The translations under genes were made by a program, and so were the position numbers. A stretch of DNA of 64,000 nucleotides from assembly GCF_944324525.1 (NCBI RefSeq), contig NZ_CALUWS010000006.1, positions 1-64,000 on the forward strand, given 5' to 3'. This DNA is from an uncultured Desulfovibrio sp. GTDB taxonomy: Bacteria; Desulfobacterota; Desulfovibrionia; Desulfovibrionales; Desulfovibrionaceae. The notes below the pieces were generated by a model that was given only the letters and a program-made list of their open reading frames with translations, searched no databases and was not told the DNA's origin. Below, piece by piece: positions 1 to 64,000 of the stretch (position 1 is its first letter; every line of letters begins with the position of its first letter).

Positions 1-130
1 GAGCGCGACCCGACGGGCGGCCGCAGGCCGTGCCTGTTGGGCGACGCAGGAGCCTTACAGGCATCGACAGCAGAGCGAGGGGTTCCTCTGCCCCCCAAAC
101 AAGCAAAGAATAGTGTTAACAGGTCCTAGG
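1..130. repeat. Family 1 intergenic repeat, right part (cut by window start)
   Basis: This is the right-hand part of a repeat that recurs around 131-408, 5785-6120, 12060-12560 and 61430-61700. It contains the module with GCCCGTTAGGCGACGC-type hairpin arms (here a variant), then a GAGGGGTTCC..CCCCCC stretch, and ends with AGTGTTAACAGG followed by TCCTAGG. The next copy starts directly, sharing the CTAGG. No gene is seen here. Confidence 0.75.
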
Positions 131-408
131 CCTGTTAACACTAATTTTACAAATAATTTCAATATACAATCCTTATCGCCCGTACTCGCTCCGCTTACCA
201 TAGAGGCGGGGGTGCCTCGTGTCCCTGACTCTTCCTCCGGTAAAAGCGCGCTGGGGAAGGGGAACCCCTCCAGCGCCGGCGGCGATCCAACGGGCGGCCC
301 GGAGGGCCGTGTCCGTTAGGCGACGAAGGAGCCTTACGGACATCGACAGCAGAGCGAGGGGTTCCCCTTCCCCCCAAACAAGTAACGAATAGTGTTAACA
401 GGCCCTAG
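126..408. repeat. Family 1 intergenic repeat, complete copy with terminal inverted repeats
   Basis: The copy is bounded by perfect 12-bp inverted repeats, CCTGTTAACACT at 131-142 and AGTGTTAACAGG at 391-402, extended by CTAGG at both outer ends. Inside are an AT-rich start (AATTTTACAAATAATTTCAATA), a TAAAAGCGCGCTGGGGAAGG block and a hairpin-forming module. It has no coding capacity of its own and looks like a non-autonomous MITE or a REP-like composite. The right end (CTAG, 405-408) overlaps and supplies the stop codon of the PBP1A gene. Confidence 0.8.
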
Positions 409-2858
409 AACATCTGGCGCATGAGGGCCTCGCCGCCGTCGGAGGTGTCGGCCATGCCGTCGGCGGTCGTGCCCTCGCCGCCGTCGAGCGCCGAAAGTCC
501 CGGTATGGGCTCTCCCTGGAAGGCCAGGCCGCCGGACATGGTGATGCCCGGGGGCATGGTGAACTCCTGCGGCTGATCCTTGTAGAGATCTTCCACCGCT
601 GTCCGGTAGTAGCGGAAGATGGGGGCTGCCGTCCGTCCGCCCTGTTCGAGGCGGCCCAGCGAGCGCACCTGATCGAAGCCCACATAGACGCCGGTGGCCA
701 GATAGGGCGAAAAGCCCACGAACCAGGTGTCCCGTTCCTCGTTGGTGGTGCCGGTCTTGCCCGCGATATTGGTATGCCCTTCGACGCGGGCGCGGCTGCC
801 GGTACCGGCGTTGACCACCTCCTTGAGCAGGGTGGCCATCTGGAAGGCGTTCTGCGGACTGACGGCCTGCCAGTGCTCGGGGTCCTGCCGGTAGAGTTCG
901 CGGCCCTTGTTGTCCTTGATGGAGGTGATGATGCGTGGCCGCACGCCCAGACCGTTGTTGGCAAAGGCGGCATAGGCCTGCGTCAGGTTGAGCGGGGTCA
1001 CGTCCACAGCGCCCAGGCAGATGGCGAGCTCCGCCGGGAAATTGGGTTCAAGGCCAAGGGCCTTGGCCCGCATGATGACGTTCTCGATGCCGATGGTATG
1101 GGCCACGCGGACCGTGGTCGTGTTGCGCGAGAGCGCCAGCGCCCGGTGCAGGGGCATGACGCCCTTGAAATTGTGCTCGTAGTTGGAAGGCCGCCAGACT
1201 TCATTGGTGTACGGATTGACGTAGACGAAGGGGCCGTCCAGCACTTCGGAGGTCGGCGTGAAGCCGAAATCCAGCGCGGCGGAGTAGACGATGGGCTTGA
1301 AGCTGGAGCCGGGCTGCCGCCGGGCCTGCGTCGCCCGGTTGAAATGGCTGTTGCCGAACTGGTAGCCGCCGATGAGCGCCACCACGTCGCCGCTCTGCGG
1401 TTCGATGGAGGCCAGCGCGCCCTGTACTTCCGGCACCTGCTGCAGCAGCAGCGGGATGGCCGTGCCGGGGCGCACGCGGCCGGAATCGTAGGGAACGGTC
1501 TCCGTCCGTTTTTTCCTGGTCTTGGGATCGGTCGTCGTCACCTTTTCTTCGGCGGCGGAGACCAGGATGACGTCGCCGGGCTTCAGCACCGGCCGGGCGT
1601 CCTTGATGGCCGGAGCATACATGCCCGCCACTTTGGGGTTGGGCGTGCGGGCCCAGCTCATATTGGCGATGGGGATGACGCCCACATAGCCCTTGCCGAA
1701 GGCCACTTCCGCCCGCTGCTGCTCCACCTTGGTGACCAGCGCCCTGGCCCAGGAGCCGCCCAGCAGGTTTTCCGGGGTGAAGTCGCTCTTCTCCAGAAAT
1801 TCCTTCTGGTCGTTGCTGGAAAGATGGGTGAGGGGGCCGCGCCAGCCCTGCCGTTTGTCCAGTTCTTCCAGACCGCGGCGCAGGGCCGCGCCCGCGGCTT
1901 CCTGCTGCACGGGATCCATGGCGGTCTGGACGGTCAGGCCCGCTTCATAGACGTAGTCCTCGCCGTAACGGGGCGTATCGATGCCGAGCGCGCGCAGGTT
2001 CTGCTCGGTAAAGAATTCGATGAGCAGACGGCGTGCCTCTTCCAGATACCAGTCGGCAGCCCCGCCGCGCCCGTCCGGCATGCTCCAGTAGACAAGGGGC
2101 TCGTTGCAGGCGTTCTGGTATTCTTCCTCGCTGATCCACTGCAGCGTCCGCATGCGTTCCAGCACATAGCGCTGCCGTGCCTGGGCGGACTCGGGCCGCC
2201 GGAAGGGATTGTACTTGCTCGGGGCCTGCGGCAGTCCGGCGATGACCGCGCATTCGGCCAGCGTCAGGTCCGCGGCGTGCTTGCCGAAGTAGGTGCGCGC
2301 CGCCGCTTCCACGCCGTAGGAATGCTGGCCCAGATAGATGTAGTTGAGATAGGTCAGCAGGATCTCATCCTTGCTGAGGCTGTTTTCCAGCCGGTAGGCA
2401 AGGATGGCCTCCTTGATCTTGCGGGTATAGCTGCGCTCCGAGGTCAGCAGGAGCTGTTTGATGATCTGCTGGGTGATGGTGCTGCCGCCCTGTCCCGTGC
2501 CGCCGTGCTGCAGATTGTGCAGGGCCGCGCGGATGATGGCCACGATGTCGATGCCGGGATGCGTATAGAAATTGTCGTCCTCGGCGGCCAGAAAGGCCAT
2601 GGGCAGATAGCGGGACATGTCCGTCAGCTTGATGTCGTAGCGCTTTTCGTGCGCCAGCGTGCCGAGGATGGAGCCGTCCCGAGCCAGGATGGTGGTGGCC
2701 TGCGGCGCATCATAGCTGATGAGCCTGTCCAGATCGGGGAGATCCCGCGAGGCCCAGTAAAAAAGGGTCGCCACGACGCCCGCGGCGCCAAGGCCGCCCA
2801 GAAAGATCAGCAGCAGAAAAACAAGCGCGGTGCGCTTCAGGATGCGAGAGAATTTCAT
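405..2858 (-). CDS. mrcA: Penicillin-binding protein 1A (class A, bifunctional)
   Basis: This class A PBP polymerises glycan strands and cross-links peptides in the periplasm. A membrane anchor lies at residues 10-34. The GT51 glycosyltransferase has the AEDDNFYTHPGID motif (Glu93). The transpeptidase shows RQPGSSFKP (SxxK) near residue 512, SRNTT (SxN) and KTGTT near residue 699. At 817 aa it is normal for PBP1A. I chose ATG 2858 (MKFSRILKRTALVFLLLIF), which puts a short basic stretch just before the membrane segment; an upstream in-frame start at 2942 would add 28 implausible residues. The TAG stop lies inside the end of a family 1 repeat. The C-terminus is acidic and Gly-rich. Confidence 0.95.
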   Translation of the reverse strand: MKFSRILKRTALVFLLLIFLGGLGAAGVVATLFYWASRDLPDLDRLISYDAPQATTILARDGSILGTLAHEKRYDIKLTDMSRYLPMAFLAAEDDNFYTHPGIDIVAIIRAALHNLQHGGTGQGGSTITQQIIKQLLLTSERSYTRKIKEAILAYRLENSLSKDEILLTYLNYIYLGQHSYGVEAAARTYFGKHAADLTLAECAVIAGLPQAPSKYNPFRRPESAQARQRYVLERMRTLQWISEEEYQNACNEPLVYWSMPDGRGGAADWYLEEARRLLIEFFTEQNLRALGIDTPRYGEDYVYEAGLTVQTAMDPVQQEAAGAALRRGLEELDKRQGWRGPLTHLSSNDQKEFLEKSDFTPENLLGGSWARALVTKVEQQRAEVAFGKGYVGVIPIANMSWARTPNPKVAGMYAPAIKDARPVLKPGDVILVSAAEEKVTTTDPKTRKKRTETVPYDSGRVRPGTAIPLLLQQVPEVQGALASIEPQSGDVVALIGGYQFGNSHFNRATQARRQPGSSFKPIVYSAALDFGFTPTSEVLDGPFVYVNPYTNEVWRPSNYEHNFKGVMPLHRALALSRNTTTVRVAHTIGIENVIMRAKALGLEPNFPAELAICLGAVDVTPLNLTQAYAAFANNGLGVRPRIITSIKDNKGRELYRQDPEHWQAVSPQNAFQMATLLKEVVNAGTGSRARVEGHTNIAGKTGTTNEERDTWFVGFSPYLATGVYVGFDQVRSLGRLEQGGRTAAPIFRYYRTAVEDLYKDQPQEFTMPPGITMSGGLAFQGEPIPGLSALDGGEGTTADGMADTSDGGEALMRQMF

Positions 2859-3042
2859 GGCAGGGCGATACCGTTTTTTTGCGCCAAGGTAAAGAGGGGG
2901 GAGGTGGTGTGTCGCCATCGCGGTGCGGCGGTCAAGCGGCAAAACGCGGCGTGAGGCGCGGGGGACGATGCGGTCAGGCGGGCAGACAGCACCGCCGGGC
3001 AGCGGAGTGGGGTGCTGGGAGAGCGTGGGGCGCGTCGGGGTG

Positions 3043-3073
3043 AAAAAAAAGGCGGAACCGAAGTTCCGCCTTT
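3043..3073 (-). terminator. Rho-independent terminator of dsrC
   Basis: On the minus strand GGCGGAAC - loop - GTTCCGCC is followed by eight T residues (A run at 3043-3050). It lies 16-45 bases after the dsrC stop. Confidence 0.85.
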
Positions 3074-3088
3074 GAAAGCCGGTAGCGA

Positions 3089-3406
3089 CTACACGCAGCC
3101 GGTGGGCTTGGGCAGGCCAGCCATTTTGCAGGCGCCCTTGCCGGGGCCGGAGGGGAAGAGTTCGTACACTTCCTTCAGCTTGTAGCCGGTGTTCTTGGAG
3201 AGGATACGCACCATGGGGGCGATGCCGTTTTTGCGGTAGTAATCCTGGAGGAAGTCAAGGATCTTCTGGTGGTCAGGATTCAGTTCCGTGATACCTTCGG
3301 ATTCCTTCACATATTCCATCCACTCGGGGCACCACTCGTCGAAGTGGAGCAGGAAGCCGTCTTCGTCAACTTCAAAGGTTTTACCCTTATACGTGATTTC
3401 AGCCAT
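3089..3406 (-). CDS. dsrC: DsrC / TusE-family sulfur carrier (dissimilatory sulfite reductase partner)
   Basis: DsrC carries sulfite-derived sulfur as a DsrAB-bound trisulfide during dissimilatory sulfate reduction in the cytoplasm. The 105-aa protein starts MAEITYKGKTFEVDEDGFL and ends GKGACKMAGLPKPTGCV. Both functional cysteines are present: the penultimate Cys104 and Cys93, eleven residues before it. This marks a true DsrC rather than TusE. ATG 3406 has an AAGGAGGA site at ideal spacing; the in-frame ATG at 3424 would add six residues and lacks such a site. The gene is monocistronic with its own terminator, as is usual in Desulfovibrio, where dsrC is not beside dsrAB. Confidence 0.97.
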   Translation of the reverse strand: MAEITYKGKTFEVDEDGFLLHFDEWCPEWMEYVKESEGITELNPDHQKILDFLQDYYRKNGIAPMVRILSKNTGYKLKEVYELFPSGPGKGACKMAGLPKPTGCV

Positions 3407-3466
3407 CGTGTCCTCCTTGGACATGTATTACTCTCGCTCAGGGGCGATATGCCCCAAAGCCCGCCA

Positions 3467-3479
3467 GCCGATAATCGGC
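3467..3479. promoter_or_regulatory. Palindrome upstream of dsrC, candidate operator
   Basis: GCCGAT-A-ATCGGC is a perfect 6-bp inverted repeat about 60 bases upstream of the dsrC start. No known operator consensus was recognised. It may be a regulator site or simply part of a leader structure. Confidence 0.25.
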
Positions 3480-3594
3480 CGATTTCCCAGTGCTTGGTGG
3501 AGCATCTTCTGCTCCGCCACGAATTGCTTTGCCATAAAAACGCGACATTGGCAAGTGCGTGGCCTCCCTGCCGCAGTCGTTCTCCCTGAGCGGA

Positions 3595-4260
3595 CTATAC
3601 CGGTTCGCAGTGGGAGAAATCAAGGATCTTGGCCACGCCGCGCAGGGCATCGATGGTGGCGGCTTCCTGCGCGGGGCCGCTCATGGGCATGGTGCGGATG
3701 AAGACCTGCCGCTTGCCCGCGCCTTCAGGATTGCGGCTCAGCACGGAGCTGATGCGGGCTCCCTGCTCGCGCAGCGTGTCGAAGACCGGACGCATGGCCC
3801 CGGGCCTGTCGTCCACTTCCAGCGCCACATAAAGGCCGCCGAGGCGGGCGCCGGTGATGTCGATGAGCACCTTGAAGATGTCTTGGTCGGTGATGATGCC
3901 GCACAGCTTGCCGTCATCCCCCACCACCGGCAGGCCGCCGATCTTGCGGTCCACCATGAGGACGGCGGCATTTTCCACCGTGGCGTCGGGTTTGACAGTG
4001 ACGGGGGATGGCGTCATGATGTCGCGCGCCTTGATCTCGGCCAGCAGGTACTGCATCTCATGCACTTCCAGAGCCGTCGCCTTGGACGGCGAAGCGCTCT
4101 TGACGTCCCGGTCGGAGATGATGCCGATGACATGGTTCTCGTCATCCACCACGGGCACGCGGCGAATATTTTTTTCTTTCATCAGGTTACGGCACTTGAG
4201 CAGCGAAGTGTCGGCCTTGACGGTGATGACGTCGTTGGTCATCCAGTGCTTGACGGCCAT
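3595..4260 (-). CDS. CBS-domain pair plus ACT domain protein
   Basis: This 221-aa cytoplasmic protein has two CBS motifs (about residues 7-60, with MTNDVITVKADTSL, and 77-135, with IMTPSPVTVKPDATV) followed by an ACT-like domain from about 145 (ALEVDDRPGAMRPVFDTL). CBS pairs bind adenosyl ligands and ACT domains bind amino acids, so a ligand-sensing regulatory role is likely; the target is not evident. ATG 4260 has an AGGAGGCTGC site. In Desulfovibrio genomes such proteins are commonly annotated as CBS or acetoin-utilisation-like proteins. Confidence 0.85.
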   Translation of the reverse strand: MAVKHWMTNDVITVKADTSLLKCRNLMKEKNIRRVPVVDDENHVIGIISDRDVKSASPSKATALEVHEMQYLLAEIKARDIMTPSPVTVKPDATVENAAVLMVDRKIGGLPVVGDDGKLCGIITDQDIFKVLIDITGARLGGLYVALEVDDRPGAMRPVFDTLREQGARISSVLSRNPEGAGKRQVFIRTMPMSGPAQEAATIDALRGVAKILDFSHCEPV

Positions 4261-4480
4261 GCAGCCTCCTTGGCGGTGATGGTTGACGGTACGGTGCGGC
4301 GGCATGCCGCCGTGTTGGCATGACAGCGTATGACGCCTTGCCCGCTCCCGGCAATGTGCTGCCGCGGCTGAGGCAGGCGGTTCGTACGAAGCTTTCTTTC
4401 AAACAAGTATACACCAAGGGCTGAGGCTGTACAAGTCCGCCCGTTTTTCCGCTCCGGCGGAGCAGTCAGGAGGTCGGCAC

Positions 4481-5677
4481 ATGGAAATGTACTGGGATTG
4501 CGCAAACGGCATCAGCGGCGACATGACGCTGGCGGCGCTGGCCCATCTGGGCGTGGACTTCGCTCCGCTTGCGGCCTGTCTGGAGCGGGCCGGCGTGGCC
4601 TGCGTCATCGAATGCCGGGAGGAGAACCGCGCGGGCGGGCCGGGCTTTTGCGTGGACGTGCGCTGGCGGGAGGAGGAGCAGCCCCTGCGCCATCCGGCGG
4701 ACATCGCCGCCATCTTCCGCCGGGCGGACGTGGCGGAGCGCGTGCGTGCGCGAGCTCTGGCCGTGCTGGACGGCCTGACGCGGGCCGAGGCGCACGCGCA
4801 CCGCATCCCGGCGGAGCAGGTGCATTTCCATGAGGTCGGGGCCGTGGACACGCTGGTGGACATCCTCGGCGTCTGCTGGGGGCTGGAAGAGCTGGGCGTG
4901 GATCGGGTGACGGCCTCGCCCCTGCCGTGGTTCGGCGGCAGCATCGAGTGCGCGCACGGGCGCATCCCCCTGCCCGCTCCGGCCACGGCCTGGCTCATGC
5001 AGGGCAAGCCGGTGCGTCCGAGCGACGCGCAGACCGAGCTGGTGACGCCTACCGGCGCGGCGCTGGTGCATGCGCTGGCGGACGGTTTTGCTGACGGGCC
5101 GCTGGGGCGGCTGGGACGGCTGGGCACCGGCTACGGTTCGCGTCCGGCCCCGGCCGGGCTGCGCATCTGGGAAGTGACGGGCAACGGCCCGACGGACGCG
5201 CAGCGCTGCGGCGGCCGGGAAGAGGTCTGCCAGCTGGAATGCCATCTGGATCATCTGAGCGGCGAAGAGCTCGGGGCGGCCATCGAGGCGCTGGCTGCGG
5301 CCCCGGCGGTGCTGGATGTGCTCTGGCTTGCCGGGACCGGCAAGAAGAACCGTCCCTCCGGCGCGCTTCGGGTCTTGTGCGCGCCTGCCGCGCAGGAGGA
5401 AGCTTTGCGGCTGGTCTTCCGGCATACGCACAGCCTGGGGGTGCGCATCCAGCGGCTGGAGAGGGCCGTCCTGCCGCGCACGGCGGATACGGCGCTCTGC
5501 GACGGGGAGCGTATGCCGGCCAAATGCTATGAGCTGGAGGGGCGTCCCTACGTTCGGCCGGAAGCCGATGCCCTGGTCCGTCATGCCGCCGGGCAGGGTC
5601 TCGGCATGCCGGCCCTGCGTTTCAGCGGCGACGCCCGGCAGGACAGGCCGGAAGAAGGGAAGTACGAAATGCGCTGA
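4481..5677 (+). CDS. larC: LarC, nickel insertion protein for the nickel-pincer cofactor
   Basis: LarC inserts Ni into pyridinium-3,5-bisthiocarboxylate mononucleotide, the cofactor of lactate racemase and LarA-like enzymes. The family start is clear (YWDCANGISGDMTLAALAHLG), as are VHFHEVGAVDTLVDILG, a SPLPWFGG..CAHGRIPLPAPAT segment and QTELVTPTGAA. The 398-aa ORF is a single uninterrupted chain, unlike the programmed-frameshift version known in Lactobacillus. ATG 4481 has CAGGAGG upstream. No larA, larB or larE is next to it. Confidence 0.93.
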   Translation: MEMYWDCANGISGDMTLAALAHLGVDFAPLAACLERAGVACVIECREENRAGGPGFCVDVRWREEEQPLRHPADIAAIFRRADVAERVRARALAVLDGLTRAEAHAHRIPAEQVHFHEVGAVDTLVDILGVCWGLEELGVDRVTASPLPWFGGSIECAHGRIPLPAPATAWLMQGKPVRPSDAQTELVTPTGAALVHALADGFADGPLGRLGRLGTGYGSRPAPAGLRIWEVTGNGPTDAQRCGGREEVCQLECHLDHLSGEELGAAIEALAAAPAVLDVLWLAGTGKKNRPSGALRVLCAPAAQEEALRLVFRHTHSLGVRIQRLERAVLPRTADTALCDGERMPAKCYELEGRPYVRPEADALVRHAAGQGLGMPALRFSGDARQDRPEEGKYEMR

Positions 5678-5693
5678 GGGCGCATGTCCCCAA

Positions 5694-5784
5694 ACAGCGA
5701 ATAGCACGTTTTGCCTTTGAAAAAGGGAAAACGCGAGGCGGCGGCACAGCGCCGCCCAGCCGAAACCAAGCGGAAAATGTTTTA
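5694..5784. repeat. Family 2 intergenic repeat, shortened copy
   Basis: The sequence GCCTTTGAAAAAGG.., GCGAGGCGGCGGCACAGC and ACCAAGCGGAAAA matches the left and middle modules of the full copy at 21041-21190. It ends TTTTAG, where a family 1 repeat begins at once. Confidence 0.65.
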
Positions 5785-6120
5785 GGGCCTGTCAATACAA
5801 ATTTTACTAATTATTTCAATGTATACAGAAAACGAACTGTACATGCCCCGCCTGCCCTAAGGGGCGATGCGTCCTGCCTCCCTGCTTTTTCCCCTGATAA
5901 AAGCGCGCTGGGGAAGGGATGGGGGGCTTTGGGGGGAAGAATAACAAGAACGCATTTCTCGCTTCGCTGCGAAAATGCTGGGCCCTCCCGCGCTGGCAGC
6001 GATCGAAAGGGGCCCGCAGGGCCGTGCCCGTTAGGTGACACAGGAGCCTTACGGGCATCGACAGGAGAGCGAGGGGTTCCCCTTCCCCCCAGACAAACAG
6101 CGAGCAGTGTTGACAGGCCC
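5785..6120. repeat. Family 1 intergenic repeat, complete copy
   Basis: The left end is GGGCCTGTCAATACA and the right end CAGTGTTGACAGGCCC, an imperfect terminal inverted repeat. Internal blocks match the 131-402 copy: AATTTTACTAATTATTTCAAT, TAAAAGCGCGCTGGGGAAGG and GCCGTGCCCGTTAGG. A GAACGCATTTCTCGCTTCG stretch is unique to this copy. The gap 5678-6195 contains only repeats and a terminator; no gene is supported. Confidence 0.75.
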
Positions 6121-6138
6121 TGGTGCTGTGACAGGACG

Positions 6139-6177
6139 AAAAAAAGGAACCCCGCCGGGAGCGGGGTTCCTTTTTTG
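6139..6177 (-). terminator. Strong terminator downstream of roo (probably bidirectional)
   Basis: GGAACCCCGC..GCGGGGTTCC is flanked by runs of A on the left and T on the right, so it can end transcription from both sides. It lies about 20 bases after the roo stop. Confidence 0.85.
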
Positions 6178-6195
6178 TATCGTGGCCGACAGGGC

Positions 6196-7401
6196 TTATT
6201 CGCCCTGGCACTTGCGCTTGAGGGCTTCGCCCACGGTCTTGCCCAGATCGTGGCAGGCCTTGAGAGCCTCATGGCCGGGGGCCCAGTTGCACTTGACCGG
6301 CGCGGCGGGCATCTCCATGCCCATGCTTTCGAGCTGTTCGTGGATGTACTTGGCGGATTCGCCCGACCAGCCGTAGGAGCCGAAAGCGCCACCCACCCGG
6401 TTCTTGGGCCGCAGGCCCTTCATGTAGGTGAGCTGGGCGGCCACCAGGGGCAGCACGGTATTGTTGTGCGTGGGCGAACCGGCGAGCACCGCGCCGCAGT
6501 CGGCCAGTTCGGTCTGGATCTGGCTGTGGTGGTTGTTCTTCACGGACATGAGGCGCGCGGGCACGCCCACCTCTTCCAGGCCGCTGCACACGGCATAGGC
6601 CATCTTTTCGGTGGACTTCCACATGGTGTCGTAGAAGATGACGGCGCGCTGCTGGGGCTTCTGTTCGGCAAGCTTGCGGTACATGTCGATGATGAAGCGC
6701 ACGGACTTCTCGCCGCGGTGGATGAGGCCGTGGTCGGGCGCGATCATGTCGATGTCCAGGCCCTCCACGATGGGCAGGGTGGCCAGCACCTGCGGGGAGT
6801 AGGGCAGGACGATGTTGTAGTAGTATTCCTTGATGGCGCGCACGAAATCGCCTTCGTCGTGCTCATCGGCATAACGCCAGCTGGTGGCGATGTTCTGGCC
6901 GAAGGCGTCGTTGCTGATCAGCAGCTTGTCCTGCGGGATGTAGGAGACCATGCTGTCCGGCCAGTGCAGCATGCGGGTCTCCTGGAAGATGATGGTGCGC
7001 TTGCCGATCTCCAGTTTGTCGCCGCTCTTGACGGCGACCACGGGCCAGTCCTTGGTGTTGAAATAGCCCTGCATGGACTTCAGGCCGAGGGTGGAGCAGA
7101 AGATCTTTTCGGGCTTGCAGCGTTCCACGAGCTGGGCCAGGGAGCCGGCATGGTCCAGTTCCATGTGGTTGCAGACGATGTAGTCCACCTTTTCCGGTTC
7201 CATGATCTTGCCCAGACGGCAGAGCAGGGTGCCGGCGCAGCCCGGGGACACCGTATCCATGAGGACGTTCTTTTCGTCCTTGATCAGATAGGCATTGTAG
7301 GTGGTGCCTTCGGGCGAGCGGGAGTAGCCGTGGAAGTCGCGGTGGTCATAATCGACGCAGCCGACCCAGTAGATGTCTTTTTTCAGTTCAAAGGGCTGCA
7401 T
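6196..7401 (-). CDS. roo: Rubredoxin:oxygen oxidoreductase (flavodiiron protein)
   Basis: ROO reduces O2 (and in some members NO) to water in the cytoplasm with electrons from rubredoxin. The N-terminal metallo-beta-lactamase-like domain keeps the diiron ligand motif NHMELDHAG near residue 80. The C-terminal flavodoxin-like domain starts near residue 250 (AVIFYDTMWKSTEKMAYAV). The 401 aa match the D. gigas enzyme length (about 402). ATG 7401 (MQPFELKKDIYWVG) is chosen because the extra upstream residues to 7464 do not resemble the family. The order dfx-rub-roo on one strand puts the electron donor directly upstream. Confidence 0.96.
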   Translation of the reverse strand: MQPFELKKDIYWVGCVDYDHRDFHGYSRSPEGTTYNAYLIKDEKNVLMDTVSPGCAGTLLCRLGKIMEPEKVDYIVCNHMELDHAGSLAQLVERCKPEKIFCSTLGLKSMQGYFNTKDWPVVAVKSGDKLEIGKRTIIFQETRMLHWPDSMVSYIPQDKLLISNDAFGQNIATSWRYADEHDEGDFVRAIKEYYYNIVLPYSPQVLATLPIVEGLDIDMIAPDHGLIHRGEKSVRFIIDMYRKLAEQKPQQRAVIFYDTMWKSTEKMAYAVCSGLEEVGVPARLMSVKNNHHSQIQTELADCGAVLAGSPTHNNTVLPLVAAQLTYMKGLRPKNRVGGAFGSYGWSGESAKYIHEQLESMGMEMPAAPVKCNWAPGHEALKACHDLGKTVGEALKRKCQGE

Positions 7402-7500
7402 GGGAACTCCGTCAACAGCGTTGGGGGTTGTCGCAATACAACAGGAAACGCCTGCCCCATTCAAAAACAGGGCAGGCGTATGGCATCAGGCAGGCTCAGC

Positions 7501-7641
7501 CTATTCGGCGGGAGCGAACTGATCCTTGCTCACGCCGCACACAGGACAGGTCCAGTCGTCGGGGAGCTGGTCGAAGGGCACGTTGTCGTGTTCCGCCGGA
7601 TCGTATTCGTAGCCGCAAACGCCGCAAACATATTTCTGCAT
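7501..7641 (-). CDS. rub: Rubredoxin, short loop-less type
   Basis: This 46-aa one-iron electron carrier starts [14 protein letters not shown] and ends [17 protein letters not shown]. Two CxxC motifs (Cys6/Cys9 and Cys32/Cys35) form the Fe(SCys)4 site. It lacks the loop of about seven residues found in 52-residue rubredoxins and closely resembles the short D. desulfuricans ATCC 27774 protein as I recall it. A GGAGA site lies before ATG 7641. It sits between dfx (33 bases upstream) and roo (99 bases downstream), and is the probable electron donor to both. Confidence 0.96.
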
Positions 7642-7674
7642 GGGAATCTCTCCTTGTAAGTATCGTCCAGGGGA

Positions 7675-8055
7675 TTAGTTTTCCGCTTTCCAGTGGCCGT
7701 GCAGGTTGCAGTATTCGCGGGCCGTCACCTTGGCGGCGTCGGTCTTGAACACGGCCTCCGGCTTGTCGCCGGGCTTCAGGAAGCAGGTCAGCACCTGATT
7801 GTCGGCGATCAGCTCGATCCATTCCACGTAGTGGGCTTCTTCCATGGGATGGGCCACGCTGCCCACGCTCACCTTGTAGCCGCCGTCGATCTTTTCGATG
7901 ACGGGCACATGCTTTTCCTGAGCGCCGTCGGTAGCGCCTTCGGTCATGAGCTTCATGGGCTGGCCACAGCAGTTGAGGGGGGCGGCCCCGCCGTGGAAAA
8001 CTTCAACGATATTGCCGCAATGCTGACACTTGTAAATTTCGAGATGCTTGGGCAT
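7675..8055 (-). CDS. dfx: Desulfoferrodoxin (superoxide reductase)
   Basis: It reduces superoxide to peroxide in the cytoplasm. The N-terminal desulforedoxin-like domain has YKCQHCG and NCCG (four Cys, centre I). The superoxide reductase domain has [18 protein letters not shown] and EYCNLHGHW, giving the His4Cys ligand set of centre II. At 126 aa it is the standard two-centre form. The start at 8055 has GAGAGGA upstream. It is the first gene of the dfx-rub-roo oxygen-defence run. Confidence 0.97.
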
Positions 8056-8203
8056 GGTGTCCTCTCGATGTATTGGTTCGCTGGATTGGCGGCATACGCT
8101 CCTCAGCGGAGGGCCTGCCGCGCTGACGAAGCAAGTGTGTCCTATTCCGTGCCGCCTGTAAAGACTTTTTGCCCGTTAACAGGAAATTTTTTTATTAGCG
8201 GCG

Positions 8204-9250
8204 TCAGCGACGGCCGGCGGGCGTCCCCGATTCAGGCGCGGCCGCACGCCGCCGTGCGCCCAGCACATTGGGCAGGGCGACCCGGATGCTGCCCGCCGAC
8301 AAAAATTCCGCGGCGCTGCGCCCGGCATAGTCGCGTTCGATGCCGCCCGCGCGCAGGACAAGCCCGGCCTGCCCGCCGCCTTCCACATACATGGTCGCGC
8401 CCAGGCGCAGCGGCAGGCGCAGCAGGGCCTCGGCAAAGCTGTAGGCGTCGAGCGGTTCGCGGCAGTGCAGGAAAAGGATGCGTCCCTCGGCGTCCACGCC
8501 CACGGCGGCGATGGCGGTGCGCGGGCCGCCGGGTTTCCAGAGGATGCGACCGTCCCGGCTGATGAGCCGGTAGTTCTGCACGACGAGGCGGTAGCGGGCA
8601 AGGCGCTCCTGCCAGTCCGGCTCGTCCTTGTCGATGATGGTGGCGGCGGGCAGGGCCGCATCGTCGGGCCCGGCGACGAAGAAGGCCCCGAAACGTCGTA
8701 CCAGTCTGCGATTGTTGGCGTAGTCCCCTTCGCGCAGATAGCCGGTGCTGGTCACGCCGTCCGGCAGGTACATGCTGGCGTTGATGGCCGCCGAGAGGCC
8801 TTCGCGCTGGGCCCACTGGCGCAGGGTGAGGGGCGGATGCTTGCCGCGTCCCACGGCGCAGAGCACGAAGTCGAAATTTTCAGGGGGCAGGCGCACCACG
8901 GCCAGGCTGGGGCCCGGGCCGTCCCGCAGCGGCAGGGGCAGCTCGGCAAAGGCCAGCCCGTCTTGCTCCACCCAGGGGATGGCGGGAGCGTCACTGCTTG
9001 TTGCCGCCGATCCCGCCGGTTCCGCCGGTTCCGTCGGACTGGGGAGGGGCGGCGCTGCCGCCTCCCGCGCCGGGGCAGGCTTCCCCAGAGGCTCCGCCCG
9101 CACCGGCAGCGTCGCGCCGCAGCCAAGGCAGAGCAGCCAGGCGAAGAGGAACAGCCGGGCGCAGTGCCGCAGCGGACCGGAGCGGCGGCGGCCGGGATGG
9201 GGACGGCAGAGCGGCCGTCCGTGCGGCAGGGCGGATAGGCAGCGTTCCAT
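8204..9250 (-). CDS. Exported phosphodiester glycosidase-family protein (NAGPA/DUF2233-like)
   Basis: This 348-aa protein has an Arg-rich N-terminus, then a hydrophobic segment (LFLFAWLLCLGCG) that fits a signal peptide or anchor. A low-complexity Pro/Ala linker reaches about residue 90. From about 100 the phosphodiester glycosidase fold is recognisable (AAINASMYLPDG.., GGPRTAIAAVGVD, LRLGATMYVEGGGQAGLVL). The family cleaves sugar phosphodiesters and occurs with cell-wall polymers; the substrate here is unknown. It is divergent from folD. The start is not backed by a strong ribosome site. Confidence 0.75.
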   Translation of the reverse strand: MERCLSALPHGRPLCRPHPGRRRSGPLRHCARLFLFAWLLCLGCGATLPVRAEPLGKPAPAREAAAPPLPSPTEPAEPAGSAATSSDAPAIPWVEQDGLAFAELPLPLRDGPGPSLAVVRLPPENFDFVLCAVGRGKHPPLTLRQWAQREGLSAAINASMYLPDGVTSTGYLREGDYANNRRLVRRFGAFFVAGPDDAALPAATIIDKDEPDWQERLARYRLVVQNYRLISRDGRILWKPGGPRTAIAAVGVDAEGRILFLHCREPLDAYSFAEALLRLPLRLGATMYVEGGGQAGLVLRAGGIERDYAGRSAAEFLSAGSIRVALPNVLGARRRAAAPESGTPAGRR

Positions 9251-9409
9251 GCCCTCAGCCTACGTTTCGGGCGGGGGGAAAGCAAGTCTCTTCTGTCGGA
9301 AGGGGGCTCGCCGGGGCCATGAACGCCGACTTGAATCCGAAAGCGGAGGGAGCTATAGTATCCCCCTCATTTTTCCACAGCCCCCCCGAAAAACGAAGAG
9401 AGGTGTAAG

Positions 9410-10264
9410 ATGCTGCTGATAGACGGGAAAAAGGTGGCGCTCGAGATGCGCACGGCACTGCACAAGCTCATTGCCAAGGCCACGGCCAAGGGACGCCGCG
9501 CGCCGGGACTGGCGGTCATCCTTGTGGGGGATGACCCTGCCTCGCAGGTCTATGTGCGGAACAAGGAACGCGCCTGCAAGGAGGCGGGCATCATTTCCCT
9601 GCCCTATCACCTGCCCGCCCGCACCCGTCAGGAAGAATTGCTTGCCCTCATCGCGGACCTGAACTGCCGCAGCGACGTGGACGGCATCCTGCTCCAGCTG
9701 CCGCTGCCGCACGGGCTCAACGCCACCCAGTGCCTGCTGGCCATGAATCCGGCCAAGGACGTGGACGGCTTCCATCCCGAGAACGTGGGACGTCTGTCGT
9801 TGGGGCTGCCGGGGCTCATGTCCTGCACGCCCGCGGGGGTCATCGAACTTTTGCGCTACTACAAGCTGCCGACCCAGGGCAAGAAGGCCGTGGTGCTCGG
9901 CCGCTCGGACATCGTGGGCAAGCCGCTGGCCATGCTGCTGGGCCGTCCCGGCGAATACGGGGACGCCACGGTCACGGTCTGCCATTCCCGCACGCCGGAT
10001 CTGGCCGAGCATTGCCGGGCCGCGGATTTCATTTTTCTGGCCGTGGGCAAGCCCAAGATGCTCACCGCCGACATGGTCAGCGAAAAGGCCGTCATCATCG
10101 ACGTGGGCATCAACCGCACGCCCGAGGGCCTGTGCGGGGATGCCGACTTTGACGCCCTCAAGGACAAGGTGGCGGCCATAACGCCGGTGCCCGGCGGCGT
10201 CGGCCCCATGACCATCGCCATGCTGCTCAAGAACACCGTGCAGTCCTGGCAGGAACACTGCTGA
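9410..10264 (+). CDS. folD: FolD, methylene-THF dehydrogenase / methenyl-THF cyclohydrolase
   Basis: FolD interconverts methylene-, methenyl- and 10-formyl-THF in one-carbon metabolism in the cytoplasm. Family signatures are visible: [20 protein letters not shown] (catalytic Lys), the [12 protein letters not shown] block, [17 protein letters not shown] (NADP-binding) and [15 protein letters not shown]. At 284 aa it has normal length. The start is preceded by GAGAGGTG. Confidence 0.97.
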
Positions 10265-10305
10265 GATCGCCGTCTATCCGTCATATTCAGCCATAAGGAC
10301 TCATC

Positions 10306-11478
10306 ATGCGCCTGTTGAGCGTCTGGAAACATTGCTTCGGCTCCGGTTTCCTGGAGTATGAAGGCCGGGCCGACCGGGAAGAATTCTGGCTGTTCTCCCT
10401 GCTGGCCCTGCCGCTGGCCGTTTTGCTCGTCTGGCTCATGCTGGCGCTGGATCAGATGTTCCCCGGCCTCTGGGCACAGCCCCTGCCCGCCGGGGAGGAG
10501 ATCCCGCGTCTGCTGCTGCGCCTGCTGCTGCTGATCATCTGGCTCGGCCTGCTGACGCCGGCCGTCTGCGTGACCATCCGGCGTCTGCACGACATGGACG
10601 CCAGCGGGCGCTGGGTCATCGCCGCGCTGGTGCCGGGCATCGCCGCGCTGTGCTGCTGGCTGCTGACGTCCTGGCAGGTCGTTGCCGGGGAGCTGCCGCT
10701 CATGGTGCTGAAGATCTGCGCCGGCGGACTGGCCGTACTGGAAGCGCTGGCCGTGGTGTCGTTGGGCCTGGTCTTTCTGGGCGACGGGACGCACGGGAAC
10801 AACCGCTTCGGTGAAGATCCGCTGGGCCGCATGCCGCAGCATCTGCCGCCGACGGACGTCAACGGCGTCCCCCTGGATCTGGAGGATGACGAGGCCGACG
10901 AGGTCATCGACCTTGACGGCGTGGCGTCGCCCGAATGGCATGACGTGCCGCGTGTGGAGCTGGACAAGGAAACGGAGGAAGAGCTGCGTGCCGGCACGCT
11001 GGCCCGGGAGGCCGCGCCCGCCGTGCAGGACGTGGTGAAGGTCAACGTGCCGGAAAGCCCCGCGCCCGCCGCGGAAGGCCCGACCCCCACGGAAGCCTTT
11101 GCCCAGATGGTCGCCCAGGCGCTGCAGAAGACGGCCGTAGGGGCCGCCGTGGCCGCCGGAGCGCAGACCGCGGCCGCTCCGGCTGCTCCCGCCGCCCCGG
11201 CCGCGCCGATCCCTCCCGCCAATCGTGGCCGTGGCGACTGGCCGCCTGCGGACATGACGCCGGAGGAAATGTCGCTGGCTTCACATTCCTTGCAGGACCT
11301 GGCCGCTCAGGTGGACCCGGCCGAGGACGAGGAGCTGGTGGACTCCCTGCTGGAAGAGATGGAACAGGCCGAGGACGCTCGCCGTGAAGCGGACTGCATC
11401 CGGCCCGGGCAGACCGTGACGCAGGCCATGCAGCGTCTGGAAGCCAATGAAGCGGGCCCGGCCAAACCCAAGCGCTGA
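10306..11478 (+). CDS. DUF805-type membrane protein with long acidic Ala/Pro tail
   Basis: Residues 1-165 form a DUF805 domain: FEYEGRADREEFW-like start (LEYEGRADREEFWLF), then several membrane segments and a TIRRLHDMDASGRW motif typical of the family. Residues about 170-390 are a soluble, acidic tail with Ala/Pro-rich low complexity (around 285) and predicted helical segments. The function is not known; DUF805 proteins are inner-membrane proteins. The tail is much longer than the usual 120-160 aa family member, so it is a fusion or an expanded variant. Its 3' end overlaps the next gene by 32 bases. Confidence 0.75.
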   Translation: MRLLSVWKHCFGSGFLEYEGRADREEFWLFSLLALPLAVLLVWLMLALDQMFPGLWAQPLPAGEEIPRLLLRLLLLIIWLGLLTPAVCVTIRRLHDMDASGRWVIAALVPGIAALCCWLLTSWQVVAGELPLMVLKICAGGLAVLEALAVVSLGLVFLGDGTHGNNRFGEDPLGRMPQHLPPTDVNGVPLDLEDDEADEVIDLDGVASPEWHDVPRVELDKETEEELRAGTLAREAAPAVQDVVKVNVPESPAPAAEGPTPTEAFAQMVAQALQKTAVGAAVAAGAQTAAAPAAPAAPAAPIPPANRGRGDWPPADMTPEEMSLASHSLQDLAAQVDPAEDEELVDSLLEEMEQAEDARREADCIRPGQTVTQAMQRLEANEAGPAKPKR

Positions 11479-12058
11479 GTCCTCGCCGTTGCGGCGCTGG
11501 GGGATCTTTTGCCTTTGCCTGCTGTGGTGGGGAGGGGGAGCGGTCGCTCCCTGTCCCGCCGCGGACGGGCAGTTTGCCCCTGTGCCGCCGGAGGCCGCCC
11601 TCACGTTTCCCCGCCTGCTCCCGGTCATGCCGGGCAAGGAGCAGGAATGCGGGGATATGCTGCGTGCGGCGGGCATCCAGACCACGGGACTGGAATTCCT
11701 TTTCTGCCGCCGGGAAGGGCCGGACGGACAGCAGCGCCTCACCGCCCGCTATCGGGTGCGCGGCAGCGACGCGGCCGCTGTGGAGCAGGTGCTGCGCGAA
11801 CGATGTCACATGGGGGCGCTCGTGCGTTCGCTTGGCATCTGGGGCGTGCCGGACGGCGGGGAAGGGCGGCTGTCTCTTGCGGCGCTGCGTGCCTCCCTGC
11901 CGAAAAAATGGGCGTTGCCCGCGGATGCTCAGGCATGCGTCAGCATGGGGGAGGTGCCGCAGTCCGGCACGTTCGCTCCCGACAGGACGGCTTGGGCGGG
12001 CATCGCCTGGTTTGCCGTGCGGGTGGACGTCCCTCTGGACGTCGGACGGCCGGACTGA
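11447..12058 (+). CDS. Unrecognised exported protein
   Basis: This 203-aa protein was not recognised. It starts inside the last codons of the DUF805 gene, in another frame, which suggests translational coupling. Residues 15-40 form a signal peptide (RRWGIFCLCLLWWGGGAVA ending near PCPAADG), so the mature part is probably periplasmic. The remainder has three scattered Cys and no membrane segment. Overlap with the DUF805 gene is the only functional hint. Confidence 0.6.
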   Translation: MKRARPNPSAESSPLRRWGIFCLCLLWWGGGAVAPCPAADGQFAPVPPEAALTFPRLLPVMPGKEQECGDMLRAAGIQTTGLEFLFCRREGPDGQQRLTARYRVRGSDAAAVEQVLRERCHMGALVRSLGIWGVPDGGEGRLSLAALRASLPKKWALPADAQACVSMGEVPQSGTFAPDRTAWAGIAWFAVRVDVPLDVGRPD

Positions 12059-12059
12059 G

Positions 12060-12649
12060 CGGCCTGGCCCCGTCTTTCTTTCTCTCTCCCTCCCCCTCCC
12101 TCTCTTCTGTATGTTGGGGGAAAGGGGGGCCCCTCGCTCTGCTGTCGATGCCTGTAAGGCCTTACGGCCTAACAGGCACGGCCCTTCGGGCCGCCATTCG
12201 GTCGCGCTCTGCTGTCGATGCCCGTAACTCCTGCGTCGCCTAGGGCCAGCTAACGCAAATTTTACATATTATTTTCAATAGATAAGGCAACTCATTTATA
12301 TAAACTCCGCTTGCCCTCAGGGGGGAGGCTGCCTCGTCCTCGGTATCCTCCCCTGATAAAAGCGCGCTGGGGAAGGGATGGGGGGCTTGGGGGAAGGGAA
12401 ACCGCTCCCGCGCAGGCGGAGGGGTTTCCCTTCCCCCCAAAACAGGCGACGAATAGTGTTAACAGGCCCTAACGGGCACGGCCCTCGGGCCGCCATTCGG
12501 TCGCGCTCTGCTGTCGATGCCCGTAAGGGACTCGCTATCCTTCCCCCCAAGCCCTCCACCTCGCGGGCGGGCTGCCTGTTGACGCCCGACGTGGGAAAGC
12601 GTACACAAAAGACTAACAAGCGTTAGGAAACTTCCCAGCGAGGCAAAGC
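12060..12649. repeat. Family 1 repeat flanked by inverted fragments of the same family
   Basis: A central copy lies at 12238-12470: left end CTAGGGCCAGCTAACGCA, then AATTTTACATATTATTTTCAAT, TAAAAGCGCGCTGGGGAAGG, and the right end AGTGTTAACAGG at 12455-12466. Reverse-oriented fragments of its right-hand module (CTCTGCTGTCGATGCC..) flank it at about 12115-12237 (two tandem copies) and 12471-12535. The 591-base gap holds no supported gene except the cheW leader at its end. Confidence 0.7.
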
Positions 12650-13123
12650 ATGCAGACGGCCGGCACCGGCCTATCCGGGGTCATCCAATTCGGAACATTC
12701 TATCTTGATGGCCAGCTTTTCGGCGTGGACATCCTCAAGATGCGGGAGATCCTCCTGCCGCAGGACATGACGCGCGTCCCGCGTGCCGGACAAGAGATGG
12801 AAGGCGTCATCAATCTACGCGGGCTGGTCATCCCCGTGGTCAGTCTGCGGGCCCGTCTGGGCATCCCCCGCCGGCCGTACGACAAGCAGACGCGCATCAT
12901 CAATATGGAAATCAACGGCATGGTGGTGGGCTTCCTTGTGGATTCCATCGGCCATGTGCACAGCTATGCCGCCAGCGAGATCAAGGAACCGCCTTCGCTT
13001 TACGGCGGCGGAGAGATCGAGGCCATTTCCGGGATGGTCATCACCGGGGCGGGGATGCTGGTCGTGCTGGATACGGCGCACCTTGTCTGTACGGACAGCC
13101 TGCGGCAGGCGCTGGACTGCTGA
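12650..13123 (+). CDS. cheW: CheW-like chemotaxis coupling protein
   Basis: CheW couples chemoreceptors to CheA at the membrane. The 157-aa protein is a single CheW domain with [39 protein letters not shown] and [10 protein letters not shown]. No receptor or CheA gene is adjacent, so it is an orphan that could serve a remote array. ATG 12650 follows a weak GAGG site. The stop is followed after one base by the TetR gene. Confidence 0.9.
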
Positions 13124-13124
13124 G

Positions 13125-13700
13125 ATGTCCGCCCGGGACATTCGGCTGGCGGCCGTCCGGCTCTTCGGGGAGCACGGCTATGCGGCCACGCCGCTCTCGG
13201 CCATCGCGGCCGCCGTGGGCATCAAGGCCCCCTCGCTTTACGCGCATTTCCGCAGCAAGGAAGATCTGTTCCGTACCGTTTTCGATGAGGCGGTGGATGT
13301 GGAGCTCCAGGAACTCATGGCCGCCGTGACGCCGGAGGCGTCCGTCGCGGACGGTCTGCAGCGCTACCTCGAAGAGACGGCGGGCCGCTTCGAGCGCACC
13401 GTGCATCTGCCTTTCCTCCTGCGGAGCATCTATCTGCCGCCGGCGTCGCTGGCGGCGCATATCCGCGAGCGGGACAAGGTCTTTTCCGCCGAGCTGGTCC
13501 GGCGGGTGGAGCAGGCGTTGCTCAGGCAGACGGCGAGCGCGCCGCTGGGCATGCCGCCGGCTGAGGCCGCGCTCGCCTTCACCGGCATGTTGCGGGGGAT
13601 CCACGCTGAATTGCTGTACGCCGGGCCGGGGCCGGCACAGCGACTGACCCAGGCGCTCTGGCGGGCGTACGCCCGCGCCCTGCGGCCGGACAGAGCGTGA
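13125..13700 (+). CDS. TetR/AcrR-family transcriptional regulator
   Basis: This 191-aa protein has an N-terminal TetR helix-turn-helix ([38 protein letters not shown]) and a C-terminal ligand domain. It starts one base after the cheW stop, so the two are probably cotranscribed; no target operator was identified. The start codon ATG 13125 gives exactly the family N-terminus. Confidence 0.9.
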
Positions 13701-13716
13701 TGGCCGACTGGCCGGC

Positions 13717-14352
13717 TCAGGCGGGCGGATCTTCCAGCAGGCTGCATTCCGCCCGGCCGTCGGTGCGGCCGGCCAGCAGGGCCGAGAATTCGTCCCAGCG
13801 CGCGCGGGGCAGGCTGATGGTCAGGCTGGCGGCGGCATCATAGCTTTCTTCCAGCAGTCGGGCCTCCACATCGGGCAGCAGACGGTGCAGCCTGTCCAGG
13901 TGGGCGAACTCCACGCGGACACAGGCGCGGCAGCGGGGGACGCGCTCCTCCTGCGGCAGATCGGCCAGTACGGCGCGCACGCTGTCCTGATAGGCGCGCA
14001 CGAGGCCGCCCGTGCCCAGCTTGACGCCGCCGAACCAGCGCGTCACCACGACGCAGAGCTCGCCCACGCCGCAGTGCAGCAGGATCTGCAGCATGGGCCG
14101 GCCGGCAGTACCGTGGGGCTCGCCGTCGTCGGAAAAGCCGATCTCCGCCGTCTGTTCCGGCGGGCCGGCCACATAGGCCCAGCAGTTGTGGGTGGCGTCG
14201 GCATGCTCGGTGCGGATGCGCTCCACGAAGGCCCGCGCTTCGGCATGGCCGGTGGTGCGGGCGCAGTGCGCCAGAAAGCGGCTGCGGCGGATGACGAGCT
14301 CGGCCTGATGCGGCTGATCGGGAAAAACGGCGGGGACAGGGTAGCGGCTCAT
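13717..14352 (-). CDS. IMPACT/YigZ-family protein (UPF0029)
   Basis: This 211-aa cytoplasmic protein has the YigZ signatures THNCWAYVAG, GFSDDGEPHGTAGRPMLQ and VVVTRWFGGVKLGTGGLVRAY, then a DUF1949-like C-terminal part. Relatives bind ribosomes or RNA; the exact role is not established. ATG 14352 (MSRYPVPAVF) matches the family start; the 28-residue upstream extension does not. It converges with the TetR gene, 16 bases away. Confidence 0.88.
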   Translation of the reverse strand: MSRYPVPAVFPDQPHQAELVIRRSRFLAHCARTTGHAEARAFVERIRTEHADATHNCWAYVAGPPEQTAEIGFSDDGEPHGTAGRPMLQILLHCGVGELCVVVTRWFGGVKLGTGGLVRAYQDSVRAVLADLPQEERVPRCRACVRVEFAHLDRLHRLLPDVEARLLEESYDAAASLTISLPRARWDEFSALLAGRTDGRAECSLLEDPPA

Positions 14353-14519
14353 GCAAAAAGGCCCTTGCGCCGGCAGGGCCGGTCGCGCGTGACAGGTTGG
14401 CCCGGCTTGTATAGCCCGTCGCCGCCGTTCTGACAAGTTGCGTCCCGGCGCGCGGACGCGTAAGAAAAAAATGGGTTTTCGGAAAAAAAGACTTTACAAG
14501 GCTGGTGGATTCCATTAAA

Positions 14520-14534
14520 CAGGAATTGTTCCTG
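14520..14534. promoter_or_regulatory. Palindrome in the rubrerythrin promoter region
   Basis: CAGGAA-TTG-TTCCTG is a perfect inverted repeat 33 bases before the rbr start, in an AT-richer leader. A peroxide-responsive (PerR-type) control of rubrerythrin is known in Desulfovibrio relatives, but this site does not match the usual PerR consensus, so the regulator is open. Confidence 0.35.
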
Positions 14535-14566
14535 ATAACGACAACACTTTTTGAAGGAGACATACC

Positions 14567-15079
14567 ATGAGCAAGACCCAGGAAAATCTGATGGCCGCTT
14601 TTGCCGGCGAATCCCAGGCCAACCGCAAATATCTCGCCTTTGCCGCCGTGGCGGACAAGGAAGGCATGCCCCAGGTGGCCAAGCTCTTCCGCGCCGCTGC
14701 CGCCGCCGAGACCATCCATGCCCATGCCCATCTGAAGAACGCCGGCCACATCGGCACCACCGAGGAGAACCTCAAGGCCGCCATCGAAGGCGAGACCTAT
14801 GAGTTCACCAAGATGTACCCCGAAATGATCAAGGACGCCGAGGCCGAAGGCAACACCGCCGTGGCCAAGTACTTCGACTTCGCCAACAAGGTGGAAGAAG
14901 TGCACGCCAATCTGTACAAGAAGGCCCTCGCCGATCCCAAGGGTCTGGCCTCCACCGACTACTATGTGTGCCGCGTCTGTGGCTACACCCACGAAGGTCC
15001 CTGCGATTCCTGTCCCGTGTGCGGCGGCGGTGCCGCGGCTTTCTTCAAGGTGGACGACACCTGCTGCCTGAACAAGTAA
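14567..15079 (+). CDS. rbr: Rubrerythrin
   Basis: Rubrerythrin is a cytoplasmic NADH/rubredoxin-linked peroxidase of anaerobes. The N-terminal four-helix diiron domain carries Glu/His ligands (FAGESQANRKYLAFA, AAETIHAHAH, EVHANLYKKAL). The C-terminal rubredoxin-like domain has CRVCG and CPVCGG Cys pairs. At 170 aa it is shorter than the 191-aa D. vulgaris protein but complete; it ends with an extra Cys pair (DDTCCLNK). A GAAGGAG site precedes the start and a terminator follows. Confidence 0.96.
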   Translation: MSKTQENLMAAFAGESQANRKYLAFAAVADKEGMPQVAKLFRAAAAAETIHAHAHLKNAGHIGTTEENLKAAIEGETYEFTKMYPEMIKDAEAEGNTAVAKYFDFANKVEEVHANLYKKALADPKGLASTDYYVCRVCGYTHEGPCDSCPVCGGGAAAFFKVDDTCCLNK

Positions 15080-15118
15080 TGCCGTCGAGCCGTCAAGGCT
15101 CCTGACGGACGATATGTG

Positions 15119-15157
15119 CGGCGCATGCGGCTTCCCGGCCGTGTGCGCCGTCTTTTT
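15119..15157 (+). terminator. Terminator after rubrerythrin
   Basis: CGGCGCA..GCGGC - TTCCC - GGCCG..TGCGCCG is followed by TCTTTTT, 40 bases after the rbr stop. Confidence 0.75.
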
Positions 15158-15268
15158 CCGTACGGAGCGGCAGCCCGGGGCCGCATTGCAATTTGAGGGG
15201 AAAGCGGGCAAGATGCGTATTCCACCCGTGCCGCATCCAGACGGCCGGGCGATCAGGAGGCCTTATCC

Positions 15269-16570
15269 ATGCGTACCATATCTGTTTTGTGCGGCGCTCT
15301 GCTGAGTCTGGCGCTGCTGGGCGGCGGGGCCCCGGCCTTTGCCGCCGCCGCGTCTTCGCCCGAGAGCAAATACGAGGATCTGCGGCGCTTCAGCCAGGTT
15401 CTCGATCTGGTGGAGCGCAACTACGTCAAGGACGTGACGCGCGCGGACCTCATCAACGGCGCGCTCAAGGGCATGCTGTCGGCGCTCGATCCGCATTCCA
15501 CCTTCATGACGCCGGAAGAATACAAGGAGATGCACGAGAACACCGCCGGAGAGTTTTTTGGCGTCGGTATCGAAATGACGCTGGAAAACGGTCAGGTGAC
15601 CGTGCTCACGCCCATTGACGATACCCCGGCCTTCCGTGCGGGGGTGCAGCCCGGCGACCTCATCCTTTCCATCAATGGCCAGCCCACGCAGGAGCTTTCC
15701 CTGTCCGAGGTGGCTTCCCGCATCCGCGGCCCCAAGGGGACGGAAGTGGAGCTCACTCTGCTGCGCACCAACTCCAAGACGCCGCATACCGTGCGCATCG
15801 TGCGGGACGCCATCCCGCTGGTGAGCGTCAAGTCCCGCAAGCTGGAGGACGGCTATTACTGGGTGCGGCTCTCGCGCTTCGCCGAGCCGACGGCCGACGA
15901 GCTGCGCAAGGCGCTGACGCAGGCCGTCAAGGACAGCAAGCGGGAAGGCCTGCGCGGCATCGTCCTTGATTTGCGCAACAACCCCGGCGGCCTGCTGGAT
16001 CAGGCCGTGGAAGTGGCGGACATGTTCCTGTCTTCCGGGGACATCGTTTCCATCAAGGGGCGCGACAGCGCCATGCAGCGCGTGTATTCGGCCCGGAAGC
16101 AGCCCGAGGACATGGCCGACGTGCCGCTGGTGGTGCTCATCAATGCCGGCTCGGCTTCGGCTTCGGAGATCGTGGCCGGGGCGTTGCGCGACCACAAGCG
16201 GGCCCTCATCGTGGGCGAACGCTCCTTCGGCAAGGGCTCGGTGCAGAATCTTATCCCGCTGATGGACAAGTCCGGCCTCAAGCTGACCGTGGCGCTGTAC
16301 TACACGCCCAATGGCAGCTCCATCCAGGCGGAGGGCATCGTGCCGGATGTGGACGTGCCCTTTGAAGCGCCGCGCGAACAGGACAAGGAGGCCGAGCGCT
16401 TCCTCGTGCGGGAAAAAGACCTCAACCGGCATCTGGAGAACGGCAAGCAGACCGCCAAGGGCAAGGACAAGACGGCCAATGAAGGGCGCGAACAGCTTGA
16501 GCGGGACAACCAGCTGCGCATGGCCCTCAATCTGGTGAAGAGCCTGCCCCGGATGCGCACCATCAAGTAG
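15269..16570 (+). CDS. ctpA: S41-family C-terminal processing protease (Ctp)
   Basis: This 433-aa periplasmic serine protease has a signal peptide at residues 1-26 and a PDZ domain at about 90-175 (GEFFGVGIEM, PAFRAGVQPGDLILSINGQP). The S41 domain has the catalytic Ser in NAGSASASEIVAGAL and the Lys in GERSFGKGSVQ. The C-terminal 70 residues are charged. The family trims proteins at their C-termini, for example in cell-wall hydrolase control. CAGGAGG precedes ATG 15269. It is followed after 12 bases by a polysaccharide deacetylase-like gene, the common pairing with a cell-envelope function. Confidence 0.93.
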   Translation: MRTISVLCGALLSLALLGGGAPAFAAAASSPESKYEDLRRFSQVLDLVERNYVKDVTRADLINGALKGMLSALDPHSTFMTPEEYKEMHENTAGEFFGVGIEMTLENGQVTVLTPIDDTPAFRAGVQPGDLILSINGQPTQELSLSEVASRIRGPKGTEVELTLLRTNSKTPHTVRIVRDAIPLVSVKSRKLEDGYYWVRLSRFAEPTADELRKALTQAVKDSKREGLRGIVLDLRNNPGGLLDQAVEVADMFLSSGDIVSIKGRDSAMQRVYSARKQPEDMADVPLVVLINAGSASASEIVAGALRDHKRALIVGERSFGKGSVQNLIPLMDKSGLKLTVALYYTPNGSSIQAEGIVPDVDVPFEAPREQDKEAERFLVREKDLNRHLENGKQTAKGKDKTANEGREQLERDNQLRMALNLVKSLPRMRTIK

Positions 16571-16582
16571 CGGCCGCCGGTC

Positions 16583-17815
16583 ATGCTGGAAATGGGCAGT
16601 TCCGCCGGAACACGCCGGACAGCGGAAGGGCGCGCGCAAGCATGGCGTCTGCTGCTCTTCGGCGTGCTCTGGTTCGGCCTGTCGCTGGCTGTCGGGATCT
16701 GGGCGCTGGGGCTGGAAGGCCCCCGCGCTCCCCGGCTGCTGCCGGGACAGGATGGCCTGCACCTGCAGGCCCTGCGGCAGCGCGCCTTTCTGGCCGTTCT
16801 CGAGCGGGCGGCGGAAGGCGTGCCCCATACCCGTTTGCGTCAGGTATCCCGCCCCGGCGACGCGGTGCCGGAGTACGTCATGGAAGGGGTGAGCGCCCCT
16901 TTGCGTCTGGCTCTGGGCATGCAGGAACGGGTGGAGGTCTGGCGTCGCTCCCTGCATCCGGGGGCGGAGTCCCCCCTGCTGCAGCCTGGCGGGGAGCCGC
17001 GCCTCGTCTGGCGGGACGACGGCAGCCTGGAAGCCTGCATCAACGAGCAGGCCGTCCTGCGCATCCGCTTCCCGGGGCATGAGGCCCGGCTCGGCGCGCT
17101 GGCCAGGCCGCTGGGGCCTGCCTCGCTGGTCATCGTCATCGACGACATGGGGCAGCGTCTGGATACGGCGGAGCAGCTTGCCGCCCTGCCGTTCCCGGTG
17201 AACTTCGCCATCTGGCCCCATGCGCGGCGGGCGGACGACGTGGAACGGCTGGCCCGGGAGCGCGGCCTTGACGTCATCGTGCATCTGCCCATGCAGCCCT
17301 TGCGTCGCGAGGGCGGCAAACAACCCGACGCCGGGCCGCATGCCCTGACGGAAAGCATGAGCGCAGCCGAGATGCGCGCCGTGCTGGATGCCGCCTTCAC
17401 GCGTCTGCCCACGGCCATCGGCTTCAATAACCACATGGGCTCGCGCTTCACCGGCAGCCGCAACGGCTGCCGCCTGCTGTGCAGCCTGCTGCGCGGACAG
17501 GGGCTGTTTGTGCTGGACAGCATGACGCAAAACCATTCCGTGCTCTGCAAGGAAGCCCTGCAGCAGGGCCTCGTGGGGGCCGAGCGCAGCGTCTTTCTGG
17601 ACAATGAACGCAAGGTCCCGGCCATCCTGGCCGCTCTGGACATCGCGGCCGCCAAAGCGCAACGCCACGGCGTGGCCATCGCCATCGGCCATCCCTACCC
17701 GGAGACCGTGCAGGCGCTGCGGGAGTGGCCCGTGGCCGCCGGACGCGAGGGCGTTGCCGTGGTGTCGCTGCGGCGGCTGGTCTGGCACCTGGCCGTGGCC
17801 CCCGGCAGACGCTGA
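16583..17815 (+). CDS. Divergent polysaccharide deacetylase-family protein (YibQ-like)
   Basis: This 410-aa protein has an N-terminal membrane segment (residues 16-38) and, from about 175, the divergent deacetylase fold (SLVIVIDDMGQ, VNFAIWPHA, VIVHLPMQP, GFNNHMGSRFT, VAIAIGHPYPET). The NodB-like metal-binding His/Asp positions can be picked out, but activity is unproven for this subgroup. It lies directly behind ctpA, a frequent arrangement that suggests a shared envelope role. Confidence 0.85.
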   Translation: MLEMGSSAGTRRTAEGRAQAWRLLLFGVLWFGLSLAVGIWALGLEGPRAPRLLPGQDGLHLQALRQRAFLAVLERAAEGVPHTRLRQVSRPGDAVPEYVMEGVSAPLRLALGMQERVEVWRRSLHPGAESPLLQPGGEPRLVWRDDGSLEACINEQAVLRIRFPGHEARLGALARPLGPASLVIVIDDMGQRLDTAEQLAALPFPVNFAIWPHARRADDVERLARERGLDVIVHLPMQPLRREGGKQPDAGPHALTESMSAAEMRAVLDAAFTRLPTAIGFNNHMGSRFTGSRNGCRLLCSLLRGQGLFVLDSMTQNHSVLCKEALQQGLVGAERSVFLDNERKVPAILAALDIAAAKAQRHGVAIAIGHPYPETVQALREWPVAAGREGVAVVSLRRLVWHLAVAPGRR

Positions 17816-17903
17816 TCTTTCTTCCGGACGTGTGCCCGCTCACGGCGTGCGCCTGTCCGGCGTGTCATACTGACACACGTACACGCAACATTACGGAGGT
17901 CTT

Positions 17904-18314
17904 ATGAAGTGGCTTGTTCATGCCTGCCTGGCGCTGGCCCTGCTGGCGGCGGGCGCGACCGCGGCCCGTGCGGACGCCTATCAGCTTTCCACGCATATCC
18001 TGGACATCAGCCGGGGAAAACCGGTCCCCGGTGTGGAGATCATCCTTTTCAAGATCGATACGGCCAAGGACATCTGGGTCAAGGTGGCCGAAGGCCGGAC
18101 GGACGAAAACGGCCGGGTGGCCAATTTCCTGCCCGGCGTGGGCAATGACGGCACCTACAAGCTGCGTTACGAGGTGGCCCCTTATTTCAAGGCCCATAAC
18201 GAGCCGTCGCTCTATCCCTTTGTGGAGGTCATCTTCGGCATCGAGGGGTCGGGACACTACCATATCCCCATCACCATGTCGGCCAACGGCTACTCCACCT
18301 ATCGCGGCAACTAG
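17904..18314 (+). CDS. Exported HIUase/transthyretin-family protein
   Basis: 5-hydroxyisourate hydrolase converts the urate oxidation product to OHCU. This 136-aa protein has a clear signal peptide (MKWLVHACLALALLAAGATA, cleaved near ARA-DAY), then the HIUase fold with STHILDISRGKPVPG, RYEVAPYFK and HYHIPITMSANGYSTYRGN. The usual C-terminal YRGS appears as YRGN. The mature protein is probably periplasmic, as in Salmonella. No uricase or OHCU decarboxylase is nearby. A CGGAGG site precedes the start; the TAG stop lies in a family 1 repeat end (CTAGGACCTGTTAACAC). Confidence 0.88.
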   Translation: MKWLVHACLALALLAAGATAARADAYQLSTHILDISRGKPVPGVEIILFKIDTAKDIWVKVAEGRTDENGRVANFLPGVGNDGTYKLRYEVAPYFKAHNEPSLYPFVEVIFGIEGSGHYHIPITMSANGYSTYRGN

Positions 18315-18451
18315 GACCTGTTAACACGAATGCAACATGTTAGTGCAATGGATAAGGTAAATTATCCATGCACGCTCCCTTCCCCCCAACAGACAGCGAA
18401 TAGAGCTTTTTCCGTTTGGAACGCGTTGCGTTTCCAAATGGAAATCGCTCC
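18310..18451. repeat. Composite of family 1 (left end, truncated) and family 2 (fragment)
   Basis: The left end CTAGGACCTGTTAACACGAA is followed by a shortened interior and CTTCCCCCCAACAGACAGCGAATAG. From 18401 a family 2 fragment starts, TAGAGCTTTTTCCG, with a GTTTGGAACGC..GCGTTTCCAAA hairpin and GAAATCGCTC. The gap 18315-18694 holds no supported gene. Confidence 0.65.
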
Positions 18452-18487
18452 AGGGCGGGGCAACAGCACTGCCCGCACAAAAGCGCA

Positions 18488-18535
18488 AGGGCCCGTGGCG
18501 GATGATCCCGCCCGTGCCCTTTTTTGCTGCCGCGC
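18488..18535 (+). terminator. Probable rho-independent terminator
   Basis: AGGGCCCGTGGCGG and CCGCCCGTGCCCT form an imperfect stem followed by TTTTTTG. It lies upstream of proC and probably ends transcription of the HIUase gene. Confidence 0.5.
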
Positions 18536-18694
18536 AGCCGCCGTCACGATGGCCGGCGCGCCTGCGGCGGGGCTGGCTCTGGACTTTCCCTTCCCGAGAG
18601 CGTAGCAGGGGAGACGACCCCTTTCGCGGCGCGGACAGCGGCGACGGCCGATCGTTTGCCGTCCCGCACGCACGGGACAACAGGAGGAACGCAT

Positions 18695-19513
18695 ATGCAC
18701 ACATGCACTATTGCCTGCATCGGTTGCGGCAACATGGGCGGGGCCATGCTGGGCGGCTGGCTCGCCGTTGCCGCCGAGCGGGGATATGCCCTGACCGGCA
18801 TGACGCGCACGCCGTCACGCGCGGCAGCCCTGGTGGCGCGCGGGCTCAGTCTCTGCGAAACGCCGGAGGAGGCCGCGCGGCAGGCGGATATCGTCGTGCT
18901 GGCCGTCAAGCCCTATCAGGTGGAGGACGTGCTGGCCCGCATGGCTCCGGCGCTGGGCCCCGAAAAGATCCTGATCTCCGTGGCGGCCGGCGTGAGCGTG
19001 GAGCGCCTGCGCGCGGCTTCCGACGGCCGTTGTCCGGTGGTGCGCTGCATGCCCAATACGCCCGCGCTGGTGGGCAAGGGCGTGTTTGCGCTCTGTTTTG
19101 ACGATCCAGCCCTGACGCCGGATGCCCGGGAGCGCGTGCTGCGCCTTTTTGCGGATCTGGGCGTCTGCGTGGAGCTGCCCGAAGCGCGGATGACCGCTTT
19201 TTCCGCTCTGGTGGGCGCGGGCCCCGCCTATGTCTTCCAGATGATGCAGGGACTCGTGCAGGCTGGCGTGACGCAGGGATTTTCCTGGGCGCAGTCGCGC
19301 GAGCTGGTGGCGGCCCTCTTTGAAGGCTGCGCCTGCATGGCCCGGCAAGAGACGACGCCTCTCATGGAGATGCGGGACAACGTCTGCTCTCCGGCGGGGC
19401 TGACCATCGCGGGCGTCAACGTGCTCGACCGGGCGGGCCTCTCCGGCCTGCTGGTGGATGCCGTGCTGGCCGCCGAGCAGCGCGGCCGCGAGATGGAAGG
19501 CGGCAAGGCATGA
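18695..19513 (+). CDS. proC: ProC, pyrroline-5-carboxylate reductase
   Basis: ProC catalyses the last step of proline synthesis in the cytoplasm. Evidence: Rossmann start CTIACIGCGNMGGAMLGGWL, DIVVLAVKPYQ, VRCMPNTPALVGKGV, SALVGAGPAYVFQMMQ and the signature SPAGLTIAGVNVLDRAGL. At 272 aa it has family length. ATG 18695 follows CAGGAGGAA; the longer in-frame ORF upstream has no family similarity. A 47-codon ORF starts at the stop (ATGA) but is unsupported. Confidence 0.96.
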   Translation: MHTCTIACIGCGNMGGAMLGGWLAVAAERGYALTGMTRTPSRAAALVARGLSLCETPEEAARQADIVVLAVKPYQVEDVLARMAPALGPEKILISVAAGVSVERLRAASDGRCPVVRCMPNTPALVGKGVFALCFDDPALTPDARERVLRLFADLGVCVELPEARMTAFSALVGAGPAYVFQMMQGLVQAGVTQGFSWAQSRELVAALFEGCACMARQETTPLMEMRDNVCSPAGLTIAGVNVLDRAGLSGLLVDAVLAAEQRGREMEGGKA

Positions 19514-19689
19514 ACCGACCGGCGGGCGGCATGCGGAACCTCGGCCTGCTTGTCCGGCGGGAGGCTCCGCCGCTGCCCGTCTTCCAGACGACCCGCCTCC
19601 ATGCCCGCTCAGTGAGCGTACGGGCGATGGCGGCGGAAGCAACGCACAACTGACGCGCTGCCTTTGACAGCGAAAAGGAGCGACCGACA

Positions 19690-20067
19690 ATGACCCTGAG
19701 CAATATGGGCCTGCTGGCGCTGGCCGGGGCAATGGGCACGCTGGCCCGCTATGGCGCATCGGAGCTGGCCAACCGGCTGGCCGGGGGCCAGTATCCGCTG
19801 GGGACCTTCACGGTCAACGTGGTGGGATCCTTCCTCTTCGGCTTCATCTGGCATCTGGCGGCCGTGCGTCTGCTCATCCCCGACCATGTGCGCATCATCC
19901 TGCTGGTGGGCTTCATGGGCTCGTTCACCACCTTTTCGTCCCTCATGTTCGATTCCTTCGCGCTGGGGCAGACGCGCCTTGTGCTGCTGTTCTTCAACAT
20001 CGGGGCGCAGGTGGTGCTGGGCATGGGGGCGCTGCTGCTGGGCATGACGCTGGCCCGGCAGCTTTGA
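19690..20067 (+). CDS. crcB: CrcB/Fluc fluoride channel
   Basis: This 125-aa dimeric inner-membrane channel exports fluoride. Four membrane segments are visible, with family motifs GTLARYGASEL, TFTVNVVGSFLFG and GFMGSFTTFSSLMFDS. AAAAGGAG precedes ATG 19690. It is convergent with the small UGA-containing gene that ends seven bases beyond it. The upstream 176 bases contain a hairpin (GCCCG..CGGGC near 19600) but no convincing fluoride riboswitch. Confidence 0.93.
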   Translation: MTLSNMGLLALAGAMGTLARYGASELANRLAGGQYPLGTFTVNVVGSFLFGFIWHLAAVRLLIPDHVRIILLVGFMGSFTTFSSLMFDSFALGQTRLVLLFFNIGAQVVLGMGALLLGMTLARQL

Positions 20068-20074
20068 TGCACCG

Positions 20075-20419
20075 TTAATCCCCGCCGCCGCCTCCGTCGC
20101 AGCCTCCACAATCCCCCCCACCGTCGCCGTCGCCTCCATCGCCGTCCCCGCCAAAGAATCCCCCGCAATGAGGGCAGCGACCGCTTGTCGGGGCATGGGA
20201 ATCGGGGGTGTCATCGAAAAAAGCGTCGTCCTTGCTCAGAGTGCCACCAGTACCGTCCACGGGGGCCCTCGAACCGAGGGCACGCTGTCTGGGGCGTCAG
20301 CCGCAGCGTTTTTTTATCATGTCGTCAAAGACAAGATATCGGAAGATGAAGTAAATCAGGAAGAGCAGAAAAACCACGAGTAAAAATTTACCAAGCAAGC
20401 TGAGCAGTTCCCATATCAT
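20075..20419 (-). CDS. Candidate selenoprotein 1: small membrane protein with in-frame UGA (Cys-Gly-Sec)
   Basis: Not recognised as a known family. ATG 20419 has a GGAGGA site seven bases upstream. Residues 8-29 form one membrane segment (LGKFLLVVFLLFLIYFIF). The frame reaches ..MIKKRCG then UGA (20299-20297) and stays open to TAA at 20075. Read as Sec41 the protein has 114 residues: RPRQRALGSRAP, then FFDDTP (67-72), a CPHC pair (82-85) and a Gly/Asp-rich tail ending CDGGGGGD. The paralogue at 20714-21019 shares the UGA position and the RPxxRALGxRxP, FFxDxTP and CDGGGG motifs. A SECIS-like hairpin follows the UGA and selB is in the window. The alternative is a 40-aa protein ending at UGA, but that would not explain conservation beyond it. 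Confidence 0.7.
20265..20281 (-). promoter_or_regulatory. SECIS-like hairpin after the UGA of candidate selenoprotein 1
   Basis: GCCCTCG-GTT-CGAGGGC (minus strand) is a perfect 7-bp stem, or 5 bp with loop GGTTC. There are 21 bases between the UGA and the loop GG. Bacterial SECIS elements lie within the coding region at about this distance and need a G (followed by U) in the apical loop for SelB. Confidence 0.6.
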
Positions 20420-20713
20420 GCAGGTCCTCCAGGTACAGGATTCCTTGTGTGTTTTTTGGGGGGGAGAAGTCTCCTCCTGCTGTGCTGGCGATGCCTGCCG
20501 GCGCGGCCCTGCGGGGCCCTCCCCGGAGCGTTGCCCTGCAGAAAGGCATTTTTTCCTCCGCACGCTCCTCCGCCTTTCCCCCACCCTCCGCCGGGGTGAG
20601 GAGGATGGGGCGCGAAGCATCCGTTCAAAGGAAAGAATATCTTCCTTTCCAGAGGGTCAGACTTCCCTCCTCGAGATGGGGTGTCTGATCATGCGTCCCG
20701 GCCCTGATGCCGT
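20420..20713. other. Gap between the two UGA-containing genes
   Basis: It holds the ribosome site of the downstream gene near 20427, and at about 20460-20530 a degenerate reverse fragment similar to the family 1 module (GCTGTGCTGGCGATGCCTG). No further gene is supported. Confidence 0.5.
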
Positions 20714-21019
20714 TCAATTCCCGCCGCCTCCGTCGCACGACGAACCGGCTGAGGATCCGCCCCCGGCATGATCGCCGCTACGGTTGCTGCCGGCGGGACG
20801 GGATGACGCGGCGGACGGCGTCCTTGCTCCGGGCGTGCTGTCGAAAAAGAAGCCGCCCTTGCGCGGGGGGAGTTCATTGTCGTTCAGCGGATCCCTCAGA
20901 CCGAGGGCGCGCAGGTTGGGGCGTCAGCCGCAGCCGTTGCCCGCCGCGCCGTTGCCGATGAGGCGCGACAGGCCAAAGCCCAGCAGGCCGCAGATCAACA
21001 GGATAAGCAGGATATCCAT
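20714..21019 (-). CDS. Candidate selenoprotein 2: small membrane protein with in-frame UGA (Cys-Gly-Sec)
   Basis: This is the paralogue of the gene at 20075-20419, same strand, directly upstream. ATG 21019 follows AGGGAGGT. Residues 2-20 form the membrane segment (MDILLILLICGLLGFGLSRL). The frame reaches GNGCG then UGA (20926-20924), and stays open to a TGA at 20716-20714. Read through, it has 101 residues with Sec32: RPNLRALGLRDP, FFFDSTP (57-63), a Ser/Gly-rich region and the end CDGGGGN. A hairpin with loop GGTCT follows the UGA. No CPHC pair is present, unlike copy 1. If UGA were a stop, only a 31-aa peptide would be made. Confidence 0.68.
20893..20907 (-). promoter_or_regulatory. SECIS-like hairpin after the UGA of candidate selenoprotein 2
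   Basis: CCCTC-GGTCT-GAGGG (minus strand) is a 5-bp stem with loop GGUCU. The UGA-to-loop distance is 21 bases, identical to copy 1. The loop bases GGUCU are those of the E. coli fdhF SECIS loop. Confidence 0.6.
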
Positions 21020-21040
21020 ACAGACCTCCCTTAAAGGGCG

Positions 21041-21190
21041 TTAGAGCGTTTCACCTTTGAAAAAGGTGAAACGCGAGGCGGCGGCACAGCGCCGCCCGGC
21101 CCAAACCAAGCGGAAAAACCGCGTTTTTTCCGCGAAACGCCAGACCGTATGGTTTGAAACGCAACGCGTTTCAAACTGGAAATGCTCTAG
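21041..21190. repeat. Family 2 intergenic repeat, full copy (150 bp)
   Basis: The ends TAGAGCGTTTC and GAAATGCTCTA form a 10-of-11 terminal inverted repeat. Inside are successive hairpins: GTTTCACCTTT/AAAGGTGAAAC, GGCGGC/GCCGCC, GCGGAAAAA/TTTTTTCCGC and GTTTGAAACGC/GCGTTTCAAAC. It has no coding capacity and lies between hydF and the second UGA-containing gene. Confidence 0.8.
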
Positions 21191-21210
21191 GACTGCCTTC
21201 ATATATGCCG

Positions 21211-22491
21211 TCAAGCATGCCCTGCCCGGACGTTCTGGTCAAGGCAGGCCTCCCGGTAGGCGGCAAGAGCTTCGGGGAAAGGCGACAGCACCCGCTCCAG
21301 CACGCCCTGCGCCAGCGATATGGCCATACCGTAATTGGTCATGGGCAGATCGGCGCGCTGGGCCGTGATGAGACGGCGGGTCATCTGACGCCGGCTGAGG
21401 GTGCAGCCGCCGCAGTGCACCACGGCGCGGGGCCGGGGGGCGGCGGCATAGTCCTGCCAGTGACGCCCGGCCAGCAGGCGGCAGTCCAGTTCTCCGCCCG
21501 CCAGACGGGCCAGCAGGCGCGGGATCTTGACCCGGCCGATGTCGTCGGCCTGCGGATGATGCGAGCAGGCTTCCTGGATAAGGACCGTGTCGCCCGGCCG
21601 CAGGCTGTGGAGTGCCGCCGCGCCGCGCGCCAGCAGGGGCAGATCGCCCTTGAGGCGGGCCATGAGCACGGAAAAGGTGGTGAGCGGCACCTCCGCCGGC
21701 GCTGTGGCGGCGACGGCGGCGATGACCTGCGAGTCGCAGACGATGAGCTGCGGCGGCTCGCGCAGGCTGTCCAGCGCCGCGCCGAGGGCCTTGTCCGTGA
21801 CCACGAGGCAGAGCGCGTCCCCATCCAGCGCATCGCGGATGGCCTGCACCTGCGGCATGATGAGACGTCCCTTGGGCGCGCTGCCGTCCTGCGGGCAGAC
21901 GAGGAGCAGCCGTCCCCGCGGAGGCAGGAGATCGCGCAGCAGGGGAGGCTCTTCCTCCTGCGGCCGCAGGCGCACCAGCAGCTCCCGCACGCCGTCGAGC
22001 GCGCCGGCGGGCGTGGCCGCTCCGTCCAGACGGCAGATGGTCAACGGGACGGACGCGGGCAGGGCGAAGGCCTCCGGCCCCAGCTGCCGGGCAGCCTGTT
22101 CCGCCGCGTCGGCCCGGCAGTTGCAGACGATGCCGAACGGCACGTCCGCTTCCTTCAGCAGGGCGGCCAGTTCGCGTTCCGGCGCTCCCCAGCGCTGATC
22201 TTCCAGCACGATGAGGGCCATGTCCACTTCCTCGAGCGTGCGCAGGCTGCGGGCCACGCGTTGCGCGCCCAGTTCCCCCGCGTCATCCAGGCCGGGCGTG
22301 TCCAGCAGCACCACAGGGCCCAGCGGGGCCAACTCCATCACTTTTTCCACCGGGTCGGTGGTCGTGCCGGGCACCGGCGAGACGAGGGCCGCATCCTGTC
22401 CGCACAAGGCGTTGCACAGACTGGACTTCCCGGCATTGCGGCGGCCGAAGAGACCGATATGCAGCCGCTGGGGACGACGGGCATCAGACAT
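21211..22491 (-). CDS. hydF: HydF, [FeFe]-hydrogenase maturation GTPase
   Basis: HydF is the scaffold on which the 2Fe subcluster of the H-cluster is assembled before transfer to the hydrogenase. The GTPase domain shows GRRNAGKSSLCNAL, the G3 motif DTPGLDD and a T-rich switch (PGTTTDP). The C-terminal FeS domain has CSHHP and HCGGC (family Cx1H..HCxxC). At 426 aa it has family length. It overlaps the end of hydE by eight bases, so the two are translationally coupled. HydG is not in the window. Confidence 0.95.
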   Translation of the reverse strand: MSDARRPQRLHIGLFGRRNAGKSSLCNALCGQDAALVSPVPGTTTDPVEKVMELAPLGPVVLLDTPGLDDAGELGAQRVARSLRTLEEVDMALIVLEDQRWGAPERELAALLKEADVPFGIVCNCRADAAEQAARQLGPEAFALPASVPLTICRLDGAATPAGALDGVRELLVRLRPQEEEPPLLRDLLPPRGRLLLVCPQDGSAPKGRLIMPQVQAIRDALDGDALCLVVTDKALGAALDSLREPPQLIVCDSQVIAAVAATAPAEVPLTTFSVLMARLKGDLPLLARGAAALHSLRPGDTVLIQEACSHHPQADDIGRVKIPRLLARLAGGELDCRLLAGRHWQDYAAAPRPRAVVHCGGCTLSRRQMTRRLITAQRADLPMTNYGMAISLAQGVLERVLSPFPEALAAYREACLDQNVRAGHA

Positions 22492-23464
22492 GGGCGGGAT
22501 CTCCTGCCGGAGGGGCGGCGGGCAGACGGTGCCGCAGCCCGGCGGCGGTTATGGCGTGGCGGGCGGCGGCAAGGCTCACCTGCGCCTTGTTGTCGTAAAT
22601 GCGGTAGGCCGAACGGCAGGCGGGCGGCGTGAAGGAGGGCATGAGCACGTTGGCCCCGGCCAGCAGGCCCTGACGCTGTCCGTCCGCGGGGGAGAGGCTC
22701 GCCAGCGCCGTGGTGGCGGGCAGGTGCGCCGTGGGCAGGACAAGACGCAGGACGGCCAGCACCCGCAGGGTCAGCGGCACGTCGCCACGGGGCGCATGGG
22801 CCAGCGGCGTTTCGGTCTGCGGGATAAAGGGGCCCACGCCGCACATGGCCACGCCCAGCCGCCGCACCAGCAGGATGTCGTCCGCCAGCGACGTGGGACG
22901 CTGCCCCGGCACGCCCACCAGAAAGCCGGACCCCACCTCGTAACCCAGCTCCGCCAGCCATTCCAGCGCCCGCAGGCGTTCCGCCAGCCGGTGACCGGGA
23001 TGCAGGCGGGCATACAGGGCCGCATCCGCCGTCTCATGCCGCAACAAGAAGCGGTCCGCGCCGGCTTCCCGCCAGCAGGCATAATGCTCGCGCGGCACTT
23101 CTCCCACGCTGAGGGTCACGGCAAGCCCCAGCTCGGCCTTGACCCACCTGACGATGCCGGCCAGCCAGTGCGGCGGGCGCTCCCATTCGCCGGATTGCAG
23201 GACGAGGGTATCCACCCCGGCGGCGGCCGCCTGCCGGGCGGCGGCCAGGATCTGTCCCTCCGTCAGGCAGTAGCGCCGCAGCTCGCGGTTGGCGCGCTGC
23301 AGGCCGCAGTAGCGGCAGTTGCGGCGGCAGAGGTTGGAGAATTCCAGCAGGCCGCGCACGAAGACGTGCCGCCCCACGGCGGCGCGGCGCTGTTGCTGCG
23401 CCGCCGCCCGCAGTTCGGGCCACGGCATGCGGAAAAGCAGTTCGAGGATCTGGCGGCGGTTCAT
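22484..23464 (-). CDS. hydE: HydE, [FeFe]-hydrogenase maturation radical SAM enzyme
   Basis: This 326-aa radical SAM enzyme makes part of the H-cluster dithiolate-bridged centre. The cluster motif is CRRNCRYCG (CxxxCxxC); FSNLCRRNCRYCGLQRANRE and YEVGSGFLVGVPGQ are typical of HydE/BioB-like proteins. ATG 23464 (MNRRQILELLF) is chosen; the frame runs open upstream into a family 2 repeat and that extension is not family-like. It overlaps hydF. Confidence 0.94.
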   Translation of the reverse strand: MNRRQILELLFRMPWPELRAAAQQQRRAAVGRHVFVRGLLEFSNLCRRNCRYCGLQRANRELRRYCLTEGQILAAARQAAAAGVDTLVLQSGEWERPPHWLAGIVRWVKAELGLAVTLSVGEVPREHYACWREAGADRFLLRHETADAALYARLHPGHRLAERLRALEWLAELGYEVGSGFLVGVPGQRPTSLADDILLVRRLGVAMCGVGPFIPQTETPLAHAPRGDVPLTLRVLAVLRLVLPTAHLPATTALASLSPADGQRQGLLAGANVLMPSFTPPACRSAYRIYDNKAQVSLAAARHAITAAGLRHRLPAAPPAGDPAHV

Positions 23465-23530
23465 AGTGCGGGAAAGCGGTCGGACAACGGACTGGACAGG
23501 CGGGGAATGACGGAAGGCAGGAGGCCGCCC

Positions 23531-23643
23531 GTATGAGCATTTTTCGTGTGAAACACTTCGCGTTTCACACCGTACGGCCTGGCGTTTCGCGGAAAAAACG
23601 CGGTTTTTCCGCTCACGTTCGGCCAAAGACAAAATACTCATAC
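23531..23643. repeat. Family 2 intergenic repeat, reverse orientation
   Basis: GTATGAGCATTTT and AAAATACTCATAC are near-perfect terminal inverted repeats (12 of 13). The interior has GTGTGAAACACTTCGCGTTTCACAC-like and GCGGAAAA..TTTTTCCGC hairpins matching the 21041-21190 copy in reverse. It separates the hydrogenase gene from hydE. Confidence 0.75.
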
Positions 23644-23664
23644 AAGCGACCCCCTGCCGGGAGA

Positions 23665-25119
23665 TCAGCCGCGCGGCGCGCTGTCCGGCGAGGACTGGGC
23701 AAAGCGATCCACCAGCCGGGCGGCCTTGTCCGCCTCGGCCAGCACGCCCGCGCCGCCCACGCAGCCGCCCACGCAGGTCATAACCTCGATGAGGTTGCCG
23801 GGGCAGCTGCCGTCGATGTAAGACTGCATCTTGCGCAGAGCCTGCAGGGAAAGGCCGTTGATGAAGATGGGGCGTACGTCCTCCCGTTCGCTCACCACCT
23901 TCTTGACCGCCGCGGCCACGCCGCCGGAGATGGCGTAGCCGCGTCCGGCCCCGCTGGCATTGCCCAGCCCGGCCTCGGCGCAGTCTTCCACCACGATGCC
24001 CTTGGCGTCCAGCAGCGCGCCGACCTCCTCGAAGGTCAGCACGAAGTCCACCAGCGGATCGTTGAGTCCTTCAGTGCGCTTGGCGACGCACGGGCCGAGG
24101 AAGACGTTGATGGTCTCGGGGTGGGCCTGACGCGAGAGCTCGGCCGTGTAATGCATGGGCGTGCGCGTCTCGGAGACGAAGGGGAGCAGGTTGGGCGCAT
24201 GACGGCGCACCGCCTCCACATAGGCCGGACAGCAGGAGGTGGTCATGAATTTGTCGCCGCGCGCCATGCGTTCCACGAATTCCTCGGCTTCCTTCTGACT
24301 GGTGACGTCCGCGCCGGAGGCCACTTCCATGACCTCGTCAAAGCCCAGTTCCTTGAGCGCGGTGATGATGCGCGGCAGGCCGCCCTTGAACTGGCCGACC
24401 ATGGCCGGGGCCACCAGCGCCGTCACATGGGCCTCGCTGCGCAGGGCCTGCAGCACTTCCAGCACCTCGCTGCGCTCCATGACCGCGCCGAAGGGACAGG
24501 CCCGCATGCAGCGGCCGCAGCTCGTGCACTTGTCGAAATCGATCTCCGCGCGGCCTTCGGGGCCCTTGTGGATGGCCTGCACCGGGCAGGCGGCCTCACA
24601 GGGGACATTCAGGCGCACGATGGCCTGATAGGGGCAGTGCTCATGGCATTGTCCGCAGTTGCGGCACTTGTTTGCGTCGATATAGGAACGCCCCTGCGCA
24701 AAGGATATGGCCCCGAAACGGCAGCTCCCGGCGCAGGAACGCGCCACGCAGCCCTGACAGGCGTCGCTGACGAAATAGCGGGCCTTCATGCAGCCGTGAC
24801 AGGCGATGTCGCAGACGGTCAGGATGGGCCAGTTGGGCGTCTGGTCGGCCAGGGCCTGTTCGGCCAGGTCGCGCAGGGGCACGCTGTCGTCCGTCTGATC
24901 TTCCAGCCGGAAGCCCAGTGCCGCTATGATGCGTTCGCGCAGGATGGCCCTGTCCTTGTAGATGCAGCAGCGCGTCTGCTCATTGCCGTTGCGCGGCCGC
25001 ATGACGAAGGGGATGTTGTCGATGCTCTCGACCAGACGATCTTCCCAGAATGCCCGGGCAATGTGACCGATGACGCCGAGGCGCAGGGCACAGACCATAT
25101 TCTTGTTTTGCAGGGTCAT
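23665..25119 (-). CDS. [FeFe] hydrogenase, monomeric (group B-like)
   Basis: This 484-aa cytoplasmic protein has two ferredoxin-type clusters (NKCRNCGQCHEHCPYQAI, DKCTSCGRCMRACPFGAV) and extra Cys clusters at the N-terminus (DIACHGCMKARYF, CQGCVARSCAGSC). The H-cluster domain follows: L1 TTSCCPAY, L2 LGPCVAKRTE and L3 EVMTCVGGCVGGAG, so all four cluster cysteines are present. The Cys arrangement and the lack of a signal or NADH module fit group B hydrogenases, whose physiological direction is poorly known. CAGGAGA precedes ATG 25119. HydE and HydF follow. Confidence 0.88.
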   Translation of the reverse strand: MTLQNKNMVCALRLGVIGHIARAFWEDRLVESIDNIPFVMRPRNGNEQTRCCIYKDRAILRERIIAALGFRLEDQTDDSVPLRDLAEQALADQTPNWPILTVCDIACHGCMKARYFVSDACQGCVARSCAGSCRFGAISFAQGRSYIDANKCRNCGQCHEHCPYQAIVRLNVPCEAACPVQAIHKGPEGRAEIDFDKCTSCGRCMRACPFGAVMERSEVLEVLQALRSEAHVTALVAPAMVGQFKGGLPRIITALKELGFDEVMEVASGADVTSQKEAEEFVERMARGDKFMTTSCCPAYVEAVRRHAPNLLPFVSETRTPMHYTAELSRQAHPETINVFLGPCVAKRTEGLNDPLVDFVLTFEEVGALLDAKGIVVEDCAEAGLGNASGAGRGYAISGGVAAAVKKVVSEREDVRPIFINGLSLQALRKMQSYIDGSCPGNLIEVMTCVGGCVGGAGVLAEADKAARLVDRFAQSSPDSAPRG

Positions 25120-25175
25120 GTCATCTCCTGAAAAAAGGTCGAAGGAGGAGTTTCGTCCCGCAGGAACGGACCTTC

Positions 25176-25934
25176 TCAGCGCAAAACCGGTTTGCGGCTT
25201 CGCAGCATGGGCTTGCCGAGGCGCAACTCTTCCATGATGCGCGGGATCTCCGCCGCGCGTTCATCCGTGCCGCGCAGCAGAACCAGAACAAGATATAATT
25301 TGCCGCTGCGCTCCATGCGGGTGCGCAGTCCTCTGCCTTCCAGCCGCTGGCGCAGATCGTCCACCGAGGCCTCGTCCCGGAAGGCCCCCACCTGAAAAAC
25401 ATAGTCATGCATGGTGGCGGGCGCGGGCGGCGGGGCCTGCTGCCCTTCGGGCACGGCGGCCTGCATGCCCGGCGGCATGGGCGGCGTCTGGGGAGCGCCG
25501 GGAGCCGCCTGCCCCTGAGCGGGCTGCGGCGGCACCGCCGGCGGCAGCGGCGGGCTGGCCAGCTCCACCGTTTCGCCGGGCGCGGCACGCAGTACGCGGG
25601 AAAAACGCAGCTCCTCGGCGGAAAGGATGCCCTCCGGCTCCCCGTCCGCATCGCCCGGCTCCTGTTCCGGGGCCTCCGTCCCGGCAACGGCGCTTTCCGT
25701 GTCGGTCTCGCCGTCGGGACGCACGTTTCGGGGCGCGTCGCTGCTGTCGGTGCTCATGGGCGTGCTGCTTTCCCACTGGCTGCGGCCGAACATGACGCCG
25801 ACCAGATAGGAGGAAGATATGGCGACCAGCGCCAGAAAAAGTACGGCCAGCATGGAAGGCAGCGTCAGCGGGATACCCGGGCGCGCGGCTTCCTCCTTGC
25901 CGGGGGTCTTTTTCGGGCGGAGGGTATTGGACAT
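25176..25934 (-). CDS. SPOR-domain membrane protein
   Basis: This 252-aa protein has a basic cytoplasmic start, one membrane segment (residues 25-48, LPSMLAVLFLALVAISSSYL) and a long acidic then Pro/Ala-rich periplasmic linker (to about 170). A C-terminal SPOR domain (YVFQVGAFRDEASVDDLRQ) ends the chain. SPOR domains bind denuded septal peptidoglycan, so a division-site role is likely. AAGGAGCTTCC precedes ATG 25934. It is divergent from speA. Confidence 0.87.
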   Translation of the reverse strand: MSNTLRPKKTPGKEEAARPGIPLTLPSMLAVLFLALVAISSSYLVGVMFGRSQWESSTPMSTDSSDAPRNVRPDGETDTESAVAGTEAPEQEPGDADGEPEGILSAEELRFSRVLRAAPGETVELASPPLPPAVPPQPAQGQAAPGAPQTPPMPPGMQAAVPEGQQAPPPAPATMHDYVFQVGAFRDEASVDDLRQRLEGRGLRTRMERSGKLYLVLVLLRGTDERAAEIPRIMEELRLGKPMLRSRKPVLR

Positions 25935-26176
25935 GGAAGCTCCTTGGGCCGTGTTCTCTCTGTTTGCCGTCGTAAGACATAACCTGACGGGTCCTGAAGG
26001 TAAAGAGAGGCGCGCCGGGCCCGCCGGATGCCGGGGCGGCGGCATTGACTTTGCAACGCTTCAACGTACAATGCGCCCGCCTGGCGCGCGCCTTGCGCAT
26101 CCCCGTTCGGAAGGATGGCAGGGCGCTCCCTGTTTACGGCGTCTGGCCGAACATCCAGCCTCACGGAGGAAGCAGA

Positions 26177-28093
26177 GTGGCGAAAAACCGTGCCTTGCAG
26201 CAGTGGCGTGTGGAAGATTCCATCGAACTTTACGGCATCCGCAACTGGGGGGCCGGATATTTCAATGTGGCCGACAACGGCGATGTGGTCGTCTGCCCAC
26301 AGGGGCCCAAGGGGCCGCAGATCCCCATCATGGAGATCATCGCCGGCCTGCATGAGCGCGGCTATGACATGCCCGTCCTCCTGCGCGTGGAAAATATCCT
26401 GGACGCGCGTATCAGCAATATCCATGACTCCTTCCGCAAGGCCATCAAAAATCTGGGCTACAAGGGGCAGTACCGCGGCGTCTTCCCCATCAAGGTCAAT
26501 CAGCAGCAGCAGGTGGTGGAAAAGATCGCCCAGTTCGGCGCCAATTATCACCACGGGCTGGAAGTGGGCTCCAAGGCCGAGCTCATCGCCGCCGTCTCCC
26601 TCATGCGCGACACGGAAGCCTGCCTGATCTGCAACGGTTACAAGGATGAGGAATTTTTCGACCTCGGCCTGCAGGCCCAGCGGCTGGGCTTCAACGTCCA
26701 CTTCGTCATGGAGATGCCCGGCGAGCTGGACCTGCTGCTGGAACGCAGCAAGGCGCTGGGCGTGCGCCCCAATATCGGCGTGCGGGCCAAGCTGGCCGTC
26801 AAGGCCGGCGGCCACTGGACCGATTCCGGCGGCGAGCGTTCGACCTTCGGTCTCGGCGCTTCGCAGATCGTGGATATCGTGGACAAGCTCAAGGCGCAGG
26901 GCATGCTCGACTGCTTCCGCCTGCTGCATTACCACCTCGGCTCGCAGCTCTCCAACATCCGCGACATCCGGCGCGGCGTCATGGAAGGCGCGCGCCTCTA
27001 CGTGGGCCTCGTGCAGGAAGGCGCGCCCATGGGCTACCTCGATCTGGGCGGCGGCCTGGCCGTGGACTATGACGGCTCGCACACCAACTACATCTCCTCC
27101 CGCAACTACACGCTGGACGAATACAGCACCGACGTCGTGGAAGCCATCATGAGCATCCTCGACGAGCAGGATATCCCCCATCCGCACATCATCACGGAGT
27201 CCGGCCGCGCCACCGTGGCCTACTATTCCGTCCTGCTCTTCAATATCCTGGACGTGAGCGCCGTGGAGGAAGTGCAGCTGCCCGAGACCCTCGGAGAAGA
27301 GACGCCCGAACCCGTGCGCAACCTGCGCGAAGTGCTCTCCGGCATCACCCTGCGCAACCTTCAGGAATGCTATAACGACGCCATCTACTACCGGGACGAG
27401 ATGCGGCAGCTCTTTTCCGCCGGCCGCGTGAACCTGCGGCAGCGCACGCTCTCCGAACGCTTCTTCTGGGCCATCATGCTGCGCATCGCCGAAGAAAAGC
27501 GCCGCCTCAAGACCGTCCCCCGCGACCTGCAGGACATCGACGCCAGCCTGGCGGACATCTACTACGGCAACTTCAGCGTGTTCCAGTCCCTGCCGGACTC
27601 CTGGGCCATCGATCAGCTCTTCCCCATCATGCCCATCCACCGGCTGAACGAGTTCCCCTCGCGCCAGGGCATCATCTCGGACATCACCTGCGACTCCGAC
27701 GGCCGCATCGACCACTTCATCGACCCGCAAGGCCTCAAGCATACCCTCGACCTGCACCCCCTGCGCGACGGCGAGGAATACTACCTCGGAGCCTTCCTCG
27801 TGGGGGCCTATCAGGAGACCCTCGGCGACCTGCATAACCTCATGGGCGACACCAACGTCGTCTCCATCCGCTGCGCCGACGACGGCAGCTACGAATACGT
27901 CCGCGAGATCCGCGGCGACTCCGTGGCCGATATCCTGAGCTACGTGGAATACGATCCCCGCCGCATCCTCGATGAACTGCGCAGCACCGCCGAACGCGCC
28001 GTGCGTGAAAAACGCATCTCCCCCAGCGACCGCTACGCCATCCTCCAATGCTTCGAGGACGGCCTGCGCGGCTATACCTATTTTGAAAGATAA
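26177..28093 (+). CDS. speA: SpeA, biosynthetic arginine decarboxylase
   Basis: SpeA makes agmatine from arginine, the first step of polyamine synthesis. The 638-aa PLP enzyme has the PLP lysine in GVFPIKVNQQQ, YHLGSQLSNIRD, YLDLGGGLAVDYDG and the C-terminal GAYQETLGDLHNLMGDT. I chose GTG 26177 (VAKNRALQQWRVEDSIELYG) because GGAGGA lies six bases before it and it matches the family start; the open frame to 26045 lacks a ribosome site and family similarity. Confidence 0.95.
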   Translation: MAKNRALQQWRVEDSIELYGIRNWGAGYFNVADNGDVVVCPQGPKGPQIPIMEIIAGLHERGYDMPVLLRVENILDARISNIHDSFRKAIKNLGYKGQYRGVFPIKVNQQQQVVEKIAQFGANYHHGLEVGSKAELIAAVSLMRDTEACLICNGYKDEEFFDLGLQAQRLGFNVHFVMEMPGELDLLLERSKALGVRPNIGVRAKLAVKAGGHWTDSGGERSTFGLGASQIVDIVDKLKAQGMLDCFRLLHYHLGSQLSNIRDIRRGVMEGARLYVGLVQEGAPMGYLDLGGGLAVDYDGSHTNYISSRNYTLDEYSTDVVEAIMSILDEQDIPHPHIITESGRATVAYYSVLLFNILDVSAVEEVQLPETLGEETPEPVRNLREVLSGITLRNLQECYNDAIYYRDEMRQLFSAGRVNLRQRTLSERFFWAIMLRIAEEKRRLKTVPRDLQDIDASLADIYYGNFSVFQSLPDSWAIDQLFPIMPIHRLNEFPSRQGIISDITCDSDGRIDHFIDPQGLKHTLDLHPLRDGEEYYLGAFLVGAYQETLGDLHNLMGDTNVVSIRCADDGSYEYVREIRGDSVADILSYVEYDPRRILDELRSTAERAVREKRISPSDRYAILQCFEDGLRGYTYFER

Positions 28094-28102
28094 AGGGAAT
28101 TT

Positions 28103-28144
28103 GGGGGGAAGGGCCCCTTTGTGGACAAAGGGGCCCTTCCCCCC
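28103..28144. repeat. Family 3 hairpin repeat (copy 1)
   Basis: GGGGGGAAGGGCCCCTTTG and its exact complement are separated by TGGA, a 19-bp perfect stem, ten bases after the speA stop. It is followed by CACACCCCCCATCCCCCC and AAAAACCTTACTTGTTC. The same arrangement occurs at 46886-46960. Confidence 0.8.
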
Positions 28145-28242
28145 ACACCCCCCATCCCCCCAAAAACCTTACTTGTTCAGGTGCAAACCGTCGCGGCATA
28201 CAGGCCGTCGCCCGACCTCACGCCAGCCAAACTCTGTGCAAA

Positions 28243-28278
28243 GAGGCCGGACAGTTTTCGCTGTCCAGCCTCTTTTTT
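28243..28278 (+). terminator. Rho-independent terminator downstream of speA
   Basis: GAGGCCGGACAG - TTTTCG - CTGTCCAGCCTC is followed by TTTTTT, 150 bases after the speA stop. Confidence 0.8.
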
Positions 28279-28373
28279 CATGCCGGGGGGGCGTGACAGA
28301 CGCGCGGCGTCTTGCGGGGCTGCGTCGCCATGCGCTGATCTGAATAAAAGTTTTGGGAAGGGAGAGGGGGAGC

Positions 28374-28435
28374 GCGAGGGGGAGAGGGAGAACCGTTTTT
28401 CAAAACGGTTTCCCTCTCCCCCTCGCAAAAAATAT
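28374..28435. repeat. Large near-perfect hairpin, unassigned
   Basis: GCGAGGGGGAGAGGGA..AACCGTTTT pairs with AAAACGGTT..CCCTCTCCCCCTCGC over about 25 bp with a single extra base, and is followed by AAAAAATATT. There is no T run on either strand right after the stem, so it is not a simple terminator. Confidence 0.6.
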
Positions 28436-28449
28436 TCCCTTACGAAAGA

Positions 28450-28490
28450 GAGGCCGGTTTTCCCGCGTATCGCGCGGGAAAACCGGCCTC
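28450..28490 (-). terminator. Hairpin terminator downstream of the CoA-disulfide-reductase-like gene
   Basis: GAGGCCGGTTTTCCCGCG and its exact complement form an 18-bp stem with a 5-base loop, 30 bases after the stop at 28520. The T tract on the minus strand is weak (TCTTTCG). Confidence 0.5.
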
Positions 28491-28519
28491 TTGCAAGCGC
28501 AGGGGATACCTGTCAGGCG

Positions 28520-30229
28520 TTAGGGCTTGAGGCCCATTTTCATGACGGCCTGCATGCCGCCCATGCTGTTGGAGAGGTCGGAGACGCCGTGGCGGGCCAG
28601 TACGAGCAGGGTGTCGTAGGCGCGCAGGCCGGTATTGCAGATGAGGGCCACCGGGCGGTCCTTGGGCACTTCATTGATGCGGGCGCGGATCTCTTCCAGC
28701 GGGATGGAGTGCCAGTCGGGGTATTGTTCCTGCACGGCCTTGCCGGCCTTGGCCGGGCGGGCGTCGATGAAGAAGACGTTGTTGTCCGCGCGGTTCTGCC
28801 AGAGTTCCATGAATGTGTCGGCGGTGATGGGGGTGAAGCGGCCGGCCAGCACGTTGTCGGCCACGTTGGCCACCACGTTGACCACGTCCATGGCGCCGGC
28901 AAAGGGCGGGGCGTAGCTGATCTCGAGGTTGGAGATGTCGTCCACCGTGGGTTTGGCGAACTGGAGAGCGCCGGCCACGGCGTCGATGCGGGCCTTGAGG
29001 GCGTCGCCGGCGGTGCAGGCTCCCTGCATGCCGAGGACGCGGCGGCTGGCCTTATCCACTACGATCTCAAGGCTCATGAGTTCCTTTTCGGGGTAGAAGT
29101 GAGCGCGGTCCACCTGTTCCACGCTGACGGACACGGCGTCGAAGCCTTCCTTGCGGGCCTTGTCGATGGTGAGGCCCACGCCGCAGAAGGACATGTCGAA
29201 GAGTTTGACGATCCAGGTGCCCACATAGCCGGGGAAGGTGGCCTTGCCGCCGGCAAGGTTGGTGCCGATGACGCGGCCCTGCCGGTTGGCCATGCTGCCC
29301 AGGGGCAGGTAGCCCGGTTTGCCGGTGATGAGGTTGGGGATGGAGACGCAGTCGCCGCCGGCGTAGATGTCCGGGTCGGAGGTCTGCATGTATTCATTGA
29401 CGGCAATGGCGCCGAAGGGGGTGACGTCGAGGCCGGCATCCTTGGCAAGCTGGCCGTTGGGCGTGAAGCCGGCGGCAAAGATGACGAGCTGGGCCTCGAT
29501 CTCCCGCTTGTCGGTCACGACCTTGCAGACCTTGCCGTCCTTGCCTTCCAGGCGCAGCACCTTTTCGCCGGTGTACACGTCGGCATTATGCTTGGTGCAG
29601 TCCACGGCGGCCATGCGGGCGAGCTGGGCGGAGAGCACGCCGGGCAGGATCTGATCCATCATTTCCACCACGGAGACCTTGACGCCCCACATGTCCGCCA
29701 GGGCCACGGCCGCTTCCAGACCGATGAAGCCGCCGCCCACGACCACGGCCTGTTTGACGGAGCCGTTCTCGCAGGCATGGCGGATGGTCTCCGCGGCTTC
29801 CAGACGGGTCAGGGAGAGGACGTTGCCGAGGTCACGGCCTTCCACCGGAGGCACGCGCGGGGTCGCGCCGGTGGCGAGCACCAGTTTGTCGTAGGAGAGG
29901 GTATCTTCCTGACCGGTCACTACGTTTTTGACGCGCACGGTCTTGGCCGCGCGGTCGATGGCGGTGGCGCGCGTCTGGATGCGCACGGTCACGTCCTTGA
30001 GTTCGGCAAAGAATTTGGGATCGCGGATGACGTTGTAGGGCGTGGCGCGCAGGTCGTTGACCGTGTTCACTTCGCCGGAGACGTAGTAGGGGATGCCGCA
30101 GCCGCCGTAGGAGATGTTGACGTTTTCGTCGATGAGGGTCACCTCGGCGTCGGGCAGGAGGCGTTTGCAGCGGCAGGCCGCCTTGGGACCAAGAGCAACG
30201 CCGCCGATAACAAGGATCTTCTGAGGCAT
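28520..30229 (-). CDS. CoA-disulfide reductase-like flavoprotein with C-terminal rhodanese
   Basis: This 569-aa cytoplasmic protein has an FAD/NAD(P) pyridine nucleotide-disulfide reductase part (GGVALGPKAACRCK, ATGATPRVPP, VVVGGGFIGLEAA, IYAGGDCVSIP). The single redox Cys sits in YGGCGIPYY, as in CoA-disulfide reductases. From about residue 470 a rhodanese domain follows, with the active Cys in LICNTGLRAYD. Such fusions reduce CoA disulfides, persulfides or polysulfides; in a sulfate reducer a polysulfide role is plausible. CAGGAGA precedes ATG 30229. It is followed upstream by selB (32 bases). Confidence 0.9.
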   Translation of the reverse strand: MPQKILVIGGVALGPKAACRCKRLLPDAEVTLIDENVNISYGGCGIPYYVSGEVNTVNDLRATPYNVIRDPKFFAELKDVTVRIQTRATAIDRAAKTVRVKNVVTGQEDTLSYDKLVLATGATPRVPPVEGRDLGNVLSLTRLEAAETIRHACENGSVKQAVVVGGGFIGLEAAVALADMWGVKVSVVEMMDQILPGVLSAQLARMAAVDCTKHNADVYTGEKVLRLEGKDGKVCKVVTDKREIEAQLVIFAAGFTPNGQLAKDAGLDVTPFGAIAVNEYMQTSDPDIYAGGDCVSIPNLITGKPGYLPLGSMANRQGRVIGTNLAGGKATFPGYVGTWIVKLFDMSFCGVGLTIDKARKEGFDAVSVSVEQVDRAHFYPEKELMSLEIVVDKASRRVLGMQGACTAGDALKARIDAVAGALQFAKPTVDDISNLEISYAPPFAGAMDVVNVVANVADNVLAGRFTPITADTFMELWQNRADNNVFFIDARPAKAGKAVQEQYPDWHSIPLEEIRARINEVPKDRPVALICNTGLRAYDTLLVLARHGVSDLSNSMGGMQAVMKMGLKP

Positions 30230-30261
30230 GGCATGTTCTCCTGTTAGGAGTTGAGGGGGAA

Positions 30262-32214
30262 TCAGGAGGGCTGACGCGTGCGCAAGTGCCGTGCGTCGCC
30301 TACTCTGACGGTGATCTTTTCCCTGTCCATGTATTCGAGCAGGGCTATGAGAAATTTGCGGGAAAGGCCGGTGATCTCCTTGAGGCCGGCAAGGCCGAGA
30401 TCGTCGTGGTCGGCGAACCACTGCCGGGTGCGGGACAGGATCTCCTCCAGCGGGGCGGCGGCATAATAGAGGCCGTCGGCCACGCGGACGAGCGCCTTTT
30501 CCTCGCAGAGCAGACGCAGCACGGGAGCGGCTTCCTTCTGGCTGACGTCAAGTTCCGCGAGAACGTCCTTGAGGTTGGGCGGGGCCATGCCGCCCGCTTC
30601 ATGGGCGGCCAGCAGCTTTTGCCGCAGGCCCTGCTGATCCCCGGCCAGGGAGACGGTATGCGAGGGCAGGCGCAGACCGTCGCCCTCCTGGACGAGGAGG
30701 CCTTTCTTGATGGCGCTTTCCAGGACGCGCTGCACGAGACGGGGCGGGAGGTCCTTGCTCCAGCCCGCACAGATGGCTCCCTGCCCGTGGACGGGCTTGA
30801 GGGGGTGCTTGCGGTGCAGTTCGTCGGCGCGCCGGCAGGCGGCCTGCATGAGCAGGTTGAAGGCCTCGCCGTCTATCCATTGGCGCTGCTCCCGGTTCCA
30901 GCAGATGAGCTTGCCGCGTGAGGCAAGATCCACCAGCAGCTTGTGCAGCTGCGAGGCGGGGAGGCCGGAAAGCGCCTGCAATGTCGGGACATCGCAGCCC
31001 ATGACGTGCCGGATCTCCATGATGGCCAGCACAAGGGCCATGCCGCCGTCTTCGGCCAGGCGGGCGGGCGTGGCCAGTGCGGCAAGCTCGCGGAACAGTT
31101 CCAGGTTGCGGGCGCGGCGCGGGGCGCGGGCGCGCAGTTCCGGGGGCAGGGGCGAAACGATGCTGCCGCCGGCCACGGTACGCAGGGGCGAATAGGCCCG
31201 GACGACGCAATGATCCCCGAAGACGCCGGCCAGCGGCTGCGGGAAGCGCAGTTCCGCCAGGCAGGATTCGCCGGGAGCGAGGCGGTCCCGGTCGAAGAAG
31301 ACGACGCGCGCGGCGCATTCCTGCGTCCCGTGGTGGAAGTGGACTTCCGTACGCTGGCGCAGGGCCCGGGGCGCGGAGGGAAGGCAGGTCAGTTGCAGCA
31401 GCCAGCGCCGGGCGGGGAAGAGCGTCCCCGGGCGGGCCAGCACCTGCCCGCGGCGCAGGCTGTCCGTTTCCGTGCCCTGAACGTTGATGGCGCAACGCTG
31501 GCCCGCGCGCACGACCTCGGCGGCCGCGCCGTGACGCTGCAGGGCCCGTGCGCGGACGGGGATATCCTCGGGCATGGCGGAAAGCTCCTCGCCGCTTTCC
31601 AGCCCGCCGGAGATGACGGTGCCGGTCACCACCGTTCCGTGGCCCTTCATGCCGAACACGCGGTCGATGGGCAGGCGGAAGAGGTCGGTGGGCACGCGGG
31701 GCGGGATCTCGGCCGCACAGCGGTAGATGTGGGCGCGCAGGGCATCGATGCCCTCGCCGGTGACGGAAGAGACGGGGAAGATGGGGGCCTGTTCCAGAAA
31801 ACTCCCCTTGAGGAAGGAGCGAACGTCTTCCGTGACGAGTTCGAGCCACTGGGCATCCACCATGTCGCACTTGGTCAGGGCCACGAAACCGCGAGTGATG
31901 CCGAGCAGGGTGCAGATGTCGAGGTGTTCGCGGGTCTGCGGCATGACGCCTTCATCCGCGGCGATGACCAGCATGACGAAATCCACCCCCGCCGCGCCGG
32001 CCACCATGTTCTTGACGAAGCGCTCATGCCCCGGCACATCGACGATGCCCAGCCGTTCCCCGTCGGGGAGTTCGGCCCAGGCAAAGCCCAGTTCGATGGT
32101 GATGCCGCGCCGTTTCTCCTCTTCGAGGCGGTCGCAGTCGATGCCGGTCAGCGCGCGCACCAGCGAGGTCTTGCCGTGATCGATGTGTCCCGCCGTGCCC
32201 AGTACAAGCGCCAT
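30262..32214 (-). CDS. selB: SelB, selenocysteine-specific elongation factor
   Basis: SelB delivers Sec-tRNA to in-frame UGA codons by binding the SECIS hairpin. The GTPase domain shows [28 protein letters not shown] and TKCD; the beta-barrel domains follow ([14 protein letters not shown]). The C-terminal 250 residues hold winged-helix repeats (ending [30 protein letters not shown]) that bind SECIS RNA. At 650 aa it has family length. AAAGGAG precedes ATG 32214 ([15 protein letters not shown]). Its presence shows the organism decodes UGA as Sec. selA, selD and selC were not seen in the window. Confidence 0.97.
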
Positions 32215-32343
32215 GAAACAACTCCTTTCCGCGGAAAGCGCATGGAAGAATTGCACTGGATATAGCCTGTTCCGGGGATAAGCGCAATGCCGTCGCCGCG
32301 CAGGCGGGGGGAAGATTTTTGGCTGCGGCCGGCCTTTCCCGCA

Positions 32344-33711
32344 TCAGGAACGGCTGGAACAGCGGGCATCCCGCTGTTTGATGGGCTTGCCGGTATGGTA
32401 TTCGAGCCAGTACCGCAGGAAGGTGAAGGCGTCGGCATGGTGCAGGCGCTTTTTTTCCTGCATGCGGATGTCCGCGGTATGGATGGTGCTGTACAGATCC
32501 GCCGCGTCCTCGCCGTTCCAGGTGGCATGTCCGATGCCGAGGAAGAGCGGCAGGCTGCTGTTGTTGCGGTTGTACTCCCGCAGGGACTGCTGGATGGCGA
32601 GGGTATGTTCCTCCGCCTGGGAGGCGCTGCAGGTGGGGAGGATGATGACGAATTCGTCCCCGCCCAGCCGGATGAGGCTGTGCGGAGCGCGGATGCTGCG
32701 TTGCAGGAGACGGCTGGCCTCGATGAGCAGGCGATCCCCCTGATCGTGCCCCAGAGTGTCGTTGATGAGCTTGAGGCCGCTGACGTCGCAGTAGATGACG
32801 CTCAGCGGCAGGGAGAGCTCGCTGTTCCATGAGGGGGCGTTCTGGGTGAGGAATTCGCGATTGTAGAGATCCGTAAGCGAATCGGTGAGGGCCTTGTGGC
32901 GCAGACTGGCCTGTATGCGGCGGTGCAGGGAGAGATCCGTATGCAGAGCGATGATGCGTGTGGCCCTGTTCTGCGCATCGCGCTGCACCACCTGGCCGCG
33001 CTGCATGACCCAGAGGAAGCGTCCTTCCTTGTGGCGGAGGCGGCAGCAGCATTCAAAGTAGTCGCCGCGTTCCGTGGTCAGGGCGATGGTGCGCTGCAGG
33101 GTCAGGATGTGCGTCCGGTCGTCAGGGTGCAGGGCATCGATCCACGCACTGACGTCATTGGGCAGCTCCTGCTCGCCGGAATAGCCCAGCATGGCCCGGT
33201 AATGCTGATTGAAGAAAAAGGCATCCGTCTGCGGGTTCCAGTCCCAGAGGCCGTCTTCGGAAGCGAAGGGGAAGGGCAGGGACCCCTGATCCGGCAGGGG
33301 AAAGAGGGGGCTTTCCTCCTCGGGAGGGAGGAGGGCGGCCTGCCGGTCGGCCGCGGCGACGCCATGCAGGCTGCCGCCGACCATGATGGCCCGGTTCTGC
33401 TCGTTGCGCAGCAGCACCGCGCCGAGCGCCACGAGCACGCTGCCCTGACGCGGCCCGCTGCGGACAAGGAAGGTGTCCCGCAGGCGGTCGCCCATATCCG
33501 CGTTGTGCAGGATATCGTCAAGGCTGGTGTTCTCGCCTATGGAGCCGAACATGTCGCGGATCTCGCCGCGCAGGATGCTGGCCCGTTCCGGAGGCAGGCC
33601 CAGCAAATGGCGGCAGGTCGCGTCAAGATGGATAAGATCCCTGTCGCCGTTGTAAAACCAGAACCCGCAAGTATCCGCTACGCCGTGGCAGGAAGGGGGG
33701 CTGCAGATCAT
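32344..33711 (-). CDS. Diguanylate cyclase with PAS domain (copy 1)
   Basis: This 455-aa soluble protein makes cyclic di-GMP. The N-terminal sensor-like part (1-150) is followed by a PAS domain (150-270; LWDWNPQTDAFFFNQHYRAMLGY, LHPDDR) and a GGDEF domain (285-430) with the intact LGGDEF active site. The inhibitory I-site RxxD is RAPH, so product inhibition is probably lost. It is a paralogue of the adjacent gene at 33991-35313 in architecture and sequence. No signal peptide or clear membrane segment is seen. Confidence 0.9.
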   Translation of the reverse strand: MICSPPSCHGVADTCGFWFYNGDRDLIHLDATCRHLLGLPPERASILRGEIRDMFGSIGENTSLDDILHNADMGDRLRDTFLVRSGPRQGSVLVALGAVLLRNEQNRAIMVGGSLHGVAAADRQAALLPPEEESPLFPLPDQGSLPFPFASEDGLWDWNPQTDAFFFNQHYRAMLGYSGEQELPNDVSAWIDALHPDDRTHILTLQRTIALTTERGDYFECCCRLRHKEGRFLWVMQRGQVVQRDAQNRATRIIALHTDLSLHRRIQASLRHKALTDSLTDLYNREFLTQNAPSWNSELSLPLSVIYCDVSGLKLINDTLGHDQGDRLLIEASRLLQRSIRAPHSLIRLGGDEFVIILPTCSASQAEEHTLAIQQSLREYNRNNSSLPLFLGIGHATWNGEDAADLYSTIHTADIRMQEKKRLHHADAFTFLRYWLEYHTGKPIKQRDARCSSRS

Positions 33712-33990
33712 AAAGTCGAATCTCCGACAGCGGTTTCAGCGTCAGGTTGAGGTTGGATGCCCGTTTTCGTGTCTCTATTGTATAAATTCGGCCTGAGCTG
33801 TCAACATATGCCCCTTTTTCGCCGGTATGGCGGCAGGAAAGGGGAAATTTGATGCGAAACGGCGAGTGGAAAGCAGGTAAAACCATTTTTGAGGGAGGCT
33901 GGTCTCTGGAAGGGCGGAAGCGTGCGGTACGCGCCCGCTGGGGAGAGCGTGCGGCCGTCCGGCAGGGAGAAAGGGGGCTGGGCCGCTTCC

Positions 33991-35313
33991 CTAAGGGGCA
34001 CGACGGGAGTCGAAAAGCGAGACGGGCTGACTGGTGAGGCTTTCCAGCCACTGCTTCAGCTGCTGATAGGTCGTTTCGTGGGCAAGGGCCTTGTTGCGGA
34101 GCATCTGGTGGTCAGCGCGGGCGATGGTATCGGAGATGTCCGTGGCCGCGGCTTCCAGCGTGGCATGTCCCACGGAGATGAAAAGAGGCATGCAGCCTTC
34201 GGTGCCGTTGTGTTTCTGGATGGTCATCCGCAGATTGAAGACCAGTTCCTCGGTCTGCAGGGCGGAACAGCGGGGAAGCACCACAAGGAACTCGTCCCCG
34301 CCCTGCCGGATGGTCACATGCGGTACCTTGAAGCTGTTTTTGAGCAGATGGGCGGCGCTGATGAGCAGGGCATCGCCCACGCTGTGCCCCAGCGTGTCAT
34401 TGACGAGTTTGAGGCCGCTGACGTCGCAGTACAGGACGCTCAGGGGCAGGTGCGGCGGCTGGGCCCAGTCCTTGATGTGCATGTCGAGACTGGCGCGGTT
34501 GCCGAGGCCGGTCAGCTGGTCGGTGTAGGCCTTTTCCAACAGGTTCTCGTGATCCTGCTGAGAGGCGGAGATGTCCGTGATCATGCCCATGACGCGCAGC
34601 GCGCGCCCCTGGGCATCCCGCCGCAGGACCTGCCCGCGGCAGAGTATCCAGAGGTAGTCCCCCTTGGCTCCCTTCAGACGGAAAGTGCACTCGAAATAGT
34701 TGGCGCCGTGCGGTTCCACGATATTGTAGAGGGCGCGATTGGCACGCACCCGGTCGTCCGTGTGGATGATGCCCTCCCAGGCTTCCATGCTGTTGGGGAA
34801 CTGCAGGGGCGAATAACCGAGCATGGCCCGGAAACGCGGGCTGTATTCCACCCGGCCCGTTTTGGGGAACCAGTCCCACATGCCGTCGCCGCTGATGTCC
34901 AGCGTCAGCAGGGCCATGTCGGGATTGATTCCGGGATCGTCCACGCCGGTGTCGCTCAGCAGACGGATATTGCCCACAAGGCTCAGGGCCCGTCCTGCGG
35001 CATCCCGGCCCATGACCGAGGCGCGCACGGCGCATTGCCGGCCGCTGTAGGGGCCGCCGTACAGCGTGATGCTGCACAAGAGCACATCCCCTTCCGTCGG
35101 ACTTTCGACCACCTGCTGGAAGAGGTTTTCCTCTTCGGGGTCGATGTGCAGGAGTTCTCGCAGATCGCTGCGGGACATGCAGCGTGAGGCGGCATCGACG
35201 CATCCCACAAGCGCCAGACTGTCCCGGTCCAGCCAGAAGCTGTCCCGTGTGGGGGTGTACTGCCAGAAGCCGGGCAGAAGTGTCGTCGGGGAGGAAAGCA
35301 GGGGGCTCACCAC
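33991..35313 (-). CDS. Diguanylate cyclase with PAS domain (copy 2)
   Basis: This 440-aa protein is built like its neighbour: sensor-like part (GFWQYTPTRDSFWLDRDSL), PAS (MWDWFPKTGRVEYSPRFRAMLGY) and GGDEF (RQGGDEF intact). The I-site reads KVPH instead of RxxD. The start is uncertain: tandem GTG codons at 35313/35310 have no strong ribosome site, but the next Met lies beyond 40 residues of well-formed sequence. The pair probably arose by duplication and senses related but different signals. Confidence 0.88.
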   Translation of the reverse strand: MVSPLLSSPTTLLPGFWQYTPTRDSFWLDRDSLALVGCVDAASRCMSRSDLRELLHIDPEEENLFQQVVESPTEGDVLLCSITLYGGPYSGRQCAVRASVMGRDAAGRALSLVGNIRLLSDTGVDDPGINPDMALLTLDISGDGMWDWFPKTGRVEYSPRFRAMLGYSPLQFPNSMEAWEGIIHTDDRVRANRALYNIVEPHGANYFECTFRLKGAKGDYLWILCRGQVLRRDAQGRALRVMGMITDISASQQDHENLLEKAYTDQLTGLGNRASLDMHIKDWAQPPHLPLSVLYCDVSGLKLVNDTLGHSVGDALLISAAHLLKNSFKVPHVTIRQGGDEFLVVLPRCSALQTEELVFNLRMTIQKHNGTEGCMPLFISVGHATLEAAATDISDTIARADHQMLRNKALAHETTYQQLKQWLESLTSQPVSLFDSRRAP

Positions 35314-35665
35314 AGACTGCCTGTCTCACGTTGAAGCAGAGAGCCTTTTGAATGCCGGCGCCTTCAAAAGGCCCGCTGCCTGCATCCGGCGGAGGGACCA
35401 TATGGTTTCCGCAGGGTGCGGGACTGCGTTCGGACATCCGCTGGAGTCGTTTCCACGAGAAGAACCAGCTCGAGCGGAGGGAAAAACCGTTTCCCGGCAA
35501 TGTACGGAATACGGCAGGAGGCGTCAATGGGTCCCTGCCGCCTGCGTGTCCAGCTGCGGGGACAGGGGCGGGCCGGGAAAAGAGAGCCGCCTGTCCCGCC
35601 GCCGTCGTGCATTGGAGGAGAATACGACTGGACGGCGGAGGACAGGCGGCGCGTTGGGGGCAGGT
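35314..35665. other. Gap between diguanylate cyclase 2 and the binding-protein gene
   Basis: It contains the promoter region of the cyclase, with a GCCTTTTGAA..TTCAAAAGGC hairpin near 35351-35379, and the terminator hairpin of the binding protein at 35586-35650. No gene is supported. Confidence 0.5.
35586..35650 (-). terminator. Long hairpin, probable terminator of the binding-protein gene
   Basis: GCCGCCTGTCC pairs with GGACAGGCGGC, with a second inner stem GCCGCCGTC/GGACGGCGG. On the minus strand it is followed by TCTCTTTTCCC, 15-80 bases after the stop at 35666. Confidence 0.55.
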
Positions 35666-36763
35666 TTACTTCGCCGGATCGCCGGTCACCTTGAGGGTGG
35701 CGGGGTCGATGAGGCGGAGGTAGCGGTCCGTGACGTACTCCGCATTTTTGACCTGTTCCAGCTCCTTGTCCGTTATCTGGCCGACGGTATGGGAAAAGGC
35801 GGCCATATCCATCATCCACTTGCGGGCCAGGCTGGGATCGCTGTTGATGGAGGTGAACAGGCTGAGCTGTTCAGGCAGGGAGAAGAGCGGGTGCTCCTTC
35901 AGATCGTTGCGGGCCAGGGCCGCATCGCACTTCCGGCTGCCGAAGGAGGCGCAGAAGCGCTGATAGTCCGCGACCAGGCTGTCCGCAGGCTGCGCCCGCA
36001 CGAAGTCCGCGGCACGCAGGTAGACGGCCAGGAAACGGGCCGCGACTTCGGGGCGGGCCTTGGCGTAGGCCGTTTCCGCGACCAGCACCACGGGGATGGT
36101 CGCGCCGCTGTCATGCACCGTGGCGGCCACGGGATAGCCTTCCTCCCGCGCGCTGAAGAGCTGGGGGGCCCAGATGGCGGCGCCGCCGCTGAGGCTGCCG
36201 TCACGCAGGGCCGCCAGCGCCTGCGCCTGATCCACATTGCGCAGCACGACGTCGCCCAGGCCCAGACCCAGCGCCCGCAGCCAGACATAGAGGGCGTAGT
36301 GGGCGGAGGTGCCGTTGTTCACATAAAAGGTTTTGCCCTTGACGCTTTCGGCATTGCCCAGGATGTTGGGGAAGTCCTTCCGGGCATTTCGGACGGAGGC
36401 AATGGGACTGTTGCGGGTGAGCAGCACGGCATTGCAGAGGGATTCGTCATTGGCGATGCCGATGACCGAGATGCCGAGGCGCAGGTGCCCCAGCATGGCC
36501 GGCAGGGCCCCCATGCCGCCGAAGACCCATTCGCCGCGGCGCAGGCCGTCCAGCATGGTGATGCCGGAAGCGTAAAGCTGCATTTCCACATCCAGGCCGG
36601 CTTCCTTGTCCCAGCCTTTTTCCTTGGCCAGCCACATGATGAATGCCTCATGCTCGTCCAGCCAGCCTGTCGCGAGCTTCTGCGGTTCGGCGGCCGCCGC
36701 GCCGAGCGTCAGTCCCAGCGTTGCGGCGCAGGCCATGAGGAGGGTGAACAGTCTTTTCAACAT
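35666..36763 (-). CDS. Orphan periplasmic substrate-binding protein, SsuA/NMT1-like (copy 1)
   Basis: This 365-aa protein has a signal peptide at 1-25 (cut near AAA-AEPQ) and an NMT1/SsuA-like fold (ATGWLDEHEAFIMWLAKEKG, WDKEAGLDVEM). Family members deliver nitrate, sulfonates or pyrimidine-like solutes to ABC importers, but no permease or ATPase is adjacent. It shares TGWL..WDKEAGLDVEM with the protein at 54600-55610. A clear sigma-54 promoter lies at 36841-36857, so it belongs to the regulon of the neighbouring activator. AAGGAG precedes ATG 36763. Confidence 0.85.
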   Translation of the reverse strand: MLKRLFTLLMACAATLGLTLGAAAAEPQKLATGWLDEHEAFIMWLAKEKGWDKEAGLDVEMQLYASGITMLDGLRRGEWVFGGMGALPAMLGHLRLGISVIGIANDESLCNAVLLTRNSPIASVRNARKDFPNILGNAESVKGKTFYVNNGTSAHYALYVWLRALGLGLGDVVLRNVDQAQALAALRDGSLSGGAAIWAPQLFSAREEGYPVAATVHDSGATIPVVLVAETAYAKARPEVAARFLAVYLRAADFVRAQPADSLVADYQRFCASFGSRKCDAALARNDLKEHPLFSLPEQLSLFTSINSDPSLARKWMMDMAAFSHTVGQITDKELEQVKNAEYVTDRYLRLIDPATLKVTGDPAK

Positions 36764-36840
36764 AACGTGCTCCTTGATGTCGTACTTGGCGACAGGACGT
36801 GCGTTCCGCCGCCGTCCTGACCTCTGCATGCCTGATGCTT

Positions 36841-36857
36841 AAGCAAAAGATATGCCA
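36841..36857 (-). promoter_or_regulatory. Sigma-54 (-24/-12) promoter of the binding-protein gene
   Basis: On the minus strand TGGCATATCTTTTGCTT has GG and GC separated by ten bases, matching TGGCAC-N5-TTGCW. It lies about 80 bases before the start of the gene at 35666-36763. Confidence 0.8.
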
Positions 36858-36870
36858 GATGTTGAGCGGG

Positions 36871-39800
36871 TCAGTTCTCCCCGCTCACGTCGCCGCCGCG
36901 TATGCCGTATTCCCGCAGGCGGACATAGAGGGTGGAGCGCTTCATGCCCAGGATGCGGTCCGCGCCGCCCTCGCCGCTGACGCGCCCGCCCGTCTGCCGC
37001 AGCACATGGAGGATGTAGCGGCGCTCCAGTTCCCGCAGCGAAGGCAGGTCGGCGTACAGCGCATCGGCCGGGGGGGCGGCCTCCTTGACGGCGGGCCCGG
37101 CGGAGGGCCCCAGATGCAGGGAGACGCGCTCGCCGTCCGAGAGGATGACGGCCCGCTCCACGGCGTTGCGCAGTTCCCGGATGTTGCCCGGCCAGGCGTA
37201 TTCGCGGATGTGGCGGAGCGTGGCCTCGTCGGGATAGGGCATCTTCTTGCCGTAGCGCCGGGCAAAGTGATCGGCGAAGTGCATGAAAAGCCCTTCGATG
37301 TCGTCGACGCGCTCCCGCAGCGGAGGGATATGGATGGGAAAGACGGCGATACGGTAGTAAAGATCCTCGCGAAAAGTCCCTTCCCGCACCATGTCCCGCA
37401 GATTGCGGTTGGTGGCCGCCACCAGCCGGAAGGAGGACTGCACCTCGCTGACCCCGCCTACGCGGGTGAAGCGGTGTTCCTGCAGCACGCGCAGCAGCTT
37501 GATCTGCATGTTCATGGGGATGTCGCCGACTTCATCGATGAAGAGCGTCCCCTTGTCGGCCAGCTCGCAGAAGCCGATCTTTCGTTCCGTCGCGCCGGTA
37601 AAGGCGCCTTTCTCATGGCCGAAGAACTCGTTTTCGAACAGGCTTTCCGAGAGAGCCGCCGGATGGACGGAGACCAGCGGCCCCGTGCTGCGGCTGTTTT
37701 GATGGATATAGCCGGCAAGCACCTCCTTGCCGACCCCCGTTTCTCCCAGCAGCAGCACGGCGGCGTCGGTGGCGGCCACGATGCGCGCTCGTTCCAGACA
37801 GGCCTTGAACGGTTCGCTGTGGCAGACGATGGCCGCCGGGGAACTGTTTTCGGCACGGGCGGCGGAGGGAGCGCGGGGGCTTGGGCGGTCACGCGCGCGC
37901 TCCTGCTGCAGCCGCAGGAAGTGGGCGAGTTCCGCGGCGCAGAAGAGCGTCAGGGTCTTCAGGTCGCTTTCCGAGCAGCGCAGCAGACGGCTGGAGCCGC
38001 AGGAGCTGCCGGCATAGAGGAGACAGTTCGTGCCGTCGTTGAGCCGAAAGGGCAGACAGAGCATGTCCATGCTCTCGTCCTTTATGTATTCCGGCCGGTC
38101 GCCTTCTATTTTTTCATTAAAGAAATCAGTGTGTTCGCTGAGTATTTCTTCCAGCTCCGCCCGTGAGACGTTGCAGAGCCCCAGGGCCTCCAGCCGGCTT
38201 TTCCCGTTGCGCAGCACGATGGCGCGCTCGGCGTGGAAGGCCCGCCGCAGGCAGGCCGCCAGGCCGTTGCCGTATTGCTCCAGCGTTTCCCATTCCTGAG
38301 AGGCGGCCAGCGCTGCGCAAAAGCGCGAGAGCAGGGTCTCCGCCGGACAATAGGAAGGGTCGTTGCCTTCCGGCAGATTGAGGGGCGCAAGCCGTTTGCG
38401 GGCCTCGCGTTCCGCGGCGTCGGCCTCCTCCGTGCGCTGGACGCTGCGGAGCAGATTGGCCCGCAGGCGCAGGGCCAGGCCGTGTTCCAGCGGCGTCCGG
38501 GCCCGTTCCAGGGCGGCCAGTCCCGCATCCAGGAGAGGCAGCAGCATCTCCGGCGCATGCTGCCCCCTGTGCAGCAGCAGCTCCACCCGGAAACGAAGGG
38601 CGATGCCCCGCATCATGGGGTTGGTGCTGCCTTCCATGCGGCGGAAAAGCTCCTCGAAATCGAGTTCGGCCAGCGTGGGCAGGTCATGCCTGGCATAGCT
38701 GGCGGCAAGTTCGATCATCCAGGGATAGTTGTAGGACAGGGAAAAGGCGGCGTCCTGCCGGGCATGGCGGAAGGCGCTGGTCAGCAGCTTGTAGGAGGCC
38801 TCCGCGTCGCCTTCATAGACATGGCAGAGCGCAAGGCCCGCATAGGAGCGCAGCAACATCTTGGGCACGGCGGCGATATGTGGGCTGGCCAGCACTTCCT
38901 GCAGGACGGAGCGGGCCTCTTCGGTACGGCGCATATAGGCATAGAGCACGCCGAGGTGCTGCCGGTAGAGCAGGCTGCGCAGGGGGACCCCCTCAAGCTG
39001 GGCCGTGGCGATGGAGGACTTGAGCATGCCCTCGGCATAGGTGAAAAAGCCGAGGTAGGTGGCTGCGGACGAGGCCTGGAGCCCCATCTGCGACTCCATG
39101 AGCGGCATGAGGGACTGGCGTCTGGCGCCGGCACGGACATCCTCGTAGCAGCGTATGACCTCAGTATAGTTGCCGGCCAGGAAATGCAGCAGGAGGATGA
39201 AGGGCAGCCCCTGATCGGCCAGCGTCTCGTCCCCCAGTTCGCGCAGCATCTCCGTGCCCTTGTCGCACAGGGCATGGGCCGATTCGTAGTCGACGATGCC
39301 CGCATAAAAGGTCATGAGCGCCCTGCCGAGGGTGAGCAGGGTCAGGATGTGCCGGTTGCCCTTGGCTTCGGCCAGTCCCGTGAGTTTGTCCAGGAGCGCG
39401 CGGGCCTGGGCGACGCATTTGTTCTGATAGGCCGCGGCATCCACGGCGGCCAGCGTCAGGCGCGTGAAGCGCTGCACATCCACGGTGCGGCTGGCTTCGA
39501 GCCAGCGCTCCAGGCGGAAAAGCAGCAGGTCGAGATAGCCCGCGCTGGCTCCCCCCTTGCCGTTGCGGAGCGAAAGGTAGATGCCGCGCAGGCAGACTTC
39601 GCACACGGCTTCCGGCAGGTTGAGATCATAGCCGGCCATGACCGCGGACAGCAGGCGCGCCTCGTCCACGGCCGTTTCGTCGGTGACGTCGCGCTCCACC
39701 GCCGTCAGCAACGCCTGCCGTTCGGCGGGAGAGGGCGTGGGCAGGCTGGCCAGAAGTTCCCGGCCTTCCTGCGTGAGGGAAAAGTGCTTGGCGTCGCGGG

Positions 39801-39951
39801 CGATGGCGCCTTGTCGTTCAAGCTCGCTCAGGGCGGCATCGGTCGCGGGACCGCCGGCGCCGAGCATCTGAACGAGGCAAAGGCGGGAGTGTTCATTGCG
39901 CAGATGGGCAAGCAGCCAGACTATGGCGCCGGCAGGCATGTCGGAGGGCAC
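36871..39951 (-). CDS. Giant sigma-54-dependent transcriptional activator
   Basis: At 1026 aa it is about twice the usual enhancer-binding protein. Order: winged-helix-like start (1-80), a long TPR-like helical region (about 90-560; repeats such as [18 protein letters not shown]), a GAF-like part (560-690), the AAA+ domain with Walker [10 protein letters not shown] near 735, the sigma-54 contact loop GAFTGA near 780, and a Fis-type HTH at the C-terminus ([18 protein letters not shown]). The GTG start at 39951 is chosen because AGGAGA lies six bases before it. The gene is divergent from the amidohydrolase and probably activates both neighbouring sigma-54 promoters. The substrate sensed is unknown. 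Confidence 0.9.
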
Positions 39952-40122
39952 GGCATTTCTCCTGTATCTTCTTGAAATGTTGTGCAATCAGCAGAAAAAG
40001 GCGGTCTTTGCGCCACAGGGGCGGGCAGGGTCGCGGCCAGCGGCTGCGCCCTGCTGACGTCCTGCCGCCCAAATAGGGGAACCGACAGGATCGGCTGACA
40101 GTAAACACAGGGCAATAGTTTG

Positions 40123-40174
40123 TCCAGAATCTGGATTGTGGATTTCTGTCGGCATGATTTGTCCAGAATCTGGA
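40123..40174. promoter_or_regulatory. Twin palindromic activator sites (UAS)
   Basis: TCCAGA-A-TCTGGA occurs at 40123-40135 and again at 40162-40174, each within the shared TTTGTCCAGAATCTGGATTG. The centres are 39 bp apart and the sites lie about 55-105 bp upstream of the -24 element. Position and symmetry fit enhancer sites for the divergently encoded activator. Confidence 0.8.
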
Positions 40175-40227
40175 TTGCGGCCGCGTAAGGGGCCGTGCGT
40201 GGGCCCGTGCCGCTCTCACACGCGGCG

Positions 40228-40244
40228 TGGCATGTCTCTTGCTA
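40228..40244 (+). promoter_or_regulatory. Sigma-54 (-24/-12) promoter of the amidohydrolase operon
   Basis: TGGCATGTCTCTTGCTA has GG and GC exactly ten bases apart and matches TGGCAC-N5-TTGCW at nearly every position. The amidohydrolase start is 61 bases downstream. Confidence 0.88.
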
Positions 40245-40304
40245 TTTCCACGGCAACGCAAAAGCACAACAGCGGCGGAACGCCGAAACATTAGGGAGGA
40301 CTGT

Positions 40305-41951
40305 ATGAAGCCTGCAACACAAATCTACCGCAACGGCAACATCATGACCATGGACTCGGCGGCCAGCAAGGCCGAAGCCGTGGCCGTGCGCGACGACGTC
40401 ATCCTTGCCGTGGGACGGGAAGCCGACGTCATGGCGCTTGCCGACGCCGGCACGCGGGTCGTCGATCTGCACGGAAGAACCATGCTGCCGGGATTCGTTG
40501 ACGGGCACAGCCATTTTTCCACGGCCGGCCTCATGGAGGCCACCCAGATCAACCTGTCCTCCTTCCCGGTCGGGACGATCCGCTCGCTGTCGGAAATCAA
40601 GGAGATCATCCGCCGCAAGGCCGCCACGACGCCCAAGGGGGAATGGATCCTCGGCTACGGTTACGACGACACCGGCCTTGAGGAAAAGCGTCACCCCACG
40701 GCGGCCGACCTTGATGAGGTCGCCCCTGAGCATCATGTGGTGCTGCGGCACGTCTCCGGCCATCTGAGTACCTGCAACTCGCTGGCCCTGAAGACCTCGG
40801 GCTATACGCGCGACATGCCCGACCCCGTGGGCGGCATCATCCGGCGTGACGAGCACGGCAACCCCAACGGCGTGCTGGAAGAGCCCCCGGCGCGCAAGCT
40901 GCTGTTCGAGCATATCCCGCCGACCACCAAGGACGACTGGGTGCGCGCGGTCAAGACCGCCAGCGAGATGTATGTGGCCAAGGGCGTCACGTCCGCGCAG
41001 GACGGCTTCACCGAGCAGACCATCTGGGACGCCCTCTTCCTCGGGCATGAAAAGGGCGTGCTCAAGAACCGCGTCCAGATCCTGCCCGGCGTCAACCGCA
41101 TGGACATCGACGTCGCCGGCACGACCCGCTCCGGTACGCAGCTCACCCCGGACAAGAAGCTCAGCCTTGGCGCGGCGAAGCTGCTGGCCGACGGCAGCCT
41201 GCAGTGCTACACGGGCTTTTTGAGCAATCCCTACCACAAGATCCTGGAAAGCCTGCCCTACGGCGACGACTGGCGCGGCTATCCCATCAATGACGAGCTC
41301 GTCTTCTACGACATGGTCCGCGACCTGCACCGCAAGGGCTGGCAGCTCGCCATCCACGGCAACGGCGACGACGCCATCCAGATGATCATCAATGCCTACG
41401 AAAAGGCGCAGAAGGATTTCCCCCGCCACGACGCGCGCCATATCATCATCCATTGTCAGACCGTACGCGAGGATCAGCTCGACCGCATGCGCCGTCTGGG
41501 CATCGTCCCCTCCTTCTTCGTGGTGCACACCTACTACTGGGGCGACCGGCATAACGACATCTTCCTCGGGCAGGACCGCGCCGAGCGCATCGACCCCCTG
41601 CGCAGCGCCCTCAAGCGCGGCATCCCCTTCAGCCTGCATAACGACACCTTCGTCACGCCCATCGATCCCCTGCTTTCCGTCTGGTCGGCCGCCACGCGCA
41701 AGACCAGCAGCGGGCGCGTGCTTGGCGAAAACCAGACCATCCCCGTGCTGGACGCCCTGCGCGGCGTGACGAGCTGGGCGGCCTATCAGGCCCACGAGGA
41801 TCATATCAAGGGCAGCATCGAGCCCGGCAAGCTGGCGGACTTCGTCGTGCTTGGCGCGGACCCGCTGGCTGTGGACAAGGATGCCATCCGGCACATCGAT
41901 GTCGTCGCTACGGTTGTGGGCGGCGAAGTGGTGTACGGCGAACTGGACTAG
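40305..41951 (+). CDS. YtcJ-like metal-dependent amidohydrolase
   Basis: This 548-aa cytoplasmic amidohydrolase has the metal motif DGHSHFS near residue 65, LAIHGNGDDAI and IHCQTV in the barrel, and a C-terminal return to the beta-sandwich (GSIEPGKLADFVVLGADPL). Substrates of the family are diverse amides and ureido or N-acyl compounds. AGGGAGGA precedes ATG 40305. It is the first gene behind a sigma-54 promoter and is followed 18 bases later by a GltS-like permease, suggesting uptake and hydrolysis of an amide-containing solute. Confidence 0.9.
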   Translation: MKPATQIYRNGNIMTMDSAASKAEAVAVRDDVILAVGREADVMALADAGTRVVDLHGRTMLPGFVDGHSHFSTAGLMEATQINLSSFPVGTIRSLSEIKEIIRRKAATTPKGEWILGYGYDDTGLEEKRHPTAADLDEVAPEHHVVLRHVSGHLSTCNSLALKTSGYTRDMPDPVGGIIRRDEHGNPNGVLEEPPARKLLFEHIPPTTKDDWVRAVKTASEMYVAKGVTSAQDGFTEQTIWDALFLGHEKGVLKNRVQILPGVNRMDIDVAGTTRSGTQLTPDKKLSLGAAKLLADGSLQCYTGFLSNPYHKILESLPYGDDWRGYPINDELVFYDMVRDLHRKGWQLAIHGNGDDAIQMIINAYEKAQKDFPRHDARHIIIHCQTVREDQLDRMRRLGIVPSFFVVHTYYWGDRHNDIFLGQDRAERIDPLRSALKRGIPFSLHNDTFVTPIDPLLSVWSAATRKTSSGRVLGENQTIPVLDALRGVTSWAAYQAHEDHIKGSIEPGKLADFVVLGADPLAVDKDAIRHIDVVATVVGGEVVYGELD

Positions 41952-41969
41952 ACGTACGAGGAAAAGGTT

Positions 41970-43364
41970 ATGGAAAGCTCGTTTTATCCCTATATCGGCG
42001 GTTTCTGCTGGGTCGGCCTGCTGCTCATGGTCGGAACCATCATCCGGGCCAAGGTCAAGATCTTCCAGACCATGCTTTTCCCGGCGTCGCTCATCGGCGG
42101 CATCCTGGGTTTCGTGCTCATCAACCTGGGCCTGATCGGCATGCCCAGCTCCTTCGGCTGGAAGGCCCTGACCCCCAGCGTGTTCTCCATGCTGACCTTC
42201 CATCTCTTCGCCTTCGGCTTCGTGGGCATCGGTCTGCTGGAAAGCAGCAGCGACAACAAGGAAGGCACGGGTAAGGTCATCGCGCGCGGCGCGTTCTGGA
42301 TGGCGCTGATCTTCGGTTTCCTCTTCTCCATCCAGGCGCTCATCGGCAAGGGCACCTTCGATCTCTGGAAGATGTTCTTCGGCGGCGACTTCTTCACCGG
42401 CAACGGTTACCTGCTGGGCGCTGGCTTCACGCAGGGCCCCGGCCAGACGCAGGCCTACGCCACCATCTGGGAACACACCTATCAGGTCGCCAACGCCCTC
42501 AACGTGGGCCTGGCCTTTGCGGCCGTGGGCTTCCTCGTGGCCGGCGTGGTCGGCGTGCCGCTGGCCTACTACGGCATCCGTCGCGGCTGGATCTCCCTGA
42601 ATGAAGAAGGCGGCACGCCCGGTTCCCTGCCGCAGACCTTCCTCAAGGGCCTCATGGACAAGGACGACCATCCCTGCTGCGCGCAGGCCACCACCCACCC
42701 GGCCAACATCGACAGCGTGGGCTTCCACTTCGGCCTGATGTTCGCCCTCTATGGCGGCGCGTATGCCTGGGGCCTGGCGTGGTTCCTCTACCTTCCCAAG
42801 GGCATCAACGGTCTCGGCTTCGGTCTGGTGTTCTGCTGGGGCATGTTCCTGGCCATGATCACCCGCAAGATCATGAAGAAGATCAAGATCAGCCATCTTA
42901 TTGACCCCGAAACGACCCGCCGTCTTACCGGCACCACCGTGGACTTCATGATCTGCGCGGTCTTCATGGGCATCCAGGTGCGCGAACTGGCCGACGTGGC
43001 CGGGCCCTTCCTCGTCTCCATGACGCTGGCCTCCATCGCCACCCTGTTCTTCTGCGTGTGGTTCGGCCGCCGCGCCCCTGAACATGGCTTTGAACGCGGC
43101 CTGACCCTCTTCGGCTACTGCACCGGTACGGCGGCCTCCGGTCTGCTGCTCCTGCGCATCGTCGATCCTGACTTCAAGACGCCCGTGGTGGTGGAAGTGG
43201 GCATGATGAACGTCTTCACCATGGTCATCTTCAAGCCCATCTCCTGGTCCATGCCCTTCGCGCCCGTGGAAGGCTTCCCCATGTTCTGGATATTCGTCGG
43301 GGTCATCGTCATCACGCCCATCGTCATGTACTTCCTGAAGATGATCCGCAAGCCGGCCTTCTGA
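41970..43364 (+). CDS. GltS-like sodium/solute symporter
   Basis: This 464-aa integral membrane protein has about eleven segments and resembles sodium/glutamate symporters in its repeat halves (FPASLIGGILGFVLINLG, GAGFTQGPGQTQAYATIWE, LTGTTVDFMICAVFMGIQ). A cytoplasmic loop at 215-250 has DKDDHPCCAQATTH. The sequence is divergent from GltS itself, so the substrate may differ. It is cotranscribed with the amidohydrolase and ends in a strong terminator. Confidence 0.8.
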   Translation: MESSFYPYIGGFCWVGLLLMVGTIIRAKVKIFQTMLFPASLIGGILGFVLINLGLIGMPSSFGWKALTPSVFSMLTFHLFAFGFVGIGLLESSSDNKEGTGKVIARGAFWMALIFGFLFSIQALIGKGTFDLWKMFFGGDFFTGNGYLLGAGFTQGPGQTQAYATIWEHTYQVANALNVGLAFAAVGFLVAGVVGVPLAYYGIRRGWISLNEEGGTPGSLPQTFLKGLMDKDDHPCCAQATTHPANIDSVGFHFGLMFALYGGAYAWGLAWFLYLPKGINGLGFGLVFCWGMFLAMITRKIMKKIKISHLIDPETTRRLTGTTVDFMICAVFMGIQVRELADVAGPFLVSMTLASIATLFFCVWFGRRAPEHGFERGLTLFGYCTGTAASGLLLLRIVDPDFKTPVVVEVGMMNVFTMVIFKPISWSMPFAPVEGFPMFWIFVGVIVITPIVMYFLKMIRKPAF

Positions 43365-43383
43365 CGCCAGCCTGCGCAACCGG

Positions 43384-43412
43384 GGCGCCCGCCGTCAAGG
43401 CGGGCGCCTTTT
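43384..43412 (+). terminator. Terminator between the GltS-like and MFS genes
   Basis: GGCGCCCGCC - GTCAA - GGCGGGCGCC is followed by TTTTCCC. Confidence 0.85.
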
Positions 43413-43476
43413 CCCTCAAACCCGGGCCGGGGACGGCCCGCGCAAATGCCGACTCTCGGCAACGTGGAGCAGTTCC

Positions 43477-44706
43477 ATGGCTCACCATTTCGCCGGCGCA
43501 AAGGATTTTTTCCGCAAGACCCCCACAGCGGCGCTCCGTTCCGTGCTCACCCGCGACTTCCTGATCATCGCCGCCATCAACTTCTTCATGCTCGTGGCGT
43601 ATTATGTGATCTTCGTGATCTCCACGCCCTATGCCATCCGCTTCTTCAACGCCACACCGAGCGAGGCCGGACTGACGGCGGGCATCATCGTTATCGGCTG
43701 TCTGGTGGGGCGCTTCTTTACCGGCTACCTGGTGGGCAGGGTCGGCTGCCGCGTGGTGTTGCTGACCGGCCTGCTGATCTTTACGGGCAGCCTTGCCCTG
43801 TATTTCCCCGTGGCTTCCCTGCCGGGCCTCTGCCTCGTTCGCTTCATCGGCGGCGTGGGCGTGGGTTTCATCGGCACGGCGACGGGGACCATCGTCGCCT
43901 ATGTGGTGCCGAAGGAACATCACGGCATCGGCATCAGTTTTTTCAGCCTCAGTACGGCGCTGGCCCTGGCCATGGGGCCCTTCCTCGGGGTGACGCTGGT
44001 GCAGATCGTGACCTATCCCCAGCTGTTCGGCATCTGCCTTGCCGTGGGCTGCGTCAGTCTGGCGTGTTACATGATGCTGCGCGTCCCCAACCGCTTGCCC
44101 GGCAGTGAGGCCTCGTCGAAAAACCTGCTGGATCTGCGCAACTACATCGACTATTCCGTCATCCCCTTTGCCTGCGTGGTGCTGGTGGCGGCCATCTGCT
44201 GGGGCAACGTGCAGGCCTTCATCACCTTCTATGCCAAGGAACTCGGGCTCATGGGCGCGGCCAGCCTGTTCTTCCTGCTCTATGCCCTGACGCTCATCCT
44301 CACCCGGCCGGCCTCGGGCAAGATCTACGACATGCGCGGCGAGAACGTGGTGGTGGTGCCCTGTCTGCTGCTCACGGCGCTGGGTCTCTTCCTGCTGGGG
44401 CATGCCGTCTCGAACTGGAGCATGCTGCTGGCCGGGGTGCTGCTGGGACTGGGATTCGGCAATTTCCAGTCGGTCTCGCAGGCCATATCCCTTTCGCTGG
44501 TGCCGCGGGAGCGGTACGCGCAGGCCACATCGACCTTTTTCATCTTTTTCGACTTCGGCATGGGCTTCGGCCCGTACGTCTTCGGCAGCGTGGCCTCCCA
44601 TGCGGGCTATGACGGTCTGTATCTGACGCTGTGCGGCGTGGCGCTGGTGGCGCTCGTGCTCTACATTCTGCTGCACGGCCGCAAGGTGGAGGCCTTCCGG
44701 GCCTGA
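43477..44706 (+). CDS. MFS transporter
   Basis: This 409-aa protein has twelve membrane segments and MFS signatures (GCLVGRFFTGYLVGRVGCR, a central basic loop at about 200-215). An N-terminal soluble start (MAHHFAGAKDFFRKT) precedes the first segment. Substrate unknown. It follows the sigma-54 operon on the same strand but behind a terminator, so it may have its own weak promoter or get read-through. GGAG lies eight bases before the start. Confidence 0.88.
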   Translation: MAHHFAGAKDFFRKTPTAALRSVLTRDFLIIAAINFFMLVAYYVIFVISTPYAIRFFNATPSEAGLTAGIIVIGCLVGRFFTGYLVGRVGCRVVLLTGLLIFTGSLALYFPVASLPGLCLVRFIGGVGVGFIGTATGTIVAYVVPKEHHGIGISFFSLSTALALAMGPFLGVTLVQIVTYPQLFGICLAVGCVSLACYMMLRVPNRLPGSEASSKNLLDLRNYIDYSVIPFACVVLVAAICWGNVQAFITFYAKELGLMGAASLFFLLYALTLILTRPASGKIYDMRGENVVVVPCLLLTALGLFLLGHAVSNWSMLLAGVLLGLGFGNFQSVSQAISLSLVPRERYAQATSTFFIFFDFGMGFGPYVFGSVASHAGYDGLYLTLCGVALVALVLYILLHGRKVEAFRA

Positions 44707-44769
44707 CGACGGGCCGCACACCAGCTTGCGGACAGAAGATTTCTCCATGAAGGGTGGGGAAAGCCACAG

Positions 44770-44801
44770 AAAAGGGGCAGGGATCGCATGATCCCTGCCC
44801 C
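44770..44801 (-). terminator. Terminator downstream of htpG
   Basis: GGGGCAGGGATC - GCAT - GATCCCTGCCCC is a perfect 12-bp stem, followed on the minus strand by TTTTC. It lies about 55 bases after the htpG stop. Confidence 0.8.
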
Positions 44802-44854
44802 TCTCATGTCATATCACGTCAGCCGGAACGTCCGGGCCCCGGCATACGATGTCC

Positions 44855-46771
44855 TCAGGCCAGATGGCGGACCTCGCCGTACCAGGCGGCGGCCTGCTCC
44901 AGCAGCGCGTTGCTGCGGGCGGCCAGGGCCTGCGGATCCTTGAGGTAGCCGTCCTGCAGCAGGCAGGCGTCAAAGAGGCATTCCACCATGTCGCTCAGGG
45001 TCTTGTCCGCGGCATCGGCCTTGTACATGCGCAGCAAACTGCGCAGCAGCGGGTGATCGCGGTTCACTTCCAGCACCTTGACGGGCAGGGAGTCGTCCTT
45101 CTGCATGACGCGCAGGAACTTCTCCATGCTGGAGGTCATGCCGCCGTCGGCGGAGACCAGCACGGCCGGGCTCTCGGCCAGACGATGCGACACGCGTACG
45201 TCCTTGACGCGCTCGCCGAGGATCTCGCGGATGCGGGCCAGCAGCTTGTCGAAGGTGGCGTTGTCGTCCTCGGAAAGCGGCGCGGCCGCGGGCTTGTCGG
45301 CATCGGCCTTGTCGGCGAAGGCATCCAGCGCGTCGTCGGCCGCCGTCTCCACGGATTTGAATTCCCATTCCTTGTAGGCGTGCAGGCCGTCCATGAGGAA
45401 CTCGTCCACCGGTTCGTACAGATAGAGCGTCTCGATGCCCTTCTTGCGGAAGCGTTCCAGATGGGGGCTGAGGCGGGCGGCTTCCCGGTTGGGGGCCGTG
45501 ACGTACCAGAAAGTCTTCTGGCCTTCCGGAGCGCGGGCCATGTACTCGTCCAGGCTGCTCAGGGCCTCGGCGTCCTCATGGATGGAGGTATTGAAGCGGA
45601 GCAGGGCGGCCACACGTTCCCGGTTGGGGAAGTCCTGATAGCCGAGCTTGAAGACCCGGCCGTGCAGCTTCCAGAAGCGGGCGTACTTCTCGGCGTCGTT
45701 GGCGGCCATTTTTTCCAGATGGCCGAGGAGCTGCTTGACGATGGTCTGGTGGATCTTGCGCAGCACCACATTTTCCTGCAGCGTCTCGCGGGAGATGTTG
45801 AGCGGCAGGTCCTCGGTATCCACCACGCCCTTGAGGAAGGCGAGGTACTCCGGCAGAAGTTCCTTGTTGCGGTGCTGGATGAGCACCCGGCGGCTGTAGA
45901 GGTCAAGGCCCCAGTAGTCACGGTCCATGCCGAAGATGTCCTGCGCGGCGTCCGGGATGTAGAGCAGGGCATTGAACTGCACCGGCGCGTCCACGGCGAT
46001 GTGCAGCACGTCCAGCGGGGCCTTGGCGTCATAGGTCAGGTGCTTGTAGAAGGCGTCGTACTGCTCGCGGGTGACGGCGCTCTTGGGCTCGCGCCAAAGA
46101 GCGGGCTGCGTGTTGATCTTGTCCTCGCCCACGAAGATGGGGAAGGGCACGAAGGCGGAGTGGTTGCGGATGACGGTCTCCACCCGGAATTTTTCGGCGA
46201 ATTCCGCGGCGTCCTCCTTGAGATGGACCACGATGCGCGTACCGCGCTTGAGCTCTCCGGCCTCGCAGGGGCTGACGTCGAACGTGCCCAGCCCGTCGCT
46301 GACCCAGACATGCGCCTGGCTGTCCTCGCCGAAAGCGGGCAGGGAGGTGACCTCCACCTTGTCGGCCACCATGAAGACCGAATAGAAGCCCACCCCGAAG
46401 CGGCCGATAATATTGGCCGCGTCCGCGGACTTGCCGTCGGCGGCCTGCGCGTCCAGCTCGGCAAGGAAGGCCTCGGAGCCGGATTTGGCGATGGTGCCCA
46501 GATTCTCGGCCAGCTCGGCGGCGCTCATGCCGAGGCCGCTGTCCGTGATGGTGAGGGTCCGCGCCTTTTCGTCCAGCGTGATGCGGATCTCCAGCGGCAG
46601 ATCGGGCTCGCGCGGGGTCTCGCCGCGGCTCGTACGGAAGCGCAGCTTGTCCAGCGCGTCCGAAGCGTTGGAGATGAGCTCGCGCAAAAAGATCTCACGA
46701 TTGGTATACAGAGAATTGGTGAGGATGCGCAAAACCTTGCGCACCTCGGCCTTGAATTGCTGTTCAGCCAT
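44855..46771 (-). CDS. htpG: HtpG, Hsp90-family chaperone
   Basis: HtpG is a cytoplasmic ATP-dependent chaperone dimer. The N-terminal ATPase shows REIFLRELISNASDALDKLR, DSGLGM and IGRFGVGFYSVFMVAD; middle and C-terminal domains follow (SRETLQENVVLRKIHQ). At 638 aa it is standard. ATG 46771 (MAEQQFKAEVRKVLRIL) has AGGAGGCTGC upstream; the open frame to 47089 is spurious. No sigma-32-like promoter was assigned. Confidence 0.97.
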   Translation of the reverse strand: MAEQQFKAEVRKVLRILTNSLYTNREIFLRELISNASDALDKLRFRTSRGETPREPDLPLEIRITLDEKARTLTITDSGLGMSAAELAENLGTIAKSGSEAFLAELDAQAADGKSADAANIIGRFGVGFYSVFMVADKVEVTSLPAFGEDSQAHVWVSDGLGTFDVSPCEAGELKRGTRIVVHLKEDAAEFAEKFRVETVIRNHSAFVPFPIFVGEDKINTQPALWREPKSAVTREQYDAFYKHLTYDAKAPLDVLHIAVDAPVQFNALLYIPDAAQDIFGMDRDYWGLDLYSRRVLIQHRNKELLPEYLAFLKGVVDTEDLPLNISRETLQENVVLRKIHQTIVKQLLGHLEKMAANDAEKYARFWKLHGRVFKLGYQDFPNRERVAALLRFNTSIHEDAEALSSLDEYMARAPEGQKTFWYVTAPNREAARLSPHLERFRKKGIETLYLYEPVDEFLMDGLHAYKEWEFKSVETAADDALDAFADKADADKPAAAPLSEDDNATFDKLLARIREILGERVKDVRVSHRLAESPAVLVSADGGMTSSMEKFLRVMQKDDSLPVKVLEVNRDHPLLRSLLRMYKADAADKTLSDMVECLFDACLLQDGYLKDPQALAARSNALLEQAAAWYGEVRHLA

Positions 46772-46885
46772 GATGCAGCCTCCTGTCATGAATACCCCGT
46801 GAAGTAAGTCCCGCAGAGGATTCGTCAACCCCGCGCACGGCAAGGGGAAGATGGTTTTTGGCGGGAGTGCTTTTTGTTTTTGGGT

Positions 46886-47010
46886 GGGGGAAGGGCCCCT
46901 TTGTGGACAAAGGGGCCCTTCCCCCACACCCCCATCCCCCCAAAAACGTTGCTTGTCCGGATACCGGGCGTCGTACCCCACAGGACGACGCCCGGCCGCA
47001 AGCCAGCCAA
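46886..47010. repeat. Family 3 hairpin repeat (copy 2)
   Basis: GGGGGAAGGGCCCCTTTG and its complement with loop TGGA, then CACACCCCCATCCCCCC and AAAAACGTTGCTTGTCCGG, match copy 1 at 28103-28180, including a similar downstream GCCAGCCAAACNCTGT stretch. It fills the htpG-cydA gap (46772-47287) together with a GGACGGCGGCACAGCGCCGCCC fragment that resembles family 2. Confidence 0.75.
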
Positions 47011-47204
47011 ACGCTGTACAGGACAGGAAGAACGACGCCCCGTGGGACGGCGGCACAGCGCCGCCCAAACGCCGGGCCGATTCCGCCATCCGCCAGACAA
47101 AAAGGAGATGCCCCCCTGTGCCGCGCCGGCTGGCCCACCCGCTGGAGAAAGAGGGGAGCAGGCCCGTCTGACGGCCCGGGAAAAAGAAAAGTCTAAAAAT
47201 TAAA

Positions 47205-47222
47205 ATAAGTTATATTACTTAT
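47205..47222. promoter_or_regulatory. AT-rich palindrome upstream of cydAB, candidate operator
   Basis: ATAAGT-TATATT-ACTTAT is a perfect inverted repeat 65-83 bases before cydA, in an AT-rich tract. A TATACT -10-like hexamer lies at 47256-47261, so the palindrome is near the -50 region, where an activator could bind. No consensus for Rex, FNR or HcpR was matched. Confidence 0.4.
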
Positions 47223-47287
47223 CAGGATTTGCTCTTGCCTTATGAAACAGAGCGGTATACTAGTGGGCAACTCAGGAGGATGTCTCT

Positions 47288-48595
47288 ATGGATGACGTTA
47301 TACTGCTCTCGCGGCTGCAGTTCGCTGTCGCCGTTTTTTTCCATTTCATCTTCGTGCCGCTGACGCTGGGGCTGTCGCTGCTGATCGCCCTCATGGAGAC
47401 GTGGTACGTCAAAACCGGCAATGAGGCCTGGCGCCGCCATGCCAAGTTCTGGGGCAAGCTCTTTGTCATCAACTTCACGCTGGGCGTGGTGACGGGGATC
47501 ACCCTGGAATTCCAGTTCGGCACCAACTGGTCCCGCTACTCGGAGTATGTGGGCGACATTTTCGGCTCGCTGCTGGCCATCGAGGCCACGGTGGCCTTCT
47601 TCCTCGAATCCACCTTCCTGGCGGTCTGGCATTTCGGCTGGAACCGCGTGGGCAAGAAGGTGCACCTGCTCAGCATCTGGCTGGTGGTCATCGCGGGCAA
47701 CCTTTCCGCCCTCTGGATCATCCTGGCCAACGGCTTCATGCAGAATCCGCTGGGCTACGTGATCCAGAACGGCCGCGCCGAACTGGATGACTTCTTCGCC
47801 GTGCTGTGCAACCCCTACGCCTGGGGCATGTACGCCCATACGCTCATGGCCGCCTGGATGCTCTCGGGCTTCTTCGTGCTGGGCGTGTCGGCTTGGCATC
47901 TGCTGCGCAAGAGCCATACGGACTTCTTCCGCATGTCCTTCCGCATGGCCGCGCCCATCACGCTGGTGCTGGCCGTGGCCCTGGCCGCGACGGGCGACCT
48001 GCAGGGCAAGACCGTAGCCCAGCTCCAGCCGGCCAAGCTGGCGGCCATGGAATCCCACTGGGAGACCACGACCAACGCGCCTTTCTACATGCTGGTGCTG
48101 CCGGACGTGGAGAATGAGCGCAACAGCGTGGAAGCCATCGGCATCCCCGGCCTCATGAGCTGGATCGCTTACGGCGATGCCAATGCCGAGGTGAAGGGCC
48201 TCAAGGACTTCCCCAAGGAGGACCGTCCGCCCGTGGCGCCGGTGTTCTGGGGCTTCCGGGCCATGGTGGGCCTTGGCGTGGTCTTCCTCATCCTGGCGGC
48301 GGCGGCCACGCTGCAGCGCAAGCGCGACATGCCGTGTTCCGGGCTCATGAAGGCGCTGGTCTGGAATATCCCGCTGCCGTACTTCAGCATCGCCTTCGGC
48401 TGGCTGGTGGCCGAAATGGGCCGTCAGCCCTGGATCGTCTATAATCTCATGCGCACCAGCGACGCCGTTTCGCCCGTGCCCGCGGGCAATGTGCTCTTTT
48501 CGCTCATCGGCTTCATCGTCGTGTACACCCTGCTGGGCGTGCTCGACATCTGGCTGCTGCGCAAGTATGCCTGCAAGGGCCCCGAGGAGGTCTAG
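47288..48595 (+). CDS. cydA: CydA, cytochrome bd oxidase subunit I
   Basis: Subunit I of the quinol-oxidising bd oxidase binds haems b558, b595 and d in the inner membrane and reduces O2. The 435-aa protein has the N-terminal SRLQFAVAVFFHFIFVPLTLG (haem His), GRQPWIVYNLMRTSDAVS and nine or so membrane segments. The Q-loop is short, as in many bd oxidases outside enterobacteria. CAGGAGG precedes ATG 47288. In a sulfate reducer it provides oxygen scavenging. Confidence 0.96.
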   Translation: MDDVILLSRLQFAVAVFFHFIFVPLTLGLSLLIALMETWYVKTGNEAWRRHAKFWGKLFVINFTLGVVTGITLEFQFGTNWSRYSEYVGDIFGSLLAIEATVAFFLESTFLAVWHFGWNRVGKKVHLLSIWLVVIAGNLSALWIILANGFMQNPLGYVIQNGRAELDDFFAVLCNPYAWGMYAHTLMAAWMLSGFFVLGVSAWHLLRKSHTDFFRMSFRMAAPITLVLAVALAATGDLQGKTVAQLQPAKLAAMESHWETTTNAPFYMLVLPDVENERNSVEAIGIPGLMSWIAYGDANAEVKGLKDFPKEDRPPVAPVFWGFRAMVGLGVVFLILAAAATLQRKRDMPCSGLMKALVWNIPLPYFSIAFGWLVAEMGRQPWIVYNLMRTSDAVSPVPAGNVLFSLIGFIVVYTLLGVLDIWLLRKYACKGPEEV

Positions 48596-48597
48596 TC

Positions 48598-49632
48598 ATG
48601 CTGGAAACACTGCAAATCGTCTGGTTCATCCTCTGGGCGCTGCTCTGGGCCGTCTACTTCGTGCTGGACGGCTTCGATCTCGGCCTCGGCTCTCTCCTGC
48701 CCTGCCTCGGCAAGAGCGAGGAAGACCGCCGCATCATGTACAATGCCGCCGGCCCCTTCTGGGACGGCAATGAAGTGTGGCTCATCTCCGCCGGCGGGGT
48801 GACCTTCGCGGCCTTCCCCACGGTCTATGCGGTCATGTTCAGCGCGCTTTACGCGCCTCTGCTGCTCCTGCTCTTCGCGCTCATCTTCCGCGCCGTGTCC
48901 TTCGAGTTTCGCGGCAAGGTGGAAAGCGCGGCCTGGCGCGGCTTCTGGGATCTCATCCACTTCGTGTCCAACCTTGTGCCCTCCATCCTGCTGGGCGTGG
49001 CCTTTGCCAACCTCTTCATGGGCATCCCCGTGGATGCGGAGGGCGTCTATCACGGCAACCTCCTCGGCCTGCTCAATCCCTACGGGCTGGCGGGCGGCGT
49101 CTTCTTCCTGGTGATGTTCATGCTGCACGGTTCCCTGTGGCTGGCCATCAAGAGCGAAGGCGACCTGCAGCTGCGCGCCCTGGCCACGGCCAGCCTGCTC
49201 TGGCCCATCATGCTGGTGCTGCTGCTGGTCTTCCTCGGCATGACGTGGAGCTATACCCGTCTCTTCGACAACTACTTCGCTCAGCCGGCGCTCTTCCTGC
49301 TGCCGCTGGTGGCGCTGGCCGGTCTGGTGGGCGCGCGGGTCATGCTGCGTGCCGGGCGGCTCTGGCTGGCCTGGGCCTGCAGCGGCCTGTACATCGTGGG
49401 CGTGACCTTCTTCGGCGTGTCGGGCATGTTCCCCGGCATGATCATCTCCTCGCTGGATCCGGCGGCGACGCTCACGGCCTACAATGCCTCGTCCACGGAG
49501 CTGACCCTCAGCATCATGCTGGGCGTGGCGCTGGTCATGGTGCCCATCGTGCTGATCTACCAGTCGTGGGCCTACCACATCTTCCGCAAGCCGGTCACCG
49601 GCGAGGATCTGAAGGACGAGCACGCCTACTGA
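48598..49632 (+). CDS. cydB: CydB, cytochrome bd oxidase subunit II
   Basis: This 344-aa inner-membrane subunit starts LQIVWFILWALLWAVYFVLDGFDLG, the family signature, with WDGNEVWLISAGG and about eight membrane segments. It begins three bases after cydA and is cotranscribed. A strong terminator follows. No small CydX subunit was seen after it. Confidence 0.96.
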   Translation: MLETLQIVWFILWALLWAVYFVLDGFDLGLGSLLPCLGKSEEDRRIMYNAAGPFWDGNEVWLISAGGVTFAAFPTVYAVMFSALYAPLLLLLFALIFRAVSFEFRGKVESAAWRGFWDLIHFVSNLVPSILLGVAFANLFMGIPVDAEGVYHGNLLGLLNPYGLAGGVFFLVMFMLHGSLWLAIKSEGDLQLRALATASLLWPIMLVLLLVFLGMTWSYTRLFDNYFAQPALFLLPLVALAGLVGARVMLRAGRLWLAWACSGLYIVGVTFFGVSGMFPGMIISSLDPAATLTAYNASSTELTLSIMLGVALVMVPIVLIYQSWAYHIFRKPVTGEDLKDEHAY

Positions 49633-49656
49633 TCCTCTTTGCTGAAGCCAACCACT

Positions 49657-49696
49657 GCGGCGGCTCCCGGTCTTTTCGGGGGCCGCCGTTTTTTTT
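49657..49696 (+). terminator. Terminator of cydAB
   Basis: CGGCGGCTCCC and GGGGGCCGCCG form the stem around GGTCTTTTC; it is followed by TTTTTTTT. Confidence 0.9.
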
Positions 49697-49876
49697 GTGC
49701 CGAACTTCCCCAAAAGCCAGGCAGGGCAGGGCGCAACGGCCTGAAGGCTGCCGGGGAGCGTCCTCTTTTCGGGCAGGAGAGGTCCATATTTTCTTAATTG
49801 GTTGTAATAAAGGGTGCAAAATGGTTGACAGTGGTTGGATTGGTCTTCATAGTGGTTGCAAAGGAGAATGAAGCAC

Positions 49877-50587
49877 ATGGACGCCTTTTCCGCCAAGAGC
49901 CCGCAGCGCAGCTATGAGACCCTTCTGTCCCGCTTGCGGGCATTCATGGACGAGCTGCAGCTCAAGCCCGGCGACAAGCTGCCGCCGGAGCGCAGCCTGG
50001 CCAGTACCTTCGGGGTTTCCCGCAACAGCGTACGGACGGCCATCCGCACGCTGGCCGAGCAGGGCGTGCTGGAGAGCCGCCACGGGGACGGGACCTACGT
50101 TTGCAGCAGCGAGACGGATTTTCTGGAAAAGGCGTTGTTGTCGGCCGTGGACTCGGAATGCGCCATCTTTGATGAGGTCATGGAGTTTCGGCGCATCATG
50201 GAACCGGCCATAGCGCGGCTGGCGGCCCGCCGCCGTACGCTGGAACAGCTCAACGAGCTCAAGATCATCGTCTGCGACCAGCAGCGGCGGCTCCTCATGG
50301 AAAAGGGCGACGGCGACCTGGACGCGCGATTCCACCAGTGTCTTGCGCGCTGCACCGGCAACAGCCTGCTGGCCACGACCATGCAGCGGCTCAATACGGT
50401 CTACCAGCCCGGGCGTACGGCGGATCTGCGCTCCGAGGAGTGGCGGCAGTTCTCCATCAGCTCGCATCTGCGCATCATCGATGCGGTGGAACGGCAGGAT
50501 GAAGAGGCCTGCGAGCAGGAATTGCGCCATCACCTCGGCACGGTCTCGGAGCGTCACCCTCTGGTCACGGCGAGGGATCGGTCATGA
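49877..50587 (+). CDS. GntR/FadR-family transcriptional regulator
   Basis: This 236-aa protein has an N-terminal GntR winged helix (LKPGDKLPPERSLASTFGVS, RNSVRTAIRTLAEQGVLE) and a C-terminal FCD ligand domain with metal-ligand His candidates (DARFHQCLARCTGNS, SSHLRIIDAVE). It is the first gene of the 50-57 kb group and overlaps the TauE gene by ATGA. Start: ATG 49877, ten bases after AAGGAG; ATG 49868 is too close. FCD regulators usually sense organic acids, in line with the transporters nearby. Confidence 0.9.
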   Translation: MDAFSAKSPQRSYETLLSRLRAFMDELQLKPGDKLPPERSLASTFGVSRNSVRTAIRTLAEQGVLESRHGDGTYVCSSETDFLEKALLSAVDSECAIFDEVMEFRRIMEPAIARLAARRRTLEQLNELKIIVCDQQRRLLMEKGDGDLDARFHQCLARCTGNSLLATTMQRLNTVYQPGRTADLRSEEWRQFSISSHLRIIDAVERQDEEACEQELRHHLGTVSERHPLVTARDRS

Positions 50588-51381
50588 TGGAAAGTCTTGT
50601 GCTCTACGGACTGCTGGGCATCGTGGCCGGACTGCTGGCCGGGCTGCTGGGCGTGGGCGGCGGCATCGTCATCGTGCCCATGCTGGTGTTCGCTTTCGGG
50701 CGTGCGGGCTTTGCGCCGGAAAGCATCATGCTGCTGGCCCTGGCCACCTCGCTGGGCAGCATCATGTTCACCTCGGTTTCCAGCGCGCTGGCGCATTCGC
50801 GGCGGGGCGCGGTGGACTGGCAGACCGTGTGGCGCATCAGCCCCGGCATCCTGCTGGGGACCTTTGCCGGGACGGCGGTGGCCGTGCTGCTGTCCCGCCG
50901 TTTCTTGCAGATCTTTTTCGTGGTCTTCCTGACCTATGTGGCCGTGCAGATGCTGCGCGGCAGCCGTCCGTGCGCCAGCCGGGAGCTGCCCGGCGCGTGG
51001 GGCATGGGGGCGGCCGGCGGCGTCATCGGCCTCACCTCCAGCCTGGTGGGCATCGGCGGGGGCACGCTCTCCGTGCCCTTCCTGGTCTGGCACAATGTGG
51101 AGATGCACCGCGCCATCGGCACGTCGGCGGCCATCGGCTTCCCCATCGCCGTGGCGGGCTGCTGCGGCTACCTGATCAACGGGCTGGGGGCGACGGGGCT
51201 GCCGCCGCACTGTCTGGGCTACCTCTACCTGCCGGCCCTTTTCCCCCTTGTCGTGTGCAGCATGCTCACGGCTCCGCTGGGGGCGCGCATCGCCCACCGT
51301 CTCCCCGTCAGCCGGCTCAAGAGCGCCTTTGCCGTCCTGCTGATCTGCGTCGGGATCAAGATGTTGTGGGACGTCCTGTAA
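50584..51381 (+). CDS. TauE/SafE-family permease
   Basis: This 265-aa protein has about eight membrane segments with the TauE/SafE repeat starts LLGIVAGLLAGLLGVGGGIVIVP and GAAGGVIGLTSSLVGIGGG. The family exports sulfite, sulfoacetate or other organic sulfonates and anions; the substrate here is open. It is translationally coupled to the GntR regulator (4-bp overlap). Confidence 0.88.
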   Translation: MMESLVLYGLLGIVAGLLAGLLGVGGGIVIVPMLVFAFGRAGFAPESIMLLALATSLGSIMFTSVSSALAHSRRGAVDWQTVWRISPGILLGTFAGTAVAVLLSRRFLQIFFVVFLTYVAVQMLRGSRPCASRELPGAWGMGAAGGVIGLTSSLVGIGGGTLSVPFLVWHNVEMHRAIGTSAAIGFPIAVAGCCGYLINGLGATGLPPHCLGYLYLPALFPLVVCSMLTAPLGARIAHRLPVSRLKSAFAVLLICVGIKMLWDVL

Positions 51382-51391
51382 TAAAAATTTT

Positions 51392-51404
51392 ATGTGGACC
51401 ACAT
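51392..51404. promoter_or_regulatory. Palindrome in the MFS promoter region, candidate GntR operator
   Basis: ATGTGG-A-CCACAT is a perfect 6-bp inverted repeat in an AT-rich leader, about 40 bases before the MFS start and next to the GntR-tauE pair. Confidence 0.4.
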
Positions 51405-51444
51405 TTTTAAAATATGATGACACAAGTCAACTAGGAGGATGATG

Positions 51445-52701
51445 ATGACGTTACGCGACAAATTGTCAATCTCACCAGCAAGATTTTTCTATGGTTTCAT
51501 CGTGTTATACTTTTTGTTCATGCTTGATTTTGCTGCAAGATTAGGTATTACTTCCGCTTTTCCAAGCATGAAGAGCGAGCTTGGCTTTTCTGATACAACT
51601 ATCGGTTTTGCAGGTTCTATTGTTTTAGCCGGAATGACAGTTTTTGTTCTTCCATTTTCTTTTATAGCGGATAAGACTTCAAAAAAGAGAAGCCTCAACG
51701 TCATGAGCGTCATCTGGGGAGGGGGATGTTGCATATGTGGTGCGGCTTCTTCAGCTTTTACCCTGCTGTTTGGACGTTTCTTGGTAGGAGCAGGTAACGC
51801 AAGTTACGCGCCGGTATCTGTAGCTATGCTCACGAGTTGGGTTAATCGGCCTTATTGGGGAACAATTATTGGTTTTTATAACTCGGCAATGTCGCTTGGA
51901 CTCGCGCTTGGAACTTCTATTGTTGGAGTGCTGGTTCATAAATTTGGGTGGCGTGCGGCCTTTTATGGGGTCGGCCTGCTGACTCTTATTTTTGCTGTCT
52001 GTTCATTATCGGTGTCAGATGCCAAGACGAATAAGCCTAAAAATGAAGAAAATAGTGTTCGCCTTAGCGAAGCTTTTTCCTTTACCTTAAAAAATAAAAC
52101 ACTATTGCTCTTGGGGCTGGGCGTCGGCGCGGCCAACATGGGATATACGGCCATGATTACATGGATTCCCATGTATCTTGTAAGAATAATGGGCTGGAAT
52201 ACAGTAGATGTTGCCGCATACATGGGGCCTGTTTACCTTATTCAGGGGTTGTGTGTTACGGCTCTTTCAGGAGTTCTTATTGACTGGATCAGCAGAAAAA
52301 CATCACCTAGGTCCAGAGCTTTAATAGGTGTCCCGGCCTTTATTGGTTGTGCTCTTACTTTCTACAGTGGATTTCACTATCAGTGGATATTAGGGCTGGC
52401 TTTTGGTATGTTCCTTTTTAAAATTCCTGTTACGGGTGTGCATGTAGCCACACAAGAACTTGTGCCCGCACGTTATAAATCTTCAGCATACGGAACCTAT
52501 GTACTGCTCCTGCAGGGTATAGGTTTCTTCGGATCACTTCTTGTCGGTCTGCTTTCCGATACCTATGGTTTACAAAAAGCGGTAGAATATATGCAGCTTG
52601 TCTTCTGTGCAGGGGCTGTATTTATGCTTATCGGGGGTATTACCTATATGGTTGACTACAGAAGGGCCCAGGCAAATGATGATGGAAATATAGTAAAGTG
52701 A
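51445..52701 (+). CDS. MFS transporter in an AT-rich island
   Basis: This 418-aa protein has twelve membrane segments and MFS motifs (FAGSIVLAGMTVFVLPFSFIAD, GRFLVGAGNASYAP). It resembles hexuronate/organate-type MFS members, but the substrate is unknown. Its base composition is strikingly unlike all neighbours: A/T-ending codons dominate (ATT, GTT, CTT, AAA), while genes on both sides use G/C-ending codons. This indicates recent acquisition. Three ATG codons follow AGGAGG directly; the third, at 51445, has the best spacing. Confidence 0.88.
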   Translation: MTLRDKLSISPARFFYGFIVLYFLFMLDFAARLGITSAFPSMKSELGFSDTTIGFAGSIVLAGMTVFVLPFSFIADKTSKKRSLNVMSVIWGGGCCICGAASSAFTLLFGRFLVGAGNASYAPVSVAMLTSWVNRPYWGTIIGFYNSAMSLGLALGTSIVGVLVHKFGWRAAFYGVGLLTLIFAVCSLSVSDAKTNKPKNEENSVRLSEAFSFTLKNKTLLLLGLGVGAANMGYTAMITWIPMYLVRIMGWNTVDVAAYMGPVYLIQGLCVTALSGVLIDWISRKTSPRSRALIGVPAFIGCALTFYSGFHYQWILGLAFGMFLFKIPVTGVHVATQELVPARYKSSAYGTYVLLLQGIGFFGSLLVGLLSDTYGLQKAVEYMQLVFCAGAVFMLIGGITYMVDYRRAQANDDGNIVK

Positions 52702-52762
52702 AGTTAAGTTAGTTAGATAATCTGATTTTAAGTGCTACTTTTAACCGAGAAAGGAGCGATGT

Positions 52763-53992
52763 ATGGAACTTGCTCGATGGAATGAAGCTCTGAATAACTG
52801 GTTCGGCGAGCATGAGGCGGAGATGTATACCCTACTGGAGCAGCTGGTGAACATGGACAGCTTTTCACATGACGGCGGTGATGTGGACAAGGTGGGAGAA
52901 GTCATCGCAGAACACATGCGCGCGGCGGGCTTTACCGTGGAGACGCTGCCGCAGGCCCCCATCCCCGCTGACGAGCAGTGGATGACGAGCCTCGGCCATG
53001 TGGTGACGGCGCGTACCCATGCGCGGGAAGACGGGCCGGGGGTGGTGTTCATGGGGCACATGGACACGGTGTTCCCGGCGGGCACGGCGGCGGCGCGTCC
53101 CTTCCGCATGGACCGGCAGGCCGACAGGGCCACGGGCCCCGGCGTGCTGGACATGAAGGGCGGCCTCGTCATGAACATCTTCGTGGCGCGGGCCCTGAAG
53201 GAGCTGGGCCTCATGGACGTGCCCATGACGCTGACCTTTTCGCCCGACGAGGAGCTGGGCTCCCCGACGACGGGCTACCATCTGGGCCGCGAGCTCAACG
53301 GCGCGCATGCCGTCATGTGCACGGAGCCGGGCTATGTGGGGGGCGGCGTTTCCGTGGAGCGCAAGGGGTCGGGCCACATGCTGCTGGAGATCGAGGGCAA
53401 GTCGGCCCATGCCGGACGCAACTATGCCGACGGGCATTCGGCCATCCTCGAACTGGCCCACAAGATCCTGGCCTATGACCGGCATGTGGATCTCGACAGG
53501 GACATCACGGTCAACACCGGCCTCATCTCCGGCGGCACCTCGGCCAATTCCGTCGCTCCCTTCGCCTCGGCCCGCATCCACCTCACCTATCCGACCTATG
53601 AGCTGGGGCAGGAGCTGGTGCGGGCCATACGGGAAGAGACCGACAAGACCTATGTGTCGGGAACGCGCTCCCACATCAGCGGCGGCTTGCGCCTGCTGCC
53701 GCTGCGGCCCACGCCCAAGGTCATGGCCCTTTACGAGCTCATCCGCGCTGCGGCGGACTGCATCGGCTACCCCTGTTCCCTCGAGCGCTCCAAGGGCGCG
53801 GCGGAATCCGGCTTCTGCTGCAGCGTGCTGGACCTGCCCACCGTCTGCAGCATGGGGCCGGAGGGCACAGGCTTGCATACGCCGGAGGAATACATCATCC
53901 CGTCCACCTTCCTGCCACGGGCCAAGATCCTGGCCCTGACGGCGCTCCAGGCGGCACGGCGGTTTTCCGCGTCACCCAAGGTCACCCTGTAA
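52763..53992 (+). CDS. M20-family metallopeptidase (CPG2-like), copy 1
   Basis: This 409-aa zinc peptidase has metal motifs VVFMGHMDTVFPAG, DMKGGL and FSPDEELGSP, then a dimerisation domain. The closest family is glutamate carboxypeptidase-like M20 enzymes acting on N-acyl amino acids or dipeptides. AAAGGAG precedes ATG 52763. The first ten or so codons are AT-rich like the gene before, then composition becomes GC-rich, so the island border lies near the start. Paralogue of 55829-57052. Confidence 0.9.
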   Translation: MELARWNEALNNWFGEHEAEMYTLLEQLVNMDSFSHDGGDVDKVGEVIAEHMRAAGFTVETLPQAPIPADEQWMTSLGHVVTARTHAREDGPGVVFMGHMDTVFPAGTAAARPFRMDRQADRATGPGVLDMKGGLVMNIFVARALKELGLMDVPMTLTFSPDEELGSPTTGYHLGRELNGAHAVMCTEPGYVGGGVSVERKGSGHMLLEIEGKSAHAGRNYADGHSAILELAHKILAYDRHVDLDRDITVNTGLISGGTSANSVAPFASARIHLTYPTYELGQELVRAIREETDKTYVSGTRSHISGGLRLLPLRPTPKVMALYELIRAAADCIGYPCSLERSKGAAESGFCCSVLDLPTVCSMGPEGTGLHTPEEYIIPSTFLPRAKILALTALQAARRFSASPKVTL

Positions 53993-54007
53993 CCTCAACA
54001 TCAACCG

Positions 54008-54528
54008 ATCAACTTCGCCACGCACGGGGCTTTTTCCTCGCAGCGTCTGTACATGCTGATGGTGGAAAAGAAGCTCGGCGCGAAGCTCCCGCATGTGGCC
54101 TACACCAGCGGCCATGACGTCTCCACGGCCCTGCTGGGCGGGCACATCGCCAGCGCCTTCGGCGTGACCACCAACCAGCTGCCCTATGTGCAGGCGGGCG
54201 ACTTCCGCATCATCGGCGTTACCAGCAAGGAGCGCGTCAAGGAATTGCCCGATGCCCCACCTTTACCGAGCAGTTCGACAATGATCCGGCGCTGGTCTTT
54301 CCCTCGCCCCACGGTCTGGTGGCTCCCCGCCGCACGCCCGACGACAAGATCATCGCCATGCAGAACCTGATCAAGGAAGCGCTGGAAGATCCCGGCGTAC
54401 AGGCCAAGATGGCCAAGGCCGATCTGACCTGCAATTATCTGCCGCATGACGAGTTCCAGGAGGTCATCGACAGCATGTGGGCGACCATCGGCAAGGTGCT
54501 CAAGGAAAACAACATGGTCAGCAAGTAG
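54008..54528 (+). pseudogene. TctC/Bug-family solute receptor remnant (5' truncated, frameshifted)
   Basis: Only about the C-terminal half of a tripartite tricarboxylate receptor remains. INFATHGAFSSQRLYML starts 15 bases after the M20 stop, without a signal peptide or start. The frame continues to RVKELPDA, then breaks at a C run at 54254-54257 (one C short of GCCCCCACC) and resumes in another frame with PHGLVAPRRTPDDKIIAMQ to ENNMVSK. TctA and TctB are absent. Deletion of the transporter's front part and decay of the rest is the likely history. Confidence 0.8.
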
Positions 54529-54599
54529 CGTGTACCGCGCTGCGGCGTTCCCCTCCCGGGGAGCGCCGCCGCGCCGTCCCCTCATGAAGGAGAGTAGGC

Positions 54600-55610
54600 A
54601 TGCGTTATCTTTCCGCACTGTTACGGATCCTGCCGGCGCTGATGCTGGCCCTGCTGCTCTGTCCCGCCGGCGCGCCCGCCGCGGCGGAGAGCGTGCCCCT
54701 GAAGACGGGCTGGCTCGGCGAGGAAGCCTTTCCCGTCTGGTACGCCCATGAACAGGGTTGGGACAAGGAAGCCGGCCTGGATGTGGAGATGCTCCGTTTC
54801 GACTCGGGCAAGGTCTTTATCGAAGGCATGAAGGTCTACAAGTGGGTCCTTGCCGGCTGCGGCATCGTGCCCACGGTCTCGGCCGCCTTCGGCTCGCCGT
54901 TCGAGGTGGTGGCCGTGGCCGGCGATGAAGCCGCCGCCAATGCCGTGCTGGCGCGCAAGGACGCCAAGTTCGCCGATGCGGCATCCGTGCGGGGCAGGCT
55001 CGTGCTGTGCCCGCAGGGCACGTCCGCCCATTATACGCTGGTGCAGTGGCTGCGTTCGCTGGGCCTGACGGAAAAGGACGTGAAGATCCGCTTCATGCCG
55101 CCGGAACAGGCTCTCGGCGCGTTCCGGGGCGGTCTGGGCGACCTTCTGGTCACCTGGGCTCCCTATACCTATGCCGCGGAAAAGGAGGGCTGCGCTCTGG
55201 TGGCCACAGCCGCCGACGTCAAGGCCTCCCTGCCGCTGGTGCTGCTGGCCGACAGACAGTTCGCCGCGGAAAACGCGGAGCTGGTGCGGCGCTTCCTGAC
55301 CCTGTATCAGCGCGGGGCCGCCGTGCTGGCCGCGGAACCTGACGAGAAGGTGGTGGCGGCCTACGTGCGCTTCTGCAAGGAATGGGCAGGGCGTGAGCTG
55401 GATGCCGCCACCGCCCGTGAGGACTTGCGGGCCCACCGCGTTTACTCGGTGAGCGAGCAGCTGCGGCTTCTGGGCGACGGGCCCGGCTCGCTGCGCGCCA
55501 CGCTGGAAGGCATGGCCGCCTTCCTTGCCGCAGGCAAGGCGGGCGACGGCGGCAAGGCGCCGGAGCTGCCGTCCATCCGCGCGGATTATCTGCAATCGTT
55601 GCCGCAATAG
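54600..55610 (+). CDS. Orphan periplasmic substrate-binding protein, SsuA/NMT1-like (copy 2)
   Basis: This 336-aa protein has a signal peptide (residues 1-29, cut near APA-AAES) and the same start of the mature part as copy 1 (LKTGWLGEEAFPVWYAHEQG, WDKEAGLDVEM). No ABC permease or ATPase adjoins it. GAAGGAG precedes ATG 54600. Unlike copy 1, no sigma-54 promoter was found upstream. It lies between two M20 peptidases, suggesting a peptide or N-acyl amino acid ligand. Confidence 0.85.
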   Translation: MRYLSALLRILPALMLALLLCPAGAPAAAESVPLKTGWLGEEAFPVWYAHEQGWDKEAGLDVEMLRFDSGKVFIEGMKVYKWVLAGCGIVPTVSAAFGSPFEVVAVAGDEAAANAVLARKDAKFADAASVRGRLVLCPQGTSAHYTLVQWLRSLGLTEKDVKIRFMPPEQALGAFRGGLGDLLVTWAPYTYAAEKEGCALVATAADVKASLPLVLLADRQFAAENAELVRRFLTLYQRGAAVLAAEPDEKVVAAYVRFCKEWAGRELDAATAREDLRAHRVYSVSEQLRLLGDGPGSLRATLEGMAAFLAAGKAGDGGKAPELPSIRADYLQSLPQ

Positions 55611-55685
55611 ACTGCTTACCCCCAGTCTTTGCGGGGAAGGGGGCCCGTCGGATCTCCTCCCGGGCTTCCCTTCCCTCTTTTGAGA

Positions 55686-55775
55686 ACCTTTTCAGGGGCA
55701 ACATATACGGTCTGTCGTTTCGCGGAAAAGAACGTGGTTTTCCGCGGACGCTTGGTCGGGCGGCGCGCTCCGCCA
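55686..55775. repeat. Family 2-like fragment, reverse orientation
   Basis: ATACGGTCTGTCGTTTCGCG, GAAAAGAACGTGGTTTTCCGC and GGGCGGCGCGCTCCGCC match parts of the reversed family 2 repeat. The usual ends are not clear. Confidence 0.5.
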
Positions 55776-55828
55776 TCTTCCGAACGGACACGCCTCCGGC
55801 GGGCGCTGGCGGACGGGAGGGACGTCAC

Positions 55829-57052
55829 ATGGATATCCAGACCTGTCGGGCGATCATCGAGAAGGCCCTGCGCGGGCAGGAAGCGGCCATGCTGGCCCTG
55901 CTCAAGGAACTGGTGGACATCGATTCGCCCACGGACTGCGCCGAAGGCGTGCGCAGGGTGGGGCAGGTCTGCGCGGACTGGCTGGCCCGGGCGGGTTTTG
56001 CCACGGCTTGTCTGCCGCATGCCCCCGTACCGGAGGACGAAGCCTGGCAGGCGGAGCTGGCCAGCGCCTGGACGGCGCGGCATGGCGCGGCAGGGGCCGG
56101 GCCGGGCATAGGCTTCATCGGGCACATGGATACGGTCTTCCCTGTGGGGACGGCACAACGGCGGCCCTTTACCGTGGACAGGCAGGCGGACCGCGTCTAC
56201 GGGCCCGGCGTGGCGGACATGAAGGGCGGGCTCGTGGCCATGCTCTTTGCCGCCCGGACGCTTGCCGAACACGATCTGCTGCCCTGTCCTCTGACCCTCA
56301 TGTTCTCTTCCGACGAGGAGCTGGGTTCGCCCACGTCCTCACAGGCCTTGCGGCGGCATCTGCAGGGCGCGCATGCCGTTTTCTGCGCGGAGCCGGGCGG
56401 CGTGGGCGGCAGGGTGACCGTCTCCCGCAAGGGATCGGGACATATGCATATCCGCGTGCAGGGCGTGGCGGCCCACGCCGGGCGTGATTACGCGAACGGC
56501 GCGTCCGCCATCCTGGCCCTGGCGCGCAAGGTGCTGGCCTATGACCGTCTGGTGGATCTGCCCAACGGCGTTACCGTCAACACGGGGCTCATCTCCGGCG
56601 GCTCCTCCGCCAATTCCGTCGCCCCCTGGGCCGAGGCCCGCCTGCACCTCACCTACCGGCGTCTAGCCGACGGCGAGCGGGTGGTGGCGGCCATCCGCGA
56701 CATAACGGCCGCCGAGAGCCTGCCGCATACGCGCGCCACGGCCAGCGGCGGCCTGCGCCTCTATCCGCTGGAACGCACGGCGGCCGGTGACCGCCTCTTC
56801 GCGCTGGTGCGGGAAGCCGGCAGGCTGCTGGACATGCCGCTGGAAGGGCAGCATTACGAAAGCGCCGCCGAATCCGGCTTCTGCTCTTCGGTGCTGGGCA
56901 TCCCCACCATTTGCTGCATGGGGCCGGAGGGCGAGCATATCCACTCGGACAAGGAATATCTGGTGCTGTCCAGTCTGGTGCCGCGCGCCATGCTGCTGGC
57001 GCTCTCCGCCGTCATGGCCGCCCGTACGGATCTTGCCGTACCGGTCGTCTGA
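55829..57052 (+). CDS. M20-family metallopeptidase (CPG2-like), copy 2
   Basis: This 407-aa enzyme has the M20 metal sites IGFIGHMDTVFPVGTA, DMKGGLVAM and FSSDEELGSP. It aligns with 52763-53992 over the full length (for example GPGVLDMKGGL / GPGVADMKGGL, VSRKGSGHMHIRVQGVAAHA). GGAGG precedes ATG 55829. The region before it contains a family 2-like fragment. Confidence 0.9.
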   Translation: MDIQTCRAIIEKALRGQEAAMLALLKELVDIDSPTDCAEGVRRVGQVCADWLARAGFATACLPHAPVPEDEAWQAELASAWTARHGAAGAGPGIGFIGHMDTVFPVGTAQRRPFTVDRQADRVYGPGVADMKGGLVAMLFAARTLAEHDLLPCPLTLMFSSDEELGSPTSSQALRRHLQGAHAVFCAEPGGVGGRVTVSRKGSGHMHIRVQGVAAHAGRDYANGASAILALARKVLAYDRLVDLPNGVTVNTGLISGGSSANSVAPWAEARLHLTYRRLADGERVVAAIRDITAAESLPHTRATASGGLRLYPLERTAAGDRLFALVREAGRLLDMPLEGQHYESAAESGFCSSVLGIPTICCMGPEGEHIHSDKEYLVLSSLVPRAMLLALSAVMAARTDLAVPVV

Positions 57053-57101
57053 ACCGCCGCGCTTGCCGGGAAGGGGGGCCGTCACTGCCGGGCGGCCCTG
57101 C

Positions 57102-57449
57102 TCAGGCATGGTGCGCCGTGCGGGAAAAGAGCTGGATGACCAGCACGCCGGCGATGATCAGCCCCATACCGACCAGGGCGGGGATGTCCATTTTCTGCCC
57201 GAACCAGAGATAGCCCATGAGCGTCACGAGGATGATGCCCAGCGCGCACCAGATGGCGTAGGCGATGCCCACCGGCAGATAGCGGAGCACCTGGGCAAGG
57301 CAGGTGAAGGAGACGCAGTAGCCCGCGATGCTGCCCAGCGTCGGCCAGAGGCGGCTGAGCTGCTGGGAGGCGTTGAGGCAGGAGGTGGCGAAGGTCTCGG
57401 CGGTGATGGCCACGGCCAGCAGGCCGTAGGCGATGAGGGGAGCTCCCAT
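57102..57449 (-). CDS. SMR-family efflux protein, EmrE-like
   Basis: This 115-aa protein has four membrane segments. The membrane Glu (AITAETFATSCLNAS) and the second and third segments (RLWPTLGSIAGYCVSF, GIAYAIWCALGIILV) closely follow EmrE, so quaternary ammonium or related cation export is likely. GAAAGGAG precedes ATG 57449. It lies downstream of eno on the same strand. Confidence 0.9.
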   Translation of the reverse strand: MGAPLIAYGLLAVAITAETFATSCLNASQQLSRLWPTLGSIAGYCVSFTCLAQVLRYLPVGIAYAIWCALGIILVTLMGYLWFGQKMDIPALVGMGLIIAGVLVIQLFSRTAHHA

Positions 57450-57551
57450 GATGTCTCCTTTCAGGCGGGTGTCCGCGCGCTCGAAAGGCGTTGCCGTATG
57501 CGCGGAGGGCGCAGGGAGCCAGTCCCCGCGCCCTCCTTGCCGGTACGGCTG

Positions 57552-59088
<1,537 letters not shown>

Positions 59089-59091
<3 letters not shown>

Positions 59092-59877
59092 AGCCGGGCG
59101 GCATTCATAAAACAGGCGGCGCAGGCCTTCCAGCAGCAGGGAGGGCAGCACCTCGTCAAAAACCGGGCTCAACCGGGCGATGGACTGGGCAAAGCCGCCC
59201 GTGGCCAGCACGCGCGTCGTGCCCGGGAGCTGGGGCCGCAGGCGGGCCACGAGACCCTCCACCATGCCCACGAAGCCGAAGACCAGACCATGCTGGATGC
59301 TGGTGACCGTATCCCGCCCCACGGCGGGCACCAGGGCGTCCACTTCGAGGTCCACACGCGTGAGCTGGGCGGCATGCCGCGCCAGCGCCGCCAGGGCCGT
59401 CTTGGGCCCGGGAAAGATGAGCCCGCCCTCGTAGGCGTCGTGCGCGATGCAATCGAAGGTCACGGCCGTACCGAAGTCCACGACCATGAGCGATTCCGGC
59501 TCCGGATAGAGACGGCGGGCGGCATAAGCGCCCACCAGCCTGTCCGCGCCCACCTGTTCCGGACGGGCGTAGCGGTTCGTCAGGGGCAGCGGGACGTCGG
59601 CAGGCACGAAAAAGACGGGCCGCCGGACATAGCGGGCCAGGGCCTCGCGCAATATGGGAGTGAAGTCCGGCACCACGGAGGAGACCATGCAGGCGCGCAC
59701 GCTGTCCCTGTCCAGACCGGCATGGCCGCAGAGGGCCAGCAGGCTCAGACCCAGGCTGTCGGCGGTCTGTTCGGCGTCGGTACGCAGGGAATAGGTGGTC
59801 AGCACACGTTCCGCATCGGCCAGGCCGATCTTGGTGGACGTGTTGCCGATGTCGAAAAGCAGAAGTTCCGCCCGCAT
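59089..59877 (-). CDS. coaX: CoaX, type III pantothenate kinase
   Basis: CoaX starts coenzyme A synthesis by phosphorylating pantothenate. The 262-aa protein has the ASKHA phosphate-1 motif LLLFDIGNTSTKIGL, GADRLVGAYAA, MVVDFGTAVTFD and GGLIFPG. GCAAGGAGC precedes ATG 59877. The frame is open far upstream to 60915, which is an artefact over the sulfotransferase gene. The stop falls in the family 2 repeat. Confidence 0.95.
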
Positions 59878-60051
59878 AGCCGCTCCTTGCCGGACGTTCG
59901 GGATGCGTTGCCGCCGGAGCGCATCCGTGTGCCGATTGCCGCGGCAGTATGCCAGACTGCCCGCCGACACGCAAGCGCCGCCCTTGCCTGTCGGGGGCGG
60001 GACATGTAACATGCCTGCCGGAATCGGGGACGACGCCCGCAAGGAGAGCCC

Positions 60052-60888
60052 ATGCCGCCCATGCTTTTTTTCCTGCATATGCCGCGAACAGGCGGCACGA
60101 CGCTCAATACCGTGCTCAAGGCCAACTTCGCGCCGGAAGAGATCCTGAGCATCTATCACAAGGAAGATTACGAACGCTGCCGGGAGCTCGACCCCGCACA
60201 GCTGGACGGCATCCGGCTCGTCATCGGCCATCTCATGCCCCAGTCCGTGGAGCCTCCGCGCTTCTATGACCGGGAGGTGCGCATCTTCACCCTGCTGCGC
60301 GAACCGGTGGCGCGCATCATCTCCGAATACCGTTTCCAGAAGAGCTGGCCGTCCAACCATCTGTACGCCCGACTCAACGACGGGCAGGTCAGCTTTCGCG
60401 ACTATCTCACCAGCCGGGAAAAGGGGCTGCGCTACCGCGGGCGCAACTTCATGACCCATACGCTGGCCCACTGCTTCCGGGAGGACATGCCGGGGGACGA
60501 GCTGCTGGACATGGCCCGGCACAATCTGGAACGCCTTTTCTTCTTCGGCGTGCAGGATCATTTCGATGCGGGCCTGCTCATGCTGGCCGACCGCATCGGC
60601 CTTGGGGAGATCTTCTACGAAAAGCAGAACATGCTCAATCCCGCGGGCTTTGCCCCCGTCAGCGAGGAAGACAGGGAGCTTGCCGCTCAGTGCAATGCGC
60701 TGGACAGCGCCCTTTATGCGTGGGCGCTGCGGCGCTTCGAGGAACGCATGGCCGCCGCCGGGCCGGCCTTTGCCGCGCGCCTGAAGACCTTTCAGGCCGT
60801 CAATGCCCGCTTTCACAAGGTCTGCCGCCTCATCAACCAGAAACTGGAACTGGAGGAGCGCGGCGCCATCATCAATCCCAAACGCTGA
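60052..60888 (+). CDS. Sulfotransferase-family protein
   Basis: This 278-aa protein has the PAPS 5'-phosphosulfate loop FFLHMPRTGGTTLNT near the N-terminus and the 3'-phosphate motif LREPVARIISEYRF near residue 80. It resembles the Sulfotransfer_2-type enzymes that sulfate carbohydrates. Acceptor unknown. GCAAGGAG precedes ATG 60052. It is divergent from coaX and probably cotranscribed with the next small gene. Confidence 0.85.
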   Translation: MPPMLFFLHMPRTGGTTLNTVLKANFAPEEILSIYHKEDYERCRELDPAQLDGIRLVIGHLMPQSVEPPRFYDREVRIFTLLREPVARIISEYRFQKSWPSNHLYARLNDGQVSFRDYLTSREKGLRYRGRNFMTHTLAHCFREDMPGDELLDMARHNLERLFFFGVQDHFDAGLLMLADRIGLGEIFYEKQNMLNPAGFAPVSEEDRELAAQCNALDSALYAWALRRFEERMAAAGPAFAARLKTFQAVNARFHKVCRLINQKLELEERGAIINPKR

Positions 60889-60926
60889 TCGTCCGGCGAT
60901 CGGCGCAGACCACACGAGGAACCTCC

Positions 60927-61319
60927 ATGAATACGCAAGAACTGCTGGACATCATGCAGCGTCACAACATCCAGGGCGAAGCCGACAAGGATGGGGACAT
61001 CCATTTCACCCACGAAGACATCTCCATGACCCTGCTGCATGACGACGACGATCCGGAGTATATTTCCCTGGGTGCGGGCTTCGAGGACATCGACGAGGAG
61101 CTGCACGAGGCCTGCTATGCGCTGGCCGCCGCCATTTCCCAGGCCTACAAGGTCGGCAAGGTCATCGTGTTCGACGATGAAGAGGGCTTTGCCCTGCGCT
61201 TTTCGGTGGAGGCGCTGGTCTCGCCGGAGACCTTCGAGCGCGACCTGCCCCGCTATCTGGATATCGTGACGGAGATGATCGCGGACTTTTTCGACGCGGC
61301 CTCGGGCGAGCAGGAGTAA
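60927..61319 (+). CDS. Small acidic protein, possibly YbjN/secretion-chaperone fold
   Basis: This 130-aa cytoplasmic protein is strongly acidic (for example LLHDDDDPEYISLGAGFEDI). The pattern of an N-terminal helix, a beta hairpin and C-terminal helices (PRYLDIVTEMIADFF) resembles the YbjN/type III chaperone fold, but I did not recognise a family with certainty. The start is chosen at ATG 60927 after ACGAGGA. It lies 38 bases after the sulfotransferase gene. Confidence 0.7.
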   Translation: MNTQELLDIMQRHNIQGEADKDGDIHFTHEDISMTLLHDDDDPEYISLGAGFEDIDEELHEACYALAAAISQAYKVGKVIVFDDEEGFALRFSVEALVSPETFERDLPRYLDIVTEMIADFFDAASGEQE

Positions 61320-61327
61320 GTCCTCTC

Positions 61328-61416
61328 GGCACGAATTTTAGGACCTATTGCCCAGGATAAAGTGCAGTGACCAGACGCGTTCCGCCCCCATCTCTGGGGG
61401 CGGGCATGTTTCGTGC
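61328..61416. repeat. Nested inverted repeats
   Basis: GGCACGAA (61328) and TTCGTGCC (near 61409) enclose a strong inner hairpin CCGCCCCC-ATCTCT-GGGGGCGG. It may serve as transcription end for the preceding gene, but there is no T run. Confidence 0.45.
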
Positions 61417-61429
61417 CTCTATCACTCTT

Positions 61430-61700
61430 CGTTACTTGTTTGGGGGAAGGGGAACCCCTCCGCCGGCGCGAGAGGGGTTCCCCTTCCCCCAAGCCCCCCA
61501 TCCCTTCCCCAGCGCGCTTTTATCAGGGGGAAAAGCAGGGAAGCGGGGTATGTACGGTTGATTTTCGTATCTACTGAAATAATTGGTGAAATTTGTTCTT
61601 GTAGGCTCTGAACGACGCGGGGGCCTTACGGGCATCGACGCAGAGCGAGGGGTGCCCCTTCCCCAAAAAATAACGAACAGCGTCAACAGCTCCTGCGCGG
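61430..61700. repeat. Family 1 intergenic repeat, rearranged copy
   Basis: The left part is inverted (GTTACTTGTTTGGGGGAAGG, then CCTTCCCCAGCGCGCTTTTA and TGAAATAATTGGTGAAATTT), while the right part, GCCTTACGGGCATCGACGC.. to AACGAACAGCGTCAACAG, is in forward orientation. The gap 61320-61716 contains only repeats. Confidence 0.65.
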
Positions 61701-61716
61701 TTCGTCGGTCGGATCC

Positions 61717-62649
61717 TCAGCCCCCGTACCAGGCGGGGCGGGCGCCGGGCACGTCGGCCCGGCAGCCCTGCCAGAGGCCGCGGGCGGCCAGGGCCCGCCG
61801 TATGTCGGTGATGATGCCCCGTTTTTCGGCGGCCCAGGCCGGGGCCAGCAGTTCGCCGGGCGCGGGGTCGGCCTGCAGGCGGTGCAGGACGATGTGCGAG
61901 GGGATGCGGGGCAGGGCGGCGCAGAGCAGGTCCACATATTCGTCCCGGGCAAGGGGGCGATAGTCCCCGGCGGCATGCAGGGCGGCCAGGGCCGTGCCGC
62001 GCGGCACATAGGTATTGTGCAGCTTGAGGCCCGCTATGGGCAGGGCCAGCGCCCAGTCCAGCGAGGCGAGGAAGTCCGCTTCGTCCTCGCCCGGCAGGCC
62101 CGCCATGAGATGCAGGCAGACCTGCAGCCCGGCGGCGGCCGCCTGTCTGACGGCCGTGGCCACGCCGGCGGCGTCATGGCCGCGGTTGAGGCGGGCCAGC
62201 GTGGCGTCCGAGGCGCTTTGCAGGCCGAGCTCAAGCCATATCTCCGGCAGGCCGCAGCCGGTCAGCAGGGCCAGCTTTTCCGCATCCAGACAGTCGGAGC
62301 GCGTGCCTACGGCAAGGCCCATGCAGCCCGGCAGCCGCTTCACCTCGTCCAGCAGCCGGCGCAGCCTGTCCGCCGGGCCGTAGGTGTTGGAAAAAGCCTG
62401 CAGATAGGCCATGAACAGCCGGTCGCTGTCCGTGGCGGCATACTTGGCCTGCCAGCGATTCCACTGCTCGGCCAGCGAAAGGGCGCCGAGGCCGGAGCCG
62501 GAACCTTCCGCATTGCAGAAGAGGCAGCCGGCGCGGGAAAGCGTGCCGTCACGGTTGGGGCAGGACGCGCGGGCATCCAGTGGAATTTTTTGCACCCGGC
62601 TGCCGTAGCGGCGGCGGAACCATGTTGCCAAAGTATGCCAGAGAAGCAT
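61717..62649 (-). CDS. Radical SAM protein of the YhcC type (TIGR01212)
   Basis: This 310-aa protein has the unusual cluster motif CPNRDGTLSRAGCLFC (CX11CxxC) typical of YhcC-like radical SAM proteins, plus EIWLELGLQSASDATLARLNRGH and HLMAGLPGEDEADF. The specific reaction is not established. ATG 62649 (MLLWHTLATWFRRRYG) is chosen; the frame is open upstream to 62874, but this part is not family-like. It is divergent from mreB. Confidence 0.88.
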   Translation of the reverse strand: MLLWHTLATWFRRRYGSRVQKIPLDARASCPNRDGTLSRAGCLFCNAEGSGSGLGALSLAEQWNRWQAKYAATDSDRLFMAYLQAFSNTYGPADRLRRLLDEVKRLPGCMGLAVGTRSDCLDAEKLALLTGCGLPEIWLELGLQSASDATLARLNRGHDAAGVATAVRQAAAAGLQVCLHLMAGLPGEDEADFLASLDWALALPIAGLKLHNTYVPRGTALAALHAAGDYRPLARDEYVDLLCAALPRIPSHIVLHRLQADPAPGELLAPAWAAEKRGIITDIRRALAARGLWQGCRADVPGARPAWYGG

Positions 62650-62762
62650 GTATTTCGCCTCGTTGACGGTTGCCGCAGGTACGCGGAAGGCAGGGAAAAT
62701 TTTTGTACCGACCGCTCCAAAGCTTGACTTGCGACCGGTTTTAGTCGAACAAAAGCGGCTGA

Positions 62763-63917
<1,155 letters not shown>

Positions 63918-64000
63918 CCGGCATGCAGTCAGGGCGGCTGCCCGCAGGCAAACCCTGACGTGCGGACCGGCGGCAAGCCGCCGTCCCGTGAGGGGATGCC

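Follow-up and report, generated by a model that had tools for sequence, protein, structure and literature searches.

Two adjacent small membrane protein genes with an in-frame UGA predict a new selenoprotein family beside an [FeFe] hydrogenase locus in Desulfovibrio

Do the in-frame UGA codons of two neighbouring genes in an uncultured Desulfovibrio end two very short membrane peptides, or are they decoded as selenocysteine (Sec)? The window, that is, the whole 64,000-nucleotide stretch of DNA analysed (from the genome termed G000), carries both genes on its minus strand. Gene A (20714–21019) is predicted to encode a 101-residue selenoprotein, running from an ATG at 21019 to a terminal UGA at 20716–20714, and gene B (20075–20419) a 114-residue paralogue, running from an ATG at 20419 to a UAA stop at 20077–20075. 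Each is preceded on the same strand by a GGAGG ribosome binding site read from the sequence, at 21025–21029, 5 bases before the ATG, in gene A and at 20426–20430, 6 bases before the ATG, in gene B. The in-frame UGA of gene A (20924–20926, minus strand) falls at residue 32, directly after Cys30-Gly31, with 69 open codons behind it, and that of gene B (20297–20299, minus strand) falls at residue 41, directly after Cys39-Gly40, with 73 open codons behind it. These coordinates confirm the initial annotation, according to which both genes have good ribosome sites, a single membrane segment and Cys-Gly-UGA, with the frame staying open behind it. Pairwise comparison gives 35–36% identity between the two products, and the RPxxRALGxRxP motif reported directly after the UGA is exactly common to both. 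A shared motif is also present in the middle, although its common form is FFDxTP (FFFDSTP in A, AFFDDTP in B) rather than FFxDxTP, and the CDGGGG tail is similar in the two, but B has one extra Gly (CDGGGGGD versus CDGGGGN). The open frame alone proves nothing, because at least 69 open codons follow 333 of the 1485 UGA triplets in this window of 64.6% G+C. Unlike frame length alone, conservation in other genomes together with codon-level constraint is beyond chance.

The family comprises nine genes, spread over 7 of the 79 genus genomes searched (G000, G071, G070, G068, G125, G043 and G008), with gene B present only in G000 and G071. The searches, with gene B against 121 related genomes, with gene A against the 79 genus genomes and with an eight-row profile against 348 genomes of the order and 395 of the phylum, agree on these seven carriers. 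The initial annotation had looked to homologues with UGA or Cys at this site for support: TGA occupies the same alignment column in all nine genes and none has another stop there, whereas homologues with Cys at the Sec position were found neither in protein searches nor in a Cys-pattern scan of GTDB contigs. A closed frame behind the UGA had been named as grounds for rejection, and the frame is open through the FFxD motif in every carrier. Even in G008, whose orthologue is the most distant (41% identity), U-x-x-NLRALGLRDP and FFHD are retained. Specifically, a protein search with gene A alone scored 72 candidates, none at E 1 and none a Cys form, and the search with the eight-row alignment gave no Cys form among the 7996 candidates listed and a single match, P0002, which consists of the first 40 residues of gene B behind an upstream stretch and ends at Cys-Gly. 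P0002 is the sole protein found, and annotation cuts the family at the UGA. The Cys-pattern scan returned 169 stretches, with no relative at E 1e-3. Cys homologues are nearly always present in known selenoprotein families, though they are not obligatory.

A DNA pattern combining the UGA with the hairpin described below, which is exact and misses diverged forms, matched six stretches of the same GTDB contigs and none in viral contigs. Five of the six come from Desulfovibrio records matching carriers G070, G043, G125, G068 and G071; these records include Candidatus Desulfovibrio intestinavium and Candidatus Desulfovibrio gallistercoris, and their names point to the gut. In the sixth, from an alphaproteobacterial record, the open frame is a different one, and the match is taken as chance. 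G000 and G071 share 98.5% of 1392 bases across window positions ~19601–20992, a stretch that extends from within gene A across gene B to crcB. Identity per 100-base block is 0.99–1.0 from ~20721 to 19921, against 94% at the end of hydF and ~85% at the start of gene A, and the stretch is possibly a recombination tract. Because gene B is nearly identical in its only two genomes, its conservation is not counted here, and the paralogue loses the role of independent evidence that it had initially been given.

In the window, genes A and B are flanked by hydF (21211–22491, minus strand; TIGR03918, 462.6 bits, cut-off 325.55), the upstream neighbour encoding the [FeFe] hydrogenase maturation GTPase, and by the convergent fluoride channel gene crcB (19690–20067, plus strand; PF02537, 80.2 bits, cut-off 32.9). 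Beyond hydF lie the radical SAM maturase gene hydE (22484–23641, minus strand; TIGR03956, 302.5 bits, cut-off 254.6) and the gene for a monomeric group-B1 [FeFe] hydrogenase (23665–25119, minus strand; TIGR04105, 548.7 bits, cut-off 450). A family gene stands between the group-B1 [FeFe] hydrogenase locus and crcB in all seven carriers. Six of them share the order group-B1 [FeFe] hydrogenase, HydE, HydF, A (B) and then crcB in the opposite direction, with a SPOR-type neighbour before the hydrogenase in five of the six, the G071 locus ending too early. The distance from hydF to gene A is ~50 bases in G070, G068, G125 and G071; the corresponding gap in G000 holds a stretch (window 21060–21200) that is rich in palindromes and contains terminator-like hairpins. 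The hydrogenase frame of G070 (G070:C91:1183-2547) holds an in-frame TAG. In G008, the SPOR-type protein, the hydrogenase, gene A and crcB follow one another on one strand; the group-B1 [FeFe] hydrogenase scores over cut-off (G008:C2:20259-22631), whereas no HydF does so, although the genome is listed as 100% complete. Since G008 keeps the gene without a HydF over cut-off, HydF is not an obligate partner of the gene. The G008 hydrogenase may follow another maturation route, or the protein may no longer be a hydrogenase.

Group-B1 hydrogenases occur in 18 of the 79 genus genomes, including all seven carriers, and 11 of the 18 are without a family gene. In the tree of this hydrogenase, the carriers group together as a single clade with a support of 97/93. 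In line with the constant locus and the single carrier clade, the distribution fits a single gain beside the group-B1 hydrogenase, with the gene kept even where hydE and hydF are absent from the locus. In non-carriers, tblastn searches for A or B gave no match in 30 hydF loci or in 19 crcB loci plus three ~15 kb regions, and none in 6 hydF regions except one in G022 (E 0.003, 28% identity). Scanned for a UGA with a hairpin behind it, the 19 crcB loci of non-carriers gave four matches, all unrelated sequence, and short membrane-type frames downstream of hydF in nine loci, one of them with masked bases, bear no resemblance to the family. Among the candidates rejected from the genome searches, the rows of four other-genus genomes and of G028 and G066 in the gene B search were chance by translation, as were the best rows of all 21 non-carriers among the 28 of 79 genomes that matched gene A at E 0.1. 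With the eight-row profile, 21 of the 348 order genomes matched, and all 14 non-carriers were rejected, including G144, whose match is a FeoB-associated protein; 6 of the 395 phylum genomes matched, with carriers G000 and G008 among them and the other four due to chance.

Searches of the family against Pfam and NCBIfam gave no match over cut-off. In its N-terminal part, the family is similar to the FeoB-associated Cys-rich membrane proteins (PF12669), which makes metal handling the main rival role. In this explanation, the genes would encode selenoproteins descended from PF12669 proteins and acting in metal trafficking, with the hydrogenase and the fluoride channel as mere neighbours. The two groups are alike in their short length and in a build of one N-terminal helix, a basic patch and a Gly-Cys cluster, which in PF12669 takes the place of Cys-Gly-Sec; three of the eight members match the model, with a best E of 0.0065, and the matches reach residues 32–33, in the Cys/Sec region. 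They differ in that all matches stay below the curated cut-off (best 17.2 bits, in G008, versus 27 bits), and in that the A/B family has Sec, an NLRALGLRDP and FFxD tail and no feo neighbour, gene A being adjoined by hydF or HydB1 and by crcB instead. A six-frame PF12669 search at E 0.1 lists neither A nor B in any carrier, the hhalign alignment of profiles is limited to the helix, and equally high scores came from 4 of 60 tail-shuffled controls. Moreover, a separate protein of this type is encoded elsewhere in all seven carriers (over cut-off in six, below it in G071). Descent from PF12669 is the best placed of the alternatives, and we regard it as unlikely. The G144 protein (G144:C38:219679-219792) is a FeoB-associated Cys-rich membrane protein whose next gene resembles feoA by eye, and it reads GSGCGCC where gene A reads GNGCGU.

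Behind each UGA lies a SECIS-like hairpin, a feature absent from the initial annotation. That of gene A (20893–20907, minus strand) is CCCUC-GGUCU-GAGGG, its loop beginning 21 nt after the UGA, and that of gene B (20265–20281, minus strand) pairs as GCCCUCG-GUU-CGAGGGC or, with a 5-nt loop GGUUC that likewise starts 21 nt behind the UGA, as GCCCUC-GGUUC-GAGGGC. The other carriers have the same kind of hairpin. In G008, it is CUCUC-GGUCU-GAGAG, in which one C-G pair of gene A is replaced by U-A with both sides changed; covariation is weak overall, 84 of 500 shuffles being as good. The bSECIS model, as given in PMC13188914, has a loop of 3–9 nt, a stem of 4–16 bp, G in the first two loop positions, a spacing of 16–37 nt and an energy of at most −7.5 kcal/mol. 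The G000 hairpins fall within this shape, with a loop of 5 or 3, a stem of 5 or 7 and a spacing of 21–22. The energy is borderline: taken alone, the hairpin reaches −6.9 kcal/mol in the six A genes, short of the −7.5 kcal/mol limit, and −11.5 kcal/mol in gene B, while the genome's own FdhA element reaches −7.1 kcal/mol by the same calculation and the 40-nt element of gene A −10.4 kcal/mol. The G008 hairpin fails the −7.5 limit and is missing from that sequence's best fold, and fold z-scores are unremarkable. The published model is also loose, as 163 of the 1485 UGAs in the window pass it. A GGTYY loop on at least 5 pairs, a pattern chosen after seeing the sequences, follows only two of the 1485, those of genes A and B. 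Rfam identifies no family in the window at gathering score.

The strongest argument comes from the codons behind the UGA. Codon models were fitted to seven sequences on a fixed tree over a grid of omega and kappa, with columns aligned as protein. For the post-UGA codons up to FFFDxTPGA, the best omega is preferred to omega 1 by a 2dlnL of 22.9; it lies at 0.3 on the grid, 0.2 being nearly equal. With the 13 hairpin-overlapping codons removed, the 2dlnL is 11.9, so that coding-type constraint runs 33 codons past the UGA, beyond the hairpin, whereas for the part before the UGA the best omega gains only 2.75 over omega 1. Additionally, pN/pS pooled over six A genes falls from 0.78 ahead of the UGA to 0.52 behind it, and the two shifted frames used as a control give 0.91 and 1.58 against the 0.52 in frame. 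This constraint favours translation over a plain stop at the UGA. Were the UGA a true stop, the genes would encode membrane micropeptides of 31 and 40 residues, and the conserved stretch behind would be a regulatory RNA hairpin. Low synonymous divergence around the UGA fits such nucleotide-level constraint, a hairpin directly behind a stop codon would suit it, and the predicted helix, in the structure model, finishes before the UGA. Yet the constraint outlasts the hairpin, the FFxD motif is kept in paralogue B and in G008, and no terminator-like site is listed at 20893–20907 or 20265–20281. Taken together, we consider termination at the UGA very improbable.

Beyond FFxD, the genes are less constant. 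The initial annotation had argued from a conserved CDGGGG tail, an argument that does not hold, since the tail is altered in four of the six A genes and absent in the seventh genome, G008. Besides G000, only G070 keeps CDGGGGD. In G071, the tail of gene A is frameshifted, the matching tail lying in another frame, and that of G125 is probably frameshifted too; G043 has a different tail, and the G008 gene ends early. In G068, UGA takes the place of the tail Cys codon of gene A (L005:1777-1779). A second Sec is conceivable there, but a stop is more likely because no short frame comes after. Tail statistics are rough, as the sequence entered for G125 extends beyond its stop codon and that for G071 is frameshifted there. 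Such tails could mark gene A as decaying, with fast change and breakage as signs of approaching loss, and gene B as a recent copy; in four genomes, HydF is 90–96% identical where gene A is 64–86%. However, the core and the UGA are kept in all seven genomes, and omega after the UGA is 0.2–0.3, which leaves decay a very slim chance.

The window also contains selB, the gene for the selenocysteine elongation factor (30280–32205, minus strand), where one frame matches in two stretches (TIGR00475, 328.8 bits counting neighbours in the frame, cut-off 242.25), and the statement that selB is present stands. SelB and tRNA-Sec both score over cut-off in all seven carriers, and FdhA has an in-frame UGA in the three of three genomes tested, with its hairpin loop at 22–23 nt. 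Insertion of another residue, such as tryptophan, or leaky read-through is the least probable explanation of all: post-UGA coding constraint by itself is silent on which residue is inserted, but SelB and tRNA-Sec occur alongside an FdhA that contains a UGA, the UGA of the A/B family comes after Cys-Gly and before a GGU-loop hairpin, and gene A itself would terminate at a UGA.

Because the UGA is conserved, the codons behind it are constrained, a hairpin follows and SelB and tRNA-Sec occur in the same genomes, we conclude that genes A and B very probably are decoded with selenocysteine. With slightly less but still good confidence, their products are predicted to be small single-helix membrane selenoproteins with Cys-Gly-Sec, a new family confined in the searches made to one Desulfovibrio clade. 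The structure model has a single helix at residues 2–23 with disorder behind, and its mean pLDDT of 55.8 makes it too poor for a fold search. The Cys-to-UGA spacing varies between CGU and the CGGGU of G008. Arg and Lys residues come after the helix in all three sequence types (A, B and G008). Basic residues mark the cytoplasmic side of a membrane helix under the positive-inside rule, and Cys-Gly-Sec should for this reason be cytoplasmic.

We propose that the in-frame UGA, with its GGU-loop hairpin at SECIS distance, would be decoded as selenocysteine, and that the helix would be oriented N-out, placing Cys-Gly-Sec and a flexible tail on the cytoplasmic side. There, the selenol and the nearby Cys at the membrane face might form and open a reversible selenenylsulfide, and the protein could act as a membrane-tethered thiol-selenol redox relay, or as a protector, for the hydrogenase encoded at its own locus. 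This role was chosen because a selenol stands beside a thiol and the hydrogenase is a constant neighbour; the idea of a selenol partner that is tethered to the membrane and serves the hydrogenase locus is a tentative guess. More doubtful still is a further proposal, that this is an all-Sec orphan family which arose with UGA-Sec in one Desulfovibrio clade, has no Cys ancestor or counterpart and serves as a membrane-docked selenol partner of the group-B [FeFe] hydrogenase.

The 2026 catalogue of bacterial selenoproteins lists 119 families and subfamilies in its Table 1 (PMC13188914). With the bacterial selenoproteins described there, A and B share the UGA, a hairpin lying within 16–37 nt and having G among its first loop positions, SelB and tRNA-Sec, and a Cys near the Sec; CxU is also given for a UshA-like protein and for ferredoxin-thioredoxin reductase (PMC13188914). 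They differ in that the searches gave no homologue with Cys in place of Sec. In names, domains and motifs, none of the catalogue entries corresponds to a one-helix protein with CGU-RPNLRALGLRDP (PMC13188914). As in the [NiFeSe] hydrogenases that the same source covers, selenocysteine would be tied to a hydrogenase in sulfate reducers, but there Sec lies inside the hydrogenase, whereas A and B would carry it as distinct small membrane proteins encoded next to an [FeFe] hydrogenase (PMC13188914). A literature search on FeoB-associated selenoproteins, new Desulfovibrio membrane selenoproteins, or selenocysteine together with group B FeFe hydrogenase returned nothing on the subject, most subscription journals lying outside its scope. 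On the strength of these names, domains and motifs, the A/B family is set apart from the catalogue as a predicted new bacterial selenoprotein family.

Detection of bacterial selenoproteins, as the catalogue and the deep-Sep criteria present it, leans on Cys homologues or known Sec homologues (PMC13188914; PMC12013277). Because it rests largely on these, a Sec-only family would be overlooked. If confirmed, the A/B family would mean that Sec-only families exist beyond the reach of standard methods, and looking for a UGA followed by a GGU hairpin, together with codon constraint between closely related genomes, would offer a recipe for finding them. Should the family indeed be an orphan that serves the hydrogenase, it would be a sign that methods built on Cys/Sec pairs miss a class of selenoproteins and would provide, to our knowledge, the first link of selenium to [FeFe] hydrogenases. 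For the organisms themselves, confirmation would tie selenium to an [FeFe] hydrogenase locus in sulfate reducers whose records carry names suggestive of the gut.
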